A stretch of 64,000 nucleotides of DNA from Deltaproteobacteria bacterium (GTDB lineage Bacteria; Myxococcota_A; Polyangia; JAAYKL01): the NCBI GenBank assembly GCA_016935665.1, contig JAFGQN010000210.1, positions 1 to 64,000 of the forward strand, given 5' to 3'. Of this stretch, positions 1 to 64,000 are shown piece after piece (position 1 is the stretch's first letter; each line of letters begins with the position of its first letter). The notes below the pieces were generated by a model. It worked only from the letters and a program-made list of their open reading frames with translations. It had not been told where the DNA came from and did no database searches. Position numbers and translations under genes: made by a program.

Positions 1-29
1 CGTCCTTGCTTTCAATGACGGACAAAAAA

Positions 30-71
30 ATGGGACAGGTCCCGTTTATGCTTGACGGGGACCCTGTTCAT
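30..71. repeat. Imperfect REP-like hairpin
   Basis: The arms at 30-45 and 55-71 pair over about 15 positions with three bulges and some G-T pairs, around a 9-base loop. The left arm itself contains the near-palindrome GGGACAGGTCCC. The hairpin ends 11 bases before the first gene and overlaps the upstream side of its ribosome binding site (GGGAGG at 72-77). It resembles extragenic palindromes that mark ends of REP-type transposase elements, but no transposase is next to it, so its origin is inference. Confidence 0.35.
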
Positions 72-82
72 GGGAGGTAATC

Positions 83-478
83 ATGAAAAACATGAAGCAT
101 TTAATTTGGGCAATTGCGTTATTGGCAATCGTTTCCTGTGATGACGCATCTAAACAGGCTATTTTTACCGAAGACAGTACGAGAATCGTATTGAGTTGTG
201 GAGACAGCTACAGTCCTGCCCCGGCAGATAAGGATGTCGAATACGACTTCAAAAGAAGCGAGCTTTCCAATAATTCCTTGTCAATTCTAAAGAAATTGGC
301 GGAAGTTGAAGATGATCTTTCCTGTATGAACGATGGTCAGGCGTGCTCTTTAAAAGTTTTTAACAGTGCTGGTGATGAGAAATTCTACAAATCCGATAAT
401 ACGGACTGTGGTGGTGAACGGCCTGACGGATATCTGTCGTTGGAAACATTGAAAGAATTACACGAAACCCTGCAGTGA
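83..478 (+). CDS. Small lipoprotein of unknown function
   Basis: This encodes 131 residues. The N terminus is a basic MKNMKH followed by a hydrophobic segment ending in the lipobox IVSC (Cys at residue 19), so the mature protein should be lipid-anchored in the envelope. The remainder is hydrophilic, with four further cysteines that could form disulfides (around residues 39, 81, 88 and 109). A GGGAGG ribosome binding site precedes the ATG. I recognise no domain. It is a single gene with a terminator-like hairpin downstream, although that hairpin fits the tRNA genes on the other strand better. Confidence 0.75.
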   Translation: MKNMKHLIWAIALLAIVSCDDASKQAIFTEDSTRIVLSCGDSYSPAPADKDVEYDFKRSELSNNSLSILKKLAEVEDDLSCMNDGQACSLKVFNSAGDEKFYKSDNTDCGGERPDGYLSLETLKELHETLQ

Positions 479-554
479 CACCAGAATCCCTCCAAAAAAA
501 ATGGACGACGCTTGCCCGCCCTTGCTGAAGCAAGCGGAAGGACGCGTTCAGGGC

Positions 555-592
555 AAAAAAAAAGCGCTGAAACATTGCTGCTTCAGCGCTTT
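555..592 (-). terminator. Intrinsic terminator of the tRNA-Lys/tRNA-Glu unit
   Basis: The 11-bp perfect arms AAAGCGCTGAA (561-571) and TTCAGCGCTTT (582-592) enclose a 10-base loop. Read on the minus strand, the stem is followed by nine T residues (complement of A 555-563). It lies 8 bases beyond the 3' end of tRNA-Glu, which fits termination of the tRNA transcript. A shorter T run on the plus side may also serve the small lipoprotein gene. Confidence 0.8.
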
Positions 593-600
593 TAAAGATG

Positions 601-672
601 TGACCCCGACGGGACTCGAACCCGTGCCGCCGGCGTGAAAGGCCGGTGTCCTAACCGCTAGACGACGGGGCC
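601..672 (-). tRNA. tRNA-Glu (anticodon TTC)
   Basis: A cloverleaf can be folded. The acceptor stem is GGCCCCG against CGGGGTC with discriminator A. The anticodon stem CCGGC/GCCGG carries the loop CTTTCAC, giving anticodon TTC. The T arm is ACGGG-TTCGAGT-CCCGT. CCA is not encoded. It is the second gene of a two-tRNA unit and is followed directly by a strong terminator. Confidence 0.95.
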
Positions 673-737
673 AGCATTCAGAGAATATGGTGAACAATCA
701 GGAGCGCGGGTTAGGTTACGCTGTATCCCTGAAAGAA

Positions 738-813
<76 letters not shown>

Positions 814-917
814 ATCCATATTCATCAAAATTAAGTTTTCAAAGTTCGCTTCATTTCGAAGTCGGGCGGGTTAATAACAGCCACGGACTTTGAGCGCAAG
901 TTTTATTTTTCAAAAAA

Positions 918-2060
918 ATGCATTTTATTGCCACACAGGGCAAAAAACTTTTTTATGGCCGGAAATTCACATTAGAATACAACCACATAATGGAACCCAA
1001 TTCTAAAAGAATGATGAAGGCAACCAGTGCCGTACTTATCGCGATAACCGTAGGCACGATTGGATTTAAAATTTTTGCCACCGATGACGCCACTTTTTTT
1101 GATTGCTTTTATATGACTATTATTACTCTCTCCACCGTGGGCTATGAGGAAGTGGTAAAACTGGACACGGCGGGGCATCTGTTTGCAAGTCTGCTGATTG
1201 TGATGGGGATGGGGGCATTGATTTATTTTGGGTCCACCATTGTGGCGCTGTGGGTGGAAACGGATTTGCAGCAAATCAGGCGGAGGAAAAAAATGCAAAA
1301 GGCGATTGATGCGCTTAAGGGACATGTCATTGTTTGTGGGTGCGGCACCACCGGCAGTCGCGTGGTGGAAGAACTGATGGACACGCAAACCCCCTTCGTG
1401 GTTATCGATACCCATCGGGAAGCCATTGATGCGATGGTTCAAACCTATACCACTGCCGGCAATCCCCGCAGACTTCCGCTGTACATTGAGGGTGACGCCA
1501 CCGAGGATAAAACCCTGTACCAGGCAGGAATCGAAAAAGCATCCGGGCTGGTGGCAGCGTTACGGAGTGATAAGGATAATCTGTATTTAACATTTTCGTC
1601 CCGGCAGCTGAACACCCGACTTCGCATTGTGGCCCGAGCGATGGAAAAGGATGCCACCACCAAAATGATTCGCGCCGGCGCCGACAAAGTAGTGGCCCCC
1701 AATATCCTTGGGGGGATGCGAATTGCCGCGGAGATGATTCGTCCGGATGTCACCGAATTTCTGGATGTGATGCTTCGGGACAAGGAGCGGAATCACCGTA
1801 TTGAGCAGGTGACGCTCCCGGCGGATTCACCTCTTATTGGCCGAAAACTGTCGGATTCCCGTATTCGAAAGGCCACCGATATTCTTGTGATTGCAATTCG
1901 CTTCAATGATGGCAGTTTTCAGTACAACCCCGGCCCGGATACGATACTTCAGGAAGAAACGACGCTGGTGGTGCTGGGCGCTATGGATTCCATTTTAAAA
2001 TTGAGGAAATCATTGCATAATTCGACACTTGGCTCCATCGTCCCCCCTCCGCCGCGCTAA
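918..2060 (+). CDS. Two-TM potassium channel with RCK (TrkA-N/TrkA-C) domain
   Basis: This encodes 380 residues. There is one membrane segment (about 35-52), a pore helix, the selectivity filter TVGYE (73-77) and a second membrane segment (about 88-111), followed by a cytoplasmic RCK Rossmann domain with GCGTTG (about 141-146) and a TrkA-C-like end. This is the layout of MthK/Kch-type ligand-gated K+ channels; the filter is TVGYE in place of TVGYG. No convincing ribosome binding site precedes the ATG at 918 or the internal ATG at 990 (MEPNSK), so the start is uncertain. It appears to be a single-gene unit with a possible terminator just before gcvT. Confidence 0.85.
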   Translation: MHFIATQGKKLFYGRKFTLEYNHIMEPNSKRMMKATSAVLIAITVGTIGFKIFATDDATFFDCFYMTIITLSTVGYEEVVKLDTAGHLFASLLIVMGMGALIYFGSTIVALWVETDLQQIRRRKKMQKAIDALKGHVIVCGCGTTGSRVVEELMDTQTPFVVIDTHREAIDAMVQTYTTAGNPRRLPLYIEGDATEDKTLYQAGIEKASGLVAALRSDKDNLYLTFSSRQLNTRLRIVARAMEKDATTKMIRAGADKVVAPNILGGMRIAAEMIRPDVTEFLDVMLRDKERNHRIEQVTLPADSPLIGRKLSDSRIRKATDILVIAIRFNDGSFQYNPGPDTILQEETTLVVLGAMDSILKLRKSLHNSTLGSIVPPPPR

Positions 2061-2250
2061 GCTTACCGGTCACGATGGCAGATATACTACCACCCTACTT
2101 TGTTTTTCCAGCAAATCATATACTTGCGATTGCCCTGATAAAAGCGGACTTTACACTTGTACCATTTTTAGTTCGGACATATTCTAGCGCCAATTTTGGG
2201 CTGACGCGGGCATCTCTGTCGTATTCGCCGGCAGGCGTAAAACGACCGAT

Positions 2251-2276
2251 ACCGTTTTTGAAAATGGTCATTTTTT
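2251..2276 (+). terminator. Possible terminator between channel gene and gcvT
   Basis: ACCGTTTT can pair with AAAATGGT (one G-T pair, very short loop), followed closely by six T residues at 2271-2276. This would end the K+ channel transcript 20 bases before gcvT. The stem is A/T-rich and the loop very tight, so support is modest. I looked in 2061-2295 for a glycine riboswitch and saw none; a 67-codon frame here has no features of a gene. Confidence 0.35.
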
Positions 2277-2295
2277 AGACCAGGAGTCTGTCTAC

Positions 2296-3414
2296 ATGGA
2301 AGAACTCTTAAAAACACCTTTAAACGAAGAGCTTAAAAAGCTGGGAGCCAAAATGGTCTCCTACGCCGGCTATGAGATGCCGGTTCGTTTTGGCTCCATA
2401 ATCGATGAACACAATGCGGTTCGCAACTCCGCAGGTATTTTTGATGTCAGTCATATGACCGAATTCTGGCTGGAAGGTGAGGACGCGCTCAACGCCGCCA
2501 ATTACCTGGTCAGTAATGATTTGAATGCTGTATCTAATGGCGATATGCAGTATTCCACAATGTGCACAAAAAAGGGCACTGTAGTGGACGATTTAATGGT
2601 GTATCGATTTTCCAGTGACAAAATCCTGCTGGTGATGAACGCCGCGTGCAAGGCTCAGGATGTTGCGCACATTGAGGCCAATCTCCCCAAAGGAAACGTC
2701 ACGTTTACGGACAGATCGCTGGAAACGGCGCAGCTGGCGCTGCAGGGACCAAAGGCGGTCTCCATTCTCGAAAAGATTACCACGGATTTTGTATCGCTTC
2801 CCACAATGAAATTCACAGAGGGAAAAATAGCAGGCGTGGATTGTCTGGTCTCCCGTTCCGGGTATACCGGAGAAGATGGATATGAAATTTATTGCCCCAA
2901 CAGGGGCGCAGTGACGGTTTTTACAGCCATTATGGAAGCAGGGAAATCCTTTTCTCTTCAACCGGTGGGACTGGGCGCCCGGGATACGTTGCGGCTGGAA
3001 TCCAAAATGCCGCTGTATGGCAACGAACTGAATCTGGATACCACTCCGTTGGAAGCGCGATTGGGGTGGGCAGTAGCGCTAAATAAAGCGAACTTTCTGG
3101 GTAAAGAGGCCCTGATGGCCCAAAAGGCAAATGGTCTGACTCGCAGGCTGGTGGGCTTTGAGATGACTGAAAAAGCTATTCCCAGGCATGGATATCCCGT
3201 CGTTTCGCTGGATGATCACGGAGAGCCGCTTGGAGAAGTCACCTCAGGCTGCCCGTCTCCCACGCTGGGAAAAAATATTGGGCTGGCCTACGTGTCAAAA
3301 AAAGTCGCCAAAGTGGGCGCTATAATTGGAATAGAAATTCGCGGAAAAGTGAAATCCGCCAAAATCGTTAAAACACCTTTTTACAATCGGCCGTATCCGG
3401 TACGGACCGAATAG
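2296..3414 (+). CDS. gcvT: Glycine cleavage system T protein (aminomethyltransferase)
   Basis: At 372 residues this is normal length for GcvT. It transfers the methylene of aminomethyl-lipoyl GcvH to tetrahydrofolate and releases ammonia. The N terminus shows the family's sequence around YAGYEMPVRFG and GIFDVSHM. The mid-region SRSGYTGEDGYE and the later LGARDTLRLE are the folate-pocket and substrate-pocket motifs, and the C-terminal barrel includes GEVTSGCPSP. Ribosome binding site CCAGGAG precedes the ATG. It heads an operon with gcvH 9 bases downstream. Confidence 0.97.
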   Translation: MEELLKTPLNEELKKLGAKMVSYAGYEMPVRFGSIIDEHNAVRNSAGIFDVSHMTEFWLEGEDALNAANYLVSNDLNAVSNGDMQYSTMCTKKGTVVDDLMVYRFSSDKILLVMNAACKAQDVAHIEANLPKGNVTFTDRSLETAQLALQGPKAVSILEKITTDFVSLPTMKFTEGKIAGVDCLVSRSGYTGEDGYEIYCPNRGAVTVFTAIMEAGKSFSLQPVGLGARDTLRLESKMPLYGNELNLDTTPLEARLGWAVALNKANFLGKEALMAQKANGLTRRLVGFEMTEKAIPRHGYPVVSLDDHGEPLGEVTSGCPSPTLGKNIGLAYVSKKVAKVGAIIGIEIRGKVKSAKIVKTPFYNRPYPVRTE

Positions 3415-3423
3415 AGGATTGCC

Positions 3424-3810
3424 ATGAATTTACCAGATAATTTGAAGTACACGAAGAGCCATGAGTGGGTACTGATTGAGGGTGAGTCTGCAACTATGGG
3501 AATCACGGAATTTGCTGTGGAACAACTGGGAGACATCACACTGGTCGAATGCCCGCAGGTGGGTGACAGCGCCAACGCCGGTGATGCCGTCGGAACCATC
3601 GAATCCGTGAAAGCGGTTTCCGATTTGTACTGCCCCATTGCCGGTGAGATTGCGGCCATTAACGACGCGCTGGAAGACGAACCGGAAAAGGTAAATAACG
3701 ATTGTTACGGCACCGGGTGGATTGCCAAAATCACACTGAGCGACGATGCATCAGAAGAAACGCTGATGGACGCCTCCACTTACGAAGAATATCTCGACAG
3801 TCTGGACTGA
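3424..3810 (+). CDS. gcvH: Glycine cleavage system H protein
   Basis: This is 128 residues, the lipoyl carrier of the glycine cleavage complex. The lipoylation site is in ESVKAVSD, with Lys63 the expected acceptor. The surrounding beta-sandwich is intact (SHEWV near the N terminus, GEIAAIN and NNDCYGTGW further on). A GAGGATTGCC ribosome binding region overlaps the end of gcvT. Tight spacing with gcvT (9 bases) and gcvPA (16 bases) indicates co-transcription and matched stoichiometry. Confidence 0.97.
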   Translation: MNLPDNLKYTKSHEWVLIEGESATMGITEFAVEQLGDITLVECPQVGDSANAGDAVGTIESVKAVSDLYCPIAGEIAAINDALEDEPEKVNNDCYGTGWIAKITLSDDASEETLMDASTYEEYLDSLD

Positions 3811-3826
3811 GGAGCGAGGCATTATC

Positions 3827-5191
3827 GTGCGATATATCCCCCATTCGGCCAAAGACGTCGAAGCAATGCTAAAAAAAATTGGTGTTAACAACGTGGACGA
3901 TTTGTTTTCACAAATCCCCAAAGAAGCGCGTTTTAAAGGCGAATTGCAGTTGCCCCCCCCCCTTTGCGAATCAGAACTGACCGAACTGCTCAGCGAAATG
4001 TCGGCATCGCCGGCGACGAAAATGAATTCCTTTCTGGGCGCCGGCATTTACAACCATTTTATTCCCAGTGCGGTGGATTCGCTGCTTAGCAGAAGCGAAT
4101 TTTTTACGGCATACACCCCTTATCAACCCGAAATCAGCCAGGGCACCCTGCAGGCGATTTTTGAGTTTCAAACGGTGGTGGCGCGCATCCTTGGCATGCA
4201 CACGGCCAATGCGTCCATGTATGACGGCGCCACTGCACTGGTTGAGGCGGCTCTGATGGCCAGACGAGTCACCCGTCGTTCCAGAATCGTTGTATCCGCC
4301 GGGATTCACCCGGAGTACATTGAAACGCTGCGCACGTACCTCAACGCGCTCGACGGAAATGACAATGCACTGGCCGTGGCGCCGCTGGATGAACAGACGG
4401 GACAGTCCGATCCGCAAACGATTGATGCGGCGTTGGATGACGCCACGGCCTGTCTGCTAATCGGATATCCCAACTTCTTTGGGGTGGCGGAACCGCTGGA
4501 CCAGCTTGTGCCGTTGGCCAGACAGAAAAAAGTGTGCGTGGTTACATCAACGCTCGACGCTTTTGCGTTTGGCGTTTTAAAGGCGCCGGGGGATTTCGGA
4601 GTGGACATTGCCACCGCGGAGGGGCAATCGGTGGCGGTGTCACCGTCATTTGGGGGACCCGGGCTGGGTCTGTTTGCCATTTCCGATGACCGCAAGCTCC
4701 TTCGACAGATGCCGGGACGGCTGGTGGGTCGAACTGAAGACTCCAACAAAAAAACCGGATATGTGTTGACGCTGGCAACCCGGGAGCAACACATTCGACG
4801 CGAGAAAGCCACATCAAATATCTGCACAAACCACGGGTTGTGCGCCCTCAGTGCGGTAATTAATCTCTGCCTGCTGGGCAAACAGGGATACCGGCAGGTG
4901 GCCATCTCATGCCTCTCGCTGGCAGAATATTTGAAATCCGAGATTAAAAAGCTCGACCATTTTGAACTGGTTCATACAGGTCCCACATTCAATGAGTTTG
5001 CCATTCGCTGCAAAACAACAACCGCCGGCGCGGTTCAAAGTGCCCTTGAACCCAAAGGTATACTGGCAGGGGTCGATTTGAGTCGATTTGGAATGGGCGA
5101 CAATTTGATATTGATTGCGGTAACGGAGCTGCACAATCGCAAAAAGATAGATGCACTCGTCAGCGCGCTTGGCCTTCTTCAAAACACATGA
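3827..5191 (+). CDS. gcvPA: Glycine dehydrogenase (decarboxylating) subunit 1
   Basis: At 454 residues it matches the N-terminal half (P-alpha) of split P-protein. GcvPA pairs with GcvPB, which carries the PLP lysine, to decarboxylate glycine onto lipoyl-GcvH. Family segments seen are MRYIPHSAKD at the start, FLGAGIYNHFIPS, TAYTPYQPEISQGTLQ and SPSFGGPGLG. The start is GTG at 3827, with GGAG 9 bases upstream. The gene that usually follows, gcvPB, is absent; the stop codon instead overlaps the ATG of an alpha/beta hydrolase gene (ATGA). Confidence 0.95.
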   Translation: MRYIPHSAKDVEAMLKKIGVNNVDDLFSQIPKEARFKGELQLPPPLCESELTELLSEMSASPATKMNSFLGAGIYNHFIPSAVDSLLSRSEFFTAYTPYQPEISQGTLQAIFEFQTVVARILGMHTANASMYDGATALVEAALMARRVTRRSRIVVSAGIHPEYIETLRTYLNALDGNDNALAVAPLDEQTGQSDPQTIDAALDDATACLLIGYPNFFGVAEPLDQLVPLARQKKVCVVTSTLDAFAFGVLKAPGDFGVDIATAEGQSVAVSPSFGGPGLGLFAISDDRKLLRQMPGRLVGRTEDSNKKTGYVLTLATREQHIRREKATSNICTNHGLCALSAVINLCLLGKQGYRQVAISCLSLAEYLKSEIKKLDHFELVHTGPTFNEFAIRCKTTTAGAVQSALEPKGILAGVDLSRFGMGDNLILIAVTELHNRKKIDALVSALGLLQNT

Positions 5192-6066
5192 AAATTGAAA
5201 CCCGCCAGATGAGCAATGGATGCGAATTGACTGTTCGCAGCATTAGCGACGGTCATGGGGGGGTACCTATTTACATGTGGGGCGGCCTGTTCGGCACTTA
5301 TCTTGTTTGGTCCAGAATATCCAGAGAACTGCGTCAGCGACACCCATTGTACATCATTGATTATCCCCGCTACACCAACGCTTCGTCGCTTTTCACCGGC
5401 AGGCAGTTGAATATCCCCATGCTGGCGACCTTTCAGCAGGAGCTGATGGACGCATACGGCCACCGAAATGTCATTCTGATGGGATGGTCGTATGGTGCGC
5501 AGGTAATTGCTGAGTGCGAAAGGCTTTCGGGAGTCGCCGCCATGGTGGCCATCAGTGGCGTTGCGGGAAAACCGTTTTCTCATATCAGTGACCCCATATT
5601 CGAGACCATTGGCATTCGTCCCCGTTTGTCCGAAACCGTGGACTGGCTTACCCGAAAAGAGGAAACCATCTCGCGCCTCAGGAAAATGATTCGCAGAAAT
5701 GAACATCCCAGTCGCTGGGCCAGGCGTCTCGGTCTGATGGCGCCCACTGTGGACGAACTGACAATGGACGCGGTCATACGCGACTTTGTTAACATTCCCG
5801 CGCATCATTACAACTACTATCTGCATATTGCGTCTGAGCACAACGCCATTGAAAAAGTGCAAAAAACCACCCTGCCCATTTTGGGCATATCGGGAAAACT
5901 GGATAAGCTGGTTCCCGCCAGGCGCACTCGTGAATTCACCAAAACAAACTCAAACGCGTCCGATTTTCTGCTGGTAAATGGCGGCACTCATTTTGTACCA
6001 CTGGAATATCCCGAACTGCTCTCTTTGAAAATCGAGGAATTTCTCAAACGGAATCAACTGCGATGA
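5188..6066 (+). CDS. Alpha/beta hydrolase
   Basis: This encodes 292 residues of the alpha/beta-hydrolase fold. The nucleophile elbow is GWSYG (Ser101). An acid in the late GKLDKL segment and His in NGGTHFVPLE complete a plausible catalytic triad. There is no signal peptide, so it is likely cytoplasmic. The start overlaps the gcvPA stop by 4 bases and its end overlaps the next ATG by 4 bases, so translation of gcvPA, this gene and the HAD phosphatase gene is probably coupled. The substrate is unknown; a BioH-like esterase or haloperoxidase-type enzyme is possible. A functional link to glycine cleavage is suggested only by the operon. Confidence 0.85.
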   Translation: MKIETRQMSNGCELTVRSISDGHGGVPIYMWGGLFGTYLVWSRISRELRQRHPLYIIDYPRYTNASSLFTGRQLNIPMLATFQQELMDAYGHRNVILMGWSYGAQVIAECERLSGVAAMVAISGVAGKPFSHISDPIFETIGIRPRLSETVDWLTRKEETISRLRKMIRRNEHPSRWARRLGLMAPTVDELTMDAVIRDFVNIPAHHYNYYLHIASEHNAIEKVQKTTLPILGISGKLDKLVPARRTREFTKTNSNASDFLLVNGGTHFVPLEYPELLSLKIEEFLKRNQLR

Positions 6067-6746
6067 CCTCTCTAAAACCGCCCGCTTATCCGCTGGTGTG
6101 CTTTGATTTGGACGGCACACTGGTGGATGACACCATCTATATATGGAAGACCCTTCACGAGTGTTTTTTGACCGATAAAGCGGAACGCGACCAGGCGTAC
6201 AGAGACTATTTTTCCGGCAAAATCACTTACCGGGAGTGGTTTGAACACGATTTAAAGCTGCTGCGTGCGGCGGGCGCCACGCAATCGGAAATAGTAAAGA
6301 TGTGCAGCGGATTGCAGGTCATGAACGGTGCCATGGACACCCTTCATACATTGCGTCAGGCCAACTGCAAAGTGGCGGTGATTTCCGGTTCCATACAGGT
6401 GGTACTCGACGTTCTGTTCCCGGATTTTGAATTTGATTTTGTGCTTATCAATCGCATTCATTTCAACGACGCGGGCCACATCAGCGGTGGCGTGCACACG
6501 CCTTTTGATGTGGAAGCCAAAGCGGACGGGCTCAAACATCTGTGCCGAAAAATGAACATTTCCACCAACAACGCTGTTTTCGTGGGGGACAACGAAAACG
6601 ATTTATGGATTGCCCGTACAGCGGGATTGTCCATCGCGTTTAACTGCAAATCAAAAGATTTATCCCAAATATGTGATTTGGAGATTACGCAAAAGGATTT
6701 GCGCCTGGTATTGCCCCACATTCTGGGGCCCCGCCCAACCCCCTGA
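6063..6746 (+). CDS. HAD-superfamily IB phosphatase (SerB-like)
   Basis: This encodes 227 residues with the HAD motifs in order: FDLDGT (Asp15 nucleophile, Asp17), VISGS (motif II Ser), a lysine before motif III, and VGDNENDLWIA (motif III acidic pair). The arrangement fits the phosphoserine-phosphatase type (class IB), which would release serine or glycerol-type products from phosphomonoesters. Because it is last in the gcv operon, a role in serine/glycine supply is attractive, but the substrate cannot be read from sequence. It starts inside the hydrolase stop (ATGA). Confidence 0.85.
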   Translation: MTSLKPPAYPLVCFDLDGTLVDDTIYIWKTLHECFLTDKAERDQAYRDYFSGKITYREWFEHDLKLLRAAGATQSEIVKMCSGLQVMNGAMDTLHTLRQANCKVAVISGSIQVVLDVLFPDFEFDFVLINRIHFNDAGHISGGVHTPFDVEAKADGLKHLCRKMNISTNNAVFVGDNENDLWIARTAGLSIAFNCKSKDLSQICDLEITQKDLRLVLPHILGPRPTP

Positions 6747-6769
6747 GAAATAGCCCCCTCCGAAGTGTG

Positions 6770-7654
6770 CTATTTTCCAATCTCTTTGGCTTCGGTGCGG
6801 CGGTTCAACTGACGTCCCTCTTCGGTGTCGTTCGAGGCAATAGGACGTTCCTGCCCATATCCCACGGCGATAATACGATCCCCTTCAATCCCCTTTGAAA
6901 TCAGATAGTCTCGCACCGCATTGGCTCTGTCCTCGGAAAGCTTAAGATTTTTCTTTGGCTTGCCCACATTGTCGGTATGCCCTGAAAGCTCAATAATCGC
7001 GCTTGGTTTATACGTCAGATACTCCAACACCGGATCGATATGCTCATAGGACACCGGACGCAACGTGGCCTTTCCCGTATCGAACTCCACTCCCTCCAGA
7101 ATCAGCGACGGCTCTTTTGCCGGTTGATCAATCAACACCCCCGGATCGGGCGTATCGATGGGTCTGGGCGTCATGGGAATCCAGGTGAGGGTCAGTTTCA
7201 TCGTCACATGAGGTTCGTCCGGAATACTGGCCTGTTTTTCAATTTCATCTTTAAACAGCGACAGATAGGTCAACGTCAGCTGAGCTCCTCTGGGCACCAT
7301 CACTTCGGTGAATCCCGCAGCATCGGTCTCCGGCGTGTAGAATTTTTTGCCGTCGGCCGTCACCCCTTTCACCACCACTCCCGCCACTGGCCCGCTCCCC
7401 TCCTGCTGAACCAGCAGTTTGAGAACAGCTTCAGACGTCGTTGGTTTCAATTTGGAGCCGCCAACACCGCCACCGGACGCATCGCCCGACTGCGTCCCAA
7501 AATCATCCGCCCCTGCCATGCCGCCACCGCCCGCATCGGCACCTCCACCATCCGCCCCATTCATTGAGGCGGCAGACCCGGTCTCTGTGCCCTTACCGCC
7601 ACCACATCCAGTCAGAGAAAAACACAAACAAATTGTCAATAGCACGTGCTTCAT
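6770..7654 (-). CDS. OmpA-family lipoprotein
   Basis: This encodes 294 residues from the ATG at 7654, which has GGAGG 4 bases upstream; a longer frame lacks a ribosome binding site. The signal peptide ends in lipobox LTGC. A Gly/Ala/Asp-rich linker (about 22-60) leads to a carboxypeptidase-regulatory-like beta domain (about 75-160). The C-terminal OmpA/MotB peptidoglycan-binding domain has ELSGHTDNVG, LSEDRANAVRDYL and GYGQERPIASN. It should tether the outer membrane to peptidoglycan. A paralogue without the lipobox is at 16932-17663. It runs convergent to the HAD gene. Confidence 0.9.
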   Translation of the reverse strand: MKHVLLTICLCFSLTGCGGGKGTETGSAASMNGADGGGADAGGGGMAGADDFGTQSGDASGGGVGGSKLKPTTSEAVLKLLVQQEGSGPVAGVVVKGVTADGKKFYTPETDAAGFTEVMVPRGAQLTLTYLSLFKDEIEKQASIPDEPHVTMKLTLTWIPMTPRPIDTPDPGVLIDQPAKEPSLILEGVEFDTGKATLRPVSYEHIDPVLEYLTYKPSAIIELSGHTDNVGKPKKNLKLSEDRANAVRDYLISKGIEGDRIIAVGYGQERPIASNDTEEGRQLNRRTEAKEIGK

Positions 7655-7766
7655 GGAACCTCCTTGCAAAATCTGATGTGCATAACATATCACAAAATTG
7701 CAAAAGGCCCAGATTTGCAGACTTGACCAGAACGTTTCCAATAGTACAACAAGGTAGGAGGCTCTC

Positions 7767-9713
7767 ATGACCAGCCATGCTGACACTCACTTTCCCCTTG
7801 AAAATAAAACCGATCCAGCCGCAGTGATTTCTGATGGAAAGATAATCCATTGCAATGATTTGTTTTTACAACTGATAAATTGCCCTCAATCGGATGTAAT
7901 CGGTTATGAACTGAAAACGTTTCTGGCGGTATTCGTTGAAGATGACGGGGAGCGCGCGTCCTCTCCGCTGACCCTCGATGAAGCACCCTCCTCACAGGTG
8001 GTGTTTCTCAAACCCCGTCAACACTTGCCAACATGTGTGGAAGTGAATTTAAAAAAAGCGACACACGACGGTCACACCTATCTGATTGCAGTATTCACGC
8101 ACCTGTCGCCAAAGGATTTCCACTCACAGCGGGAAGAAATCGACGCGTTCAATATCGCCGCCAGGCTTTGGCACATGTCCATTTGGGATCATGATCACAT
8201 TAAAAACAACATAAATATATCTCCGATAATGCGAGAAATTTACGGTGTGGATACGGAGGATGCGTTTACGTTTGAACAGGCCGGACAATTTATCCATCCC
8301 GATGATGTGAATATGGAAGCAGTGCTTAAAGCCCACGATCCTGCGGGAGACGGTGTGTTCGACATGGGATTTCGCATCATCCGCCCCAGCGGTGAAATAC
8401 GATGGGTTCATTCCCGCTCGCAAACATTTTTTGGTGAAGAGGATGGCCAAAGACGGCCGGTTCGCACCAGTGGCGCTATTGTGGATTTCACCGACGAGTA
8501 TCGTCTAAGGCTCGCGCTGCAGGAACAAAGGCAAAAACTGGCAGACATTCTTAATTCACTCCCCTCCATGCTGATGGTTGTGGACAAACAGGGCCACATC
8601 ACCCAGTGGAATGGCGTTGCTGAAACGGTAACTGGCATTTTGGCGTCAGACATCCAACATCAAAAACTGGAAGTCGCCTGCCCGATGGTGCACTCTGAAA
8701 TGGAACGCATTCACGACGCCATTCAACAGCAGATACCATTGATACTCACTCGGGTTTCCTATGTACATAATGATGACACGTTTTTCTACAATGTCTGCGT
8801 CACCCCTCTGCAAAATTCCCTGCAATCTGAAGTGGTGGTGCGCATTGACGACGTTTCCGAACAGGTACGCATCGAGCAGATGCTGGTTCAGTCCGAAAAA
8901 CTGCTCTCCGTGGGTGGACTGGCCGCGGGTATGGCCCACGAAATAAACAACCCGCTTGCGGCAATCATTCAAAACGTTCAGGTTATTATTTCACGCCTCA
9001 ATCCAGAGTTGAGGTCCAACCGGGAAGCCGCCCATAAAAACAGCATTGAAATGGACAATCTGCGCGGTTATCTCACCGATCGCAAGATACTGAAAATGGT
9101 GGACAGCATTGGCGAAGCCGGCACTCGCGCCGCTTCCATTGTGAATAACATGCTTGGATTCGTCCGCGTCAGCAACAATAAAAAAGTGGACTGCAACATT
9201 CCGGGACTGATTGACACAACGCTGGATTTGGCAATAAACGATTACGACTTGAAGAAAAAATACGACTTTAGAAAAATCCAAATCACACGTGTGTACGAAT
9301 CAAGAGATGTCCATGTATTTTGTGATGCCGGAAAAATACAACAGGTCTTGCTGAACCTCATTCGAAATGCCGGACAGGCCCTCTTTGACGCCGGGACTGC
9401 CGCCCCGAAAATATCTATCAATGTTGAAAAGGGGACGGAATTCACTCGAATTGAATTTGAAGACAACGGCCCTGGGATCCCCGCTGAAGTCGCAAGACGT
9501 ATTTTCGAGCCCTTTTTCACCACCAAACCGCCGGGAGAAGGAACAGGACTGGGGCTGTCGATTTCGTATTCCATCATCACCAAAGAGCATTTTGGAAAAA
9601 TGCACGTGGAAGAAGGCAAGGAAGGCGGGGCCAGATTTGTCATCGAACTGCCCAACGAAATGCCTCAAAACCCCCAAAGCGATTCCGCTGAACCAATGGA
9701 TGGAAGAAGTTAA
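7767..9713 (+). CDS. PAS-domain sensor histidine kinase
   Basis: This encodes 648 residues with no membrane segment, so a cytoplasmic sensor is expected. Three PAS-type regions (about 15-110, 125-245, 255-370) precede a HisKA domain in which GMAHEINNP places the phospho-accepting His at residue 391. The ATPase shows NLIRNAGQAL (N box), DNGPGIP (G1), FEPFFTTKP (F box) and GTGLGLSIS (G2). The TAGGAGG ribosome binding site gives a clear start. No response regulator is adjacent. The 3' end overlaps the converging HD-GYP gene by 4 bases. Confidence 0.93.
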   Translation: MTSHADTHFPLENKTDPAAVISDGKIIHCNDLFLQLINCPQSDVIGYELKTFLAVFVEDDGERASSPLTLDEAPSSQVVFLKPRQHLPTCVEVNLKKATHDGHTYLIAVFTHLSPKDFHSQREEIDAFNIAARLWHMSIWDHDHIKNNINISPIMREIYGVDTEDAFTFEQAGQFIHPDDVNMEAVLKAHDPAGDGVFDMGFRIIRPSGEIRWVHSRSQTFFGEEDGQRRPVRTSGAIVDFTDEYRLRLALQEQRQKLADILNSLPSMLMVVDKQGHITQWNGVAETVTGILASDIQHQKLEVACPMVHSEMERIHDAIQQQIPLILTRVSYVHNDDTFFYNVCVTPLQNSLQSEVVVRIDDVSEQVRIEQMLVQSEKLLSVGGLAAGMAHEINNPLAAIIQNVQVIISRLNPELRSNREAAHKNSIEMDNLRGYLTDRKILKMVDSIGEAGTRAASIVNNMLGFVRVSNNKKVDCNIPGLIDTTLDLAINDYDLKKKYDFRKIQITRVYESRDVHVFCDAGKIQQVLLNLIRNAGQALFDAGTAAPKISINVEKGTEFTRIEFEDNGPGIPAEVARRIFEPFFTTKPPGEGTGLGLSISYSIITKEHFGKMHVEEGKEGGARFVIELPNEMPQNPQSDSAEPMDGRS

Positions 9714-10501
9714 AGTTCGTTCAGGGCCACGGCAATTCCGATGGGAGAAGGACGCCAGATGGTATCGAAATGATTATGAACCATTAGCATTTCAAGCGCC
9801 CTTGCCACCACTTTAACATCCAAAATCCCCTCTCTGGCAAGAGATGACAATCGGTGCAGAGCCGCGGCAATAGTTATGCCCGACCGGTACGGACGGTCTT
9901 CGGTCAGCGCAACAAAGATGTCTGCCACCGCGATTATCCGCGGCGCCAGAGACAGACCCGTTGCAGTACACCCGTATGGATATCCGGTACCATTCAAATG
10001 TTCGTGGTGCAGTGCGGCAATCTCACGAATTACGTCAAAATCAGGAAACGCAGATAGAATAATGTCGGTAAACAGCGCGTGGGTCTGAACGCATTTTCGT
10101 TCGTCAAAGGTCAATTTCGATTTTTTGTCGAGAATACGATTGGGAATAACCAGTTTTCCCACATCGTGAAGCAATGCCGCCAAACTGATGCGCTCCACCA
10201 ACACAATATTCGTTGTCAGCGATTTGGCCAGAATGCGCCCCACTGCTGCCACCCGCATACTGTGCCTGGCAGTATGTGCGGATTTGCTCTCCAACAGGGC
10301 CAACAACTCCAGGGTCACATCGATGGGACGATAATATGGCGCCACATTATCGTGCAACAGCGCAAATAAAAGTGCCAATTCCCGTTCCACTTCATCGGGA
10401 GCTCCGGATAGAGCCACAATCTCGGGGAGACTTGCCAGTAAATCGATTTGTTCAAGACGCATTAAAAACGGTTGCTTTGAAATATCCTGCAAAAACGACA
10501 T
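9710..10501 (-). CDS. HD-GYP domain protein (probable c-di-GMP phosphodiesterase)
   Basis: This encodes 263 residues. HD-GYP signatures are HTARHS, LLHDVGK (His112-Asp113), the HHEHLNGTGYP box (165-175) and ADIFVALTEDRPYR. The family hydrolyses cyclic di-GMP and uses a metal centre held by these residues. No receiver or sensory domain is attached; about 70 N-terminal residues are helical and unassigned. AAGGAA precedes the ATG. Its tail-to-tail overlap with the histidine kinase gene is unusual but gives no direct sign of a joint pathway. Confidence 0.9.
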   Translation of the reverse strand: MSFLQDISKQPFLMRLEQIDLLASLPEIVALSGAPDEVERELALLFALLHDNVAPYYRPIDVTLELLALLESKSAHTARHSMRVAAVGRILAKSLTTNIVLVERISLAALLHDVGKLVIPNRILDKKSKLTFDERKCVQTHALFTDIILSAFPDFDVIREIAALHHEHLNGTGYPYGCTATGLSLAPRIIAVADIFVALTEDRPYRSGITIAAALHRLSSLAREGILDVKVVARALEMLMVHNHFDTIWRPSPIGIAVALNEL

Positions 10502-10871
10502 GGGGTTCCTTTGTGCGACTTCATATCACTTCAGTTTAGGGCAGTGCGATGATCTGCCAGCTTCGTGTTCGGGTTCCGGTTTCCACGCCGTTGCCTGCCG
10601 TGGCATTTCATCTCCCCCAAAGAGATACTGGAACACATGGCGGCTTCGGCTCACCAACTCAATCGGCCGGGATCTCACGTCCTGAAGGTCTTTGGTGCAT
10701 TTTTTTGGGTTCTTTTTCTATAGGCGTTGAAGTACGCTCATTTCCTTCAATTCACAACAGCCAATGAATAAACCGGAACAGTATACATTCACAAACAATC
10801 AGATAACACGAGGTGCTCAAGTTTCGTTTGCATCCGGGGGCTGGTTGGAAAAACGGGAAAAAACGGCGGTG
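10502..10871. other. Intergenic region without recognisable gene
   Basis: This stretch separates the HD-GYP gene start from the end of the amphi-Trp gene, both on the minus strand. Short open frames exist on the plus strand but have no ribosome binding site and no plausible protein composition. Apart from the upstream region of the HD-GYP gene I see no RNA, repeat or promoter of note. Confidence 0.5.
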
Positions 10872-11123
10872 TCATTCAGTTGTCTCGCCCGTGTCGGAGT
10901 TTTGGGCGTTGCGCCATTTAATTTTCAATTTAAGACTTTTCGCCTTTGGGGACTCCTTCACTTCAATGCTGAACTTTGCAGTGGGCGCCACAGCCAGTGT
11001 AACGCCCCCCTCTCCCAATGAAACGCTGCCGGATCTGATTCCAGCCACAATCTGTTCCAGTTGCGCCACGATATCATCTGTTGGCAGCACTTTCTCATAT
11101 TCGAATGTTTTGGGTTTACTCAT
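10872..11123 (-). CDS. Amphi-Trp domain protein
   Basis: This encodes 83 residues, starting at the ATG at 11123 behind AAGGAG; an upstream extension lacks a ribosome binding site. The pattern FEYEKVL, LEQIVAGIRSGSVSL, a central VAP strand and the end KLKIKWR fits the small amphi-Trp family, whose members are short stand-alone proteins of unknown role with a conserved tryptophan near the end. The family name is given from memory of the pattern. Confidence 0.7.
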   Translation of the reverse strand: MSKPKTFEYEKVLPTDDIVAQLEQIVAGIRSGSVSLGEGGVTLAVAPTAKFSIEVKESPKAKSLKLKIKWRNAQNSDTGETTE

Positions 11124-11422
11124 ATCATCACTCCTTATGGGTTGAACGAAACCGTTAAAAGGGCGCGCACAATCTAACCACGTCCCAATCATTCGCCAGC
11201 AGTCGTTCCGCTGTTTTTTACAGACAGCAACCTGTTGGGGCGCCCTGTCTCACGAGGAATGCACACCCGGCAACGAGACACACAGGGTGAGACAGAAAAC
11301 GCCCACATGGTCCTCAACTCGTTGAAATGATTTGAAAATAATTTTTGGCACAACTTTCGCGTATACCTCTGCCATCGCGATGCCGGGAATTGGTTTGATA
11401 CATCGCAGAACGGGTAGCCGAA

Positions 11423-11629
11423 ATGACAAAATCGTATAACGAAAACTTAATCAGAACCATCAGACTCAGCCAGGAGATGCTGGCGCTCGCAGACGAGGGC
11501 GACCGGGATCGCGACGATGATTCGTGTGGTGTCATTTACAGTGTTCTGCGAGACACCGCTTATCGGTTGTTAAAGCTGACCGAGAGGGAATGCGAAAAAC
11601 ACAAAATTGCCGGTAAATGGCACACTTGA
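11423..11629 (+). CDS. Small conserved-looking cytoplasmic protein
   Basis: This encodes 68 residues that are highly charged and helical, with a GDRDRDD acidic/basic stretch, a single central Cys in SCGV and a C-terminal RLLKLTERECEKHK helix. I recall similar short proteins in anaerobic deltaproteobacteria, but no function is known to me. The ribosome binding site is weak. It lies just before the rubrerythrin promoter region. Confidence 0.6.
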   Translation: MTKSYNENLIRTIRLSQEMLALADEGDRDRDDDSCGVIYSVLRDTAYRLLKLTERECEKHKIAGKWHT

Positions 11630-11633
11630 GCGA

Positions 11634-11662
11634 TTGACAAGTTAAACATACGCATTAATGAT
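11634..11662 (+). promoter_or_regulatory. Probable sigma-70 promoter of the rubrerythrin block
   Basis: There is a perfect TTGACA -35 box (11634-11639), a 17-base spacer and AATGAT (11657-11662, 4 of 6 matches) as the -10 box. The predicted start point lies about 40 bases before the rubrerythrin ATG at 11711. No clear PerR- or Fur-type operator was recognised. Confidence 0.5.
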
Positions 11663-11710
11663 GCATAACCAATAACCGTTCTAAAAAGGGCAGACTGGAA
11701 GGAGATTCAA

Positions 11711-12256
11711 ATGAAAAAATACATTTGCACTATCTGTGGGTACGTACACGAAGGCGACAGCGCACCGGACAAATGTCCCCAATGCGGCGCACCAAAAGAA
11801 AAGTTTCAGGAGCAATCCACTACGGAAATGACATGGGCCGACGAGCACCGTATTGGCGTGGCTAAAGATGTGGATGCCGAAATACTGGAAGGTTTGCGCC
11901 AGAATTTCGTGGGCGAGTGCACTGAAGTGGGCATGTACCTGGCCATGAGCCGCCAGGCGGAACGCGAGGGGTATCCCGAAGTGGCCGAAGCCTACAAACG
12001 CATTGCCTTTGAAGAAGCGGATCACGCTGCCAAATTTGCGGAGCTTTTGGGAGAAGTTCTGGTTGCGGACACGAAGAAAAACCTGGAGATGCGGGTTGCC
12101 GCTGAACATGGCGCGTGCCAGGGGAAAAAAGATATTGCCACCAAGGCAAAACAGCTGAACTACGACGCTATTCATGACACCGTTCATGAAATGTGCAAAG
12201 ACGAAGCAAGACACGGCCAGTCGTTCGCCGGTCTGCTCAAACGATACTTTGGATAA
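11711..12256 (+). CDS. Reverse rubrerythrin (NADH peroxidase type)
   Basis: This encodes 181 residues. An N-terminal rubredoxin domain (CTICGY and CPQCG, residues 6-30) precedes a ferritin-like di-iron domain with the [11 protein letters not shown]...EVGMYL, EEADHA and EARHGQ iron ligands. Domain order is opposite to classical rubrerythrin and typical of reverse rubrerythrins, which reduce H2O2 and O2 in anaerobes. AAGGAGAT gives the start. It opens a run of three ferritin-like genes that precede a ferredoxin-dependent oxidoreductase, whose enzymes are oxygen-sensitive. Confidence 0.93.
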
Positions 12257-12345
12257 CAAAACGCCACTGCGCCTGACGCTGCAGTAAAACAACACGTCTG
12301 CAGCGTCAGACACAGTTTAGTGACAAAAGATGCGGGTTCGTTGAA

Positions 12346-12801
12346 ATGACTGATAAACTGACAACACAAACCATCCTTGAATATGCCATTTCGCAGGAAC
12401 AGCGTGCAGCCACGCGCTACACAGAACTCGCAGCCCTGGCCAAAGAAACCGTCACCAGAAATGTATTTCTGGAGTACGCCGAAGAAGAGATGGGACATCG
12501 CAAAAAACTTGAGGAGGTTCTTGAGGGAGAGCGCCACCTGAACACTGAGGATGTCGTGGTGGACATGAAAATATCCGACTATGCTGTTTCGGTGGAACTG
12601 GGAGAATCGCCCTCCTTTGGGGATATTCTTTTGTTTGCCATGCAACAGGAAAAACAGGCGTTTCGCCTGTACACGGATTTGGCTCAACGGGTGTTGCAGC
12701 CGGAATTTAAGGAACTTTTTCTGGCGCTGGCACAGGAAGAGGCCAAACACAAGCTGCGGTTCGAAATTGAATATGACGAACACGTACTGACAGAAAACTG
12801 A
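12346..12801 (+). CDS. Rubrerythrin-like ferritin-superfamily protein
   Basis: This encodes 151 residues of a four-helix bundle with two ExxH motifs (EMGH and EAKH) and preceding glutamates in SQEQRAATRY and QQEKQAFRLY, enough for a di-iron site. There is no rubredoxin domain. The duplicated helix-pair pattern resembles the rubrerythrin ferritin-like domain. It probably acts in peroxide reduction or iron handling with its two neighbours. Only a weak ribosome binding site is visible. Confidence 0.85.
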   Translation: MTDKLTTQTILEYAISQEQRAATRYTELAALAKETVTRNVFLEYAEEEMGHRKKLEEVLEGERHLNTEDVVVDMKISDYAVSVELGESPSFGDILLFAMQQEKQAFRLYTDLAQRVLQPEFKELFLALAQEEAKHKLRFEIEYDEHVLTEN

Positions 12802-12840
12802 CTTTCACTTTTATGTGAAAAAATATTTAAGGAGATTACC

Positions 12841-13356
12841 ATGGACAAAATTTCATCTGTTAAATTTGCAATGGACAATGAGCAGCGCGAAAAGGATTAC
12901 TATCTGAAAGAAGCCGCCCGTTCCAAAAATCCAGTTGTGAAACGACTGCTTGAAACCCTCGCCGAAGAGGAAGAAGACCACAAAAGATGGATTGACAAAT
13001 TGCACAATAAACTGCTGTCCGACGGTTCATGGCCGGCAGATGTTGATTTGGAAATGAAAGACAGTAATGTCAAAGAAGAGTTGAAGAAGCTGGACTACAA
13101 GGCGGAGGCCACCAGCGCACATGACGACAACGACATCGAAGCGCTGAGAGCAGCTGCACAATTCGAAAAAGATGCAGCTGATTTCTATGCGGATCTCGTC
13201 AAGCAGTGTGAAACCGAAAAGGAACAGAAGTTCTTCACATTTCTGGCCAACATCGAACGTGAGCATCAACTGTCCATCGAAGATTCCCTCTCATATTTAC
13301 AGGACCCCGAAGCCTGGTTTGACGCATCAGAGCGTCATGGTCTCGATGGTGCTTAA
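12841..13356 (+). CDS. Rubrerythrin-like ferritin-superfamily protein
   Basis: This encodes 171 residues. Di-iron ligand sets are NEQREKDYY with EEDH in the first half and AQFEKDAADFY with EREH in the second, ending in the DPEAWF tail often seen in this group. AAGGAG precedes the ATG. It is the third consecutive ferritin-like gene, 39 bases after the previous one and 51 before the oxidoreductase, so the block is likely one transcript. A specific substrate is not deducible. Confidence 0.87.
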   Translation: MDKISSVKFAMDNEQREKDYYLKEAARSKNPVVKRLLETLAEEEEDHKRWIDKLHNKLLSDGSWPADVDLEMKDSNVKEELKKLDYKAEATSAHDDNDIEALRAAAQFEKDAADFYADLVKQCETEKEQKFFTFLANIEREHQLSIEDSLSYLQDPEAWFDASERHGLDGA

Positions 13357-13407
13357 ACCCAATAGAATTCTCTATAAATTTCAACAGAAAATGGAGCCCG
13401 AGAACTC

Positions 13408-15111
13408 ATGACCGACATAAGTATTAGATTAGCAGGAGCTGCGGGACAGGGACTCCTCAGTGCCGGCAAACTGCTGGGGAAGGCCTGCGTCAGGGCAGGT
13501 TACCACGTGTTTGGCGTGCAGGATTCCGAGTCCAGGATTCGCGCTGGACATAATTTCTTTCAGCTTCGCATTAGCGATGTGCCCGTGTGGGCGATGAAAA
13601 AGCAGGTTGACTTGCTGGTCACCCTCGACAAAGAAAAAATGTCCGAGGACCTGGCCGCACTCAAGGAAAATGGAATCGCCATTCTGGATAGTGCCACTTT
13701 GAAAGCGGATATCGAAGACAGCCGCATCGTGGACGTACCATTGCGTCAGATTGCCATGAACACTGGGAAGAAACCCATTTACTCCAATTCCGCTGCAGTG
13801 GGTTTCGTATTTGGCGCATTGGGACTGGATATCGAACTACTCAACAGTCTGTTTAAAGCACGCTTCAAGGACGAAGCCATTTCAGCCGGCAATATCGACG
13901 CCGCCGCCGAAGGCTACGTTCAGGGGAAAGACCACAATGGAAAAATCGGTTCATTACCCACCATTGAAGGCGCTCCAAAAAGACTGTTCCTCAACGGAAA
14001 CGAAGCGGCTGCCCTTGGCGCCATTTCCGCCAACATGAAATTCATCAGTTGTTACCCCATGTCTCCGTCCACGGGCATAATCACGTACCTGGCCAACGTC
14101 GAGACCACCGCTGGCATCGTCACCGAGCAGGCCGAAGATGAAATCGCCGCGGTGAATCAGGCAGTGGGTGCGTCCATGGCGGGTGTCCGGGCAATGACGT
14201 CCACGTCCGGCGGGGGCATGGCACTCATGAGCGAGACCATTTCATTATGCGGCATTGCCGAAGTGCCGCTGGTGATTATCAATTGTCAGCGAGGCGGTCC
14301 TGGAACCGGTCTGCCCACGCGGCAGGAACAGGCGGATCTGCTGTTTTCAACATTTACAGGTCACGGTGATTTTCCCCGTGCCGTGCTGGCAGCTACAAAC
14401 GCCGAGGATATTTTCTATCTGACCGCAAAGGCATTCAACATTGCAGACCGATACCAGATTCCCGTGATTGTACTGTCCGATCAGCATATCGCAGACTCGT
14501 TCTTTACAGTGGATCAGTACAACCTGGACAAGGTGCCCATGGAAACCTCACTGGTCTCCACCAGGGCGCTCAAACAGATGACTGAATACAAGAGATACGC
14601 TATTACCGAATCGGGCATTTCCCCAAGGGCGTATCCGGGACAGAGCGAACATCTGGTGTTCACTGACAGCCATGAGCACGTGGAAACCGGGCACATTACC
14701 GACGATCCCCAAATTCGCAAAGCGATGGTGGAAAAACGCGCCCGCAAGACAGCCAAACTGAGCGCATCATATGCGGTTCAACAATTTGGAACTTCAAAAG
14801 CAGACGTGGCGGTTGTCTCCTGGGGTTCGACCGGCGATACGCTGAAGGAAGTTGTTTTACAACTCAAGGATAAAGGCGTTCATCTTAACCATGTACACCT
14901 GACCGAAATCTGGCCATTCCCAGCCAGGCAGTTCAATGCAGCCGTTGAAAACAGCAAACGCATTGTTGTTGTTGAAGGGAATCAATCCGGTCAGCTGGCA
15001 GCGCTGATTACCCAAAGCACAGGAAAGAAAACCGAACTGCTGCCCAAGTACGACGGCCGTCCATTTATTGTTGAAGACCTCACTGCTGCGGTTGCGGAGG
15101 TGGTAAAATGA
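13408..15111 (+). CDS. 2-oxoacid:ferredoxin oxidoreductase, gamma-alpha fusion subunit
   Basis: This encodes 567 residues. The N-terminal gamma domain (about 1-180) has AGAAGQGLLSAG and SESRIRAGHNFF; the alpha part (about 195-567) has GNEAAALGA, YPMSPSTGI and the pyrimidine-binding and C-terminal domains. This gamma-alpha fusion with a separate beta subunit is the KorAB-type arrangement, converting 2-oxoacids plus CoA to acyl-CoA, CO2 and reduced ferredoxin. Whether 2-oxoglutarate or another 2-oxoacid is the substrate cannot be decided. It overlaps the beta gene by 4 bases (ATGA). Confidence 0.93.
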   Translation: MTDISIRLAGAAGQGLLSAGKLLGKACVRAGYHVFGVQDSESRIRAGHNFFQLRISDVPVWAMKKQVDLLVTLDKEKMSEDLAALKENGIAILDSATLKADIEDSRIVDVPLRQIAMNTGKKPIYSNSAAVGFVFGALGLDIELLNSLFKARFKDEAISAGNIDAAAEGYVQGKDHNGKIGSLPTIEGAPKRLFLNGNEAAALGAISANMKFISCYPMSPSTGIITYLANVETTAGIVTEQAEDEIAAVNQAVGASMAGVRAMTSTSGGGMALMSETISLCGIAEVPLVIINCQRGGPGTGLPTRQEQADLLFSTFTGHGDFPRAVLAATNAEDIFYLTAKAFNIADRYQIPVIVLSDQHIADSFFTVDQYNLDKVPMETSLVSTRALKQMTEYKRYAITESGISPRAYPGQSEHLVFTDSHEHVETGHITDDPQIRKAMVEKRARKTAKLSASYAVQQFGTSKADVAVVSWGSTGDTLKEVVLQLKDKGVHLNHVHLTEIWPFPARQFNAAVENSKRIVVVEGNQSGQLAALITQSTGKKTELLPKYDGRPFIVEDLTAAVAEVVK

Positions 15112-15980
15112 GTGAATGCAAATCATTTAATATCTGTTCAGTTAATGAGACGGCATGGTGCCCGGGATGCGGCGATCTTGGAATTCTCGCAGCGGTAAAA
15201 GACGCGTTGGAAGCACTTGGAAAATCTCCCCACGAAGTACTGATGATGGCCGGCATCGGTCAGGCAGCCAAACTGCCCCAATACATTACGGCCAACGGAT
15301 ATTGCGGGTTGCACGGTCGTGCGCTGCCGGCGGCCACTGGCGCCAAGCTGGCCAATGAGGAAATGACTATTCTGTTAAACTCGGGCGATGGAGATATGTA
15401 TGGCGAAGGCGGTGGCCATTTCCTTCACACGTTGCGAAGAGACATTGATGTGACGCTGATGGTGCACAACAATCAGATTTACGGTCTCACCCAGGGACAG
15501 GCGTCGCCCACCAGTGACATTGGGCTGCAAACCAAACTGCAACCCCGTGGTGTGATTTCCTATCCGCTAAGAGGACCTGCACTGGCGCTGGCGTTGGGGT
15601 GCCGTTTTGTGGCACGGAGTTTCTCCGGAGATCTCAAGCACCTTTCAGCGCTCATTCAAAAGGGTGTCAAACACCGTGGACTCAGCTACATCGAAATCCT
15701 GCAACCCTGTATCAGCATGAACAAGGTGAACACCTTCAAATGGTACAAAGATCGCATATTCGATGTGAACGCTAATCCCAATTACGACACCTCCAACCGG
15801 ATAAAAGCCATGGAAGTGGCCATGACGTGGGGAGACCAGATTCCCACTGGTCTACTGTTTCACGATGAAAGCGGTGACGCGTTCCATGATCGCATTCCGC
15901 AGCTCAAGCAGGACCCATTGGTAAGACAGCCTGCCATTTCCCACAATACCATGAACCAGCTGTTCGCCAAACACATGTAG
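15108..15980 (+). CDS. 2-oxoacid:ferredoxin oxidoreductase, beta subunit
   Basis: This encodes 290 residues and binds thiamine diphosphate. CPGCGDLG near the N terminus supplies two cluster cysteines, the ThDP motif is GDGDMYGEGGGHF...NNQIYG, and GLTQGQASPTSD is the usual KorB follow-up. It forms the oxidoreductase with the preceding subunit, to which it is translationally coupled. No separate delta (ferredoxin-like) subunit is encoded nearby, consistent with a two-subunit enzyme. Confidence 0.94.
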   Translation: MSECKSFNICSVNETAWCPGCGDLGILAAVKDALEALGKSPHEVLMMAGIGQAAKLPQYITANGYCGLHGRALPAATGAKLANEEMTILLNSGDGDMYGEGGGHFLHTLRRDIDVTLMVHNNQIYGLTQGQASPTSDIGLQTKLQPRGVISYPLRGPALALALGCRFVARSFSGDLKHLSALIQKGVKHRGLSYIEILQPCISMNKVNTFKWYKDRIFDVNANPNYDTSNRIKAMEVAMTWGDQIPTGLLFHDESGDAFHDRIPQLKQDPLVRQPAISHNTMNQLFAKHM

Positions 15981-16014
15981 ACTGGGAAGTCTGTTTCCCG
16001 GTCACGACCAGCGA

Positions 16015-16743
16015 CTATTTCACACAATACTGTTCAGTGGAAACAACCGTTTTCACAACTGCCTGTGCGCCGATTTTAATGACAAATTCGGTGACCCCAT
16101 ATTCCGGAGTATCCGGATTCCAGTCGTACGTGTAACCCAGTCGCGTCCACGGATACCCCGGACTGGTGGTATATGCGACCGCTGTCTGGTTGGCAAAAAA
16201 CAGGGCATGGGCATCATCATCGGTTTGCTCAAAAACAGTACATTGAGGCGCTGCCACATCGGGCAGGATACAGGGTCGGAAAAGCTGATCCCGCTTCACG
16301 GACAACACCACAAAACTGCGGGGGCCGTCTTTTTGAGGCGGTAATCCCAGCAGCTGCTGCAAGCGAACCATCTGCGTTTCGGCAGCGTATCCCTGACATT
16401 TCTCCTGCACTTCGGGCGGCAACGTGACCCAGGTATATCTCGGAAGCGTGATAATACTTCCCGTTGGATAACTGTCCAGATATTCATTTTTTACCCAGCT
16501 GAGCACATCCACATCCTCCCCTTGCGGTATCTTCAAATCGTGCAGTTCCGACTCCTCGGCGACAGCCGCATCTGCGACAGCGGCCAGATACAACGCATCG
16601 AAAGATTGCTCCGCACTCTGAAGCGCCAACTCGCTTTTCTTCCTTTCAGCGTTCTCATCGCAGGCAACATTTACAACGGGACCACTACACCCCCATGCCA
16701 CAACGGCAACTGCCTGCAGCGTGTACCTGAAAAAAAGCAACAT
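16015..16743 (-). CDS. Secreted protein of unknown function
   Basis: This encodes 242 residues from the ATG at 16743, which follows GGGAGAAG; an ATG 21 bases upstream lacks a site. The N terminus is a signal peptide with a Cys in AWGCSG that is an imperfect lipobox, so either a lipoprotein or a cleaved periplasmic protein is possible. The mature part has a Lys/Glu/Ala-rich helix and then beta-rich sequence with several Cys. I recognise no family. It converges on the KorB gene. Confidence 0.65.
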   Translation of the reverse strand: MLLFFRYTLQAVAVVAWGCSGPVVNVACDENAERKKSELALQSAEQSFDALYLAAVADAAVAEESELHDLKIPQGEDVDVLSWVKNEYLDSYPTGSIITLPRYTWVTLPPEVQEKCQGYAAETQMVRLQQLLGLPPQKDGPRSFVVLSVKRDQLFRPCILPDVAAPQCTVFEQTDDDAHALFFANQTAVAYTTSPGYPWTRLGYTYDWNPDTPEYGVTEFVIKIGAQAVVKTVVSTEQYCVK

Positions 16744-16931
16744 ATCTCTTCTCCCATGTGTCATTTAAACCCACTCTCTTATTTGCGAGGCCATACAGAC
16801 TATCGCGACAGCGGCTCCGCAGGACATCCTATCGAATAGATTGAGTAGGAGTATTCTGTCACGAGCCGACATCAGCGACAAAATTCCGGCTAAAAAGTAA
16901 AAAAAGTGGGCGGGTGAACTGTTCAGTCCAT

Positions 16932-17663
16932 TTATTCCACGATTCGAACTTCGGTGCGGCGATTCTTCTGACGCCCTTCGGGAGTTTTATTGGAGGCAAT
17001 CGGTTTCTGGTCTCCATACCCCGTAACGGCAATCCGCCCGGCATCGATACCTTTGCTCACCAGATAGTTTTTTACGGCCTGTGCGCGCGCCAAAGACAGG
17101 TTCAGATTTTTCTCGGCATCTCCCAGATTGTCGGTATGTCCCGATAATTCCACGTAAATTTCCGGTTTGATGCTCATATAGTCCACCAGCGGCTGCAGCT
17201 TTTGGGTCGAGCTTTTGGTCATATTGGCGGTACCCATATCAAAATTCACGCCCTTCAGAACAAACGTTTTGTCCTGGGATTTATCGTACGTCATTGTGAG
17301 CGAATAGCGCTGCTCGGGCCCAGGCCCAATGTCAAAGCGTTCGGTATGGCCTCCGCTTTCTGCTGTCAGTGACAAAAAACGAATGTCATATGTGTAGCCT
17401 GTCTCCACAATCAAAACAACTTTCCCTCTGTCGTCCGACACCTTGCGGATAGGCTCCTTGATGTAGCCTTTTTGCACATCAATCACCACCCCAGGCATCG
17501 GTTTGCCTTTTTTGTCCTGAATAGTAACAAGGATAAGCGCTTCTTTTTCCTTTAATTCAGGCGCCAGGAGTTCTTCATCAAACTCTTTTTCCGCTCCCAG
17601 CGCGAGGCCCTGCACGGAAAACAAAAAGAGCAACACCAGAAACAAATATTTGCGACCCAACAT
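16932..17663 (-). CDS. OmpA-family periplasmic/outer-membrane protein
   Basis: This encodes 243 residues, starting at the ATG at 17663 with GGAGG 5 bases upstream; an earlier GTG overlaps that site. The signal peptide ends near ALGAEK without a lipobox. A carboxypeptidase-regulatory-like domain (about 40-130) precedes the C-terminal OmpA domain with ELSGHTDNLG, LSLARAQAVKNYL and GYGDQKPIASN. It is a paralogue of the lipoprotein at 6770-7654 with the same domain order, but anchored differently. Confidence 0.9.
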   Translation of the reverse strand: MLGRKYLFLVLLFLFSVQGLALGAEKEFDEELLAPELKEKEALILVTIQDKKGKPMPGVVIDVQKGYIKEPIRKVSDDRGKVVLIVETGYTYDIRFLSLTAESGGHTERFDIGPGPEQRYSLTMTYDKSQDKTFVLKGVNFDMGTANMTKSSTQKLQPLVDYMSIKPEIYVELSGHTDNLGDAEKNLNLSLARAQAVKNYLVSKGIDAGRIAVTGYGDQKPIASNKTPEGRQKNRRTEVRIVE

Positions 17664-17822
17664 TGTATCCTCCACTTCGTTGAGACTATTTCGTCCGTTA
17701 CAGTGTCAGTATAACAAAACCGTCTGGAAGTGTCTGTTTCAGTTTATATTTTGGCGGATTTTATCGCAACCATCCGAAGGGCAAGGATGCTGAAGAAGAA
17801 ACGTCCCGGATTTCTCGCGACG

Positions 17823-18395
17823 CTAGCGGGAAATACCAAGCATTCCCTGCTGAATGACCCGAGCCATCATGAGTGCTTCCTCCTCCGACAAATCGCGGTC
17901 ATGGCTGCTCCATTCCCTGGAGCCGCTATCCGCCACAAGCCATAAAAAAGCAGGCGCCAGTTTCCGGGGAAATACCGGAACACTTAAAAGCGCCGACGCC
18001 GGTGCGCCCAAATCCCGTTCCCACAGAGACTGCCACTCGCTGATGGAGAAAGCGGAAGAACTTCTGAATTTCGACAGCGTCAACGCTCCTTCAAAATGCT
18101 GATGCGTTAAAACAATGCGCTGTATGCCCTCGCCTTCCAGCAGCGTCCCCGCACCGGACACAGGCCACTTTTCGGACGCGCTCAATACGGTGACACAGGA
18201 GGGCTTTTCAGAAACCGTCTGAACCAGGGCCACCCGGTCCGTCTGATAATCTTCGTTAATGGTATTCATGAGCAGCATATTTCTGGCCGCCCCAACTGGT
18301 TCATAAAACAGTATTTCATGCAATTCCAGCAGAGCGGTCACACGCCGGTCAGAATATCGTCTAAACTGGGCTCTTCGATTCTGTTTATTATTCAT
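17823..18395 (-). CDS. Possible GAF-like sensory protein
   Basis: This encodes 190 residues with no signal peptide or membrane segment. The layout of an N-terminal basic helix, a beta core with ALLSVPVF and FLWLVADS strands and a final helix DLSEEEALMMARVIQQGM resembles a single GAF domain. I see no ligand motif. The gene lies 23 bases downstream of the lipid-kinase-like gene on the same strand and may share its transcript. The family call is tentative. Confidence 0.6.
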   Translation of the reverse strand: MNNKQNRRAQFRRYSDRRVTALLELHEILFYEPVGAARNMLLMNTINEDYQTDRVALVQTVSEKPSCVTVLSASEKWPVSGAGTLLEGEGIQRIVLTHQHFEGALTLSKFRSSSAFSISEWQSLWERDLGAPASALLSVPVFPRKLAPAFLWLVADSGSREWSSHDRDLSEEEALMMARVIQQGMLGISR

Positions 18396-18418
18396 TGCTC
18401 ATGAAGTGTACACGAACT

Positions 18419-19498
18419 CTATATCCAATGAAAATTTTTTGGGACAATCACCGTAAGTAATCTTGGGATAACCCGAACAAAATAGTCATCCGCGGCAACA
18501 AATTCTTCCCCATCCCGCTGCGCGGGCAGTCGCTTATCCACTGCTGGCCTCAACAAATGAATCCGAAACTGTTTTCCTTTAAGATTGGGTGTATGGGATA
18601 CACCTATTTTGTTTAGCATTTCCTCGGTGATCAGTGTCTTTTTATGCTGCACAATCAGCTTACTCGTCCAGTCCCGTAAACCGGAGAAAGGCGCCAGTTC
18701 CAATACGCCATCGCTGGCAGAACTTCGGGAATCAACAATCCACTCCCCCGCGTACACCATGGTATTGCTCACCACGATATCCGAGAGCCTGTCAAATCTG
18801 TGCACCCATCCATCCACCTCAATTTCTGCCGCAAATCTGTCCCGAGTCGCCCAATGCAGCGCCAACTCATGCATGGCAGCGCGCACATACACCGCCTGGT
18901 CCCGGTACATTTCCCGCCACAGAGGCATTTTCCGAACCAGCTTGAGTTCGCGGTTGCGAAACGCCAATATGGCCGCCGACAACCCCCAGCCAAGGGAATC
19001 AAAAAAGAAATCCGTGGAAAGCGACTGACCGTCAACGTCCAGCGCTGTCACTTCGCCCACATCCAGCGATTCGGTATGCCCTTCCAGGATAATATCAATG
19101 TTTTCCGGGAGTGCTTTTTCTTCGGACGAAATGCCAAAGGATTTCCCCTGGTCATTTGCTGTTCCCGAAGGCAGCATCCCCAGGCGAATATTCTGCGGCG
19201 AACGGGATGTGCAAATCCCGGTGGCCACTTCGTAAAAGGTGCCATCGCCGCCCATGTATACCACCGTATCGAACCCTTCGCGATCGATGGCGTCTCGCAC
19301 CAGTTGAACCGTTTTTCCATCGGGCAACGTGCTTCTGAACTCATGAGCAATCCCTTTTTGAGCCATAATTTCAGAAACCAGTTCAAATCGCCGTGCGGCC
19401 TTTCCCGTCCGTGACGTGGGATTGCCCACCAGAAGCAACGGTTTTGGGGAAGTTACTAAACCTGTTGAATATCTGGGAGTATGCAAAAACTCATTCAT
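18419..19498 (-). CDS. Diacylglycerol/sphingosine-kinase-like lipid kinase
   Basis: This encodes 359 residues. The DAGK catalytic domain shows VGNPTSRTG near the N terminus, the nucleotide motif GGDGT (83-87) and MLPSGTANDQGKS. The C-terminal half has the matching beta-sandwich with LELAPF and a KGKQFRI segment. The family phosphorylates diacylglycerol or long-chain bases at the inner membrane. It is divergent from the cytidylyltransferase gene on the other side of a 290-base gap, which may be meaningful for lipid head-group synthesis. Confidence 0.85.
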   Translation of the reverse strand: MNEFLHTPRYSTGLVTSPKPLLLVGNPTSRTGKAARRFELVSEIMAQKGIAHEFRSTLPDGKTVQLVRDAIDREGFDTVVYMGGDGTFYEVATGICTSRSPQNIRLGMLPSGTANDQGKSFGISSEEKALPENIDIILEGHTESLDVGEVTALDVDGQSLSTDFFFDSLGWGLSAAILAFRNRELKLVRKMPLWREMYRDQAVYVRAAMHELALHWATRDRFAAEIEVDGWVHRFDRLSDIVVSNTMVYAGEWIVDSRSSASDGVLELAPFSGLRDWTSKLIVQHKKTLITEEMLNKIGVSHTPNLKGKQFRIHLLRPAVDKRLPAQRDGEEFVAADDYFVRVIPRLLTVIVPKNFHWI

Positions 19499-19790
19499 AA
19501 TTGTATATGTGCATCTTTCACATCGGTCCCATAAGCGACAGACTTTTTCTCCCGATGTTCAACAACCACCGCATAGGGACAATCACTGAAGAAACAGGCA
19601 TCGTTCTGCTTCCTGACAGTGTATTGGCAGCAACATACCCTGAATTGTTAAAAAAAACCAGGAAATGATGCGTGCTGTTCAGCACATTATAACAAATGTG
19701 CGCTCAGGGTATTTCGCAAAAAAGTGTCGTGGCGCGCAAAACCCACATCCCATGTTGACAGTGAAGATGGACTGGCCTACTAAATGGGCC

Positions 19791-20516
19791 ATGAACGCTG
19801 AACAACCCACAATTGTAGTCATTATCGCAGCGGGAATGGGTTCCAGACTGACCACGGAAGACACCCTTCCCAAACCACTCATGCAGGTGAACGGACGTGC
19901 CCTCATTTTGCGCGTACTCGATCGCTTCTACGAAGCCGGTATCACAGAGGCAGTTGTGGTAACGGGGCATCGCGCTGAAGAGATTCAGCAGGGCATCCTC
20001 TTAGACAACCCCAAAAACCGCGTGCAGTTTGTCTTCAATCCCAACTATCGCATGAGTAATGGGCTTTCTGTATTGGCGGCCCGAGAAGTCGTTGGAAATC
20101 GCAGTTTCTTTCTTTCGATGGCAGACCATATTTTTGAGTCATCACTCATTGCCGGACTGAAAAATATTCCGATTCCCGCAGATGGACTGGTGTTGGCGGT
20201 GGACAGAAAACTCGATGCCATTTACGACGAAGATGATGCCACCAAAGTCAAAACCGAAAACGGCAAAATCGTTGAGATTCACAAAGAATTGAAAGAATTC
20301 GACGCGGTAGATACGGGACTCTTTTCGTGCACTCCCGCCCTTTTCGACAGGATTGAAGCCGCCGCCAGAACGCGCGCAGATGGCGATTGCTCACTTTCCG
20401 ACGGGGTTAAAGCGATGAGTGTTTCCGGAACTGCTCTTGTTCACGATATTCAGTATGGCAAATGGCAGGATGTGGATACACCCGGTGCGGTGGTCCATGC
20501 CGCTAAATTGTTTTGA
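19791..20516 (+). CDS. CTP:inositol-1-phosphate (or phosphocholine) cytidylyltransferase-like protein
   Basis: This encodes 241 residues from MNAEQPT; longer starts are possible. The nucleotidyltransferase signature is IIAAGMGSRL followed by LPKPLMQVNG. Later segments MSNGLSVLAARE, FLSMADHIFE and KVKTENGKIVEI with VDTGLFSC follow the pattern of inositol-1-phosphate cytidylyltransferases and LicC. It would make CDP-inositol or CDP-choline for lipid or surface head groups. No CDP-alcohol phosphatidyltransferase is attached or adjacent. A TTGACA box stands about 35 bases upstream. Confidence 0.75.
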   Translation: MNAEQPTIVVIIAAGMGSRLTTEDTLPKPLMQVNGRALILRVLDRFYEAGITEAVVVTGHRAEEIQQGILLDNPKNRVQFVFNPNYRMSNGLSVLAAREVVGNRSFFLSMADHIFESSLIAGLKNIPIPADGLVLAVDRKLDAIYDEDDATKVKTENGKIVEIHKELKEFDAVDTGLFSCTPALFDRIEAAARTRADGDCSLSDGVKAMSVSGTALVHDIQYGKWQDVDTPGAVVHAAKLF

Positions 20517-21189
20517 TTGGCAAAGGAAATGCGTCAGCCACTTCCTTTGCAGTGAATGAACGTAGTGTATCGATGGGGCGGCATTCTTCGGCCAGCAACC
20601 CTTCTTTTACCGCGTAGTTGAACATCATCCTCAGATATGTGAGGTGCAGATTCTTTTGCGGGAATCGAAGTTCCGCGTGTTTTATTCGTTCCCGCACATC
20701 CTGAAGCAACAGCGCATCAATATCCGACAGTAACCACTGGGGCGGGATGAGTACCTCTTCCCCGGTTATTCCGGTCACAAATCGAATGGTGGATTCCAAC
20801 TCATGCTGCATCTTTTCCCCCCGAATCCGAAATGCCTCCTGAAACTGAACGATCAACGTGCCAAAGGTATGCTTTTCCACATTAGCCGCCGCATACACCC
20901 GTTCCGAAATATCCAGATCCTCCAGGGCCAGTTTATCATCCAACTCAGTATCCATCTCCTGTACAGCGATAATTTTTTTCGGCCTACCTGGCTTTCTTTT
21001 TGGAGGTGGCTCGGGCAGTTCCATCACACCAAGCGTATCGGCCCGCTCTGCCAGCAACGCCCGAATCAGAGCGGTCTGCGTCATTCCCTGCAATTCCGCC
21101 AGATGTGCCAACAGCTGTTTTTCGTAGGCGGTAAACCGAAAAGTTGCCGTTTCCCTGGCACGGCTGGCACTGTCCTTGTAATTCGTCAT
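20503..21189 (-). CDS. DNA-binding protein with RHH-like and AT-hook-like parts
   Basis: This encodes 228 residues. The N terminus (about 10-55) resembles a ribbon-helix-helix fold (TATFRFTAYEKQLLAHL then MTQTALIRALL). An AT-hook-like KRKPGRPKK (about 64-72) follows. The C-terminal half, rich in basic and hydrophobic residues with LRMMFNYAVKEGLL, recalls the SAM-like core-binding domain of tyrosine recombinases but has no catalytic domain. It converges on the cytidylyltransferase gene with a 14-base overlap. Function unknown; a nucleoid or regulatory role is inference. Confidence 0.65.
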   Translation of the reverse strand: MTNYKDSASRARETATFRFTAYEKQLLAHLAELQGMTQTALIRALLAERADTLGVMELPEPPPKRKPGRPKKIIAVQEMDTELDDKLALEDLDISERVYAAANVEKHTFGTLIVQFQEAFRIRGEKMQHELESTIRFVTGITGEEVLIPPQWLLSDIDALLLQDVRERIKHAELRFPQKNLHLTYLRMMFNYAVKEGLLAEECRPIDTLRSFTAKEVADAFPLPIKTI

Positions 21190-21616
21190 AAACGTATTTA
21201 CCTTTTCAGCAATGAATTAAGTTACTAATCCGCAATTACAATACTTACGCCATCCATGTGTTGAAAACAACCAAATAGAATCAACAGTTCCAATGAACGT
21301 GCTCGCGGAATCTGTTTGGGAGACAACCCATTTGCAGCTTACGAGTGTTTACGCCAGGAGTTTTCTGATTACTGAAAGCAATCAAAATCCAACCGATATT
21401 TTTCGTACACCAACTGGGCCAATGGATATTCAGCGGGATATTCGCAGTATCGAGAACCCAATGAACAAAGGTGTCAAAGGGAATGTGTACTTCGCGGTTC
21501 TCTGACTTCAGACCTTTTTGGGCGGCAAACCGACAAATGCCTATAAACAACTTGCTGGAAACAAATGCTTTTCCGGGAAAATGGGGGATTCCCCTGGTTT
21601 GCTGCTGAGATACGCT
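21190..21616. other. Intergenic region without recognisable gene
   Basis: The region between the DNA-binding protein start and the end of the next minus-strand gene is A/T-richer than its surroundings. An 89-codon minus frame and a 70-codon plus frame are present but without ribosome binding sites or recognisable domains. No RNA or repeat was seen. Confidence 0.45.
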
Positions 21617-21931
21617 TCAGTCATTAAGTCGAGTGAGGTCCAGGACAGTGTGGCCCAGTATTTTTCCTGCAGCGACGTCCACCACCACTACCAGGTAAAG
21701 ATGGGCATCACCAAAATTCAGCCCCACATGACACATTTTCTTCACGTCATTCATGTAGGCATAATGAAATTCCACATCATCCACATCAACCTGCATGTCA
21801 TGCACACCAATACACTCCTCCACATACGATACGAGGGGAATGTTCACACATGTATCGTCATCGTCCGGCAGCAGTCGCATATTCTCGCATATGGTTTCCT
21901 GAAATTCTTCCGGGGTCAATTCTCGTATCAT
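21617..21931 (-). CDS. Small acidic protein of unknown function
   Basis: This encodes 104 residues, very acidic (LPDDDDTC, DVDDVEF), with three Cys and an alternating hydrophobic end HLYLVVVVDVAAG. GAGGAAGAG precedes the ATG. It has no signal peptide. I recognise no family; composition and the good ribosome binding site are the grounds for calling it a gene. Confidence 0.6.
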   Translation of the reverse strand: MIRELTPEEFQETICENMRLLPDDDDTCVNIPLVSYVEECIGVHDMQVDVDDVEFHYAYMNDVKKMCHVGLNFGDAHLYLVVVVDVAAGKILGHTVLDLTRLND

Positions 21932-22137
21932 CTCTTCCTCTATCAGCCAGGTAAACTATTTGGTCTATTCCGGATTCTCCCCAACAGAACCCGACGCCCT
22001 TTTGTATCGCAGTTGGATAGGCAGGCGCAACCGACAAAGCACACCGTCTGTAAAATATCCCGGTTTGTTAAATCTCGAATTGCACTCAATGGATGGCTAT
22101 GGTTTAACCATTGCCCAGGATAGAAAAAAGAGGTACC

Positions 22138-22353
22138 ATGACCGCAGACAAAGAACCATTTGAGAGCATCCTTGAAAAAATTGAGCAGATTGTCAGGGCG
22201 CTTGAAAGCAATGAAATCCCACTCGACGAAGCGCTCGCCAAATTCGAAGAAGGCGTCGCACTGTCCCGTGCAGGCACCGCTCGCCTCGAAGAGGCGGAAC
22301 GCCGTATCGAGGAAATACTGAAAGACGGCACCACTCGCAATGTTGAGCGATAA
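22138..22353 (+). CDS. xseB: Exodeoxyribonuclease VII small subunit
   Basis: This encodes 71 residues from the ATG behind AGAGGT; a longer frame upstream has no site. The family pattern is complete: FESILEKIEQIVRALES, IPLDEALAKFEEGVALSR, and a final helix LEEAERRIEEIL. XseB coils wrap the XseA catalytic subunit of the single-strand nuclease. xseA is not in the window, so the two subunits are encoded apart. Confidence 0.95.
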   Translation: MTADKEPFESILEKIEQIVRALESNEIPLDEALAKFEEGVALSRAGTARLEEAERRIEEILKDGTTRNVER

Positions 22354-22571
22354 TGACGCCAACGAAACTGATGCCAGTTTTATCGGTCCAGGATAGTCTC
22401 CAGGCCACCTTCCATATGGGAAAGCGGATCTTTCAATTTTGCAGCTTCTCCTGATATCGCAACCGAAAAAACACTGAAATTCCGCTGTTTCCACAATCGG
22501 CCCACATATTGCAAAGTTTCAGTTGCAATGGATATGTCAACACGACAGGCATATCCCAGATGGAGCTGTCT

Positions 22572-22955
22572 ATGAACCACAATTCTTACATTCCCGTTAC
22601 GATAGACCAAAAAGTGAAAGAGTTTTTGGACGAAATGCGTAATCGCACTGGCGCCGGCCCGGATTTCCTGATTACCATGAGACCCGCAATCCACCGCATG
22701 TTTCAAACGGTATCCCCCGAGAATCTGCCTGCCGCACGGGACGCATTTCTGCGCAAGGCCGAACTGCATGTTCAAACACTTTCTCATTTGTCCAACACCC
22801 TCTCCCATCTGGAAAGGCTGAGCGAACAGGAGAAGGCCAACCCAGCCCTCACCCCCGCAATGGCGCGACAGTTGGAGTTCACCCGCGGCATTGTTGTAAA
22901 TACCCTGTTGAAAACGTATGGTGGCTTTGGTCCCAGAGCCACCATATTGGGCTAA
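22572..22955 (+). CDS. Cytoplasmic helical protein of unknown function
   Basis: This encodes 127 residues from the ATG after GGAG; an upstream extension is possible but unsupported. Mostly helical, with LKEFLDEMRNRTG-type N-terminal helices and a long region rich in Leu, His and Ser (LSHLSNTLSHLERL) that could form a coiled coil. No cysteine, no signal peptide, no family recognised. It lies between xseB and the U32 peptidase gene on the same strand. Confidence 0.65.
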   Translation: MNHNSYIPVTIDQKVKEFLDEMRNRTGAGPDFLITMRPAIHRMFQTVSPENLPAARDAFLRKAELHVQTLSHLSNTLSHLERLSEQEKANPALTPAMARQLEFTRGIVVNTLLKTYGGFGPRATILG

Positions 22956-23081
22956 ACCGGATTGGCCCCGGCGTGGCCAGTCCTGGCGCGTGATCACTAT
23001 CCGATTTCCTTCCATTCATTCTCAAATGTTGTTAAGGTAGGCGACCTCTAACGCGTATTCGTTGCAAGTTAAGGAGATACT

Positions 23082-24266
23082 TTGTCAAAGCTGCTCGCTC
23101 CCGCCGGGAACATGGAAAAATTGAAGGTGGCTGTCGCCTATGGTGCCGATGAGGTTTATTTTGGACTGAATCAGTTTTCTCTGCGTAATTTTGCCGGTAA
23201 CTTTACCATCGAAGAAGCCGAAGAAGCGTTGCGATATTTGCATGCCCACAACGTACCAGGTTACGTTACATTGAATATTTATCCGTTTGAAAATGAGTAT
23301 CCACAGCTGGTGCATCAGGCCAGGCAGCTCGAGGCCATTGGCGCAGACGGTGTCATCGTATCGGACCTTGGAGTTATTAACACGCTGAGACGCGAAAACA
23401 TCAAGCTCCCCATACACATCAGCACTCAGGCCAATACATTGAGTCCACAGACGGTATTGGCCTACAAACGGCTTGGTGCATCCCGAGTGAACCTGGCCCG
23501 GGAGTTGTCCATCGAACAGATAGAGTCTCTTCAGAACTCCATTTCCGGTATTGAGACCGAAGTCTTTGTGCACGGCGCGGTGTGCTTCTCGTACTCCGGG
23601 AGATGCGCCATCAGCGACTATACCACCGGCCGACGCGCCAACCGGGGTGAATGTACTCACCCCTGCCGATGGCAATACACCCTCATCGAAAAGGAACGGC
23701 CCGATGAACCCCTTTCGGCCGCCGAGGACGACCGCGGTCTCTACCTGTTCAACAGCAAGGATTTGGCGTTGTTTTCATTTATCCCCAGGCTGCAGCAGGC
23801 CGGTGTGGCTGCGCTGAAAATTGAAGGACGGATGAAATCCATCCATTATCTGGCCAGTGTCCTATCTCTCTACAGACGGATTATTGATGGTGCACCAATT
23901 GATGAAGCGGACGCACTGCAGCAACTGGAGCGGGTCATGAATCGCGGCTATTCCACCGGATTCATGAAAGGGAACATCACACCCGATGACTATCGTTTTT
24001 TTGACAACACCACTCGGGGACACTCCAGTTTTCTGGGTATTGTCACGGCGTCCAGCGCAACGTCGTGCGAAATGGATATCCGCAACAAGGTCACTGCTGG
24101 AATGTCTGTGGAGATTCTGACGCCAAAGGGAACATTCATTACCCAATTTCTTCCCGACATTCTCGAAGACTCAGACGGAATGCAAAGCGAAGTACTCAAC
24201 CACGGCAAAACACTGATACTGCCATTCTCACTGCCTGAATTTACCATTTTACGAAAACTGGATTAA
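23082..24266 (+). CDS. U32-family peptidase / tRNA-hydroxylation type protein
   Basis: This encodes 394 residues and begins at TTG (23082) behind AAGGAG. N-terminal LLAPAGNMEKLKVAVAYGA and the later GVAALKIEGRMKS are U32 hallmarks. Cysteines in VHGAVCFSYSGRC and GECTHPC match the iron-sulfur ligands of this family. Members such as TrhP/RlhA act in prephenate-dependent hydroxylation of tRNA or rRNA uridine/cytidine; others are annotated as collagenase-like. Residue evidence favours an RNA-modification role without naming the target. Confidence 0.9.
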   Translation: MSKLLAPAGNMEKLKVAVAYGADEVYFGLNQFSLRNFAGNFTIEEAEEALRYLHAHNVPGYVTLNIYPFENEYPQLVHQARQLEAIGADGVIVSDLGVINTLRRENIKLPIHISTQANTLSPQTVLAYKRLGASRVNLARELSIEQIESLQNSISGIETEVFVHGAVCFSYSGRCAISDYTTGRRANRGECTHPCRWQYTLIEKERPDEPLSAAEDDRGLYLFNSKDLALFSFIPRLQQAGVAALKIEGRMKSIHYLASVLSLYRRIIDGAPIDEADALQQLERVMNRGYSTGFMKGNITPDDYRFFDNTTRGHSSFLGIVTASSATSCEMDIRNKVTAGMSVEILTPKGTFITQFLPDILEDSDGMQSEVLNHGKTLILPFSLPEFTILRKLD

Positions 24267-24287
24267 TATACCTGGTCCAACGGGCGG

Positions 24288-24497
24288 TCAGTTGCCGGAC
24301 CAGTCTACAAACACATTGAGTTTCTGAGCGAACATCGCCAAATCTTTACCTAGAATCTTTATCGCCAGTCCGCCAGTGGTATTATAAGCATTTAATTGGC
24401 GTTTTCGGACCCAACGCCGAATGGTTTCATTGGACACATGACACATCTTTGCCACTTCCTTTACCGAATACACTTTGTTCATAACCGCATCATCCAT
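24288..24497 (-). CDS. Excisionase/MerR-type helix-turn-helix protein
   Basis: This encodes 69 residues from the ATG at 24497 with AAGGAG upstream. YSVKEVAKMCHVSNETIRRWVRKRQL is split as a typical winged helix-turn-helix of the excisionase (Xis/MerR-like) group: helix, turn at VSNETI, recognition helix. The tail has LAIKILGKDLAMF. Such small proteins regulate promoters or assist recombination, but no integrase is adjacent. Confidence 0.8.
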   Translation of the reverse strand: MDDAVMNKVYSVKEVAKMCHVSNETIRRWVRKRQLNAYNTTGGLAIKILGKDLAMFAQKLNVFVDWSGN

Positions 24498-24740
24498 CGA
24501 TATGCTCCTTTCAATGAGTTTCAATAGCAGAACTTACAGAATTGAAATGCTATTTTTATCTACACCTAACACATTTCGCATCTGGTTGAACAGATGCTTC
24601 AGACGCAATATTTTCAATGATAGCCCCATAACACGAAAAATACCAAAACGTCAATCATGCTCGAAATGCACCAGGCGCCAATACCAAACAAACGGTTTCG
24701 TGAATTTTTTTTACATGTGACAGGAGCGCGGTGTTTCGGC

Positions 24741-25610
24741 TTATTCTCTAAAATCAATCGCGGTGCCAACGCCCAGAAGCACCATCCATTCGTGCTCCCG
24801 GTAAAAGTCTTCCAGATAGATGCCCCCTATCACAGTAAAATGGATTTTGCCAATTCGGCCAACGGTTTTGAAGGGTTCGAGACGAATCACACCAGCCGTC
24901 AGCTGACGCCGGAAATCTGTGGATGGCTGACTGGTCAGTTCGTACAAAGCGCCCAAAAAAAAAGTCTGTACCTTGCGTGCATGAAAAAAATTAAACATCA
25001 GCAGGGTCTGATTCAACAACGTGACATCTCTGGATTCGCTCATCGCGAATGTTTCCCAGTTAAACCAGTACGGCTTTCGATTATCCATCAGATACCATTT
25101 CACATTGGTTTCATTCAGAAAAAGCACACCCCTGAAATAAACAATCAGCAGGGGCGAGAGTCCCAATCGATGTCCCAGAGCCGCCCGCGCTTTATCGCTA
25201 TCCATCACGTCGTCATCGTTTACTGTTTCATCCAAAGTATTGAATTCAGCCAGACTGCCCCAAAATCCGTGAAAAAAGAGCAGGCAATAGCTGGCGCGAA
25301 GTCGCAAAAACGCCGCCGGCATCCATTCGAAATTCACTCCAAGACAACTATTGACCGGTGTTGCTTCCAGCTGATACCCCAACGCCACCTGCGACCAAAC
25401 CATATTATGTTTTTGCGTCAGGGGAATCTGATACTGCAGAGTGCCAACCAATGCCACCGCTTCAGGGTTGTATACGGCCAAAAAATCCGATTCCAACACC
25501 CATCCCGGGGTCAGCACTGCTTCCTCTGACGATGAAGGACTCTTTGCCGCCGTTGCTGAGCCCCCCCAAATCAAAAGCAACGAAAAGACGCCAATCTGCC
25601 TTATTCGCAT
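24741..25610 (-). CDS. Outer-membrane beta-barrel-like protein
   Basis: This encodes 289 residues with a signal peptide ending near SATAA. The mature part alternates hydrophobic and polar residues in many short strands and ends in an aromatic-type terminal strand (GVGTAIDFRE), as in small outer-membrane barrels. The start overlaps the ribonuclease D stop in TAATG, so the two are translationally coupled. I recognise no family. Confidence 0.65.
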   Translation of the reverse strand: MRIRQIGVFSLLLIWGGSATAAKSPSSSEEAVLTPGWVLESDFLAVYNPEAVALVGTLQYQIPLTQKHNMVWSQVALGYQLEATPVNSCLGVNFEWMPAAFLRLRASYCLLFFHGFWGSLAEFNTLDETVNDDDVMDSDKARAALGHRLGLSPLLIVYFRGVLFLNETNVKWYLMDNRKPYWFNWETFAMSESRDVTLLNQTLLMFNFFHARKVQTFFLGALYELTSQPSTDFRRQLTAGVIRLEPFKTVGRIGKIHFTVIGGIYLEDFYREHEWMVLLGVGTAIDFRE

Positions 25611-26779
25611 TAGTCCGTATCTCCCCCGGTAAAACGCAGTTTCTGCATTTCACAATCGTAGCGAACCCCCAGTTCACCACGGAGACATTTTAAAATATCA
25701 TTTCCCACTGCTTCTTTGCGCCACCCGGTCAGAAGTCTGTGATGGGACGCGTCAAAATCGTTGGAGAAATAATCCTGTACCAGCGCATCCAGTTCAGCAC
25801 GATTTGACAGGACTGTGCTGCTGAGTTTCTCCCGCTGACAAAATACCTTGAGACAAAAGGAGATGAACTCCACCACCATTTTTTTTTCGTCACTCAGCAC
25901 ATTTCCCTGTTCGCGAGAAAATTCTTCCGGTTCACTCTCACTGGCGTCTACAATAATGCGCACCAGATCCGCAACGTATCGCTTGGCCATATGATCCGCC
26001 GAACGCAGGGACAACAGCTCACCTGGACTCGTGGGTTTTCGCCTGGCCAAATCCACCAGAATGTAATCGGACAGTATCTTCTTTCGGGGCAAATCCCGGG
26101 TTCGCGCTTCATTTTCCCGCCACCTTGCCAATGCCTCCAACACCACCAGATCCCGTCCCCGCATATGCCCGGATTTTTTCACACGTTTTTCCGGATGCGC
26201 CGCCGACGCCTCGTAAAAGTCGCCATCCTCGTAATGCACCATCTCTTTAGCCACCCAGGACGAACGCCCTGCCTGCGTCAGCATTTCAACCATTCTGTAG
26301 TATGCCTTCACCAGCCAGGCCACATCTTCCAGGGCATATCGTATCTGCTCATCGTGCAACGGACGTTTCAGCCAGTTGGTATAACTCTGCCCTTTTTTTA
26401 ATGTAACGCCAAACAACTGCTGCACCAGAGATGCATACGAAATCTGCTGCCCCATCCCCAGAAAGGACGCGGCAATCTGTGTATCAAACACCCGTTTGGG
26501 TGGGCCCCCCATGCGATGATAAAAAATCCCCATATCCTGTGCGCCGGCGTGCACCACTTTGACCACACCCTCATCACGCATCAGTTCATCCAACGGTGAC
26601 AAATCCAGGTTGGACAGAGGGTCGACGATGTAACACTGATCCGCTACTGCAAACTGAATCAACGCCAGTTTGGGATAATAGGTATTTTCAGGGATGAACT
26701 CCGTATCGAAGCCCAGGCACGCTTCCATTCTGGCGCGTCCACAGACGTCCACCAATTGATTTTGAGTCTTGATTTGCAC
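25610..26779 (-). CDS. rnd: Ribonuclease D
   Basis: This encodes 389 residues. The DEDD exonuclease domain begins with GFDTEF (Asp25, Glu27), has the second and third motifs in VKVVHAGAQDMGIF and the downstream YALEDVAWLVKAYY. C-terminal HRDC-type repeats include LEALARWREN and LLSLRSADHMAKRY. RNase D trims tRNA 3' ends. Length and domain order are normal for the family. It leads a two-gene minus-strand unit with the barrel protein. Confidence 0.93.
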   Translation of the reverse strand: MQIKTQNQLVDVCGRARMEACLGFDTEFIPENTYYPKLALIQFAVADQCYIVDPLSNLDLSPLDELMRDEGVVKVVHAGAQDMGIFYHRMGGPPKRVFDTQIAASFLGMGQQISYASLVQQLFGVTLKKGQSYTNWLKRPLHDEQIRYALEDVAWLVKAYYRMVEMLTQAGRSSWVAKEMVHYEDGDFYEASAAHPEKRVKKSGHMRGRDLVVLEALARWRENEARTRDLPRKKILSDYILVDLARRKPTSPGELLSLRSADHMAKRYVADLVRIIVDASESEPEEFSREQGNVLSDEKKMVVEFISFCLKVFCQREKLSSTVLSNRAELDALVQDYFSNDFDASHHRLLTGWRKEAVGNDILKCLRGELGVRYDCEMQKLRFTGGDTD

Positions 26780-27123
26780 GTTTTACTTACTTTCGTTTTT
26801 TATCCCCGGAGAACAAAATTCACGCCCAATAAGCGCGCTGGCCCAGGAAGACCAATGGTTCAACAGAACGATATGATTGGACAATATGACCGTTAGCCCC
26901 TTTGGAACCAATGTATGCTTTCCCGTTTCGGGAATCAAGAAAATGAGGCGATTGCCTGCATCGACAACTGTCCACTGCTGTGCAGTATGCTCAGATGCAA
27001 TAATTTGGGCAACAAGACCCGGAATAACACAGCTGTGTCAGCGGCCCAGAAGCAGCTGCACGCGTGTGAAAGGTGAAATCGTTCGGCCGGCTTTGATTTG
27101 GTCGGATCAACCCATGTATATCG
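26780..27123. other. Intergenic region without recognisable gene
   Basis: This is the upstream region of ribonuclease D and the downstream region of a small minus-strand gene. A plus-strand frame of 85 codons (26877-27134) has no ribosome binding site and a composition unlike a protein. No clear promoter or RNA structure was seen. Confidence 0.45.
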
Positions 27124-27276
27124 TTAACCGTTAAACAAACTCATGGCATAAATCCAGGCCGCCAGAAAGACTCCTGCATACACCAGCGGCATGTATCTCA
27201 CTTTTGGCAGCTTGCCTTTTTGCAATTCCGGGAATGATTGCGTTTCAAATCTTAAAGAACGATTGTCTCTATGCAT
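27124..27276 (-). CDS. Possible small single-pass membrane protein
   Basis: This encodes 50 residues from the ATG at 27276 behind AAGGGGG. The first half is polar and charged; the C-terminal third (MPLVYAGVFLAAWIYAMSLF) is a clear hydrophobic segment, so a tail-anchored inner-membrane protein is plausible. Short length and lack of a known family keep confidence low. Confidence 0.4.
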   Translation of the reverse strand: MHRDNRSLRFETQSFPELQKGKLPKVRYMPLVYAGVFLAAWIYAMSLFNG

Positions 27277-27591
27277 TTGCACGTCCCCCTTCTGTCTGTT
27301 TGTTGCCTCTGCATTATATCCATTATCGTGTGACCTCCCCTGAAGCGCAAATTTCTCGCCAAACTCAACCAAACGGTTTCACTGCACCTCCCCCATTTCG
27401 CCGGTGTCAAAAATCACAAACCATCCCCCTGACAAGGTACAATCGCAACACCGAACAATCCCAAATGGGGGCAACTCAACCCTGTATGACGGGCAGATTG
27501 ACGCGAAATGACCGGTGCTGCGAAACTGATCCCTGTGCGCTTTGCCGACACAAAACAATTTCATGGGATTTAAGCAACCCGTATCGGGCAA

Positions 27592-29421
27592 TTAAAATCC
27601 AGCTTTAATGTATGCGTTGATAGCCTCAGCGGTGAGTTTTCCGTTCCATGAAAGGCGGGATTGGTCACGCGCGACCGCCAGATAGGCTTCAAGGGAAGGC
27701 TGTAATCCAAGGCTTTGTGCGTATGTGGAAATAGTCCGCTGGGGGTCGGCGAAGGGACCGGTCCACTGACTAGCGCCGATTTCCCCGGATGCCATTTCCC
27801 AGTCCGAAAGGTTACCTGTCCCATCGCCGCAAAACCAGTCCTGTGACTCGCTGCTGTAATATTTGTTGTTGCTGTAAGTCACCTTTGAAAAATCGCCAGT
27901 GTGGTCTACCAGACAGGATCCGTGGGCCTCGTCTACAAATATATTGCCATTCACGGCAATGTCTCCCCAGCCGCTTTGCGGTTTCAATTGCAGAGAACGG
28001 GATTTCAAGTCGTAAAACAGATTGTTCGATACTGTAATCTCCGATGTAGACCCACCCCCCAACAATATTCCATAGGCATTGTTGTACCACGGTTGGTGCA
28101 GGAAATAGTTGCCATCAATCAGCGCCGCCTTTACATCCGAAACGTCCAGCATCCATGCAAATTCGCGGTCGGTCGGCATGCTTTCACCAATCTGACTAAA
28201 CACATTTCCATGAATGACCACATTGGAAAACCGATGCGGTTCATCGGTGTTTCCCCCAATACCCAGACCTATTTCACCATGCACAAAGAAGTTATTCTCA
28301 AATACCATATCATCCGCATCGCCCGTGGTGTCTGATCGCATTTTAATGCCCATGCTGGATGCGCGAGCAATCACATTGTTGCGAACGGTGAGCCCATTGG
28401 CGTTCAGGTACATGTTATGATTGTACATGGTGCCACACGCCGACGCGACATCTTCATTCCACCCGTTGTGATCAAACAGATTTTCTTCAATTAACAGACC
28501 GTTTACATGAGAGGAATACATCCCGGAAGGTCGAAATTCGTTGTTTTGTCCGCACGTATCAACGTGATAATTCAATTCAATCACATTTCGGCGCACCTCA
28601 ACATTTTCGTAGTGCTGACCGTCTCCATACGACTGCACCACCAGCTCACAGTGGGTCAGGCGACAGCCTTCAATGAGCAAATCAGACCCGGCGCCCACAT
28701 ATCGTAATCCCCCTCCGGTCTGCCCATCAAATTCCGGGTCGTCCGGAATCATTGGATATGTCACAAGTTCCAATCCCACAAGTGAAACAAAACTTTGCGC
28801 TTTGCCATTATGGTCAATAAAATTTGTATCCAACTCAACTCTGGGCAGAGCTGTTTCACCACCGTATGATGCGACGACCATGGGATGCGCCGCGTCCTTT
28901 CCCGATAAAAAGCGTCCCAGTGATTCCCCTCGCCAGGTATCCTCCCGACGCAGCAGCATAAAGTCATTGGCGCCGTCAGTCAGCAGAGACGCTGCATGGG
29001 ACAGTGTTTTAACCGGAGTCTCTGGTGTCACCCCATCCTGACTGTCACTTCCCTGCGATGAACTGACGTATATAACCACACTCTCCGCCCCCACATCAAA
29101 TGTGGTGAATCCCCGCTCCTGTTCACGGGTTCCCGAGACTTCATCATCGTTGGCATCCACGCATCCGAGATCATTTTGCCAATCCACATACCCGTCGCTG
29201 TCATTATCAATGCCATCGTTACAGTCCTTTACCACTGGCTCTGCACCCGTATCGGTTTCTATTCCCGTTAATGTACCCGTATCTGTCTCAAAACCTGTAA
29301 ACGTATCTTTTGCCGATGAATCCGTCTCGATACCTCCGGTATTCGATGTTTCCCCTTTATTGCACCCCGCAAAGGCCAATACGCCAGACAAAAGCATCGC
29401 GTTAATTGTTTTTGGTTTCAT
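27592..29421 (-). CDS. Lipoprotein with right-handed parallel beta-helix
   Basis: This encodes 609 residues from the ATG at 29421 with GGAGG upstream; a longer frame lacks a site. Lipobox FAGC is followed by a Thr/Asp/Gly-rich linker and a calcium-type motif CNDGIDNDSDGYVDW. The remaining 450 residues carry repeating Asn/Val/Ile rungs (NVEVRRNVIE, GLTVRNNVIAR, VVIHGNVF) of pectate-lyase-like beta-helix repeats. A surface polysaccharide-binding or -cleaving role is likely; no catalytic residues can be assigned. Confidence 0.88.
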   Translation of the reverse strand: MKPKTINAMLLSGVLAFAGCNKGETSNTGGIETDSSAKDTFTGFETDTGTLTGIETDTGAEPVVKDCNDGIDNDSDGYVDWQNDLGCVDANDDEVSGTREQERGFTTFDVGAESVVIYVSSSQGSDSQDGVTPETPVKTLSHAASLLTDGANDFMLLRREDTWRGESLGRFLSGKDAAHPMVVASYGGETALPRVELDTNFIDHNGKAQSFVSLVGLELVTYPMIPDDPEFDGQTGGGLRYVGAGSDLLIEGCRLTHCELVVQSYGDGQHYENVEVRRNVIELNYHVDTCGQNNEFRPSGMYSSHVNGLLIEENLFDHNGWNEDVASACGTMYNHNMYLNANGLTVRNNVIARASSMGIKMRSDTTGDADDMVFENNFFVHGEIGLGIGGNTDEPHRFSNVVIHGNVFSQIGESMPTDREFAWMLDVSDVKAALIDGNYFLHQPWYNNAYGILLGGGSTSEITVSNNLFYDLKSRSLQLKPQSGWGDIAVNGNIFVDEAHGSCLVDHTGDFSKVTYSNNKYYSSESQDWFCGDGTGNLSDWEMASGEIGASQWTGPFADPQRTISTYAQSLGLQPSLEAYLAVARDQSRLSWNGKLTAEAINAYIKAGF

Positions 29422-29680
29422 TAATCCTCCTGAATCTGAATCAATAGAGCGGAAGCACAACCCCAACATGGTATCAGGCGCAAGCGCTGTTGCACTGCTC
29501 GGCCCTTTTTGAATTATAGTGAAAAATTGCTTCAGAGCTAAAACCCTTTTCTGATATAACCTATTTTGTATCATTTTCTTTTGTGTCAGATTGTTTGCCA
29601 ATATCGCCGTCAATGCATAAAAAGTAGGCGTTGCTTGAGCGACAGGTAACCCCAAACCATAAATCAGAGGTTGTTTTCTA

Positions 29681-30886
29681 ATGAATTCAAATAGACCGGC
29701 CAGGAAGCAATGGCGCTGCGCAACCAATTTGGTACATGGCGGTACACATCGAAGCACATTCGATGAAAACTGCGAAGGATTATATTTAACTTCGGGATTC
29801 ACTTACAGTTCTGCGGAGCAGCAGGAGGCCACGTTTACAGGAGATGTGGATCACTTTCAATACACACGCTTCGGCAGCCCAACGGTTGCCATGTTTGAAG
29901 AACGCATGGCGATGATCGAGGATGCCGATTATTGCTTCGCCACGGCCACTGGAATGGCTGCAATCAATCTGGCGCTCATGGCACTGTTAAAATACGGCGA
30001 CAGAGTCGTGGCGTCCCGCGCACTTTTTGGATCCAGTGTATTCATTCTAAATGAAATACTCCCCCGATTTGGCATCGAAACCGTTTTGGTGGACGGCACA
30101 GATCTCAACCAGTGGGCGGAAGCACTTGGTCGCCCCACCCAGTGTGTCCTGCTGGAAACCCCTTCCAATCCCACCCTGGAAATCGTAGATTTGAAAGCGG
30201 TTTGCGAACTTGCACACAGCACAGGAGCTAGAGTTATTGTGGACAATGTATTTGCCACGCCTATACTTCAAAAGCCAATGCAGTTCGACGCAGATATTGT
30301 CGTTTATTCAACTACCAAATATGTGGATGGTCAGGGACGCACGATGGGCGGTGCAGTGTTGCTGAACGATGACAAACTGGCAAACGACGCGGTGCTTCCC
30401 TATTTTAGAAACACAGGTCCCGCCATGAGCCCTTTTAACGCCTGGATTCAATTAAAGGGCCTAGAAACCATGGCAATGAGAGTGCATCGGCATAGTGAGA
30501 ATGCCACTTTGGTCGCACGGTTTCTGGAAAATCTAAAAGGAATCACCAGAGTAAATTATCCAGGGCTTGAGCGACATCCTCAGCATTCTCTTGCCATGGC
30601 GCAAATGAAAAGTGGTGGTCCCATGCTGTCATTCGAAGTGGCAGGGGGCAAAAAAAACGCGTTCGCATTTGAGAATGCCCTGCGCCTGGTGACGATTTGC
30701 AATAATCTGGGGGACAGCAAATCACTTTGTACGCATCCCGCTACCACCACTCACGCAAAGATCTGTGAAGCTCAGCGCGCGCAGCTCGGCATTACAGAGG
30801 GACTCCTTCGTCTGTCAATAGGGCTGGAGGATCCAGAAGATATTAAAGAAGATTTGGCCGCTGCCGCCAAAACCGTTTTGGGATAA
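29681..30886 (+). CDS. metZ: O-succinylhomoserine sulfhydrylase
   Basis: This encodes 401 residues of the Cys/Met-metabolism PLP enzyme family. The PLP lysine is in YSTTKYVDGQGR (Lys213). Other markers are YTRFGSPT, ATATGMAAI, and the arginine-containing LSIGLEDPEDI near the C terminus. The sequence pattern, including NLVHGGTHRS at the start, matches MetZ, which makes homocysteine from O-succinylhomoserine and sulfide. Cystathionine gamma-synthase is the main alternative. It is divergent from the beta-helix lipoprotein gene. Confidence 0.88.
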   Translation: MNSNRPARKQWRCATNLVHGGTHRSTFDENCEGLYLTSGFTYSSAEQQEATFTGDVDHFQYTRFGSPTVAMFEERMAMIEDADYCFATATGMAAINLALMALLKYGDRVVASRALFGSSVFILNEILPRFGIETVLVDGTDLNQWAEALGRPTQCVLLETPSNPTLEIVDLKAVCELAHSTGARVIVDNVFATPILQKPMQFDADIVVYSTTKYVDGQGRTMGGAVLLNDDKLANDAVLPYFRNTGPAMSPFNAWIQLKGLETMAMRVHRHSENATLVARFLENLKGITRVNYPGLERHPQHSLAMAQMKSGGPMLSFEVAGGKKNAFAFENALRLVTICNNLGDSKSLCTHPATTTHAKICEAQRAQLGITEGLLRLSIGLEDPEDIKEDLAAAAKTVLG

Positions 30887-30936
30887 CAGGACAAAACGTC
30901 GGACACAAATTTTGAGATGCGCTGTAAAATAAAACG

Positions 30937-32343
30937 TCACCCTCTGGGGGGTTGGCTGAGTCTTCCAATGGGGATAACAACTGTGAACGTGGTTCCTTTA
31001 CCAGGTTCACTTTCCGCCCATACCTTCCCATGATGCGCGCGTATGATGCGTTGGACCACAGTAAGCCCCAATCCGGTGCCTTCAAATGTTCCCTTTACAT
31101 TGGGTGAACGGTAGAAATCTTCGAACAGATGGGACATCTCCTCTTCGTTCATTCCAATTCCCGAATCGGCAATGCGAAAAACGAGCGATTCTTTTTCAAT
31201 CTGCGCGGAAACGCGCACCGTTCCGCCTCTATGTGTATATTTCACCGCGTTTGAAATGAGGTTATCAAATACCTGAAACATTCTTTTGGCGTCGGCGTTG
31301 ACCAGCGGAATGGCGCTGTCCCCCGAAAGGTTCAACTCCACCTGTTTAGCTGCCGCCGTATCCACGTATTCTTCAAACGCTTCCTGTAAAATGTCCAACA
31401 GTTGAGTGGGCGCCATCTCCTCCTGAACATCTCCTCGTTCAATGGTTTGCCAGTCCAGAACATCCGATACAAATTCCCTCAATCGTTTGAGACGAGTGTA
31501 GCACTTCTTGATTATTTCCATCTGTTTCTCAGAAAAATCCCCTAAAAATCCTTCCTGCATCATAATCAGATAACTGTTTACCGCATCAATGGGTGATTTC
31601 AAATCATGGGATACCACAGCCATGGTCTGTTTTCGTCTACTATCCAGAGAGATCAGCTTCTGGTTTTTGTCCTCCAACTGCAGCGACAGGGTAAGTATCA
31701 TATCCCGTCGTTCATTGATGGCGCGCATCATAAAAAAAGTTAGCGCAGTCAAACACAAATTCATTACGAGAATGATAGCCGGAGCGCCCAGTACAAAAAG
31801 CCAACTGTCCAGGGCTTCAAAATCGCCGTAAATCCTGTCAGGATGAAAATGTTCCAGAATGCCAATTTTTTCTGTGATACCGAGTGCAAAAACCAAAGCA
31901 GTTATGATTAACGCGACAATAATCGTTCCGGAAAGCTCCAAAAGAATAGTGGCCATCACCATATGAAGCGTAAAAAAGATGACCAGCGGATTTTCCAGTC
32001 CTCCTGAAAAATGAAGCATGGCGAACAGCGCCACCAAATCCGCGACAATCTGCATCCACGCCACTCGGCATCCAATACGCCATCCGTCCATACCTTCGCG
32101 GGATTCGCAACATTGATTTTCATGAAAATCGAAATCCCGCAAAAACAGCCAAAAGCCGATATTATAGCACAGGATTGCGCCAATAATGATGTAGAGTGCT
32201 TTATAGTGAAAACACAACTGGAACATGAATTGCGCCACCAGCACACCCAGCGTCGAAATAGCAATAGCCAGCCATCGGGCTTTAACAAAGAGCCTGAGAT
32301 GGGCGCTAAAAGCCATTGTTCTGGGAAATTGGTATGTCGACAA
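30937..32343 (-). CDS. Membrane histidine kinase with RegB-like sensor
   Basis: This encodes 468 residues. About six membrane segments (20-205) include HFSGGLENPLVIFF, matching the GGxxNPF-type quinone-binding motif of RegB/PrrB redox sensors. A HisKA domain follows, with SHDLKSP (His246), and an HATPase domain with N box, DSGIGM and GTGLGL. A Cys in KKCYTRLKRL sits about 40 residues after the His; whether it is the redox Cys is unknown. It starts 27 bases after recJ and could be the last gene of the sec operon. No response regulator is adjacent. Confidence 0.85.
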   Translation of the reverse strand: MSTYQFPRTMAFSAHLRLFVKARWLAIAISTLGVLVAQFMFQLCFHYKALYIIIGAILCYNIGFWLFLRDFDFHENQCCESREGMDGWRIGCRVAWMQIVADLVALFAMLHFSGGLENPLVIFFTLHMVMATILLELSGTIIVALIITALVFALGITEKIGILEHFHPDRIYGDFEALDSWLFVLGAPAIILVMNLCLTALTFFMMRAINERRDMILTLSLQLEDKNQKLISLDSRRKQTMAVVSHDLKSPIDAVNSYLIMMQEGFLGDFSEKQMEIIKKCYTRLKRLREFVSDVLDWQTIERGDVQEEMAPTQLLDILQEAFEEYVDTAAAKQVELNLSGDSAIPLVNADAKRMFQVFDNLISNAVKYTHRGGTVRVSAQIEKESLVFRIADSGIGMNEEEMSHLFEDFYRSPNVKGTFEGTGLGLTVVQRIIRAHHGKVWAESEPGKGTTFTVVIPIGRLSQPPRG

Positions 32344-32370
32344 CGGGTTTCCCCTTTTTGTAACGCAAAA

Positions 32371-34113
32371 TCAATCGGACTTATTGAACAAATCCGTGTC
32401 ACTGCACTCAACAGGCGGCGCGGCCAATTTGAGCTCGATGGCATCTTCACCCCGCCATTCATCAGCTGACAGCGAGGCTGCAACATTAACTATGCGAGGC
32501 ATCTTATTCGCATACTCCCCCATATTGGGACCAAAGGCGGAAACCGTTCCTGTGGGCGTTTTCAACAGAAGCTTGAGGTGATGATTCCCCACAACTCTGG
32601 CGCTTAACACATCTAATCCAATAATATTAAAAAGCGGTTCTGTGTTGTCAAATCCGAAAGGACCCATTCTGGAGATTTCATCCAACAACGCAGCAGACAA
32701 TTGGGAAGGATACAACGTCGCATCGCAAACGATGACGCCGGTATCCTGTTCAACCCAGTTGTCGCTGGCGTACTGTTCCAGCTGTTGTTGAAATGCCTCT
32801 ATTTTTTCGTTGGCGATACTGAATCCCGCTGCATCTCTATGGCCACCAAACCGAATTAAATTCGATGCACAATGCTCCAAACTATTGTAGAGGTTGATTT
32901 GCCCCTGACCGCGCGCAGATCCGGTGCCAAGTCCATTTTCAAATCCCACCACATAGACCGGACGCGTATATTCTTCGCACAAGCGTGCAGCGACAATTCC
33001 CAAAACGCCCTTGTGCCATCCTTCGCCCGCCACAACCAAAACGCGGGGATTGTTTTTTTCCTGCCTGCTCGCGATAGCCCTGGCGCTCTTTGACACTCTT
33101 GCTTCAATCTCCCGACGCTCATGAGTGTACTGCTCCAGCAATTCGGAATAGTGCCGGGCATCCGAATCAACGGTGCTCACCAGCAATTCAAATGCGTTCA
33201 TCGCGCTGGCCAGTCTACCCGCTGCGTTAATCCGCGGCGCCAGTTGATAAGACACGTGGGAGGAGTTTATACGGCGGGAATGAATTCTGGCAATGTTCAC
33301 CAGCGCTTCAATTCCCGGCCGACGATTATCGCTCATTACGGTTAATCCGTGGCGCGCCAGGATCCGATTGTTGTGGCCCAGTGGTACAACATCGGCGATG
33401 GTCCCCAGCGCCACCAAATCCAGAAACTTACGCATGTCAATCTCATCGGGAGAAATAAAATTGACTTCGACCAACTTACTTCGAATTGCGGCGCAAAAAT
33501 AAAATGTTAATCCAACAGCCGCCAGCGTGGTGTCATCAAAACCACAATCGTCACGATGCGGATTTACGAAGGCAAATGCCGGTGGAAAGGCAGATTCGAT
33601 GCGATGATGATCCACCACAATGACATCCAGGCCAATGTCGCGGGCATGTCCAATGGCTTCGTGATCGCTGGTGCCGCAGTCCAGAACGATAAGCACCTTG
33701 CAATCGGACTGATGGAAGAAATCCACCATTTCACAATCGAGTCCATATCCCCCGGAGAATCGGTCTGCGGTGCGAACTTCCACAGCACTGGCTGTTTCCC
33801 TCAAAAAGAGATACATGAGAGATGTACTGGTCAGACCGTCCACATCATAATCCCCAAATACACCTATTTTCTCTCGGGCAATTATCGCATCGGATACCCG
33901 GGCGGCTCCCCTGGCAAGATCCACCATCTGATCTGGCTTTTTCAAATCGCGAAGGCGGGGATAGAGATATTTTTCTGCTGAGACTTCGTCTTCAATTCCA
34001 CGATTTACGAGACAAATCGCGGCCACTTCACTGATTGACAATTGAGAGGCAAGACGTTTTTGAGCTTCAACGTTCCTGCTGGGAGCTACTTTCCATGCCG
34101 TTTTCGGCAGCAC
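32371..34113 (-). CDS. recJ: Single-stranded-DNA-specific exonuclease RecJ
   Basis: This encodes 580 residues. The DHH-family motifs are VFGDYDVDGL, LDCGTSDHE, VVDHHRIES and the downstream GRLASAMNA, while DHHA1 has FGGHRDAAGFS. RecJ degrades 5' single strands in recombination and mismatch repair. The start is GTG directly after the secF stop codon (TAAGTG), so no intergenic base remains. It is the fourth gene of yajC-secD-secF-recJ. Confidence 0.96.
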   Translation of the reverse strand: MLPKTAWKVAPSRNVEAQKRLASQLSISEVAAICLVNRGIEDEVSAEKYLYPRLRDLKKPDQMVDLARGAARVSDAIIAREKIGVFGDYDVDGLTSTSLMYLFLRETASAVEVRTADRFSGGYGLDCEMVDFFHQSDCKVLIVLDCGTSDHEAIGHARDIGLDVIVVDHHRIESAFPPAFAFVNPHRDDCGFDDTTLAAVGLTFYFCAAIRSKLVEVNFISPDEIDMRKFLDLVALGTIADVVPLGHNNRILARHGLTVMSDNRRPGIEALVNIARIHSRRINSSHVSYQLAPRINAAGRLASAMNAFELLVSTVDSDARHYSELLEQYTHERREIEARVSKSARAIASRQEKNNPRVLVVAGEGWHKGVLGIVAARLCEEYTRPVYVVGFENGLGTGSARGQGQINLYNSLEHCASNLIRFGGHRDAAGFSIANEKIEAFQQQLEQYASDNWVEQDTGVIVCDATLYPSQLSAALLDEISRMGPFGFDNTEPLFNIIGLDVLSARVVGNHHLKLLLKTPTGTVSAFGPNMGEYANKMPRIVNVAASLSADEWRGEDAIELKLAAPPVECSDTDLFNKSD

Positions 34114-35322
34114 TTACGCCTTCTCTTTTTTTGCGAAGAAACGATCGAACCACACGACAACAGGAGTTGCCACGTAAATGGAGGAATACGTACCCACAAC
34201 AACACCAACCAACAATGCGAAAGAGAAGTCCCGCAACGAGGTTTTCCAACCGATGGTGTACAATGCCACAACAGCGAGGAGGGTGGTTACCGATGTCATG
34301 ATTGTTCTGCTCAACGTTTCGTTGAGACTGCGATTAATCACAGACAACAGTTTTACTTCACGACTCACTGCCATATTCTCGCGAATGCGGTCGAACACAA
34401 CGATTGTGTCATTCAGCGAGTACCCCACAATAGTGAGCAATGCCGCCACCGTTGCCAGCGTCACCTCTATACGGAAAATGGTAAAAATACCGATAGTTAT
34501 AAAGATGTCGTGAATCAATGCCACAACGGCACCCGGTGCAAATCGCAGGTCAAATCGAAACGCGATGTACACCATAATAAATACCAGGGCATACAAAATC
34601 GATGAGATTCCAGCGGTTCTCAGCTGTTCGCCTACTTTGGCGCCAACCCATTCTGAACGCATTTTTTCAGCACCTTTGCCCCAGGATTGTTCTCGAAATG
34701 CTGCAAGGACCTGTTCGGTCACGCCAGTGAGACTGGTCTCGTAAACAAACTCATCTTTGAATGTCCACATACAGGTGGACGATTCGCACTTGCGAGCCGT
34801 TTCGTCCTTTGTGCTATCGTCGGATTCGTTTTCCTCGGAATCGACTACACCCGCCAAAACGAGCCCGGCAGTCGTTGCCGCTTTTTCCAAATCAGCGATG
34901 GAGATCTCAGTTCCGAGATGGACCGTCAATTTGTCGCCGCCCGGGGAAAATTCAAGCTTTCCGACCTCGGCTGATTCGAGATTCTTTTTAAATCTCTTTT
35001 GTATCTCAACCTGCTTTTTATCGTCAATGCTCGATACTTCGCGGAGTCGGATAAGATATTCGGTATCGCTGTTTCCAAAAGATACAACGTCAGCGCCGGC
35101 AAATCCCACTTTTTTGAGCACCGCTCTAATATTGCCGACTGTCGCCTGACTGTCTTTGAAATCCACCTGAATCTCTGTACCGCCAACGAAATCAATACCG
35201 AAACGAGGCTGCCAAATGACAGCCGCCAGTATACTGGCAGCCACCGCGATCGCGGAAATAAACGCAAAAGTGCGCGATTTCCCCATAAAATCAAAATTGG
35301 TTTTGTTTTTAAATATTTGCAT
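34114..35322 (-). CDS. secF: Protein translocase subunit SecF
   Basis: This encodes 402 residues, longer than E. coli SecF (about 320) because of an extended periplasmic region after TM1 (about 35-200). Family motifs are FGIDFVGGTEIQVDF, the TM4-6 block with TIVGYSLNDTIVVFDRIRE and the later LNETLSRTIMTS. SecF with SecD uses the proton motive force to pull exported proteins. It starts 3 bases after the secD stop, on the minus strand. Confidence 0.96.
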   Translation of the reverse strand: MQIFKNKTNFDFMGKSRTFAFISAIAVAASILAAVIWQPRFGIDFVGGTEIQVDFKDSQATVGNIRAVLKKVGFAGADVVSFGNSDTEYLIRLREVSSIDDKKQVEIQKRFKKNLESAEVGKLEFSPGGDKLTVHLGTEISIADLEKAATTAGLVLAGVVDSEENESDDSTKDETARKCESSTCMWTFKDEFVYETSLTGVTEQVLAAFREQSWGKGAEKMRSEWVGAKVGEQLRTAGISSILYALVFIMVYIAFRFDLRFAPGAVVALIHDIFITIGIFTIFRIEVTLATVAALLTIVGYSLNDTIVVFDRIRENMAVSREVKLLSVINRSLNETLSRTIMTSVTTLLAVVALYTIGWKTSLRDFSFALLVGVVVGTYSSIYVATPVVVWFDRFFAKKEKA

Positions 35323-35325
35323 CTG

Positions 35326-37140
35326 TCAGATACTCAACTGGTCCGACCTGTGACGGGTCATAAAGTCCAACACCAAACGACTGATAAAAATCGCCGAGAA
35401 CATACTTGTTACAATTCCGACCAGCAAGGTGACTGCGAAACCTTTGATTTCGCCAGTTCCGTACTGGAACATTACCACACCCGCGATAAACGTTGTGATT
35501 TGTGCGTCAAAGATGGTCCAAAACGCCCGCTTAAAGCCCGCGTCCACCGCTGCTCGTGGTGATTTTCCGCCGCGCAACTCTTCACGAATACGCTCGTAAA
35601 TGATCACGTTGGCGTCCACCGCCATGCCCATCGTAAGAATAATACCAGCAATGCCTGGCAATGTGAGCGTTGCCCCACCACCACTGAGAATGGCTGCAAT
35701 GAACGCGCCGTTGCACACCAACGCCAGATTTGCGGCGAATCCCGCACCCTTATAATACAGCATCATAAACAGCAAAATCGCAACGATTCCCACGATAAAT
35801 GCGATTTGGCCCATATGTATTGCATCCTGACCCAACTGAGGACCAACGGTGGATTCCGTAACGGGTTTGATGGGAGCCGGCAGTGCACCGGCGTTCAATA
35901 CGATAACAAGGTCTTTGGCTTCGTTGAGCAAGTTGTTCATCGCATCTGCGCGGCCCAGGGTAATCTGACAGTTGCCGCCGGAAATTTTTTCCTGAATTAC
36001 TGGAGCAGACTGTACTTTGCCGTCGAGGACAATGGCCATGCGTTCCTGAACATTCTCTCCGGTTAAATCGGCAAAGATACCGGCGCCTTCCTGGTTGAAG
36101 CGCAACGAAACATAGGGTTTGCCCTGTTCGTTAAATGCAACAGCGGCCTGATCAATGTATTCACCGGTTATCCCGGCGACTTTTAAGGTATAATACGTGC
36201 GCCAGGTGACATCTGCAGTCGGGTTGCCAGCGGCATCCTTACCCTGCTGCTCCTGATAGGAGATTTCCCGGTTGTCCGGCATCTCCACTCCTTCGAGGAA
36301 ATCCTGCAGCAATTGTCGCCCGCTTTTTCCGCGCAATTGATTTTTTGCCGACAGATAGTAATGCCCGGTTCCAGGTTCCTGATGCAGGGAAATAACTGAA
36401 TCCTTATCATCCGCCAGAGCTGAAATTTTTTCCTTCATCGCTCCAGTTTTAAAAAATTCAGCCGTTCCCTTGTCGTCCACAATTTTCAACTCCAGACGGG
36501 CTGTCTGCGCGATAATGCGCTTGATGCGGGAAATCTGTGATTCATTGATACCGGGAATTTGAACGATAATATCATTATTGGCCAGTCGCGGAATAACCGA
36601 TGTATTAGCCCATCCCATATTATCAATACGAATACTGATGGTTTCCACAGCTTGCTTGATGGACATCTCTTCGGTTTCGTCGATGATTTCCTGCTTCAGT
36701 TCCATGTGAACTGTCGAGCCGGATTCGGACACTTCCACTGCAAGACGGCGGTAATCCTTGAGGACCTCTTTGGCCTTGTCGGATTTCATGCCAGCGGCAT
36801 CGGGAAACACCAGATCAAACCGATAATTATTTTCGCGGGAGGACACAGCTTTGACCTTCTTGATTTTTGCCGTTTCACCCAGTTCATGAACGATCGACTC
36901 AGCGATGTGATCACGCTTGTCTTCCACAGCGGCATCAACGCCAACTTCGTAAATCATTCGCAACCCGCCCTGCAGATCGAGTCCCAGGTTAATTCCTGGA
37001 AACAGATCACGAAGGAAGGCAAACTTGTCGTGTTCGTCCTCCCCTTTTGGTGCGGGAACAACCGTCGTAATCGACGCTGCGGCAGAAATGCCGAGCAGCA
37101 ATACGAGAACGATCACTCTCCATAACCACTTGCGTTCCAC
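35326..37140 (-). CDS. secD: Protein translocase subunit SecD
   Basis: This encodes 604 residues. The six-TM SecD layout shows [14 protein letters not shown] near the first membrane segment, and the C-terminal block [28 protein letters not shown] is present with usual spacing (the motif starts GGATLTLPG). The P1 base and head domains lie in the periplasm. The start codon is GTG and overlaps the yajC stop (TAGTG). SecD works with SecF at the Sec channel. Confidence 0.97.
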   Translation of the reverse strand: [604 protein letters not shown]

Positions 37141-37595
37141 TATTTTTTCTCCGCCTTCGTATCAGATGCTTTTTTATCTGATTTCACAAAAGTCTCATAC
37201 AGGCCGGACACCTGTGACCGAAGCACTCGCACGCGAACTTTGTCCGCCAGCTCCACAGTCAACACATTGTCCTTCTCTAGTACCACACGCCCAATAAGAC
37301 CTCCGTTAGTTACAATTTCAGCGCCTTTACCAATGGCATCCAGCATCTTCTGATGCTCTTTGGCTTTCTTTTGCTGAGGCCGGATGAGTAAAAGGTAAAA
37401 GACAACAAACATCAAAACGATCATTATGAGACCGCTCTTGCCACCACCAAACAGACCTGGAGACTGGGCAGGTGCATTCCCCTCAGCAGCGCCCTGCGTG
37501 GCCACAGGCTGAGACTCTCCACCACCTGCAGAAGGCGCAGCAGCGCCATCCGCCTGAGCGATAATGTTTTCAACAATTGGATTAATAATTTTCAA
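37140..37595 (-). CDS. yajC: Sec translocon accessory subunit YajC
   Basis: This encodes 151 residues. An unusual Ala/Gly-rich N-terminal extension of about 50 residues precedes the single membrane segment GLIMIVLMFVVFYLLLI and the family-specific RPQQKKAKEHQKML. The final basic tail is KSDKKASDTKAEKK. YajC binds SecDF. It heads the operon yajC-secD-secF-recJ. The 300 bases upstream to 37863 hold the divergent promoter region with A/T-rich sequence. Confidence 0.95.
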   Translation of the reverse strand: MKIINPIVENIIAQADGAAAPSAGGGESQPVATQGAAEGNAPAQSPGLFGGGKSGLIMIVLMFVVFYLLLIRPQQKKAKEHQKMLDAIGKGAEIVTNGGLIGRVVLEKDNVLTVELADKVRVRVLRSQVSGLYETFVKSDKKASDTKAEKK

Positions 37596-37863
37596 AATGG
37601 TCTCCTATAAAACACGGGAACAGGAAAAAACCGATTTCCATAAATGTAAAAAAAGGCGGACAACTACTATCAAAAGGGTTATGGTGGGTCAAGAACTCTT
37701 CTACATAACGTGCACAAAAAAGTGCTTTTTTTCGGGCCCGGTTAAAAATCGATCGAAGCCGCAGTTGTTTTCTGCGGAGGTGTTTCCTCTGTATTTCTTG
37801 ACAGATTAAAAAAAACGCCAAATAATCAAGCACATAACTTAGAAAGGATTCCCTTTTCCAATT

Positions 37864-38493
37864 ATGAAATCACTGGCAAAATTCATAATTACTGTAATCG
37901 TAATCATTGCGATATTCGCCATCATAGGGAGGCTTTTCTTCTTTGATATTGGCAAAACCGCCAATTACACCATGGTTCCCAATGTGATTCCCGGGGATAT
38001 ATTCATTTTCCGTACCATCGGATTGCTCGGCAAAGGCGATATTGCTGTTTGTCGCAATCCAGACGATCCCTCCACCCTGGTTATTGGCAGAATTGTCGGC
38101 GTCCCGGGAGATTCATTTAAGTTAGCCAATAATCATTTTCATTTCGGAAAACGGATAGTACAGCATCAATATACAAATCCAGCGATATACTTCGATAAGA
38201 GCACAGAAGAACACATCAAATACGTAGTACGAGTGGCAGAGGAAAAACTCGGGGGTGTATTGTATTCTGTTGCCTTTATGGATACGTCACGCGGCAGGGA
38301 CTATCAGCAAACGGTTATTCCTGAACACTATTTTTTCCTGATGGGTGACAATCGAAACATGGCGTACGACAGCCGGAACTATGGATTGGTCCCTATTGAT
38401 TCCTGTTTAGGCGAAGCCGTCTTTCTGTTGTGGGCAGCGGAAACCAATGGCGACCTCAAGCAATCAGCAAGAACATTTTCATGGATTCACTAA
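37864..38493 (+). CDS. Signal peptidase I homologue lacking the catalytic dyad
   Basis: This encodes 209 residues. One N-terminal membrane anchor is followed by an S26 fold: box C GDIAVCRNP, box D GRIVGVPGDSF and box E GDNRNMAYDSRNYG. At the position of the catalytic Ser (normally in SMxPT) stands Thr36 in YTMVPN, and the general base Lys of box D (KR) is Gly75 in IGRIVG. Both catalytic residues are thus altered while structural boxes are kept. The protein may have lost peptidase activity and be a binding partner or chaperone; a Thr-based activity cannot be excluded. Confidence 0.75.
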   Translation: MKSLAKFIITVIVIIAIFAIIGRLFFFDIGKTANYTMVPNVIPGDIFIFRTIGLLGKGDIAVCRNPDDPSTLVIGRIVGVPGDSFKLANNHFHFGKRIVQHQYTNPAIYFDKSTEEHIKYVVRVAEEKLGGVLYSVAFMDTSRGRDYQQTVIPEHYFFLMGDNRNMAYDSRNYGLVPIDSCLGEAVFLLWAAETNGDLKQSARTFSWIH

Positions 38494-39047
38494 AAAACAC
38501 AAAGTCGCTTTCTCTCGTTTCTACAGTGATGTTCGGAAGACGCACTCCACACATTCTACCCGTTCTATTCGTGACAGGGTTGGTCGTCACACTGCCAACC
38601 ATCTCGAATTCCGCGATCACACCCTCCCCGAAATACCTGGCGGCGGTGATACAGGAAATCACGCGATTGGGCCACACGATTGACTGCAGTGATTCCTCTG
38701 GGTTATGCACTGTGCAACAACAGAACAATGCCATCGCTTCAGCTAAAGAGAAGACCGAAGCAGCTGTGACCATCCAAATCGACGACGCATCCGCCACTGT
38801 TTCTCTGGTCATCAATGACTTTCTGAATGGCGAGGTTGTCTCGAACGATACGATGCGAAAATTGATGGAATTAAACCACAAAATGATTGTGGCCAAACTG
38901 TCCATCAACCCCGAAAACGACACCGTAACCCTCTGCGCCGTAATCAACACCGACTCGAATTTTGACCGGAAAACGTTTCGATCTGTTTTTAAGGGATTTA
39001 TAGAGGTCGCCGCAGAAATCAAAAAACAACTCTTTGCTCAGAACTGA
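38481..39047 (+). CDS. Secreted YbjN-like protein
   Basis: This encodes 188 residues from MDSLKNT, which overlaps the end of the signal-peptidase-like gene by 13 bases; a later ATG is also possible. A signal peptide (about 17-45) ends near ISNSAI. The mature domain alternates helices and strands (AAVIQEITRLGH, VTIQIDD, LMELNHKMIVAK) as in the YbjN/type-III-chaperone-like fold. Linkage with the preceding inactive-looking peptidase homologue suggests joint function; that is inference. Confidence 0.6.
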   Translation: MDSLKNTKSLSLVSTVMFGRRTPHILPVLFVTGLVVTLPTISNSAITPSPKYLAAVIQEITRLGHTIDCSDSSGLCTVQQQNNAIASAKEKTEAAVTIQIDDASATVSLVINDFLNGEVVSNDTMRKLMELNHKMIVAKLSINPENDTVTLCAVINTDSNFDRKTFRSVFKGFIEVAAEIKKQLFAQN

Positions 39048-39757
39048 ACAATCGCCTTTGCGGGTCGGGATTTCCCCGGATTTGCAAACATCCAGTTTTT
39101 GGAGGCACGGGATATACATCTTCCCGCATCGTAGGCATCCTGATTTCCCGCAGTGGCGCCCGCCGCTTCCACTTTGCCCCCGCGACCAATATATATTATA
39201 AATCGGACGCCGGTTTTTCCTTGTAAACATGTGTCAATTTCTTCCCGATGCGTTTCCAGATCGTTAAGAAACTGTTCATTTCCGCTCCAATCAAAGGGCG
39301 CCGGATGATTGTATGGCGCTTCAAACGGAAAATTGTAACGCACTTTTGCCTTGCCGCCCCCAATGGGTTTTTGAAAGTGGATCCGTTTCATTTTTCCGAT
39401 CACACATGACTGAGTCGCTTCAGAACCGAGAGAACCGTCCTCGAAATATATTTCATCTGTCACAGAACCATCCGGAGCAACAATAAGAAAGACGCTCAAG
39501 TCTCCTTCAATTTCTTCGAGGAAATCCAATGCCTCCGTTTGATAACAGTCAAGGAACGCCTGGAAATGCTGCTGCATGGTATCTTCCACGATGCTGTCGT
39601 CAATTTTGCCCCACAGCCCATTCACCTGAACATTTTGCTGTGGCTCAGTCACCACCTCCTCCATTTCGGGAGCCGGCGCGTGAACTGGGGCCACAGATTC
39701 CTTTGACGCGCCGCAGGACAGAACCAGAAATCCCAATAACAGTGTGAGTTTTTTCAT
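39038..39757 (-). CDS. Lipoprotein with AgmX/PglI-like C-terminal domain
   Basis: This encodes 239 residues from the ATG at 39757 with GAGG upstream. Lipobox LSC follows a signal peptide. The domain with FQAFLDCYQTEAL, FLIVAPDGSV and the strand end VRYNFPFEAP matches the AgmX/PglI module of Myxococcota TonB-like proteins. A second, shorter copy (about 165-239) starts at EEIDTCLQGKT and ends in KAIVQF. It converges with the YbjN-like gene with a 10-base overlap. Probable envelope role related to motility or energy transduction, as inferred from the family. Confidence 0.75.
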   Translation of the reverse strand: MKKLTLLLGFLVLSCGASKESVAPVHAPAPEMEEVVTEPQQNVQVNGLWGKIDDSIVEDTMQQHFQAFLDCYQTEALDFLEEIEGDLSVFLIVAPDGSVTDEIYFEDGSLGSEATQSCVIGKMKRIHFQKPIGGGKAKVRYNFPFEAPYNHPAPFDWSGNEQFLNDLETHREEIDTCLQGKTGVRFIIYIGRGGKVEAAGATAGNQDAYDAGRCISRASKNWMFANPGKSRPAKAIVQF

Positions 39758-39987
39758 AACATTCATCCTCTGTGTGTGTGTTACCACTCAATGACAACTC
39801 ATCTCGGACGTAAAAATGAAAATGGCTGTCTAATTATGACCCGATAATTCTCGGCGAACCAACAGAATCATTACATTTTTGCGACTCACCTGAAACAGTA
39901 TGCTACACTTTTTCTGATTGATGCGGTGAACAGCACCTGCTCCAGCCGAAACCCCGGGTTTTATAGCTTAAGGGGAATGGGGGCTCA

Positions 39988-42072
39988 ATGAAAAAACCAA
40001 ATTACACGTCCCCGATTGCAGACGGATCGTTTCATCGTTTTTCGGCCGCGGTCCTTTTTACCGCTACACTCATCAGCCAATGGGGCTGTGGTGGAAGAAC
40101 CATCGGTGAGCCCCAATGCGATTCAGATACCGAATGCCCCGACGGATACATTTGTGATGAGGAAAATCTTTGTATCCCCGTTTCAATATCCACGGATGAC
40201 ACCGGCGATACCACAAGCGGTGCTGATTCGGGAAGCGACACCGCATCAAACACAGGGAGCGATATCGACACCGCAAGTGAAACGGACACATATACCCATT
40301 CCGAGACCGAACCGGATACAGACTCATGGAGCGATACACCAACCGAACCAGACTCCGAATCCGACTCTCAAAGTGATTCTCAGATGGACACAGATTCCGA
40401 CACCATCGATTCTGATACGCAAACGAACACTGAGACGGACTCCACCAGCGATAGCAACACGGGGGTCGACACACAGACCGAAACGGACATTGCAACGGAT
40501 TCAGACACAGATTCAAACACAGGTTCAGACACAGGATCAGACACAGGTTCAGACACAGGTTCAGACACGTTCTCGGATACGGACACAGGCAGCGATGCGC
40601 AATCCGATACCGACACAGGTTCAGATACGCAAACCGCGCCGGATGGCGATTGCACCTGGTTGTGCGTTTCCGCATGGGCGTGCCAATCCAGCTACAGTGG
40701 CACCGTCGACTGGAGCAGCAGTTGCGCATCTTTCCCCAATATCTGCTGCATTCCCTGGTCCGATACCGATTCAAGCACCGAGGATACCGCTACCGGGGTG
40801 GACTCGGATACCACCGCGTGTCCAGGGGTTCCACCAACCTGTCTGGAGAACCAAAGTGGCGTGTACAGCTCCGAAGGTTGCTGCGCCGCTTCCGCAGTAT
40901 CCGCCAGCTGTCAATCCGGCACATGGGAATGCCCGCTGGGATACCTGAATCAAAGTCTCTGCGAAAACTTCGCACCGGATTGTCCACCCAGTTCCCCTTT
41001 GGGATGTGGATTTTTCTTCCCGGTGTTTTATCCCGCAGGAGATAACATCACAAGCATCGCCATGGGCAACATCAACGGTGACAGCTATTTTGACATTATT
41101 GCGGCCGCCTCATTCGACAACGGTTTTTCCATATTACCCGGCAATGGGGATGGTACGTTTGGAAATGCAACCATCATCACCGATGTTGGAACACTCCCCT
41201 CAACGGTCAGGGTCGCTGACATGAATGATGACGGCCTGACCGACGTGCTTGTCGCATTTCGAGACGACAATGAAGTGGGCATTTTTTTGGGCAACGGCAA
41301 CGGAACGTTCCAAATTAAAATTCCCGTATCAGTTCTCACAGATCCATTTGATCTCATTGTCATGGACGTCAATAAAGATGCCGTACCGGATTTGATTTTT
41401 ACGTCCAACGACATTACTACCCCACGCATTGGTGTGCGCACTGCCAAAAAGAATGCGTCGGGATGGACAGGAAGCTTCAATAACACAGTATCCACCACCA
41501 CGGATGACGGCCCGACCGGTCTGGCAGCCGGTGATTTCAATAACGACGGTTTCGTTGATCTGGTGGTGGCCTGCGGGCTGGCAGATACGCTGAACATTCT
41601 GACCGGTGATGGCGACGCCAGTTTTACCAGGAGTCTGACACTGGTTTCCGGTGATCATCCGGTTTATCCCTCTGTCGCAGACCTGGACAACGATGGAAAC
41701 GACGACATCATGGTGGGCAATCAGTTTGCAGATGATATTTCCATCTGGTATGGCGCGGGAGACGGAACCTTTGGTGCGCGTCATGACTTTATTGCCGGAG
41801 ACGGTGCGCGGGCGGTTGCAGCCACATTTTTCAACAGTGATCTCATTGCCGATCTGGTGGTTTCCAATTGGCGCGAGGACTCCCTTTCTCTGCTGCCCGG
41901 CGCGACGGATACAGATGGCAGTTTCTTTTTCGAAGGGAATGCCTATTATGGCGGAGATGCCCCCAGTCGACCATTGGTAACCGACATCAATGGCGACACT
42001 ATTCCCGACGCCATCATCGGCAGTCGCGGTATGGATGCCGTGGCGGTACTGTTGGGATACTGCAACCAGTAA
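39988..42072 (+). CDS. FG-GAP/VCBS-repeat lipoprotein with Asp/Ser/Thr linker
   Basis: This encodes 694 residues. The signal sequence ends at the imperfect lipobox QWGC. A short Cys-rich module (CDSDTECPDGYICDEE) precedes about 170 residues of D/S/T/E-rich linker with SDTGSDTGSDT units. A Cys-rich region follows, then FG-GAP/VCBS repeats (from about residue 340) with calcium-type motifs such as DMNDDGLTDVLV and DLDNDGNDDIMV forming a beta-propeller. Likely exposed on the cell surface; ligand unknown. The upstream A/T-rich stretch probably holds its promoter. Confidence 0.85.
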   Translation: MKKPNYTSPIADGSFHRFSAAVLFTATLISQWGCGGRTIGEPQCDSDTECPDGYICDEENLCIPVSISTDDTGDTTSGADSGSDTASNTGSDIDTASETDTYTHSETEPDTDSWSDTPTEPDSESDSQSDSQMDTDSDTIDSDTQTNTETDSTSDSNTGVDTQTETDIATDSDTDSNTGSDTGSDTGSDTGSDTFSDTDTGSDAQSDTDTGSDTQTAPDGDCTWLCVSAWACQSSYSGTVDWSSSCASFPNICCIPWSDTDSSTEDTATGVDSDTTACPGVPPTCLENQSGVYSSEGCCAASAVSASCQSGTWECPLGYLNQSLCENFAPDCPPSSPLGCGFFFPVFYPAGDNITSIAMGNINGDSYFDIIAAASFDNGFSILPGNGDGTFGNATIITDVGTLPSTVRVADMNDDGLTDVLVAFRDDNEVGIFLGNGNGTFQIKIPVSVLTDPFDLIVMDVNKDAVPDLIFTSNDITTPRIGVRTAKKNASGWTGSFNNTVSTTTDDGPTGLAAGDFNNDGFVDLVVACGLADTLNILTGDGDASFTRSLTLVSGDHPVYPSVADLDNDGNDDIMVGNQFADDISIWYGAGDGTFGARHDFIAGDGARAVAATFFNSDLIADLVVSNWREDSLSLLPGATDTDGSFFFEGNAYYGGDAPSRPLVTDINGDTIPDAIIGSRGMDAVAVLLGYCNQ

Positions 42073-42090
42073 TCCCAGAAATCGCAAATC

Positions 42091-42430
42091 TCAATTCCTC
42101 ACCTTGACCAGAGTAAACAACGAAGCAGCCAGCATCTGCTGCTCTTCGGCCATACTGCCGCTGTTGTCCACCACAAGCTACACATCCGCCGAGGTGTAGC
42201 GATTCGATGACGGATCGGCGCACCAATGGCTGGGCTCAGTGCCCTGTGGGGTATCCGTTTCTTCTGAACCGATTGTATCCGTGTCGTTCGAACCGGTTGT
42301 ATCCGTGTCGTCTGAATCTGTTGATACCAGTTGCGTATCGGTGTCGCTGAATCAGAAATGGTAGCCGCCACCGAAGTAACGGTGTCCAGGTGCTCGGACG
42401 CGGTATCCCGTGAGGGAAGCGTGAGGCAAT
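42091..42430 (-). pseudogene. Remnant of a VWA-domain lipoprotein
   Basis: On the minus strand the frame ending with TGA at 42091-42093 reads LVVDNSGSMAEEQQML, the start of a von Willebrand A domain with the MIDAS DxSxS motif. Upstream in the same frame an in-frame TAG (42178-42180) interrupts RYTSADV, preceded by HWCADPSSN and a D/T-rich linker. At about 42349 a frameshift moves the linker to another frame (TVTSVAATISDS). The start, lipobox and most of the VWA domain are missing. The frame continues open to near the stop of the adjacent lipoprotein gene. The relic has at least two disabling changes. Confidence 0.8.
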
Positions 42431-42436
42431 GCGGCC

Positions 42437-43966
42437 CTATTCAGTCACACGAGTGCAGGCCATGGAACAATCCTCCTCGTGACATGAATCGCAGTAAATA
42501 TCGGAAAGATACTCTTGCGCCTGGGTTGACATCTGATCCTCCAGCTCCTCAATATATGTATCGAGCAAGGGGCCCTGAAGTGCCGCGGCAATATTTTCAC
42601 AGTTCGAATCATCCGATGTAATCGAAACGGTGCCAATATTCACGTCTGCATCATTTAGCTGCAAGCTATAACCCAATTCTCCCGCTGATACGCCACTGCC
42701 GTGTAAAACAACAACAACGTCACTCAATGTAATTGAGTAATCGCACCCCACTATCAAAGGAATGCCCAAAATCGAAGTCGCCAGATTGGCATCGATATTG
42801 GTTGTTACCGGTTCAAAGGCGAGTTCCGCAGTTATGTCCTGTGGAGGGGTTAAATCATCAACTGTCACCGACACGTCCGGAGTGGTTACAGGTACGGTGC
42901 AACCGGTGGTTATCCCATCTGAACATGTGCTGTTTCCACAAATCTCAATTTCATAAGACACGCCTTCCATGGACAGATTCTGATGCTGAATACAGATATC
43001 CTGCACTGTTGTTTCCACCTGGCCAAGCCAGGTTTCAAGGCAACGTATCTCGCCATCATCAGACACCTGATCACATACGGACAATGTCGTATCAGAATCC
43101 TCCGTGTCTGCAGTGTCGGCTGTATCAGCAGTGTCTGCTGTGTCTGCTGTGTCGGCTGTATCTGCTGTATCTGCTGTATCTGCTGTATCTGCAGTGTCGG
43201 CTGTGTCTGCTGTGTCGGCTGTGTCGGCTGTATCTGCTGTGTCTGCAGTATCAGCAGTATCAGCTGTATCAGCAGTGTCTGCTGTATCTGCAGTGTCTGC
43301 AGTGTCTGCAGTATCAGCAGTATCAGCAGTATCAGCAGTATCAGCAGTATCAGCAGTGTCTGCAGTATCTGCTGTGTCTGCAGTATCAGCAGTATCAGCA
43401 GTATCTGCTGTATCCTCCACCATCACCGTATCCTCCACCGTCGCCGTATCAACCGAATCCGAATCGATGGTGACCGTGCCCCCAAAAACGATAATCTCTC
43501 CTTCTACGGCAAATCGCAACTGCACAATCCTGGTTTTATCTTTTACTATTTTAAACGTCTGTGGATTTGGCGAAACATACTCTGCCAGGACAGGAACCAG
43601 ATTTCCCCCTTCCAGCCGCGCAATTCGCCATCCCTCAGTGACAAGCAGTTCGTAGTCGCCTACGTTCAATTCTGTCTCAAGAAACAGCTGGTTCCCCAGA
43701 GGCATTGCAATCGCCATTGATTCCGGGCCATCCAAATCCAGGGTGGCCTCTACAATTCGATATACTGCCCCTCCTGCACTTTCAGTCTGCAACGGAATTA
43801 CCATGACCCCGTGAGCAGACTTCTTGCTTTTATGGCTACAGCCCGCCAACACGCTAATAATGAATGCAATGACCAGCAACTGAGCCACCATTGGGATAGA
43901 TAACAGAGCGACTCTTCGTCGACCGCGATTCATGTCGAATAAACCTGAATTTTTTATTCTGCGCAT
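42437..43966 (-). CDS. Lipoprotein with 34 Asp-Thr-Ala repeats
   Basis: This encodes 509 residues from the ATG at 43966 with AAGGAG upstream. The signal peptide is long and basic and ends in lipobox LAGC. A domain of about 120 residues precedes a pure (Asp-Thr-Ala)34 tract followed by DTEDSDTT. The rest (about 300 to 509) has eight or more cysteines and beta-type sequence, ending in CDSCHEEDC. The repeat should act as an extended spacer from the outer membrane. I recognise no domain in the C-terminal part. Confidence 0.8.
   Translation of the reverse strand: MRRIKNSGLFDMNRGRRRVALLSIPMVAQLLVIAFIISVLAGCSHKSKKSAHGVMVIPLQTESAGGAVYRIVEATLDLDGPESMAIAMPLGNQLFLETELNVGDYELLVTEGWRIARLEGGNLVPVLAEYVSPNPQTFKIVKDKTRIVQLRFAVEGEIIVFGGTVTIDSDSVDTATVEDTVMVEDTADTADTADTADTADTADTADTADTADTADTADTADTADTADTADTADTADTADTADTADTADTADTADTADTADTADTADTADTADTADTADTADTADTADTEDSDTTLSVCDQVSDDGEIRCLETWLGQVETTVQDICIQHQNLSMEGVSYEIEICGNSTCSDGITTGCTVPVTTPDVSVTVDDLTPPQDITAELAFEPVTTNIDANLATSILGIPLIVGCDYSITLSDVVVVLHGSGVSAGELGYSLQLNDADVNIGTVSITSDDSNCENIAAALQGPLLDTYIEELEDQMSTQAQEYLSDIYCDSCHEEDCSMACTRVTE
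43109..43414 (-). repeat. 34 tandem 9-bp repeats coding (Asp-Thr-Ala)34
   Basis: The 306-base tract is exactly 34 units of GAY-ACN-GCN. Third codon positions vary between units while the protein repeat is perfect, and longer identical multi-unit blocks recur, suggesting both slippage-type expansion and selection for the protein sequence. It sits in the lipoprotein gene at 42437-43966. The opposite strand also stays open through the repeat, which gives false open frames. Confidence 0.95.
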
Positions 43967-44151
43967 AAGAACTCCTTTCAAAAATCTAAGCAACACTTCA
44001 TCAGTAAAATTGAATTTGAACCAATCCAGAAGTACCGTCTGGCATAAAAAGAGACAACACAATATTTGAAAAACGCTTACTTTATCCCGATTTGACACCG
44101 GGAGCATAAATATTCAATACGGAAGGAGCAAAATCCAGCGGGACACAACTC

Positions 44152-45105
44152 TCAGATTTCACCGAGTTTGCGATACAGCCCAACGTAATCATATTTGTCG
44201 GGGTCATCGTCTTCGAGAGCGTGAATACGCAATGCTTCTTTGGGATGAATGTTTAATTTTCCAGACAGCATGTAAGGAACGCTGTACCCCCAGAAAATTT
44301 CTTTTTCCAGTGGCATAATTTCCGAAGAGATGGCTTCCAGAACAGGTACCAGATTGAATTTGGGATTTTTCAAAAAGCCCATCAACAGTTCCAAAGGACA
44401 GTTGCCGGCGCCACGGCCCAGACCGTAAAGCGTGCCATCCACATAGTTGGCATTTTTAATGATGGCCTCAATGGTATTGGCGTATGCCAGCTGCTGCTGA
44501 TTGTGGCAGTGAATGCCTATCTCGGACTTCTTAATATATTTTTTAAATTTCTCGATGTAGTAATCCACATCTTCGCTGTAGAGGGAGCCAAAGCTGTCCA
44601 CGATATACACGGCAAACACATTGGTCTCTTCTTCGATTTGCTGCAGCGCTTCTTCCAGCTCTCGCTCGATGGTATGGGAAATGGCCATAATATTGATGGT
44701 GGCTCTGTATCCTTTTTCCAATGCGTTGTTGGCCAGATTGATGGCTTTATCCACATCCGCCACATAAGTGGCCACGCGAACAACATCCACCGGACTGTTT
44801 TCCTTTGGTCCCAAATCTGCGGCAAACGCCTTGTGGGCATCCTGCATCACTGCAATTTCACAATTATAGTCAATTCCCTCAATGACCCGCTTAATGTCGT
44901 CATCTTCTGTGAAGCGCCAAATGCCATACTTTTTGGGATCAAACATTTTTTTACTGTTGCGATAGCCCAGTTCCACCATATCCACACCGGAGGCGGCCAA
45001 GTGACGGAATACATTTTTTACCATATCAAATGGAAAATGAGAGTCATTCATCAATCCACCATCGCGGATGGTGCAATCGACAACTTTGAGTTGAGGTCTG
45101 TACAT
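44152..45105 (-). CDS. DRE-TIM metallolyase (aldolase-type)
   Basis: This encodes 317 residues. The DRE-TIM signature is VVDCTIRDGG near the N terminus, the metal-binding HCHN motif lies in GIHCHNQQQ, and the strand VDMVELGYRN fits the barrel. The family includes homocitrate synthases and 4-hydroxy-2-oxovalerate aldolases; proteins of this length annotated only as aldolase often lie in polysaccharide loci. AAGGAG precedes the ATG. Reaction not identified. Confidence 0.82.
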   Translation of the reverse strand: MYRPQLKVVDCTIRDGGLMNDSHFPFDMVKNVFRHLAASGVDMVELGYRNSKKMFDPKKYGIWRFTEDDDIKRVIEGIDYNCEIAVMQDAHKAFAADLGPKENSPVDVVRVATYVADVDKAINLANNALEKGYRATINIMAISHTIERELEEALQQIEEETNVFAVYIVDSFGSLYSEDVDYYIEKFKKYIKKSEIGIHCHNQQQLAYANTIEAIIKNANYVDGTLYGLGRGAGNCPLELLMGFLKNPKFNLVPVLEAISSEIMPLEKEIFWGYSVPYMLSGKLNIHPKEALRIHALEDDDPDKYDYVGLYRKLGEI

Positions 45106-45262
45106 TTTTATCTCCTTATAAACCGATTCCCGATTATTTTTTATTCATATTGCCAGGAGTTTATGACCATTGTGAAACAATTGCAGCTACTCACAACGGT
45201 GCCCCCAAAAAAATTGAGGAACGTTTAAATCATCATTCGGGGGAAAGTGTCAATTTAAAACG

Positions 45263-45291
45263 TTGACAACATAAAATGCGCCGTTTCTCAT
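45263..45291 (+). promoter_or_regulatory. Possible promoter upstream of tex
   Basis: A perfect TTGACA (45263-45268) with a 17-base spacer to TCTCAT (4 of 6) lies about 150 bases before the tex start, in the divergent gap 45106-45449. No other element was seen in that gap. The long leader leaves room for regulation but no structure was recognised. Confidence 0.3.
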
Positions 45292-45449
45292 CGACATTAG
45301 TTTATTTCGTCCCCCATCACACTGAACAAATTTGCATGACCCACTTGCTATGACGACAAATGGCGGGTACAAAAACGGCCGGATTTTTCCCGGATAGCAT
45401 CGGGACACACTTATATTCGCAGTTTTTCTTTGTTGAAAGAGGAGAAAAT

Positions 45450-47801
45450 ATGACAGAAACAGTTCAATTCAATCCGGTTCCCACCATTGCCAGAGAGCTG
45501 ACACTCAGTCCATCCAATGTGGCGCAGGTGATTTCGTTGCTCAATGAAGGCAACACTGTGCCATTTATTGCCCGCTATCGAAAAGAGATGACCGGCAGCA
45601 TGGACGAGGTGCAGATCCGCGCAGTGGAAGAGCGCAATATTTACTTAACCGAACTTGAAAAACGGCGCGCAGCGATTCTCGAGTCCATTGAGAGTCAGGG
45701 GAAACTGACCGATGAATTGAAAAAGCAGATACTGGCATGCACTCAGAAATCCCAGCTGGAAGACCTGTACCTGCCCTACAAACCCAAGCGACGCACCCGG
45801 GCCACCATCGCCAAAGAACGTGGACTGGAGCCTTTGGCCAACCTCATTCTGGCCCAGGGGCTTGACGGCGACGTCAACGGATTTGCCGAAAAATTTGTGG
45901 ATGAAGAAAAAGAGGTTCCCACCGTGGAAGCCGCACTGGAAGGCGCCCGCGACATCGTATCGGAAATCGCCTCCGAAAATGCGGAAATCCGCTCCATGGC
46001 ACGCGAAAAACTGGCCAACGATGGTCTGCTGGTGTCCACCGCAGTGGAAGATAAAAAGGAAGAAGGCGCCAAGTTCAAAGATTATTTTGAATTTGATGAA
46101 CCCGTGGCCCAGATGCCGTCCCATCGCTTTTTGGCAGTCCGCCGAGGCGAACGGGAGGGCTTTTTGCGCACCGCACTGCAACTGGATACCGAGCCACTGG
46201 TATTGAAAGCGCAGCACGTCATGCATCTCAATCCCGCTTCCCCCTTTGCCGGGCAGCTGGAACAGGCGGTGCAGGATGCGTTTTCTCGTCTGCTCATGCC
46301 CAGTGTGGAAAGTGATGTGCGCATTGACCTGAAAATGAAAGCCGACAGGGACGCCGTTGAGGTGTTTGCCGCCAACCTGCGCGACCTTCTGTTGGCTGCG
46401 CCCCTTGGGGACAAATCGGTTATCGGTATCGACCCGGGACTGCGCACCGGCTGTAAATGCACCGCGTTGGATGCCAATGGTAACTTTCTGGACAAAATGA
46501 CGTTCAATATTGTTCAGGGCGATCGCGCCATGGATGCGGGCAAACTGGCGTTCCAGAATTTTGTGCAGCGTTACAACCCCGTGGCCATTGCCGTGGGCAA
46601 CGGTACCGGTGGTCGCGAAACCGAAAAATTTGTGCGCAGCGCCATGAAGGAAATGAAGCGCGACGTCATCGTGGTGGCAGTGAGCGAATCCGGCGCCAGT
46701 GTGTACAGTGCATCCCCTCTGGCGGCCAAAGAGTTTCCCGATTTGGACCTCACGTTCCGCGGCGCCATCTCCATTGCCAGACGACTTCAGGATCCGCTGG
46801 CGGAGCTGGTTAAAATTGATCCAAAATCCATTGGCGTGGGCCAGTATCAGCACGATGTGCACCAGCCTCTTTTGGGCCGCAAACTCGATGAAGTGGTGGA
46901 AAGCTGTGTGAACGGCGTAGGCGTGGAATTGAACACCGCCAGTGTGCCCCTGCTCTCTCAGGTAGCCGGCATCGGTCCCAAAACCGCAGAGAACATTGTG
47001 GAACTGCGTCAGGAACTGTCTGGATTTAAAAATCGCAAACAACTGTTGAAAGTAAAAGGCCTTGGCCCAAAAGCCTTCGAACAGGCCGCAGGCTTTTTGC
47101 GGGTGGCCAAAGGCGAGCACCCCCTCGATGCGTCCGCTGTACACCCCGAGCGGTACGAACTGGTGGAAGCCATCGCCAAAGACATGGGCGTGGCGCTCAA
47201 AGACCTGGTGGGCAATGCTGAGCTGGCCGGCAAAATCGACATTAAAAAATACGTTAGCGCCGAGGTGGGCGAACCCACCCTGCGCGATATTATCGACGAG
47301 CTTAAAAAACCGGGTCGCGACCCCCGCGATCAGTTTGAGCCTCCGGCCTTCCGCGATGACATCAATACCATCGACGATCTCGAGGAAGGCATGACCCTGG
47401 AAGGTGTGGTCACCAACGTCACCAACTTCGGCGCCTTCGTGGATGTGGGTGTGCACCGCGATGGTCTGGTTCACGTGTCCGAACTGTCCGATACGTTCGT
47501 AAGCGATCCCATGACAGTTGTCAAAGTGGGCCAGAAACTCAAAGTGCGTGTGCTCGAAGTCGACAAAGAGCGCCAGCGCATCTCATTTAGCGCCAAAAGC
47601 GCCCAGGAAAACAGCCAACGCGGCATGAAAGTGGCCGACGGCGAATCCGGTCCCCGCAAAGGCGGTGGTGGCCCAGCCAACAGACGCGGCGGCGGCGGTC
47701 GCAACAACCGAGGTCCGCGGGGCGGCAATCAGGGCGGCGGCGGCAATTCCAACCAGTTCTCCTACAATCCATTTGCAGCGGCGTTTGGGAATAAAAAGTA
47801 G
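45450..47801 (+). CDS. tex: Tex, S1-domain transcription accessory protein
   Basis: This encodes 783 residues from the ATG behind GAGGAG; a longer frame lacks a site. N-terminal helical part (ISLLNEGNTVPFIARYRKE), YqgF/RuvC-like domain (VIGIDPGLRTGCK), helix-hairpin-helix motifs (VAGIGPKTAENIVELR, VKGLGPKAFEQAAGF) and the S1 domain (EGVVTNVTNFGAFVDVGVH) come in the usual order. The end is a Gly/Arg/Asn-rich RGG-like tail of about 50 residues, not present in all Tex proteins. It binds nucleic acid and supports transcription. Confidence 0.97.
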   Translation: MTETVQFNPVPTIARELTLSPSNVAQVISLLNEGNTVPFIARYRKEMTGSMDEVQIRAVEERNIYLTELEKRRAAILESIESQGKLTDELKKQILACTQKSQLEDLYLPYKPKRRTRATIAKERGLEPLANLILAQGLDGDVNGFAEKFVDEEKEVPTVEAALEGARDIVSEIASENAEIRSMAREKLANDGLLVSTAVEDKKEEGAKFKDYFEFDEPVAQMPSHRFLAVRRGEREGFLRTALQLDTEPLVLKAQHVMHLNPASPFAGQLEQAVQDAFSRLLMPSVESDVRIDLKMKADRDAVEVFAANLRDLLLAAPLGDKSVIGIDPGLRTGCKCTALDANGNFLDKMTFNIVQGDRAMDAGKLAFQNFVQRYNPVAIAVGNGTGGRETEKFVRSAMKEMKRDVIVVAVSESGASVYSASPLAAKEFPDLDLTFRGAISIARRLQDPLAELVKIDPKSIGVGQYQHDVHQPLLGRKLDEVVESCVNGVGVELNTASVPLLSQVAGIGPKTAENIVELRQELSGFKNRKQLLKVKGLGPKAFEQAAGFLRVAKGEHPLDASAVHPERYELVEAIAKDMGVALKDLVGNAELAGKIDIKKYVSAEVGEPTLRDIIDELKKPGRDPRDQFEPPAFRDDINTIDDLEEGMTLEGVVTNVTNFGAFVDVGVHRDGLVHVSELSDTFVSDPMTVVKVGQKLKVRVLEVDKERQRISFSAKSAQENSQRGMKVADGESGPRKGGGGPANRRGGGGRNNRGPRGGNQGGGGNSNQFSYNPFAAAFGNKK

Positions 47802-48146
47802 CCGCTTTTGGGGGAGCGAATCTCCTTTGGGCGTTCTGCCGGTCCACCGAATCATCGGTTACGCATAGCGGCGGCATTGTTTTCTGGCGGCGTTAAACTC
47901 CCAGATTGCATATAATGAGCAGGAAAAGTAGATGGAAAAATCTTGCGGGGCCGCATGGATATTGGCTATCCCTAATTTGAATGAAACAAAAATTCCGGTT
48001 CCAGGAGGCGACTAAAGGTAACCTCCTTTCGAATTATCGCAATTCTGCGTATTATTGAATCGAAAAACGAATAACCATTTTGCAAAAATGACAAAACGGG
48101 CAATAGTCCTTCTGTTTTTAACTCCAATACTGCACGGGAGGATTGC
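47802..48146. other. Intergenic region without recognisable gene
   Basis: This gap between tex and the VKOR fusion gene has no supported open frame. It includes a GC-rich part up to about 47900 and an A/T-rich part with the ribosome binding site GGGAGGAT of the next gene. Only short, weak inverted repeats were seen. Confidence 0.4.
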
Positions 48147-49535
48147 ATGAACACTGAGCCCAATATATCGAATGAAGACTCGCCCAGTAAAGTTGAATCC
48201 AAAGGGTTGAGAATTGTTTTTGTTGTTTATATGCTGTTGTGCGCAATCGGCATCATCAGTTCGTGGCACCTGGTTGAGGTTTTTCGTCAGACCCATATCG
48301 CACCGGAAGAACATGACAGTTTTTGCAATATCAGCGAAGGCATGAACTGCGACAAAGTCGCCATGCACGACGAATTTTCAATTTTTCTCGAAACGCCGGT
48401 CGCCATCTGGGCGATTTCCGGATATCTGTTTGTCGCGCTGTTGGCCGCAATTGCTGTTTTTCGCACACGAGAAAAATTCGGTCACGGCTTTCTGTTTATA
48501 TTTGGTGTATTGTTTGTATTCATATCTCTATGGCTTATTTACGCCATGCATTTTGAAATCGGTTCGTGGTGTATTGTCTGCCTGGCGATTGATGTCATCA
48601 ACTGTTCGCTTTTCGGTCTCAGCGTCGCAGCCATTAGAATTTCAAAAATCGGCTTCATCGGCGCGATTCGTCGGGATGTTGTCAATCTGTTTAAAACACC
48701 CATAATCACTTTGGGACTTGCGATTGCGGGAACGGGGCTGCTTGCGATGGCGTGGTTTTGGGGGCAGTATCTTCAACAAAATATTCATGCTGCGCAGGCT
48801 GATCGAAAAGACATCGCAGAAAAGCAGGAAAATGCGCAGTCCCACAAAATGCTGTATATGTCTCAGACAGATGAAAATCTTGAGGAAAAAAAATGGTCGA
48901 ATAAGACGGATGATACGCCACAGGGAAAGGCCTGTGATGACAAAAAGAATCACATTGAATCAGATGTTCCCACAGTCCAGGTCGGTGTAAGCAAAGACGG
49001 GCGCTACTGGAAAGGGGCCGCAATCCCCAAATTGGAAATACAGGAGTTTACCGACTTTCAGTGTCCTTACTGCCGCAACGCGCACATGCTGGTAAATCGG
49101 CTGGTATCCAAATACGCCGGACAGCTTCGGGTGTATCATCGCCATCTGCCGCTGGATCACCACTGCAACAGCCAAATTGGCAGACCATTTCATCCCAGAG
49201 CCTGTGAATTGTCTCGCATCGCGGTCTGTGCAGGCCGGCAAAATCGATTCTTCGAGATGACCGACTATCTGTTTCACAACGCAAATGAAATTAAATCTCA
49301 AAATCTTTCGCCCGAAGACATCGCCAAAGCACTGGCGCTGGATTTGGGAAAATTCGATTGCTGCATGGATAGTCCAGAATCCATGATTCCCATCGAAGCA
49401 GATTTGAAAGCTGCGGCCAAACATAATCTTCGAGGCACCCCCGCGTTTGTCGTGGGTGACCAGGTGTATTACGGTAAAATTCCCGAGGACGCATTAAAAA
49501 ATCTGGATTCAGGGAATACTGAAAACCGCGAATGA
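48147..49535 (+). CDS. VKOR-DsbA fusion (disulfide-bond formation)
   Basis: This encodes 462 residues. The N-terminal half is a four- to five-TM vitamin K epoxide reductase-type domain with the loop Cys pair in FCNISEGMNC and the active pair CIVC in SWCIVCLAID. The C-terminal half, periplasmic, is a thioredoxin-fold DsbA-like domain with FQCPYC (Cys306, Cys309) and cis-Pro region GTPAFVVG. The fusion couples quinone reduction to oxidation of periplasmic thiols in one chain. GGGAGGAT precedes the ATG. It matches the abundance of Cys-rich lipoproteins in the window. Confidence 0.92.
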   Translation: MNTEPNISNEDSPSKVESKGLRIVFVVYMLLCAIGIISSWHLVEVFRQTHIAPEEHDSFCNISEGMNCDKVAMHDEFSIFLETPVAIWAISGYLFVALLAAIAVFRTREKFGHGFLFIFGVLFVFISLWLIYAMHFEIGSWCIVCLAIDVINCSLFGLSVAAIRISKIGFIGAIRRDVVNLFKTPIITLGLAIAGTGLLAMAWFWGQYLQQNIHAAQADRKDIAEKQENAQSHKMLYMSQTDENLEEKKWSNKTDDTPQGKACDDKKNHIESDVPTVQVGVSKDGRYWKGAAIPKLEIQEFTDFQCPYCRNAHMLVNRLVSKYAGQLRVYHRHLPLDHHCNSQIGRPFHPRACELSRIAVCAGRQNRFFEMTDYLFHNANEIKSQNLSPEDIAKALALDLGKFDCCMDSPESMIPIEADLKAAAKHNLRGTPAFVVGDQVYYGKIPEDALKNLDSGNTENRE

Positions 49536-49566
49536 ATTGTTCGTCTGATTTGGTACAATCTTTTTG

Positions 49567-49776
49567 TCAGGTTGTTGTCCCGACAGCGTTGATTTGTTCC
49601 GCTCTGTTCAACAGCGGTGACGCCGGCACAAAAGGTCCGGCTGTTAAATGAATGCGAGAATTGCCATTTAACACAAACGTGAATATGCCGAATCCCTTGC
49701 CCCGAACGGGCCGAAGCATAGTAGCCCGAGTGAATCCATTCTTTCCCTGGCAGGTCTTTGCGATGAACTGAATCAT
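49567..49776 (-). pseudogene. Possible C-terminal fragment of a gene cut by the transposase remnant
   Basis: The minus frame of 69 codons reads like a protein end (GFGIFTFVLNGNSRIHL, PASPLLNRAEQINA) but has no own start signal and begins within the transposase side. Together with the truncated frame at 50463-50861 on the same strand it could be one gene separated by the ISNCY remnant. The join is inference; the two pieces do not adjoin exactly. Confidence 0.3.
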
Positions 49777-50364
49777 TACATTCCGTTGGTCAGACGAGTG
49801 ATTGACCAGACAGAAAGACGAGTGCTCAAAGGCGAAAAGCTATCACCGGGTGAAAAACCCGTTTCCATTTTTGAGCCTCATACGGATACTATCCGCAAGG
49901 ATAATCGCGATACTTTATACGGTCATAAACTTGCTTTCACCTGCGGCGAGTCCGGTCTGATTACAGACATGATTGTATGGAAAGGAAATCCCGCCGATGC
50001 CGCCATGGCGACGGAACTGGTGGAAAGACAAGTCGAAATATATGGACAGGTGCCAAGGCAGGTTGCCTATGATGGTGGATTTGCCAGTAAGGCAAATCTT
50101 GCAGAGTTAAAATCAATGGGCGTCAATGACGTAATGTTTTCAAAACGCCGGGGAATGGAAATAGGCGACATGGCAAAAAGTACATGGGTGTACAAACGCC
50201 TTAGAGCTTTTCGCGCTGGAATAGAAGGCATGATTTCGTTTCTCAAACGCTGTTTTGGTTTACGACGGTGCAACTGGAAAGGTTTCGAGTCATTCCGCGC
50301 TTATGCATGGTCATCTGTGCTGTCTGCCAATCTCCTGCTGCTTTCCAAAAGATTATTGGCATAG
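49741..50364 (+). mobile_element. ISNCY-type transposase, C-terminal fragment
   Basis: The recognisable part codes about 208 residues, from ELNHYIPLVRRVIDQTERRV on; a TTG at 49786 gives 192. Motifs SIFEPHTDTI, LYGHKLAFT, GNPADAAMA, YDGGFASKANL, WVYKRLRAFRAGIEGMISFLKR match the C-terminal half of ISNCY transposases. About half of a full-length enzyme (some 400-450 residues) is missing at the N terminus and no inverted repeats were found, so it is not mobile on its own. The gene was cut, not simply decayed. Confidence 0.8.
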
Positions 50365-50462
50365 GCCATTTGATGCTTCATTTAACGGCGAAACGTTCTC
50401 GTTTTCGAAGACGAATGGCTTCGTGTTGCATTTTTTAAGTCAAAAACGCTGGATAGACCTGC

Positions 50463-50861
50463 CTACCCGTTCGTTACATTTTTCAACTCGATATCAAGCA
50501 TTGAGCCCCCTGCAATAATCGGGGCGAATGACGACAGAATGTCCGTTCCGGGACGGAAACTAAGGGAAAGAGCGCGTCCGAAGTAATGAGTTTCGGAAGT
50601 AAGAGCAGCTGGATTGTACGGGGAAGAACATTTTGAGCATGGGGATATTGCGTTAGCACAAATAATTGGAGACAGGGGAGAGTATCGAAATTGCATGCCT
50701 GTTGCAAAATCGGCATGGGAACGGTCTCCCAGCTCATTTTTTGCCTGGGCAATAATTGAAACAGCGTATGCCAGGGCCGATTGGTTCCAAATGTGGCCTT
50801 TTGCCGGAGTCGTTGCACAAATAATTATAATGGCAAGCAAATGAAAATATTTTCGATGCAA
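50463..50861 (-). CDS. Secreted protein, probably truncated at its C terminus
   Basis: This encodes 132 residues with a good signal peptide (MHRKYFHLLAIIIICAT) and a mature part that alternates like a beta-barrel or beta-sandwich (MQFRYSPLSP, RALSLSFRPG), ending abruptly at a TAG next to the transposase remnant. No family recognised. If the minus frame at 49567-49776 was its original end, the gene has been interrupted. Start ATG at 50861 with a weak ribosome binding site. Confidence 0.45.
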   Translation of the reverse strand: MHRKYFHLLAIIIICATTPAKGHIWNQSALAYAVSIIAQAKNELGDRSHADFATGMQFRYSPLSPIICANAISPCSKCSSPYNPAALTSETHYFGRALSLSFRPGTDILSSFAPIIAGGSMLDIELKNVTNG

Positions 50862-51045
50862 TTATTGAATTAATATTGTTTTTGTTTGTTTTTTTCTGAA
50901 CTGATTCAAAAAAAATGAATCGCTGATGATCAGAATGTATCTTTGCGTACATTTGGCTAGTGTAGGTGTTATTGTCGTACGGACCCAATTAAATTTAGCT
51001 TAAGGAAATATTTTTTTTTAGCTATCGAAATGTGAGGAGTGGATA

Positions 51046-53685
51046 ATGCAAAATTCAATATATCGGATACCATTTATGTGCCTGCCTCTTTTGATGTTTA
51101 CAGGAACGCTGGTAAGCGGTTGCGGGGATAAACGCGATGGGAATCCAAATGATACGGCAGATTCGGCTTTTGAGGGAACAGAAACTGCAGATTCTGGCTC
51201 AGTATGCATGCCCGCTACAATACGCAACAATTTTGAAGCCAATGCAGTGCTGCCCACCGATTGCACAGGGCTAAAGGATTTCACCCCCTGTTCGCTGGTG
51301 ACATCTCCCGACAGGGATTACGACATATGTATAGGCGGTGTCTGCAAATCCCCAGGATGTGGTGTGGCAGATTGCAATGTGCCAGGGCCGTATTTTCGTT
51401 TATCTGATTCCGGCCAGCGCAACTGCTTCGACAACGCAGGCAGAGCATATTTGTGTCCCATGAAAGGCGAGCCGTTATATGGTCAGGACGCCCAGTATGG
51501 CTGGGATCCGGCCAATTCGCCGGATACCCGCTATGGCCGCATCCTTAATGACGCAGGTGAACCCGTCGTTGAGGACAATGTTACAGGTCTCGTATGGCAA
51601 GGGTGTGTGGCGGGAACGTTGACCGGTAATTGCGCCACAGGTTCACCTCGACAACTGCTTTGGGAGGACGCTCTGGCGTACTGCGATTCACTTTCCTGGG
51701 GCGGGTATGATGACTGGCGATTGCCCGATGAATTCGCCCTGCAATCCATTATGGACTTCGAGCGCGCCATTCACTGGGATCGCGAGGCCGTTTTTCCGGG
51801 TGAACCCAACCATTTGGTCTACTGGTCGTCAGCCACTGCCGCTGGCGACTCGACACAGGCATGGGTCGTAGACGGTGATGAAGGAAACCTTGGCTATTCG
51901 TCAAAAGAGCTTGACGTTAATTACATTCGCTGTGTCCGAAGTGGTCCATCTTCCGGCTACACAACTCGTTTTAAAAGGGAAGAATCTGTTTTGAGCGAGC
52001 CGATACTGACCGACAATGCGACCTGCCTCATGTGGCAGGGGTGTGCCGCCGGGCAATCCGGCGGGGACTGTCTCACGGGGGAGACGGCAACGATGGACTG
52101 GCCTGCGGCCCTGGCCTATTGCGAAAATGCGCGATGGGGCGGATACGACGACTGGCGTCTGCCAAATGTGATGGAAATGAACAGTATTGCAAACAATGGT
52201 GCATACGCACAAACCTTTTACCAGACTGCGCTTCCAGCATTGAATGCCGAAAGCGATTCATATCCTTACGAAACTGTACCCGCCTGGTCATGGACGTCGA
52301 CGACATACAAAATCGATGTCAATGACGAACGAGCCTGGCATGGGTCGTTTTCCAGTGGCGAGGTAACCTACAATTATGGCTACTCCCCTGGTTCTGCCCG
52401 TGTTTCAGCGGGAGTAACAGTGGGTACGACAAAAATGAGCGCGTTGAGCGTGCGCTGTGTGAGAGACAGAGCGGACATTTTTATACCCACAGACTCTGAC
52501 AGTGCATTGCCTGCCGACACTGATTCAATGACCGATTTTGTCGATTCAGAAACCGCCAGTGGCGATGACAACTGTGCCACCGCCACTTTACCGGATATGG
52601 TTGATTCAGACACAGAAAGTATAACCGTTTTTAAAGAAGTGCGCGGGCCATACTTCCCTCTCGCCGATTCCGGTGTTCGCAGGTGTTACAAAGGGGCGGC
52701 AGCGTCGACCAATACTACCTGTCCCGTGCCTGGCGAGGCGTACTTCGGTCAGGACGCGCAGTACGGCTGGGATGTGGATAACGACGCAAGTCTGCGCTAT
52801 ACCCGTATTTTGGAGACAGTCGAAGAACCCGTTGTAAAAGACAATATCACCGGACTCGTATGGCAGGGGTGCAGCGCGGGTGAAAGCGGTGCGGATTGCA
52901 ACATAGGGAAAAAAGAAAGCCTGTCTCACTACTACAATGATTCCAGTTATCTTGATTCTGATTATACTGCCCCCATGACCGCTTCTGCGTATTGCGCCTC
53001 TCTCTTGTGGGGTGGGTATGATGATTGGCGGGTTCCGGACGAATTCGCTTTGCAATCCATTGTGGATTACAGTACCGCCAATCCTGCCATAGATGTCATC
53101 GCCTTCCCTGGAGACGCAGGCGGTTATTACCTGTCATCGAACTGGGAAACGTTCCCCCATATTAGATGTTGCGATGAGTATGCGCGTGGATGGCAGGTAA
53201 ATTTCAGCGACGGCAGCATAAGGTATGGAGACGACGGCGGTAATGTTCGCTGTGTACGAAGCGAACTGAGTATCAAGCCGTCTGTCAGATTTCAGGCAGA
53301 AGGGCGTCTTGCCAACGAACCAATCGTCGGCGACCGGTATACCGGTCTGCAGTGGCAGGGGTGCACCGCTGGGCTAACAGGAAAAAAATGCTGGTATAAA
53401 GGCGCACAGGCTATGACGTGGCAGGATGCGCTCGCCTATTGTGAGAATCTGTCATGGGGGTGCCATGACGACTGGCGCCTGCCCAATATTAGCGAACTCT
53501 ACAGCATCGCGCAGGGAGACTTTCAGGATATTACCCCACCGTACTGGTCATCCACTCCTGTAAACGACGCTGTCGGAGCGGCAATGACCCTGGATGGATC
53601 TTTGGAAAATGATCAACTCGAAATAGCACCGCGGCCAGGATCGAGCCAGCCTTCATACGTCCGCTGCGTGCGCAATGGTTCGTGA
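51046..53685 (+). CDS. Lipoprotein with four Lcl/DUF1566 domains
   Basis: This encodes 879 residues. Lipobox VSGC (Cys26) is followed by a Ser/Thr/Asp linker. Each Lcl domain has a GLVWQGC or related strand, a WEDALAYC-type helix, WGGYDDWRLPD and RCVRSG end. The four units arise from duplication of a two-domain block: the second block restarts at GPYFPLADSGVRRC and repeats YFGQDAQYGWD. The linker between the blocks (about 480-540) is Asp/Ser rich. Lcl domains occur in secreted adhesins and lectin-like proteins; ligand unknown. GTGAGGAG precedes the ATG. Confidence 0.88.
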   Translation: MQNSIYRIPFMCLPLLMFTGTLVSGCGDKRDGNPNDTADSAFEGTETADSGSVCMPATIRNNFEANAVLPTDCTGLKDFTPCSLVTSPDRDYDICIGGVCKSPGCGVADCNVPGPYFRLSDSGQRNCFDNAGRAYLCPMKGEPLYGQDAQYGWDPANSPDTRYGRILNDAGEPVVEDNVTGLVWQGCVAGTLTGNCATGSPRQLLWEDALAYCDSLSWGGYDDWRLPDEFALQSIMDFERAIHWDREAVFPGEPNHLVYWSSATAAGDSTQAWVVDGDEGNLGYSSKELDVNYIRCVRSGPSSGYTTRFKREESVLSEPILTDNATCLMWQGCAAGQSGGDCLTGETATMDWPAALAYCENARWGGYDDWRLPNVMEMNSIANNGAYAQTFYQTALPALNAESDSYPYETVPAWSWTSTTYKIDVNDERAWHGSFSSGEVTYNYGYSPGSARVSAGVTVGTTKMSALSVRCVRDRADIFIPTDSDSALPADTDSMTDFVDSETASGDDNCATATLPDMVDSDTESITVFKEVRGPYFPLADSGVRRCYKGAAASTNTTCPVPGEAYFGQDAQYGWDVDNDASLRYTRILETVEEPVVKDNITGLVWQGCSAGESGADCNIGKKESLSHYYNDSSYLDSDYTAPMTASAYCASLLWGGYDDWRVPDEFALQSIVDYSTANPAIDVIAFPGDAGGYYLSSNWETFPHIRCCDEYARGWQVNFSDGSIRYGDDGGNVRCVRSELSIKPSVRFQAEGRLANEPIVGDRYTGLQWQGCTAGLTGKKCWYKGAQAMTWQDALAYCENLSWGCHDDWRLPNISELYSIAQGDFQDITPPYWSSTPVNDAVGAAMTLDGSLENDQLEIAPRPGSSQPSYVRCVRNGS

Positions 53686-54071
53686 TTGGCAAAGCCTGCA
53701 AAAACCGGGGGAAAGGGTAAACGAGAGGCGAGGTGGGAATTGGGTTGCACATGGTGACTCCCCGCGAGTTGCCGTCCTTTGGTATGGGAGAGTTGGTATT
53801 CCCTGTCAGGCCTTTCAATTGGGTGGCCAATCGGACTGATGACCCTGGTGCCGATTGCCGAATGCGTGAACCGTCATAAACGGGCACACAGAAGCGCTCT
53901 GAGTTGTATTTGTATAAAACGATAAGCTTTCCGTTTTTTTTCCAAATAGCGATTGGAGGGAGAAAGGAGTGGCCATTTTTAACACGCACAATGATAAAGT
54001 GGCAACCTGGGTGAACTTGTATTTGGTGAAACGCTCTGACCAGAAGTACGTCAGTGGTCACTGTATTGGTA
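53686..54071. other. Degraded region between Lcl gene and TPR remnant
   Basis: A minus-strand frame (53531-54061, 176 codons) covers this part and the end of the Lcl gene. Its middle reads rather protein-like (FLPPIAIWKKNGKLIVLYKY) but it has no ribosome binding site and overlaps a sure gene. I treat it as possible relic sequence of unknown origin. Confidence 0.3.
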
Positions 54072-54380
54072 TCACAATTTTTGCATCATTTTTTGGGCTT
54101 TGGCGCGCCATTTGGGGTCCAGGGAGAGTTCTTCCAGCAGGATTTTCGCCCGGTCGGTGTGGCCCAGTTTTGTATGACAGGTGGCCGCTTCGTAGAGGAC
54201 TTCGGTGCGTGTCGTGTAAGTTGCGTACCTGGTTAAAAACTGTTCGTAATGAATGACTGCTTTACCGCAACGCCCCGTGCGCTTTTCGCATCTGGCAATG
54301 TAATGGATGGCCACCGCAGGGTAATCGCAATGTCGGCCGATATATTTTCGCTGATCTTTTTTGGAGATTCTTTGACATGG
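54072..54380 (-). pseudogene. C-terminal remnant of a TPR protein
   Basis: The minus frame reads RHCDYPAVAIHYIARCEKR, KAVIHYEQFLTRYATYTTR and EVLYEAATCHTKLGHTDRA, a tetratricopeptide-like pattern with the stop at 54072. There is no start codon with a ribosome binding site; the recognisable reading begins near 54380. It is the end of a larger gene whose front has been lost, possibly by the insertion just upstream (54470-54993). Confidence 0.55.
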
Positions 54381-54469
54381 TGCTTCGAATGTGATCGATA
54401 CTGTATATCGGGCGCGGTGCTCGGCAGCGCAGCATCGAGGAGAGCCCCTGAGCAGGATCGGGGAGGATC

Positions 54470-54496
54470 GGGGTCAGACGTTCTCACTTCACATAT
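54470..54496. repeat. Left copy of perfect 27-bp inverted repeat
   Basis: The 27 bases starting GGGGTCAGACGTTC are the exact reverse complement of 54967-54993. The pair brackets a 524-base segment that contains the broken REP-type transposase, and so marks the element ends. Confidence 0.92.
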
Positions 54497-54966
54497 CTTT
54501 CTTCCAACTTTGTCAGCCGGGTACAGATGGGCTCTTTCGAAAAATTTAAGCGGTGCTCCACATTGCTCACTTGCGACTCCGACATTTTCATTATTTCGCC
54601 AAGTTCCCGTTGTGTCAGTTGCGCATATTTCCGCAACGCTGCAACGGCAAACCGTCTGGCAGGATTCGCCCCCTGACCCCTTGCCGCAAGTTCCGGATCT
54701 GTTCTGCTGCAGCCCGCAATCTTAATGATATTGACAGATTGCCCGGCTTTGAACGCACCAACAGGTGATAATGATTTGGCATCAGCGAGTACCCAGCACT
54801 TCAGTCCCAAACCTCGCAATCGCCTCACCAATCAACTGCAAAAACAGAAAGCAATGCTCTTCATTATTGAATATCGGTTTCCGTCGTGCTCCACGGTGCA
54901 TCATATGATGCCACGCTCCGGGAAAATCTTTCGTATCAGGAACCAAAACCTGACATATCTCTACAC
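54484..54966 (-). pseudogene. Broken REP-associated tyrosine (Y1) transposase
   Basis: On the minus strand the N-terminal family sequence FPGAWHHMMHRGARRKPIF reads in one frame, the catalytic HxH box SLMPNHYHLLVRSKPGN in a second, and the C-terminal helix-turn-helix LTQRELGEIMKMSESQVSNVE in a third. At least two frameshifts and an internal deletion (the region with the catalytic Tyr is missing) disable it. It is enclosed by the 27-bp inverted repeats. Confidence 0.8.
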
Positions 54967-54993
54967 ATATGTGAAGTGAGAACGTCTGACCCC
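54967..54993. repeat. Right copy of perfect 27-bp inverted repeat
   Basis: Exact reverse complement of 54470-54496. On the minus strand it is read in frame with the upstream IS110-type sequence, contributing the residues GQTFSLHI. This shows the element was inserted inside that gene. Confidence 0.92.
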
Positions 54994-55135
54994 TAATCTT
55001 CCTTACAAATTGAAGAACGGTGTTTTCGGCCGTCGCGATTTTCTCGCGACAAACAATCTTCCCCTTGCCATCCAGTACGACAAAAAAGCAATTATTACTG
55101 TGGCCATCAAGGCCAATATAGTATTTCCTTTTCAT
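54994..55135 (-). pseudogene. N-terminal remnant of an IS110-type transposase
   Basis: About 47 residues from the ATG at 55135, preceded by AGGAG, with KYYIGLDGHSNNC and FFVVLDGKGKIV: the DEDD-type RuvC-like start of IS110 transposases. The gene is cut at 54993 by the 27-bp inverted repeat of the REP-type element. No continuation was recognised on the far side of that element. Confidence 0.6.
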
Positions 55136-55255
55136 GAAGCGGCTCCTTCCGGTTAAGGTTTTTCGTCCAAGCCATCTTACCAGATCTGGACGCCGCTTCT
55201 TCATTTTGCCGTCCCTTGGTGTTCCCTATACGAACAAATAACAGGGGAATGAACA

Positions 55256-56720
55256 TTATTGCACATGGTGCATATTTTCATAACGATGTGTCAAAATCAG
55301 ACAAAGTCCGGCAAAAGTTATCAGTCCGTTTATCATCAACAGCTCATAGCCAAAAGTGTAATCCAAAAACCGTTGAGAAAGGTCATTGAGCCAAAATGAA
55401 ATTATGGGCGACAAAACAGCCACCAGTGGCGTCCACGTATCTTTAATTGAAAACGGCATAAACAATCCAAAGGCAAACAATCCGAGCAGTGGGCCATATG
55501 TGTACGACACAATAGTATAGATGGCATCAATAGCGCTTTTATCATTCAGCTCTCTAAACAAAAGAACAAGAAAAAAGAAAACCAACGTAAATCCAAAGTG
55601 AATGGACATTCGCTGTCTGGTACTGTTTTGACTATTCGTTTTTCCAACATTCAGGATATCAACTAAAAAAGATGTGGTCAGCGATGTCAGCGCGGAATCA
55701 GCACTTGAAAACGTGGCGGCAACAATTCCGATGATGAAACAGATCATGGTGAAACTCCCGGCCCCTTTCGCAAAAAACGGCAGGATGTCATCGTTGACCG
55801 CCGGGAGCGCAACTCCCGTCTGCGATGCGTACACAAGTAAAAGTGCACCCAGCGAAAGAAAAATAAGATTCACAGGAATAAACGCGAAACCATACCAAAG
55901 CATGTTGCGTCTGGATTCTTTAAAATTCCGACAGCTCAGATTCTTCTGCATAATATCCTGATCCAGTCCCGTCATAACAATGACCACGAAAATGCCACTG
56001 AGAAATTGTTTGAAAAAAAACTGACTGTTGTGCCAGTCATCAAATACAAACACACGGGACCACTGGCTATCAGTGATTGTTTTCACAGCGGATACCACAT
56101 CCATATTCATGCGGTCTATGACATCCACCAGAAGCAATACCGAGGCAAGAAGAAGCGCAATGGTCTTAAAAAAAATCAGTCCATACAATCGTTTTAATTC
56201 CACCCCGGCAAGTATATAAAAAAATAATGAGCAACGTGCTGCCCATGGTGATCGTAAATGGTATTTGCCACGCGTCAAATACAAATTGCTGCAATACAAT
56301 CACGACCACATACAGACGTGCAGCGGCGCCGACCGATTTTGACAAAATAAAAAACAATGCGGCGGTTCGGTGCGTGGCAACGCCAAACCGTTTTCCAAGG
56401 TAGCCGTAAATGCTGGTCAGATTCAGTTTGTAATACAATGGCAAAAGCAACGAGACAACCACGAGATAGCCGAAAAAAAATCCGACAACCATTTGCATAT
56501 AGGTAAACTGAACAGCTCGAACCATTCCTGGCACGGATATTACTGAGATACCGGAAAGTGTTGCCCCAATCATTCCCACCGCGACAACAAACCAGTGAGA
56601 CCGTTTCTCCCCCGAAAAAAACGACTCAGCACCATTGCCAGACCGACTGGTAAAAAATGAAATCAATCCAGGAACAATAAAGTAAACAATAAGAACGATA
56701 ACCACGAGCGATGACGACAT
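55256..56720 (-). pseudogene. Sodium:solute symporter (SSF) with a frameshift
   Basis: Two overlapping frames make up one transporter. The first, 184 codons from the ATG at 56720, ends CRGGIKTIVWTDFF and stop; the second, from the same place, continues FFKTIALLLASVLLLVD through the rest of the membrane segments to 55256. The break is at eight A on the plus strand (56168-56175); seven would restore a 487-residue protein of normal SSF size. Conserved GATLSGISVISVPG and the later TFSSADSALTS support the family. It may be a real mutation, a sequencing error, or slippage. It is 63 bases downstream of the HydG-like gene. Confidence 0.85.
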
Positions 56721-56783
56721 ACTGCATTCTTTCCGATGAGATTATCTAAATTTCAAAAATAAATTTACAATACGATTCAATCT

Positions 56784-58280
56784 CTAAACATATACATCTC
56801 TTTGGCCGGCACAAATATCGCTGTAGTATTTGTTGAATTGTTTTCGCAGGGCGCCTTTATTGTAAAAGTCCATCTGTTCAATTTGCGCCAGTTCCTGTTC
56901 AATAATTTTTTCGCCGGCCGCTCTGGTTTGTGCAGACGCATAATCATCGAGATATTCTCTAAATGTCAGCACCGCATTCAATTTGCAGAATTTTCCTTCA
57001 GTGCCGCTGTGCAACAGTTTCATGATTTTGTCGCCGGTTCGACCACAGCGATAGCCGGCGGTGCAAAAGGACGTAATCATTCCCATTTTTGCCAGCTCGT
57101 GTATTACTTCATCCAGAGTTCGCGTGTCTCCCAGCATAAACTGTTGATGATCAATGTGTTGTTCAGACTGTGCCGCATAAGCGCCGACGCCAATTTTACT
57201 GGATGCGTCGGTTTGAGTGCAGCCAAGGGTTATGGCCTGCATGTGAATTCCCGGTTTCTCGCGAGCTGTCACAATGAGGCCGGTGTAGGGAATGGCCAGG
57301 CGAATGACGGTGATCATTCTCTTAAACAGTTTGTCGTTCACCAGATACCTGGAATCAATATAAGTGGACGAGCCACTTGCTGGCGTTAGCCTCGGCACAG
57401 AGACTGTATGCGGTCCAATATTGAACGCCCTTTCCAAATCCATGGCATGGGCAACAAGACCCAAAACCTCATATTTCCAGTCATGCAGGCCCAGCAATGC
57501 GCCGGCGCCCACATCGTCCACACCCGCTTCCATGGCGCGATGAAGCGCATACAGACGCCATCGATAATTGGCCTTGGGACCAAAGGGATGCATCTGTCTG
57601 TAAGTTTCTTTGTGATAGGTCTCCTGAAATACCTGAAAGGTCCCTATCCCCTCCCTGTGAAGCTTTTGTAAATCCGAGATACACATGGGGGCGGCATTAA
57701 CATTAATGCGTCGAATGGAAGTCGCCGTCTTTTGCGGTGTTTTTCTGTGAACGCTGTAAATTGCGTTGAGCGCGTTGCAAATGTAATTCACGTCTGAGCT
57801 GGGATGTTCGCCAAACACCACAATCATCCTTTTATGCCCTTCGGCAAGCACCTGCTTTGTTTCTTCTATTATCTCGGGTCGGGTAAGTGTACGTCTTCTT
57901 TCGACGGTATTGCCGCTGTTAAAGCCACAGTAGACGCATCCGTTTATACAGCAATTGCTGCAATAGAGCGGCGCAAAGAACACAATGCGGTTGTCATACA
58001 CCTTACGCTTCACTTTCAGGCCGGTGTCAGCCATTTCATTAAGTACATCAGGGTCTGTCACATTGGCGAGTAAAGCGGTCTCTTCAAGGGTGAGTCTTTC
58101 AATAGCCAGTGACTTTTCCAGAATATCTCTAATCCAGGCGCGGTCGGGATTGCACGCGTTTTCAAGGACCTGTTCGATGGCACAGCCATCAATAAAATCG
58201 CGACCGTTAATAAGGTATTTGTCAACTTCGGTTTCTTGAACTCTGGTTTTCGACCATTGGTGTATCTGAGCGAGGGACAT
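56784..58280 (-). CDS. hydG: HydG-like radical SAM protein
   Basis: This encodes 498 residues from the ATG at 58280 behind AGGAGAT; a longer frame has no site. The radical SAM cluster motif is CINGCVYC (Cys111, Cys115, Cys118). The C-terminal extension absent from ThiH is present. There the usual CTAC of HydG reads CTAGYRC: Cys406 is kept, Cys409 is Gly, and an extra Cys412 stands three residues later; the third Cys is Cys432. HydG splits tyrosine to build CO and CN of the [FeFe]-hydrogenase H-cluster. No hydE, hydF or hydrogenase gene is in the window. Confidence 0.85.
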   Translation of the reverse strand: MSLAQIHQWSKTRVQETEVDKYLINGRDFIDGCAIEQVLENACNPDRAWIRDILEKSLAIERLTLEETALLANVTDPDVLNEMADTGLKVKRKVYDNRIVFFAPLYCSNCCINGCVYCGFNSGNTVERRRTLTRPEIIEETKQVLAEGHKRMIVVFGEHPSSDVNYICNALNAIYSVHRKTPQKTATSIRRINVNAAPMCISDLQKLHREGIGTFQVFQETYHKETYRQMHPFGPKANYRWRLYALHRAMEAGVDDVGAGALLGLHDWKYEVLGLVAHAMDLERAFNIGPHTVSVPRLTPASGSSTYIDSRYLVNDKLFKRMITVIRLAIPYTGLIVTAREKPGIHMQAITLGCTQTDASSKIGVGAYAAQSEQHIDHQQFMLGDTRTLDEVIHELAKMGMITSFCTAGYRCGRTGDKIMKLLHSGTEGKFCKLNAVLTFREYLDDYASAQTRAAGEKIIEQELAQIEQMDFYNKGALRKQFNKYYSDICAGQRDVYV

Positions 58281-58804
58281 TTTCAAGTTATCTCCTGTCT
58301 GGTTTACAACAAGCAGTTTTCTGGTGTCATTGTGGTCACCAATATTTGAGAACCTGCCAGAAATAAGTGAAGCCGGTAATGAAATATCGTCTGCTAAAAC
58401 TATTGAGCCACATCCGTTCTGGCTTAAGAAAAACAAAGCATTCGTGTGCTTCCGTTGGGCGTGCATGTATTTGAAAAAGAAAACGCACAAAGCGTTTATC
58501 AACGACTGGAAGCATGGCGTTCAACCGTTTGGGGCCCATTCGGTTCAAGGTGATATATCGATTTTGCAAATAATTTCAAAAGTAACGGTGCCTTGCTGAA
58601 CAGTCAAACGCCTTTGGCCGCACGCCGGTCAACATGCGGCAACCGGAAACGTCCGCAATTCCAACCGCCACCACGCATAATCGAATTAAAATTGGGGTAA
58701 ACAGCAGAATGCTTCTCCCAAAAAACATCCGGTGTCAAAACATGACGGCGTTTATGACACGTGCAAGCCATAATGCCACCGTCAATTGCTTCGCATCTCA
58801 CTAT
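58281..58804. other. Divergent intergenic region
   Basis: Over 520 bases separate the HydG-like gene start from the palindrome at 58805. Short frames on both strands lack ribosome binding sites. Possible transcription signals could not be identified with confidence apart from the palindrome at its right end. Confidence 0.45.
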
Positions 58805-58836
58805 ATTATATGCAAACCAAACCGTTTGCATATAAT
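58805..58836. promoter_or_regulatory. Perfect palindrome with TATAAT on both strands
   Basis: Arms of 13 bases, ATTATATGCAAAC (58805-58817) and its exact complement (58824-58836), enclose CAAACC. Each outer end is TATAAT read outward, so -10 boxes face both ways. The plus-strand TATAAT (58831-58836) lies 6 bases before the ATG at 58843, so transcription would start near the start codon and give a leaderless mRNA. No good -35 box fits. The symmetry suggests an operator for a dimeric regulator. Confidence 0.55.
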
Positions 58837-58842
58837 GCGCCC

Positions 58843-59796
58843 ATGAATAAGATCCCACATTTTCGAAATACTATTGTTTTAGCACTTGGGCTATTTCTGT
58901 GCGGCTGTTTTGTTGATTCGTTCTGCTACAATCACGCGGACTGCCCAAATGAGCAGCGTTGCAACATTCAAACCGGCGCGTGTTATCCCCGGGAATGCAG
59001 TAAGGATGCTGATTGTCCGGCCAAACAATCATGCAACACCACTACCTATTCGTGCGACGCAATAAAATGTCGCAGCGATGGCGATTGCAACGAGGGATAT
59101 ACCTGCAACCCCCAAACAGGTATTTGCAAAGCCCAAACAAAGCTTTATTGCCCCGAAGGCATGGTGGCAATCGATAATTCTTTTTGCGTCGATATTTACG
59201 AGGCCTCCCGGCCCGACGCCACCGCCACGCAGAAAGGCAGCGATGAATCGAAGGCGGTATCCGTACAGGGGGTCATTCCGTGGCAGGTTAAAGACAATGC
59301 CACCGCCCAACAGGCCTGCGAAGCGGCGGGCAAATCGCTCTGCAGCGAATCTCAGTGGGAATCAACTTGCAGCGGCCCCGCCCAAACCGTTTATGCCTAT
59401 GGCGACGAATACGAATCGGCCACTTGCAATGGCATCGATACTTTTTGCCTGTGCGATGACTGCCAGCCCGAAAAAACCTGCTCGTATCCGTTTTGCTACA
59501 ACGACTGCGGCGCGGCCTTTAAAGTTCAACCCACCGGCAGTTTTGTCGGGTGCACCAACAGCTATGGGGTGTACGACATGAACGGCAACCTGTGGGAACA
59601 CGTACTCAATGGAACCGACGCCAGTGTCCGCGGGGGCGCATATAACTGCGGCGATTCGAAAAAACTCCATCAATGCAGTTATGTTCCCCAAAGCTGGGTG
59701 CCGTCGGCCCGCGGCTTCCGCTGCTGCGCACCGGGATCACTCAACACCCCGACCGATGGGGCATCCGATGGCTCCGACAGCGAGGTGGCGCCATGA
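58843..59796 (+). CDS. FGE-sulfatase-type (SUMF1) lipoprotein with Cys-rich repeats
   Basis: This encodes 317 residues from MNKIPHF. Lipobox LCGC is followed by three Cys-rich units of about 22 residues (C..DC..G..C...G.C type). The FGE-sulfatase domain begins near EGMVAIDNSFCVDIYEAS and has AAGKSLCSESQWE, YGVYDMNGNLWE and RGGAYNC with GFRCC near the end. Whether it has the FGE active-site Cys pair is uncertain. There is no ribosome binding site, in line with leaderless initiation. Its stop overlaps the next ATG (ATGA). Confidence 0.8.
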   Translation: MNKIPHFRNTIVLALGLFLCGCFVDSFCYNHADCPNEQRCNIQTGACYPRECSKDADCPAKQSCNTTTYSCDAIKCRSDGDCNEGYTCNPQTGICKAQTKLYCPEGMVAIDNSFCVDIYEASRPDATATQKGSDESKAVSVQGVIPWQVKDNATAQQACEAAGKSLCSESQWESTCSGPAQTVYAYGDEYESATCNGIDTFCLCDDCQPEKTCSYPFCYNDCGAAFKVQPTGSFVGCTNSYGVYDMNGNLWEHVLNGTDASVRGGAYNCGDSKKLHQCSYVPQSWVPSARGFRCCAPGSLNTPTDGASDGSDSEVAP

Positions 59797-61409
59797 GGGA
59801 AAAAGCAACCAGTCGCCCTTCACTCTTTGCAAATGCAACGCGACGCATCCCTCTGCCTCTGTCAGCAATAATTGCCCTGGTGCTGCAATTATTTTCCGCC
59901 AGCGCTTCCGCCAACGCTGCCAGTCTGTGTGTCGCCTGCGAATGGCAACAGCTCCACGATGACATGGCGGCGAACAATATTGGCGCGTCAATCGACAGAT
60001 TCAAAGCGTTGCGGGACGCATATCCCAATCGCAAAGCGCCTGTTTTACTTCTGGCCAGCGCGTACGATGCCGATGGCAATGGATACTGGGCGCTAAATGT
60101 ACTCTACAGCTGGTATCAGGCGCATCCCAACGATTGTGAAGTGCTGTCATTTATTATCTGGCAGCAGATAAAGCAGTTGAATGTGGGTGGCGCCAAAGAG
60201 TTAATGACGCACCCCCACTGCCCCGAAGATGACACCGACAAAAGTCGCTGGAAGCTCATTTCCGCCTACCTCGACGAACTGAACGGCCAAAAGGTCGCCG
60301 CGCCATCGACCCTGGAATTGGCATGGCCCGAAGATGTGACCCTGTGGCAATCAATGTGGCAAAGGGCCGCCCCTGGCAGAAAGCCGCCTATCGAGATTCG
60401 GGGCGCCCTCGAAACCGGGTATACATCCAATGCCCAGGCGGGGTCTTCCATCGATACGGCCGGCAGTCAGTCGAAAAGCGCCACAGGCAAACTGCAGGTT
60501 CAGGCATGGTTTGTAGCGCCCACCGCAAAGAAAGTTCGCCCGGTGATGGGGCTATCGACTCGGTTGAGCGGCTATTTGACCGACGAGGCGCGAAAATACT
60601 CATATATTGATTTGGCATGGCAACCCGGAATCCTTTTGGGCAGAACAACCACACTGCGCCTGAATTACAAAGGCAACCTGATGTTGTTAAACTGGCCCGG
60701 CAAGGAAATTTTTCACGAAACCCACCGACTGGAATTTGAATTGTCTGCACCGTCGGGCAATTTGCTCTTCGGGGGCGTCGGCAGACGGATTTACGCCGAA
60801 AATGGTCGCACCAGATGGGAAGTGGACGCTGGGTATGGCCGAACAAAAATTCTTAACTCGTGGGCAACTGTACTGCTGGGCATCAACGGTCGATATTACG
60901 ATGCGATTGGCGATCCTTACGATGAAGCAGGTGGCGGTATATTGGGGGCGGCATATTTTTCGCTTCCCCACACCATGTCTATGCGTACCGGGGTAAACAC
61001 AGGCATGGATTTCTTTTTTAACTCCGGCGGCGACCTGGGGCATCTTGCCTATGGCACTATCGACAAACGGCGGGACTTGACTTTCAGACACTTTGACGAA
61101 TTGTGGTTTCCGCCACTGGGCCAACTGAAATGGGGAATTCGATACGAATTCAACGTTCGAGACTCCCGGGCCGACAGCGCCCACGGAGCCAGCGACTACG
61201 ATTACCAGGAACATCGCGCTATGCTTAAATTGTCATTTGATCTGCGTGCCAACCCATTGGCCCCGCGCACCCGCGAAACATCTGATCACGTGCCCCTCGA
61301 TTATGATCAGGAGTCATCGCAAAATGCACAGAGAATAGACAGCACCGAAATCATTGATATGCTGCGCGCCGACGAAGCGGCCCGCGCCGCATCATCGTGT
61401 GTGGAATGA
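59793..61409 (+). CDS. Outer-membrane protein: TPR-like domain plus beta-barrel (Slam-like layout)
   Basis: This encodes 538 residues from the ATG overlapping the previous stop. A signal peptide ends near SASANA. The N-terminal 160 residues are helical and TPR-like (ALNVLYSWYQAHPND, LLASAYDADG). From about residue 205 onwards many alternating strands follow (GALETGYTSNAQAG, TTLRLNYKGNLML, WEVDAGYGRTKIL), typical of a barrel of 12-16 strands. The order TPR plus barrel is that of surface lipoprotein assembly modifiers. Membership is based on layout and on the flanking lipoprotein genes. Confidence 0.7.
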   Translation: MREKATSRPSLFANATRRIPLPLSAIIALVLQLFSASASANAASLCVACEWQQLHDDMAANNIGASIDRFKALRDAYPNRKAPVLLLASAYDADGNGYWALNVLYSWYQAHPNDCEVLSFIIWQQIKQLNVGGAKELMTHPHCPEDDTDKSRWKLISAYLDELNGQKVAAPSTLELAWPEDVTLWQSMWQRAAPGRKPPIEIRGALETGYTSNAQAGSSIDTAGSQSKSATGKLQVQAWFVAPTAKKVRPVMGLSTRLSGYLTDEARKYSYIDLAWQPGILLGRTTTLRLNYKGNLMLLNWPGKEIFHETHRLEFELSAPSGNLLFGGVGRRIYAENGRTRWEVDAGYGRTKILNSWATVLLGINGRYYDAIGDPYDEAGGGILGAAYFSLPHTMSMRTGVNTGMDFFFNSGGDLGHLAYGTIDKRRDLTFRHFDELWFPPLGQLKWGIRYEFNVRDSRADSAHGASDYDYQEHRAMLKLSFDLRANPLAPRTRETSDHVPLDYDQESSQNAQRIDSTEIIDMLRADEAARAASSCVE

Positions 61410-61422
61410 ATAAGGAGTTCTT

Positions 61423-62589
61423 ATGTTTAACAGCCTTTACACTATTCGCCTGTTGGCGAGCCCACTGCTTTTCACACTGCTTTTCACACTGCTATTCGTC
61501 ACCGCGTGCGACACCACACAGGTTGTTGACAACAAAAGCAGCGAAAATGTCAACGACACGATGACCGATATCGACACATCCACGTCATCGGCAGAGGCAA
61601 ATGACAGCGACTCGGTAGAAACCACAGACAGCAACAGCGGTACCGGAGATGGGGGCGGATGTATTTCTGAAGATACCGACACTGGCACCGGCCTCGACAT
61701 CACTGATACGGTAACTACCGCTGATACGACAACCACTGCGGATACCGCAAGTGCTGCCAATACGGCAGACACGACAGACACGACAGACACGACAGACACG
61801 GCAGACACCGCCTCTGGTACAGAATCTAATGCTGATGATACATCTTCGAGTGCTGCTGATTCAAGCACATCATCTGAAAACACTGATTCAGACACGGGCG
61901 ATTCAATTCTGTGTCCGTCTGATATGGTGCTGGTTGCGCCAATAACGGATTCCAGCGGAAACGCACGATTCTGCATTGACCGTTATGAGGCATCCAGATC
62001 AGATGCCACTGCAGGCAGCGCCGGCACAGATGAATCTGTGGCCATGTCCGTCTATGGTGTGCTGCCGTGGTATGTGCGCCCCATGTCGGCCGAAGCACTC
62101 GACACGTTTAAAACCGCCTGCTTGGCTGCGGGAAAATATCTGTGCAACGACGTGGAGTGGGAGTACAGCTGCAAGGGGCACGACAACACCAACTATGTCT
62201 GGGGAAACGATTTCGATGTCGAAATTTGCAATAACGTGGCCACTTTCTGTGATGACTACTGCGAAAAAAACGGCATTGCCGAAGATGCTTGCAACCTGAA
62301 CACCTTCAGCTGCGGCTATCATTGTGGCGACGCCACCCTGGACGTGAACTGTTTTCAGATGGCGCCAACCGGTCAGTTTACTCAATGCACCAACGCCATT
62401 GGCACCTTCGATATTAACGGCAACCTGTGGGAAATTGTCACATCAGAAACAGCGACATCTGGATACGAAATTCGCGGCGGCGCGTTCAATTGCGCCAGTC
62501 CGAGCTCTCGCCTGCAATGCAGCCAACTGGCAGACTGGACCGACCTTTACGCCGGATTCCGCTGCTGCAAAGATACTCAAACACCATAG
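61423..62589 (+). CDS. FGE-sulfatase-type lipoprotein with Asp/Thr linker
   Basis: This encodes 388 residues with AAGGAG upstream. Lipobox VTAC is followed by a 130-residue linker rich in D, T, S and A (ADTTDTTDTTDTAD). The FGE domain (about 165-388) has PSDMVLVAPITDSSG, ICIDRYEAS-like FCIDRYEAS, AAGKYLCNDVEWEY, IGTFDINGNLWE, IRGGAFNC and GFRCC. It is a paralogue of the gene at 58843 with a different N-terminal region. It lies 13 bases after the barrel gene. Confidence 0.85.
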   Translation: MFNSLYTIRLLASPLLFTLLFTLLFVTACDTTQVVDNKSSENVNDTMTDIDTSTSSAEANDSDSVETTDSNSGTGDGGGCISEDTDTGTGLDITDTVTTADTTTTADTASAANTADTTDTTDTTDTADTASGTESNADDTSSSAADSSTSSENTDSDTGDSILCPSDMVLVAPITDSSGNARFCIDRYEASRSDATAGSAGTDESVAMSVYGVLPWYVRPMSAEALDTFKTACLAAGKYLCNDVEWEYSCKGHDNTNYVWGNDFDVEICNNVATFCDDYCEKNGIAEDACNLNTFSCGYHCGDATLDVNCFQMAPTGQFTQCTNAIGTFDINGNLWEIVTSETATSGYEIRGGAFNCASPSSRLQCSQLADWTDLYAGFRCCKDTQTP

Positions 62590-62696
62590 ATACAGTTACA
62601 AATTTTTTATTGCTCATTTGGTTCTCAATCTCCCGATGAAAGGAATTGTTGATGTAAATGGCAAATTTCTTTCAACATTTTTCAGGGAGCCCCAAT

Positions 62697-64000
62697 ATGA
62701 CACAAATCATTCGTTTTTTTCTTCTTATGGGACTGGTTTCCGCAATTGGTTTCACAGGGGGATGTAACAATTCCGCGTCATCAAAAGATGACAGCCCAGA
62801 CGCAACTTCCGATGCAGATTCTGACAGCGACACGGATTCCGACGGTGATTCGGATTCTGACAGTGATTCGGATTCTGACGGTGATTCGGATTCTGACGGT
62901 GATACCATTGCATCGCCATCGGATGACTATCCAACAAACATCTATGATGCCTGCAGGGTGGCGCCAAAAATTATCGACAAGTCCTCGCTGGCCGTTGTGG
63001 ACAGCGCCAACCAATTTGGCATGGCGTTGTTCCGGGAAACAGTTTCCAGTGCAGCGGGTGCGAATGTGTCCCTCTCGCCACTCAGCATGCACCAGGTATG
63101 GGCCATGGTGCTCAACGGAACAATGGATATTGCGGCGGATGAGCTGCAGGAGGTGTTGCAATTGGGCGATATGGATATCTCCGCATTGAATGATGGCTAT
63201 ACAGAAATCCTGGCCACACTGGATAATCTGGATGAAGACGTCACCCTGGCCCAGGCCAACTCTATATGGATGAACAGCAACTATGAAGGAATGGTTAAAC
63301 AGGACTATATCGACGCGGTCGAAACGTCATACAACGCAGTAATTGAAACGATCAGCTTTGCTGAGCCAACTGCCACCGGTACCATCAATCAGTGGGTCAG
63401 CGACAATACCGAAGGATTCATTACAGACCTGATTGAACCGCCCATCGGCCCGGACAGTGCCATGTTTCTGATTAATGCATTGTACTTTGCCGCGCCATGG
63501 ACTTTCGAGTTCGATACACAAAAGACCGCACCAGAGGCATTCACTACCCGAACCGGAGATTCGAAGCAAATTGATACAATGCACACTGAGATCAATGTGC
63601 GCTATTACAGGGGCGATAACTTTCAACTGGTGGAACTGCCATACGCGCACGGCGTGTATGCCATGACTGTTATTTTGCCGGATTCCAACGAAGAAATGGA
63701 CAACATTGTTGAAAACATATCCGCTGAAGACTGGCAACACTGGCATGATTATTCCTTTCCCACCACTGTCGAGCTGTCGCTGCCCAGATTTGAAGTGGCA
63801 TTCGATGCCATCAATGGTAGTTCAAAGGCGTTTATTGAAGCCTTCAAATCAATGGGACTGGTACATATTTTCGAATGGAGTGATTTGTATCTATCCGGCA
63901 TGCTCAATTTGGGTGGAGAAGTTCAGGCCAAAGTTGCAGATGTTAAACAAAAAACGTTATTGAAAGTGCACGAACAGGGCGCAGAAGCTGCAGCGGCCAG
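62697..64000 (+). CDS. Lipoprotein serpin, 3' end outside the window
   Basis: 434 complete codons, then the window ends. A signal peptide with lipobox TGGC precedes a D/S/G-rich linker (about residues 30-68). The serpin fold follows, with NVSLSPLSMHQVWAMVLNG, ALYFAAPWTFEF, NFQLVELPYA, ELSLPRFEV and the reactive-loop hinge KVHEQGAEAAAA at the edge. The hinge is of the inhibitory type (small residues in P12-P9). It would trap a serine or cysteine protease outside the cell; P1 lies beyond the edge. GGGAG lies upstream of the ATG. Confidence 0.88.
   Translation, partial: MTQIIRFFLLMGLVSAIGFTGGCNNSASSKDDSPDATSDADSDSDTDSDGDSDSDSDSDSDGDSDSDGDTIASPSDDYPTNIYDACRVAPKIIDKSSLAVVDSANQFGMALFRETVSSAAGANVSLSPLSMHQVWAMVLNGTMDIAADELQEVLQLGDMDISALNDGYTEILATLDNLDEDVTLAQANSIWMNSNYEGMVKQDYIDAVETSYNAVIETISFAEPTATGTINQWVSDNTEGFITDLIEPPIGPDSAMFLINALYFAAPWTFEFDTQKTAPEAFTTRTGDSKQIDTMHTEINVRYYRGDNFQLVELPYAHGVYAMTVILPDSNEEMDNIVENISAEDWQHWHDYSFPTTVELSLPRFEVAFDAINGSSKAFIEAFKSMGLVHIFEWSDLYLSGMLNLGGEVQAKVADVKQKTLLKVHEQGAEAAAA

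Follow-up and report, generated by a model that had tools for sequence, protein, structure and literature searches.

The barrel gene at the centre of a compact three-gene locus in a Myxococcota genome encodes a TPR-containing, 14-stranded outer-membrane protein that profile comparisons place as a remote homologue of the SlipAM (Slam; Pfam accession PF04575) superfamily. The two lipoproteins encoded on either side of it are paralogues with the fold of formylglycine-generating enzymes (FGE). With moderate confidence, we take the barrel protein to be a SlipAM-superfamily translocon that exports these disulfide-rich, probably non-catalytic lipoproteins and that is served by thiol-redox genes of its own. 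The locus lies in a stretch of 64,000 nt, here called the window, from a Deltaproteobacteria bacterium (Myxococcota_A; Polyangia; JAAYKL01; GCA_016935665.1, JAFGQN010000210.1, positions 1-64,000).

Two FGE-fold lipoproteins flank a barrel gene

The layout of the locus (Table 1) agrees with what a sequence-only reading of this DNA had claimed: the first lipoprotein gene (FGE1) and the barrel gene share a 4-base ATGA overlap, the second lipoprotein gene (FGE2) starts 13 bases 3' of the barrel stop and is preceded by AAGGAG, and export signals can be recognized by reading in all three products, as lipoboxes in FGE1 (LCG↓C) and FGE2 (VTA↓C) and as an N-terminal signal sequence in the barrel protein. 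The paralogy of the two lipoproteins, claimed in the same reading, is equally clear: 41.5% of 224 aligned columns are identical (E 8e-46). Scans of the three-gene region for promoters and terminators gave nothing exceeding shuffles.

Table 1. Features of the FGE-barrel locus, in window coordinates.
Feature	Position	Strand	Details
FGE1 lipoprotein: Cys-rich N-terminal repeats, then FGE/SUMF1-fold domain	58843..59796	+	317 aa, 31 Cys, PF03781 39.3 bits
FGE-fold domain of FGE1 (residues 103-296), without Cys341 equivalent	59149..59730	+	
ATGA stop/start overlap of FGE1 and barrel gene	59793..59796	+	sequence read directly
Barrel gene: TPR and 14-stranded outer-membrane beta-barrel, remote SlipAM (Slam) superfamily homologue by profile comparison	59793..61409	+	538 aa
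Periplasmic TPR part of barrel protein (residues 47-163), conserved Cys49, Cys115, Cys143	59931..60281	+	
14-stranded barrel (residues 200-486)	60390..61250	+	AlphaFold model
C-terminal helix and tail MLRADEAARAASSCVE of barrel protein, invariant Cys536	61344..61409	+	33/33 family members
FGE2 lipoprotein: Thr/Ser/Asp-rich linker, then FGE-fold domain	61423..62589	+	388 aa, 19 Cys, PF03781 31.9 bits

Both lipoproteins pass the Pfam cut-off of 23.3 bits for the FGE-sulfatase model (PF03781), and the model of FGE1 matches the FGE/C-type-lectin fold. By sequence, the best solved relative of the lipoprotein domain is SUMF2 (pFGE), a catalytically inactive paralogue of FGE. The domain shares its fold with FGE/SUMF1 and SUMF2 and keeps the equivalents of Cys336 and Cys346. 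The first member of the catalytic Cys336/Cys341 copper pair of FGE is retained as C269 of FGE1, whereas the second is absent; the next cysteine, C278, aligns with Cys346. Because the second catalytic cysteine is missing, we judge FGE catalysis by these lipoproteins unlikely and regard them, from their residues, as probably non-catalytic. They also differ from FGE/SUMF1 and SUMF2 in having a lipid anchor, many extra conserved cysteines and, in FGE1, N-terminal Cys repeats, which weakly resemble TIGR04201. At many positions of the FGE domains, 37 of the 38 domains have a cysteine. Some relatives encode FGE1 and FGE2 as a single fused protein.

Three further genes of the window lie close by. On the minus strand, just upstream of FGE1, positions 56784-58502 encode a radical SAM protein with a BATS domain, HydG/ThiH-like by reading, and two overlapping frames at 55256-56720, also on the minus strand, look like one sodium:solute-symporter-type gene broken by a frameshift. 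Positions 62694-64000 encode a serpin-family lipoprotein whose linker of Ser-Asp repeats derives from an 18-base tandem repeat (62817-62903).

The barrel protein and its relation to Slam

Known cases of Slam-type export come from Proteobacteria and involve TbpB-like clients. Taken as a single sequence, the window's barrel protein has no match in Pfam or among PDB sequences, and a genome scan with it found no relatives; an alignment was needed as the query. The resulting family alignment contains the window protein and 32 relatives (33 members), 29 of which match TPR_19; TPR-only matches in ~180 further class genomes were set aside as unspecific. The AlphaFold model of the protein (pLDDT 85.7, pTM 0.80) consists of TPR helices, exactly 14 strands and a C-terminal helix, in that order. 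All five cysteines of the protein (46, 49, 115, 143 and 536) fall where the family tends toward cysteine; Cys115 and Cys143 are kept in 31 of 31 sequences, and Cys536 in all 33.

None of the 33 family members passes the SlipAM cut-off of 22 bits. Weak SlipAM matches (E up to 1) were obtained for four of them, the best with an E value of 0.024, and the window protein is unmatched. Profile-profile comparison with hhalign gave a different picture: when barrels only were compared, the family matched a set of 19 Myxococcota SlipAM-matching proteins, which served as the yardstick in place of Neisseria Slam and six of which also match the Slam TPR model, at 96.7% in local and 98.4% in global mode across the entire barrel; reversed controls did not exceed 0.5%. 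A second link runs through genomes with the FGE lipoprotein and without the window's barrel family, where the same operon encodes another TPR-barrel protein. After removal of one shared protein, the profile of these intermediate barrels matched the window's barrel family at 98.7% and SlipAM at 99.7%. One same-operon barrel of another family (genome G028) scored 23.1 bits in the genome search and 20.5 in hmmscan, that is, on both sides of the SlipAM cut-off. Together, the direct and intermediate profile links indicate that the barrel position of the operon is held by SlipAM-superfamily proteins.

The sequence-only reading had suggested that the middle gene might be Slam-like. Much of this stands: the TPR part and the 14 strands are present in the AlphaFold model, the pairing with FGE genes is conserved, and the barrel is linked by profile comparison to SlipAM rather than to an unrelated porin family. 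What does not stand is membership by the curated cut-off, so the protein is best described as a remote superfamily homologue that scores below the formal Pfam limit. It shares with Slam (SlipAM, DUF560, TXISS) a signal peptide, a periplasmic TPR domain, a 14-stranded barrel, an adjacent lipoprotein gene and remote homology over the full length of the barrel (PMC5449769, PMC8406197). Slam itself has a 14-stranded barrel, and lipoprotein genes adjoin about half of the surveyed Slam homologues (PMC5449769). The differences lie in the putative clients, which are Cys-rich and FGE-fold rather than TbpB-like, in the conserved cysteines and C-terminal Cys tail of the barrel, and in redox partner genes, which we did not find reported for Slam. 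The 8-stranded C-terminal barrel that characterizes known Slam cargo (PMC8406197) is absent from the FGE1 model.

A conserved unit with redox genes

Among 32 related loci, all from other genomes, 20 have an FGE gene immediately upstream of the barrel gene, and the 4-base overlap recurs in 12 of these 20 pairs. The association of barrel and FGE-type lipoprotein is thus conserved in relatives, in line with the earlier proposal. The source genome has 29 FGE-domain matches in 8.2 Mb, a density at which chance would not be expected to place an FGE gene beside a given gene. The serpin, which had been put forward as a possible further client, fared otherwise: there is none near any of the 32 related barrels, and we reject it as a member of the unit.

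The wider operon adds three redox genes, which encode a rhodanese-like membrane protein, a MauE/DoxX membrane protein and a DsbA-like thioredoxin. MauE is found downstream of the barrel in 22 of the 32 loci, with the membrane-anchored rhodanese-like protein encoded between the two; 24 loci contain the DsbA-like gene. The CxxCPxC motif of the DsbA-like thioredoxin is invariant. In the rhodanese-like domain, Gly replaces the catalytic Cys in 15 of the 15 sequences with a readable motif, which makes sulfur transfer by this protein unlikely. Genes for peroxiredoxin and pyridine nucleotide-disulfide oxidoreductase also occur near related barrels. The gene families seen repeatedly around the related barrels encode redox proteins and lipoproteins, and no conserved polysaccharide genes were found there. 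In the MauE-MauD and DoxX-SseA thiol systems, MauE/DoxX is paired with a thioredoxin-fold protein or a rhodanese. The conserved unit resembles these systems in combining a MauE/DoxX membrane protein with both kinds of partner, but it is linked to an outer-membrane barrel and lipoproteins, and its rhodanese-like domain is without the catalytic Cys. In looking for a published description of a MauE-rhodanese-thioredoxin-lipoprotein unit, of FGE-type surface lipoproteins or of DUF560 in Myxococcota, we found none for the five-gene unit.

In the source genome, the rhodanese-like, MauE and DsbA-like genes lie together on a contig of their own (C60), apart from the FGE-barrel contig. Two more genes follow them there, which by reading encode a protein resembling truncated haemoglobin and a SAM methyltransferase whose sequence ends in CCCG; the whole set occupies L162:421-3598 (about 4040-7220 of C60). 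Another contig, C27, carries a second barrel-gene relic on the minus strand (C27:27149-27235; L070:9150-9236), in which the C-terminal DSNEIAEILRAHEAAKAVSSCVE and a few preceding residues can be read. The relic amounts to roughly the last 28 codons; right after it come the genes for an FGE2 paralogue and, in convergent orientation, a rhodanese lipoprotein. This locus is a decayed second copy of the unit.

The related loci also show variants. A barrel subfamily in genomes G017, G026 and G042 adjoins another type of Cys-rich lipoprotein in place of FGE. At L095, L097 and L101 (e.g., L031:9788-10552), a barrel subfamily with the tail RSCGCAE stands beside a Cys-rich lipoprotein that is divergent and includes a thioredoxin-like part, with no FGE. 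At another locus, a short lipoprotein with an FGE1-type Cys-rich N-terminus and without the FGE domain is encoded upstream of the barrel (L083:8480-8740). Genes for NifX-like proteins and NUBPL/MinD-type ATPases lie within about 9 kb of the operons at L072, L092 and L102.

The association extends to whole genomes. We compared 318 genomes of the class, 22 with the barrel and 296 without it. A cluster-type DsbA-like protein is present in 17 of the 22 barrel genomes and in 2 of the 296 others (p 7e-22), and a cluster-type FGE in 18 of 22 and 16 of 296, respectively (p 1e-16). These p-values take no account of how closely the genomes are related, and the score thresholds of 190 and 350 bits were chosen by eye where the lists of hits showed gaps. 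Several of the 16 FGE-positive, barrel-negative genomes carry a SlipAM-nearer barrel instead.

Proposed function and alternatives

The conserved unit and its disulfide-chemistry genes suggest a surface-display system specialised for disulfide-rich proteins. In the pathway that we infer, the periplasmic TPR domain would receive FGE1 and FGE2 as clients, and the 14-stranded barrel would hand them over to the cell surface. Slam clients cross unfolded, held by a periplasmic chaperone (PMC9090332), and since clients must do so, premature disulfides in FGE1 and FGE2 would block export. Proteins with 19-31 cysteines would need management of their thiol state, and we therefore propose a Slam-like exporter with dedicated redox genes: the DsbA-like thioredoxin, MauE/DoxX and the rhodanese-like anchor would act on the pathway by setting the thiol state of both the clients and the barrel's conserved cysteines, with a direction of electron flow that we likewise infer. 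A tentative extension is that the family forms a redox-controlled branch of the Slam superfamily, with redox-capable cysteines in the translocon; the DsbA-like/MauE pair might then keep the clients export-competent or oxidise them during or after export.

Two other accounts of the same genes have to be weighed, both of which we consider improbable. On the one hand, the barrel might be a passive CymA/OmpG-like channel that lets through a small molecule, for instance a thiol or a sulfur compound. The FGE lipoproteins would then be attached to it as subunits for binding or gating, and the rhodanese-like, MauE and DsbA-like proteins would form a chain for thiol or sulfur oxidation in the inner membrane. 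The best structural matches of the barrel are indeed 14-stranded passive pores, CymA (Z 20.6, rmsd 3.5, 272 residues) and OmpG (Z 18.9), although these are the closest solved folds among the matches listed because no solved Slam structure is among them. The nearby MauE/DoxX, rhodanese, peroxiredoxin and pyridine nucleotide-disulfide oxidoreductase genes would also suit such a channel. However, the TPR domain and the SlipAM-type profile match suit protein export better, and the Gly at the catalytic position of the rhodanese-like domain speaks against sulfur transfer.

On the other hand, the redox genes might be the core of the unit, a pathway devoted to forming disulfides in Cys-rich FGE-fold lipoproteins; the barrel would then be just their assembly platform at the outer membrane and no translocon. 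This is consistent with cysteines being the most conserved traits of the unit, in the FGE domains, in the DsbA-like motif and in the barrel tail. Yet a scaffold needs no 14-stranded SlipAM-type barrel, the coupling of FGE and barrel genes is tight, and in the source genome the two halves of the unit, FGE-barrel and redox, are on separate contigs.

An exopolysaccharide exporter of the BcsC/PgaA type, finally, is very improbable: BcsC, PgaA and PelB have TPR helices followed by an outer-membrane barrel and give high Foldseek rows (BcsC first, 9b8a, E 6.7e-10; PgaA third), but the family's barrel matches the BcsC C-terminal barrel profile (PF05420) at 0.5%, the level of the reversed controls and the ground on which we judge this function unlikely, the barrels of these export porins have 16 strands (so in BcsC and PgaA) rather than 14, and the genes that recur around the related barrels are of other kinds. 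PgaA-barrel matches occur in only 2 of 284 genomes of the phylum.

Export of FGE-fold lipoproteins by a SlipAM-superfamily translocon would be a likely role for the conserved unit of five genes, of which we found no earlier description. A conserved Myxococcota branch whose clients have another fold, and which has disulfide chemistry of its own, would widen the known cargo of the Slam pathway, and it would make testable how proteins with 20-30 cysteines are handled by a translocon that requires unfolded clients.
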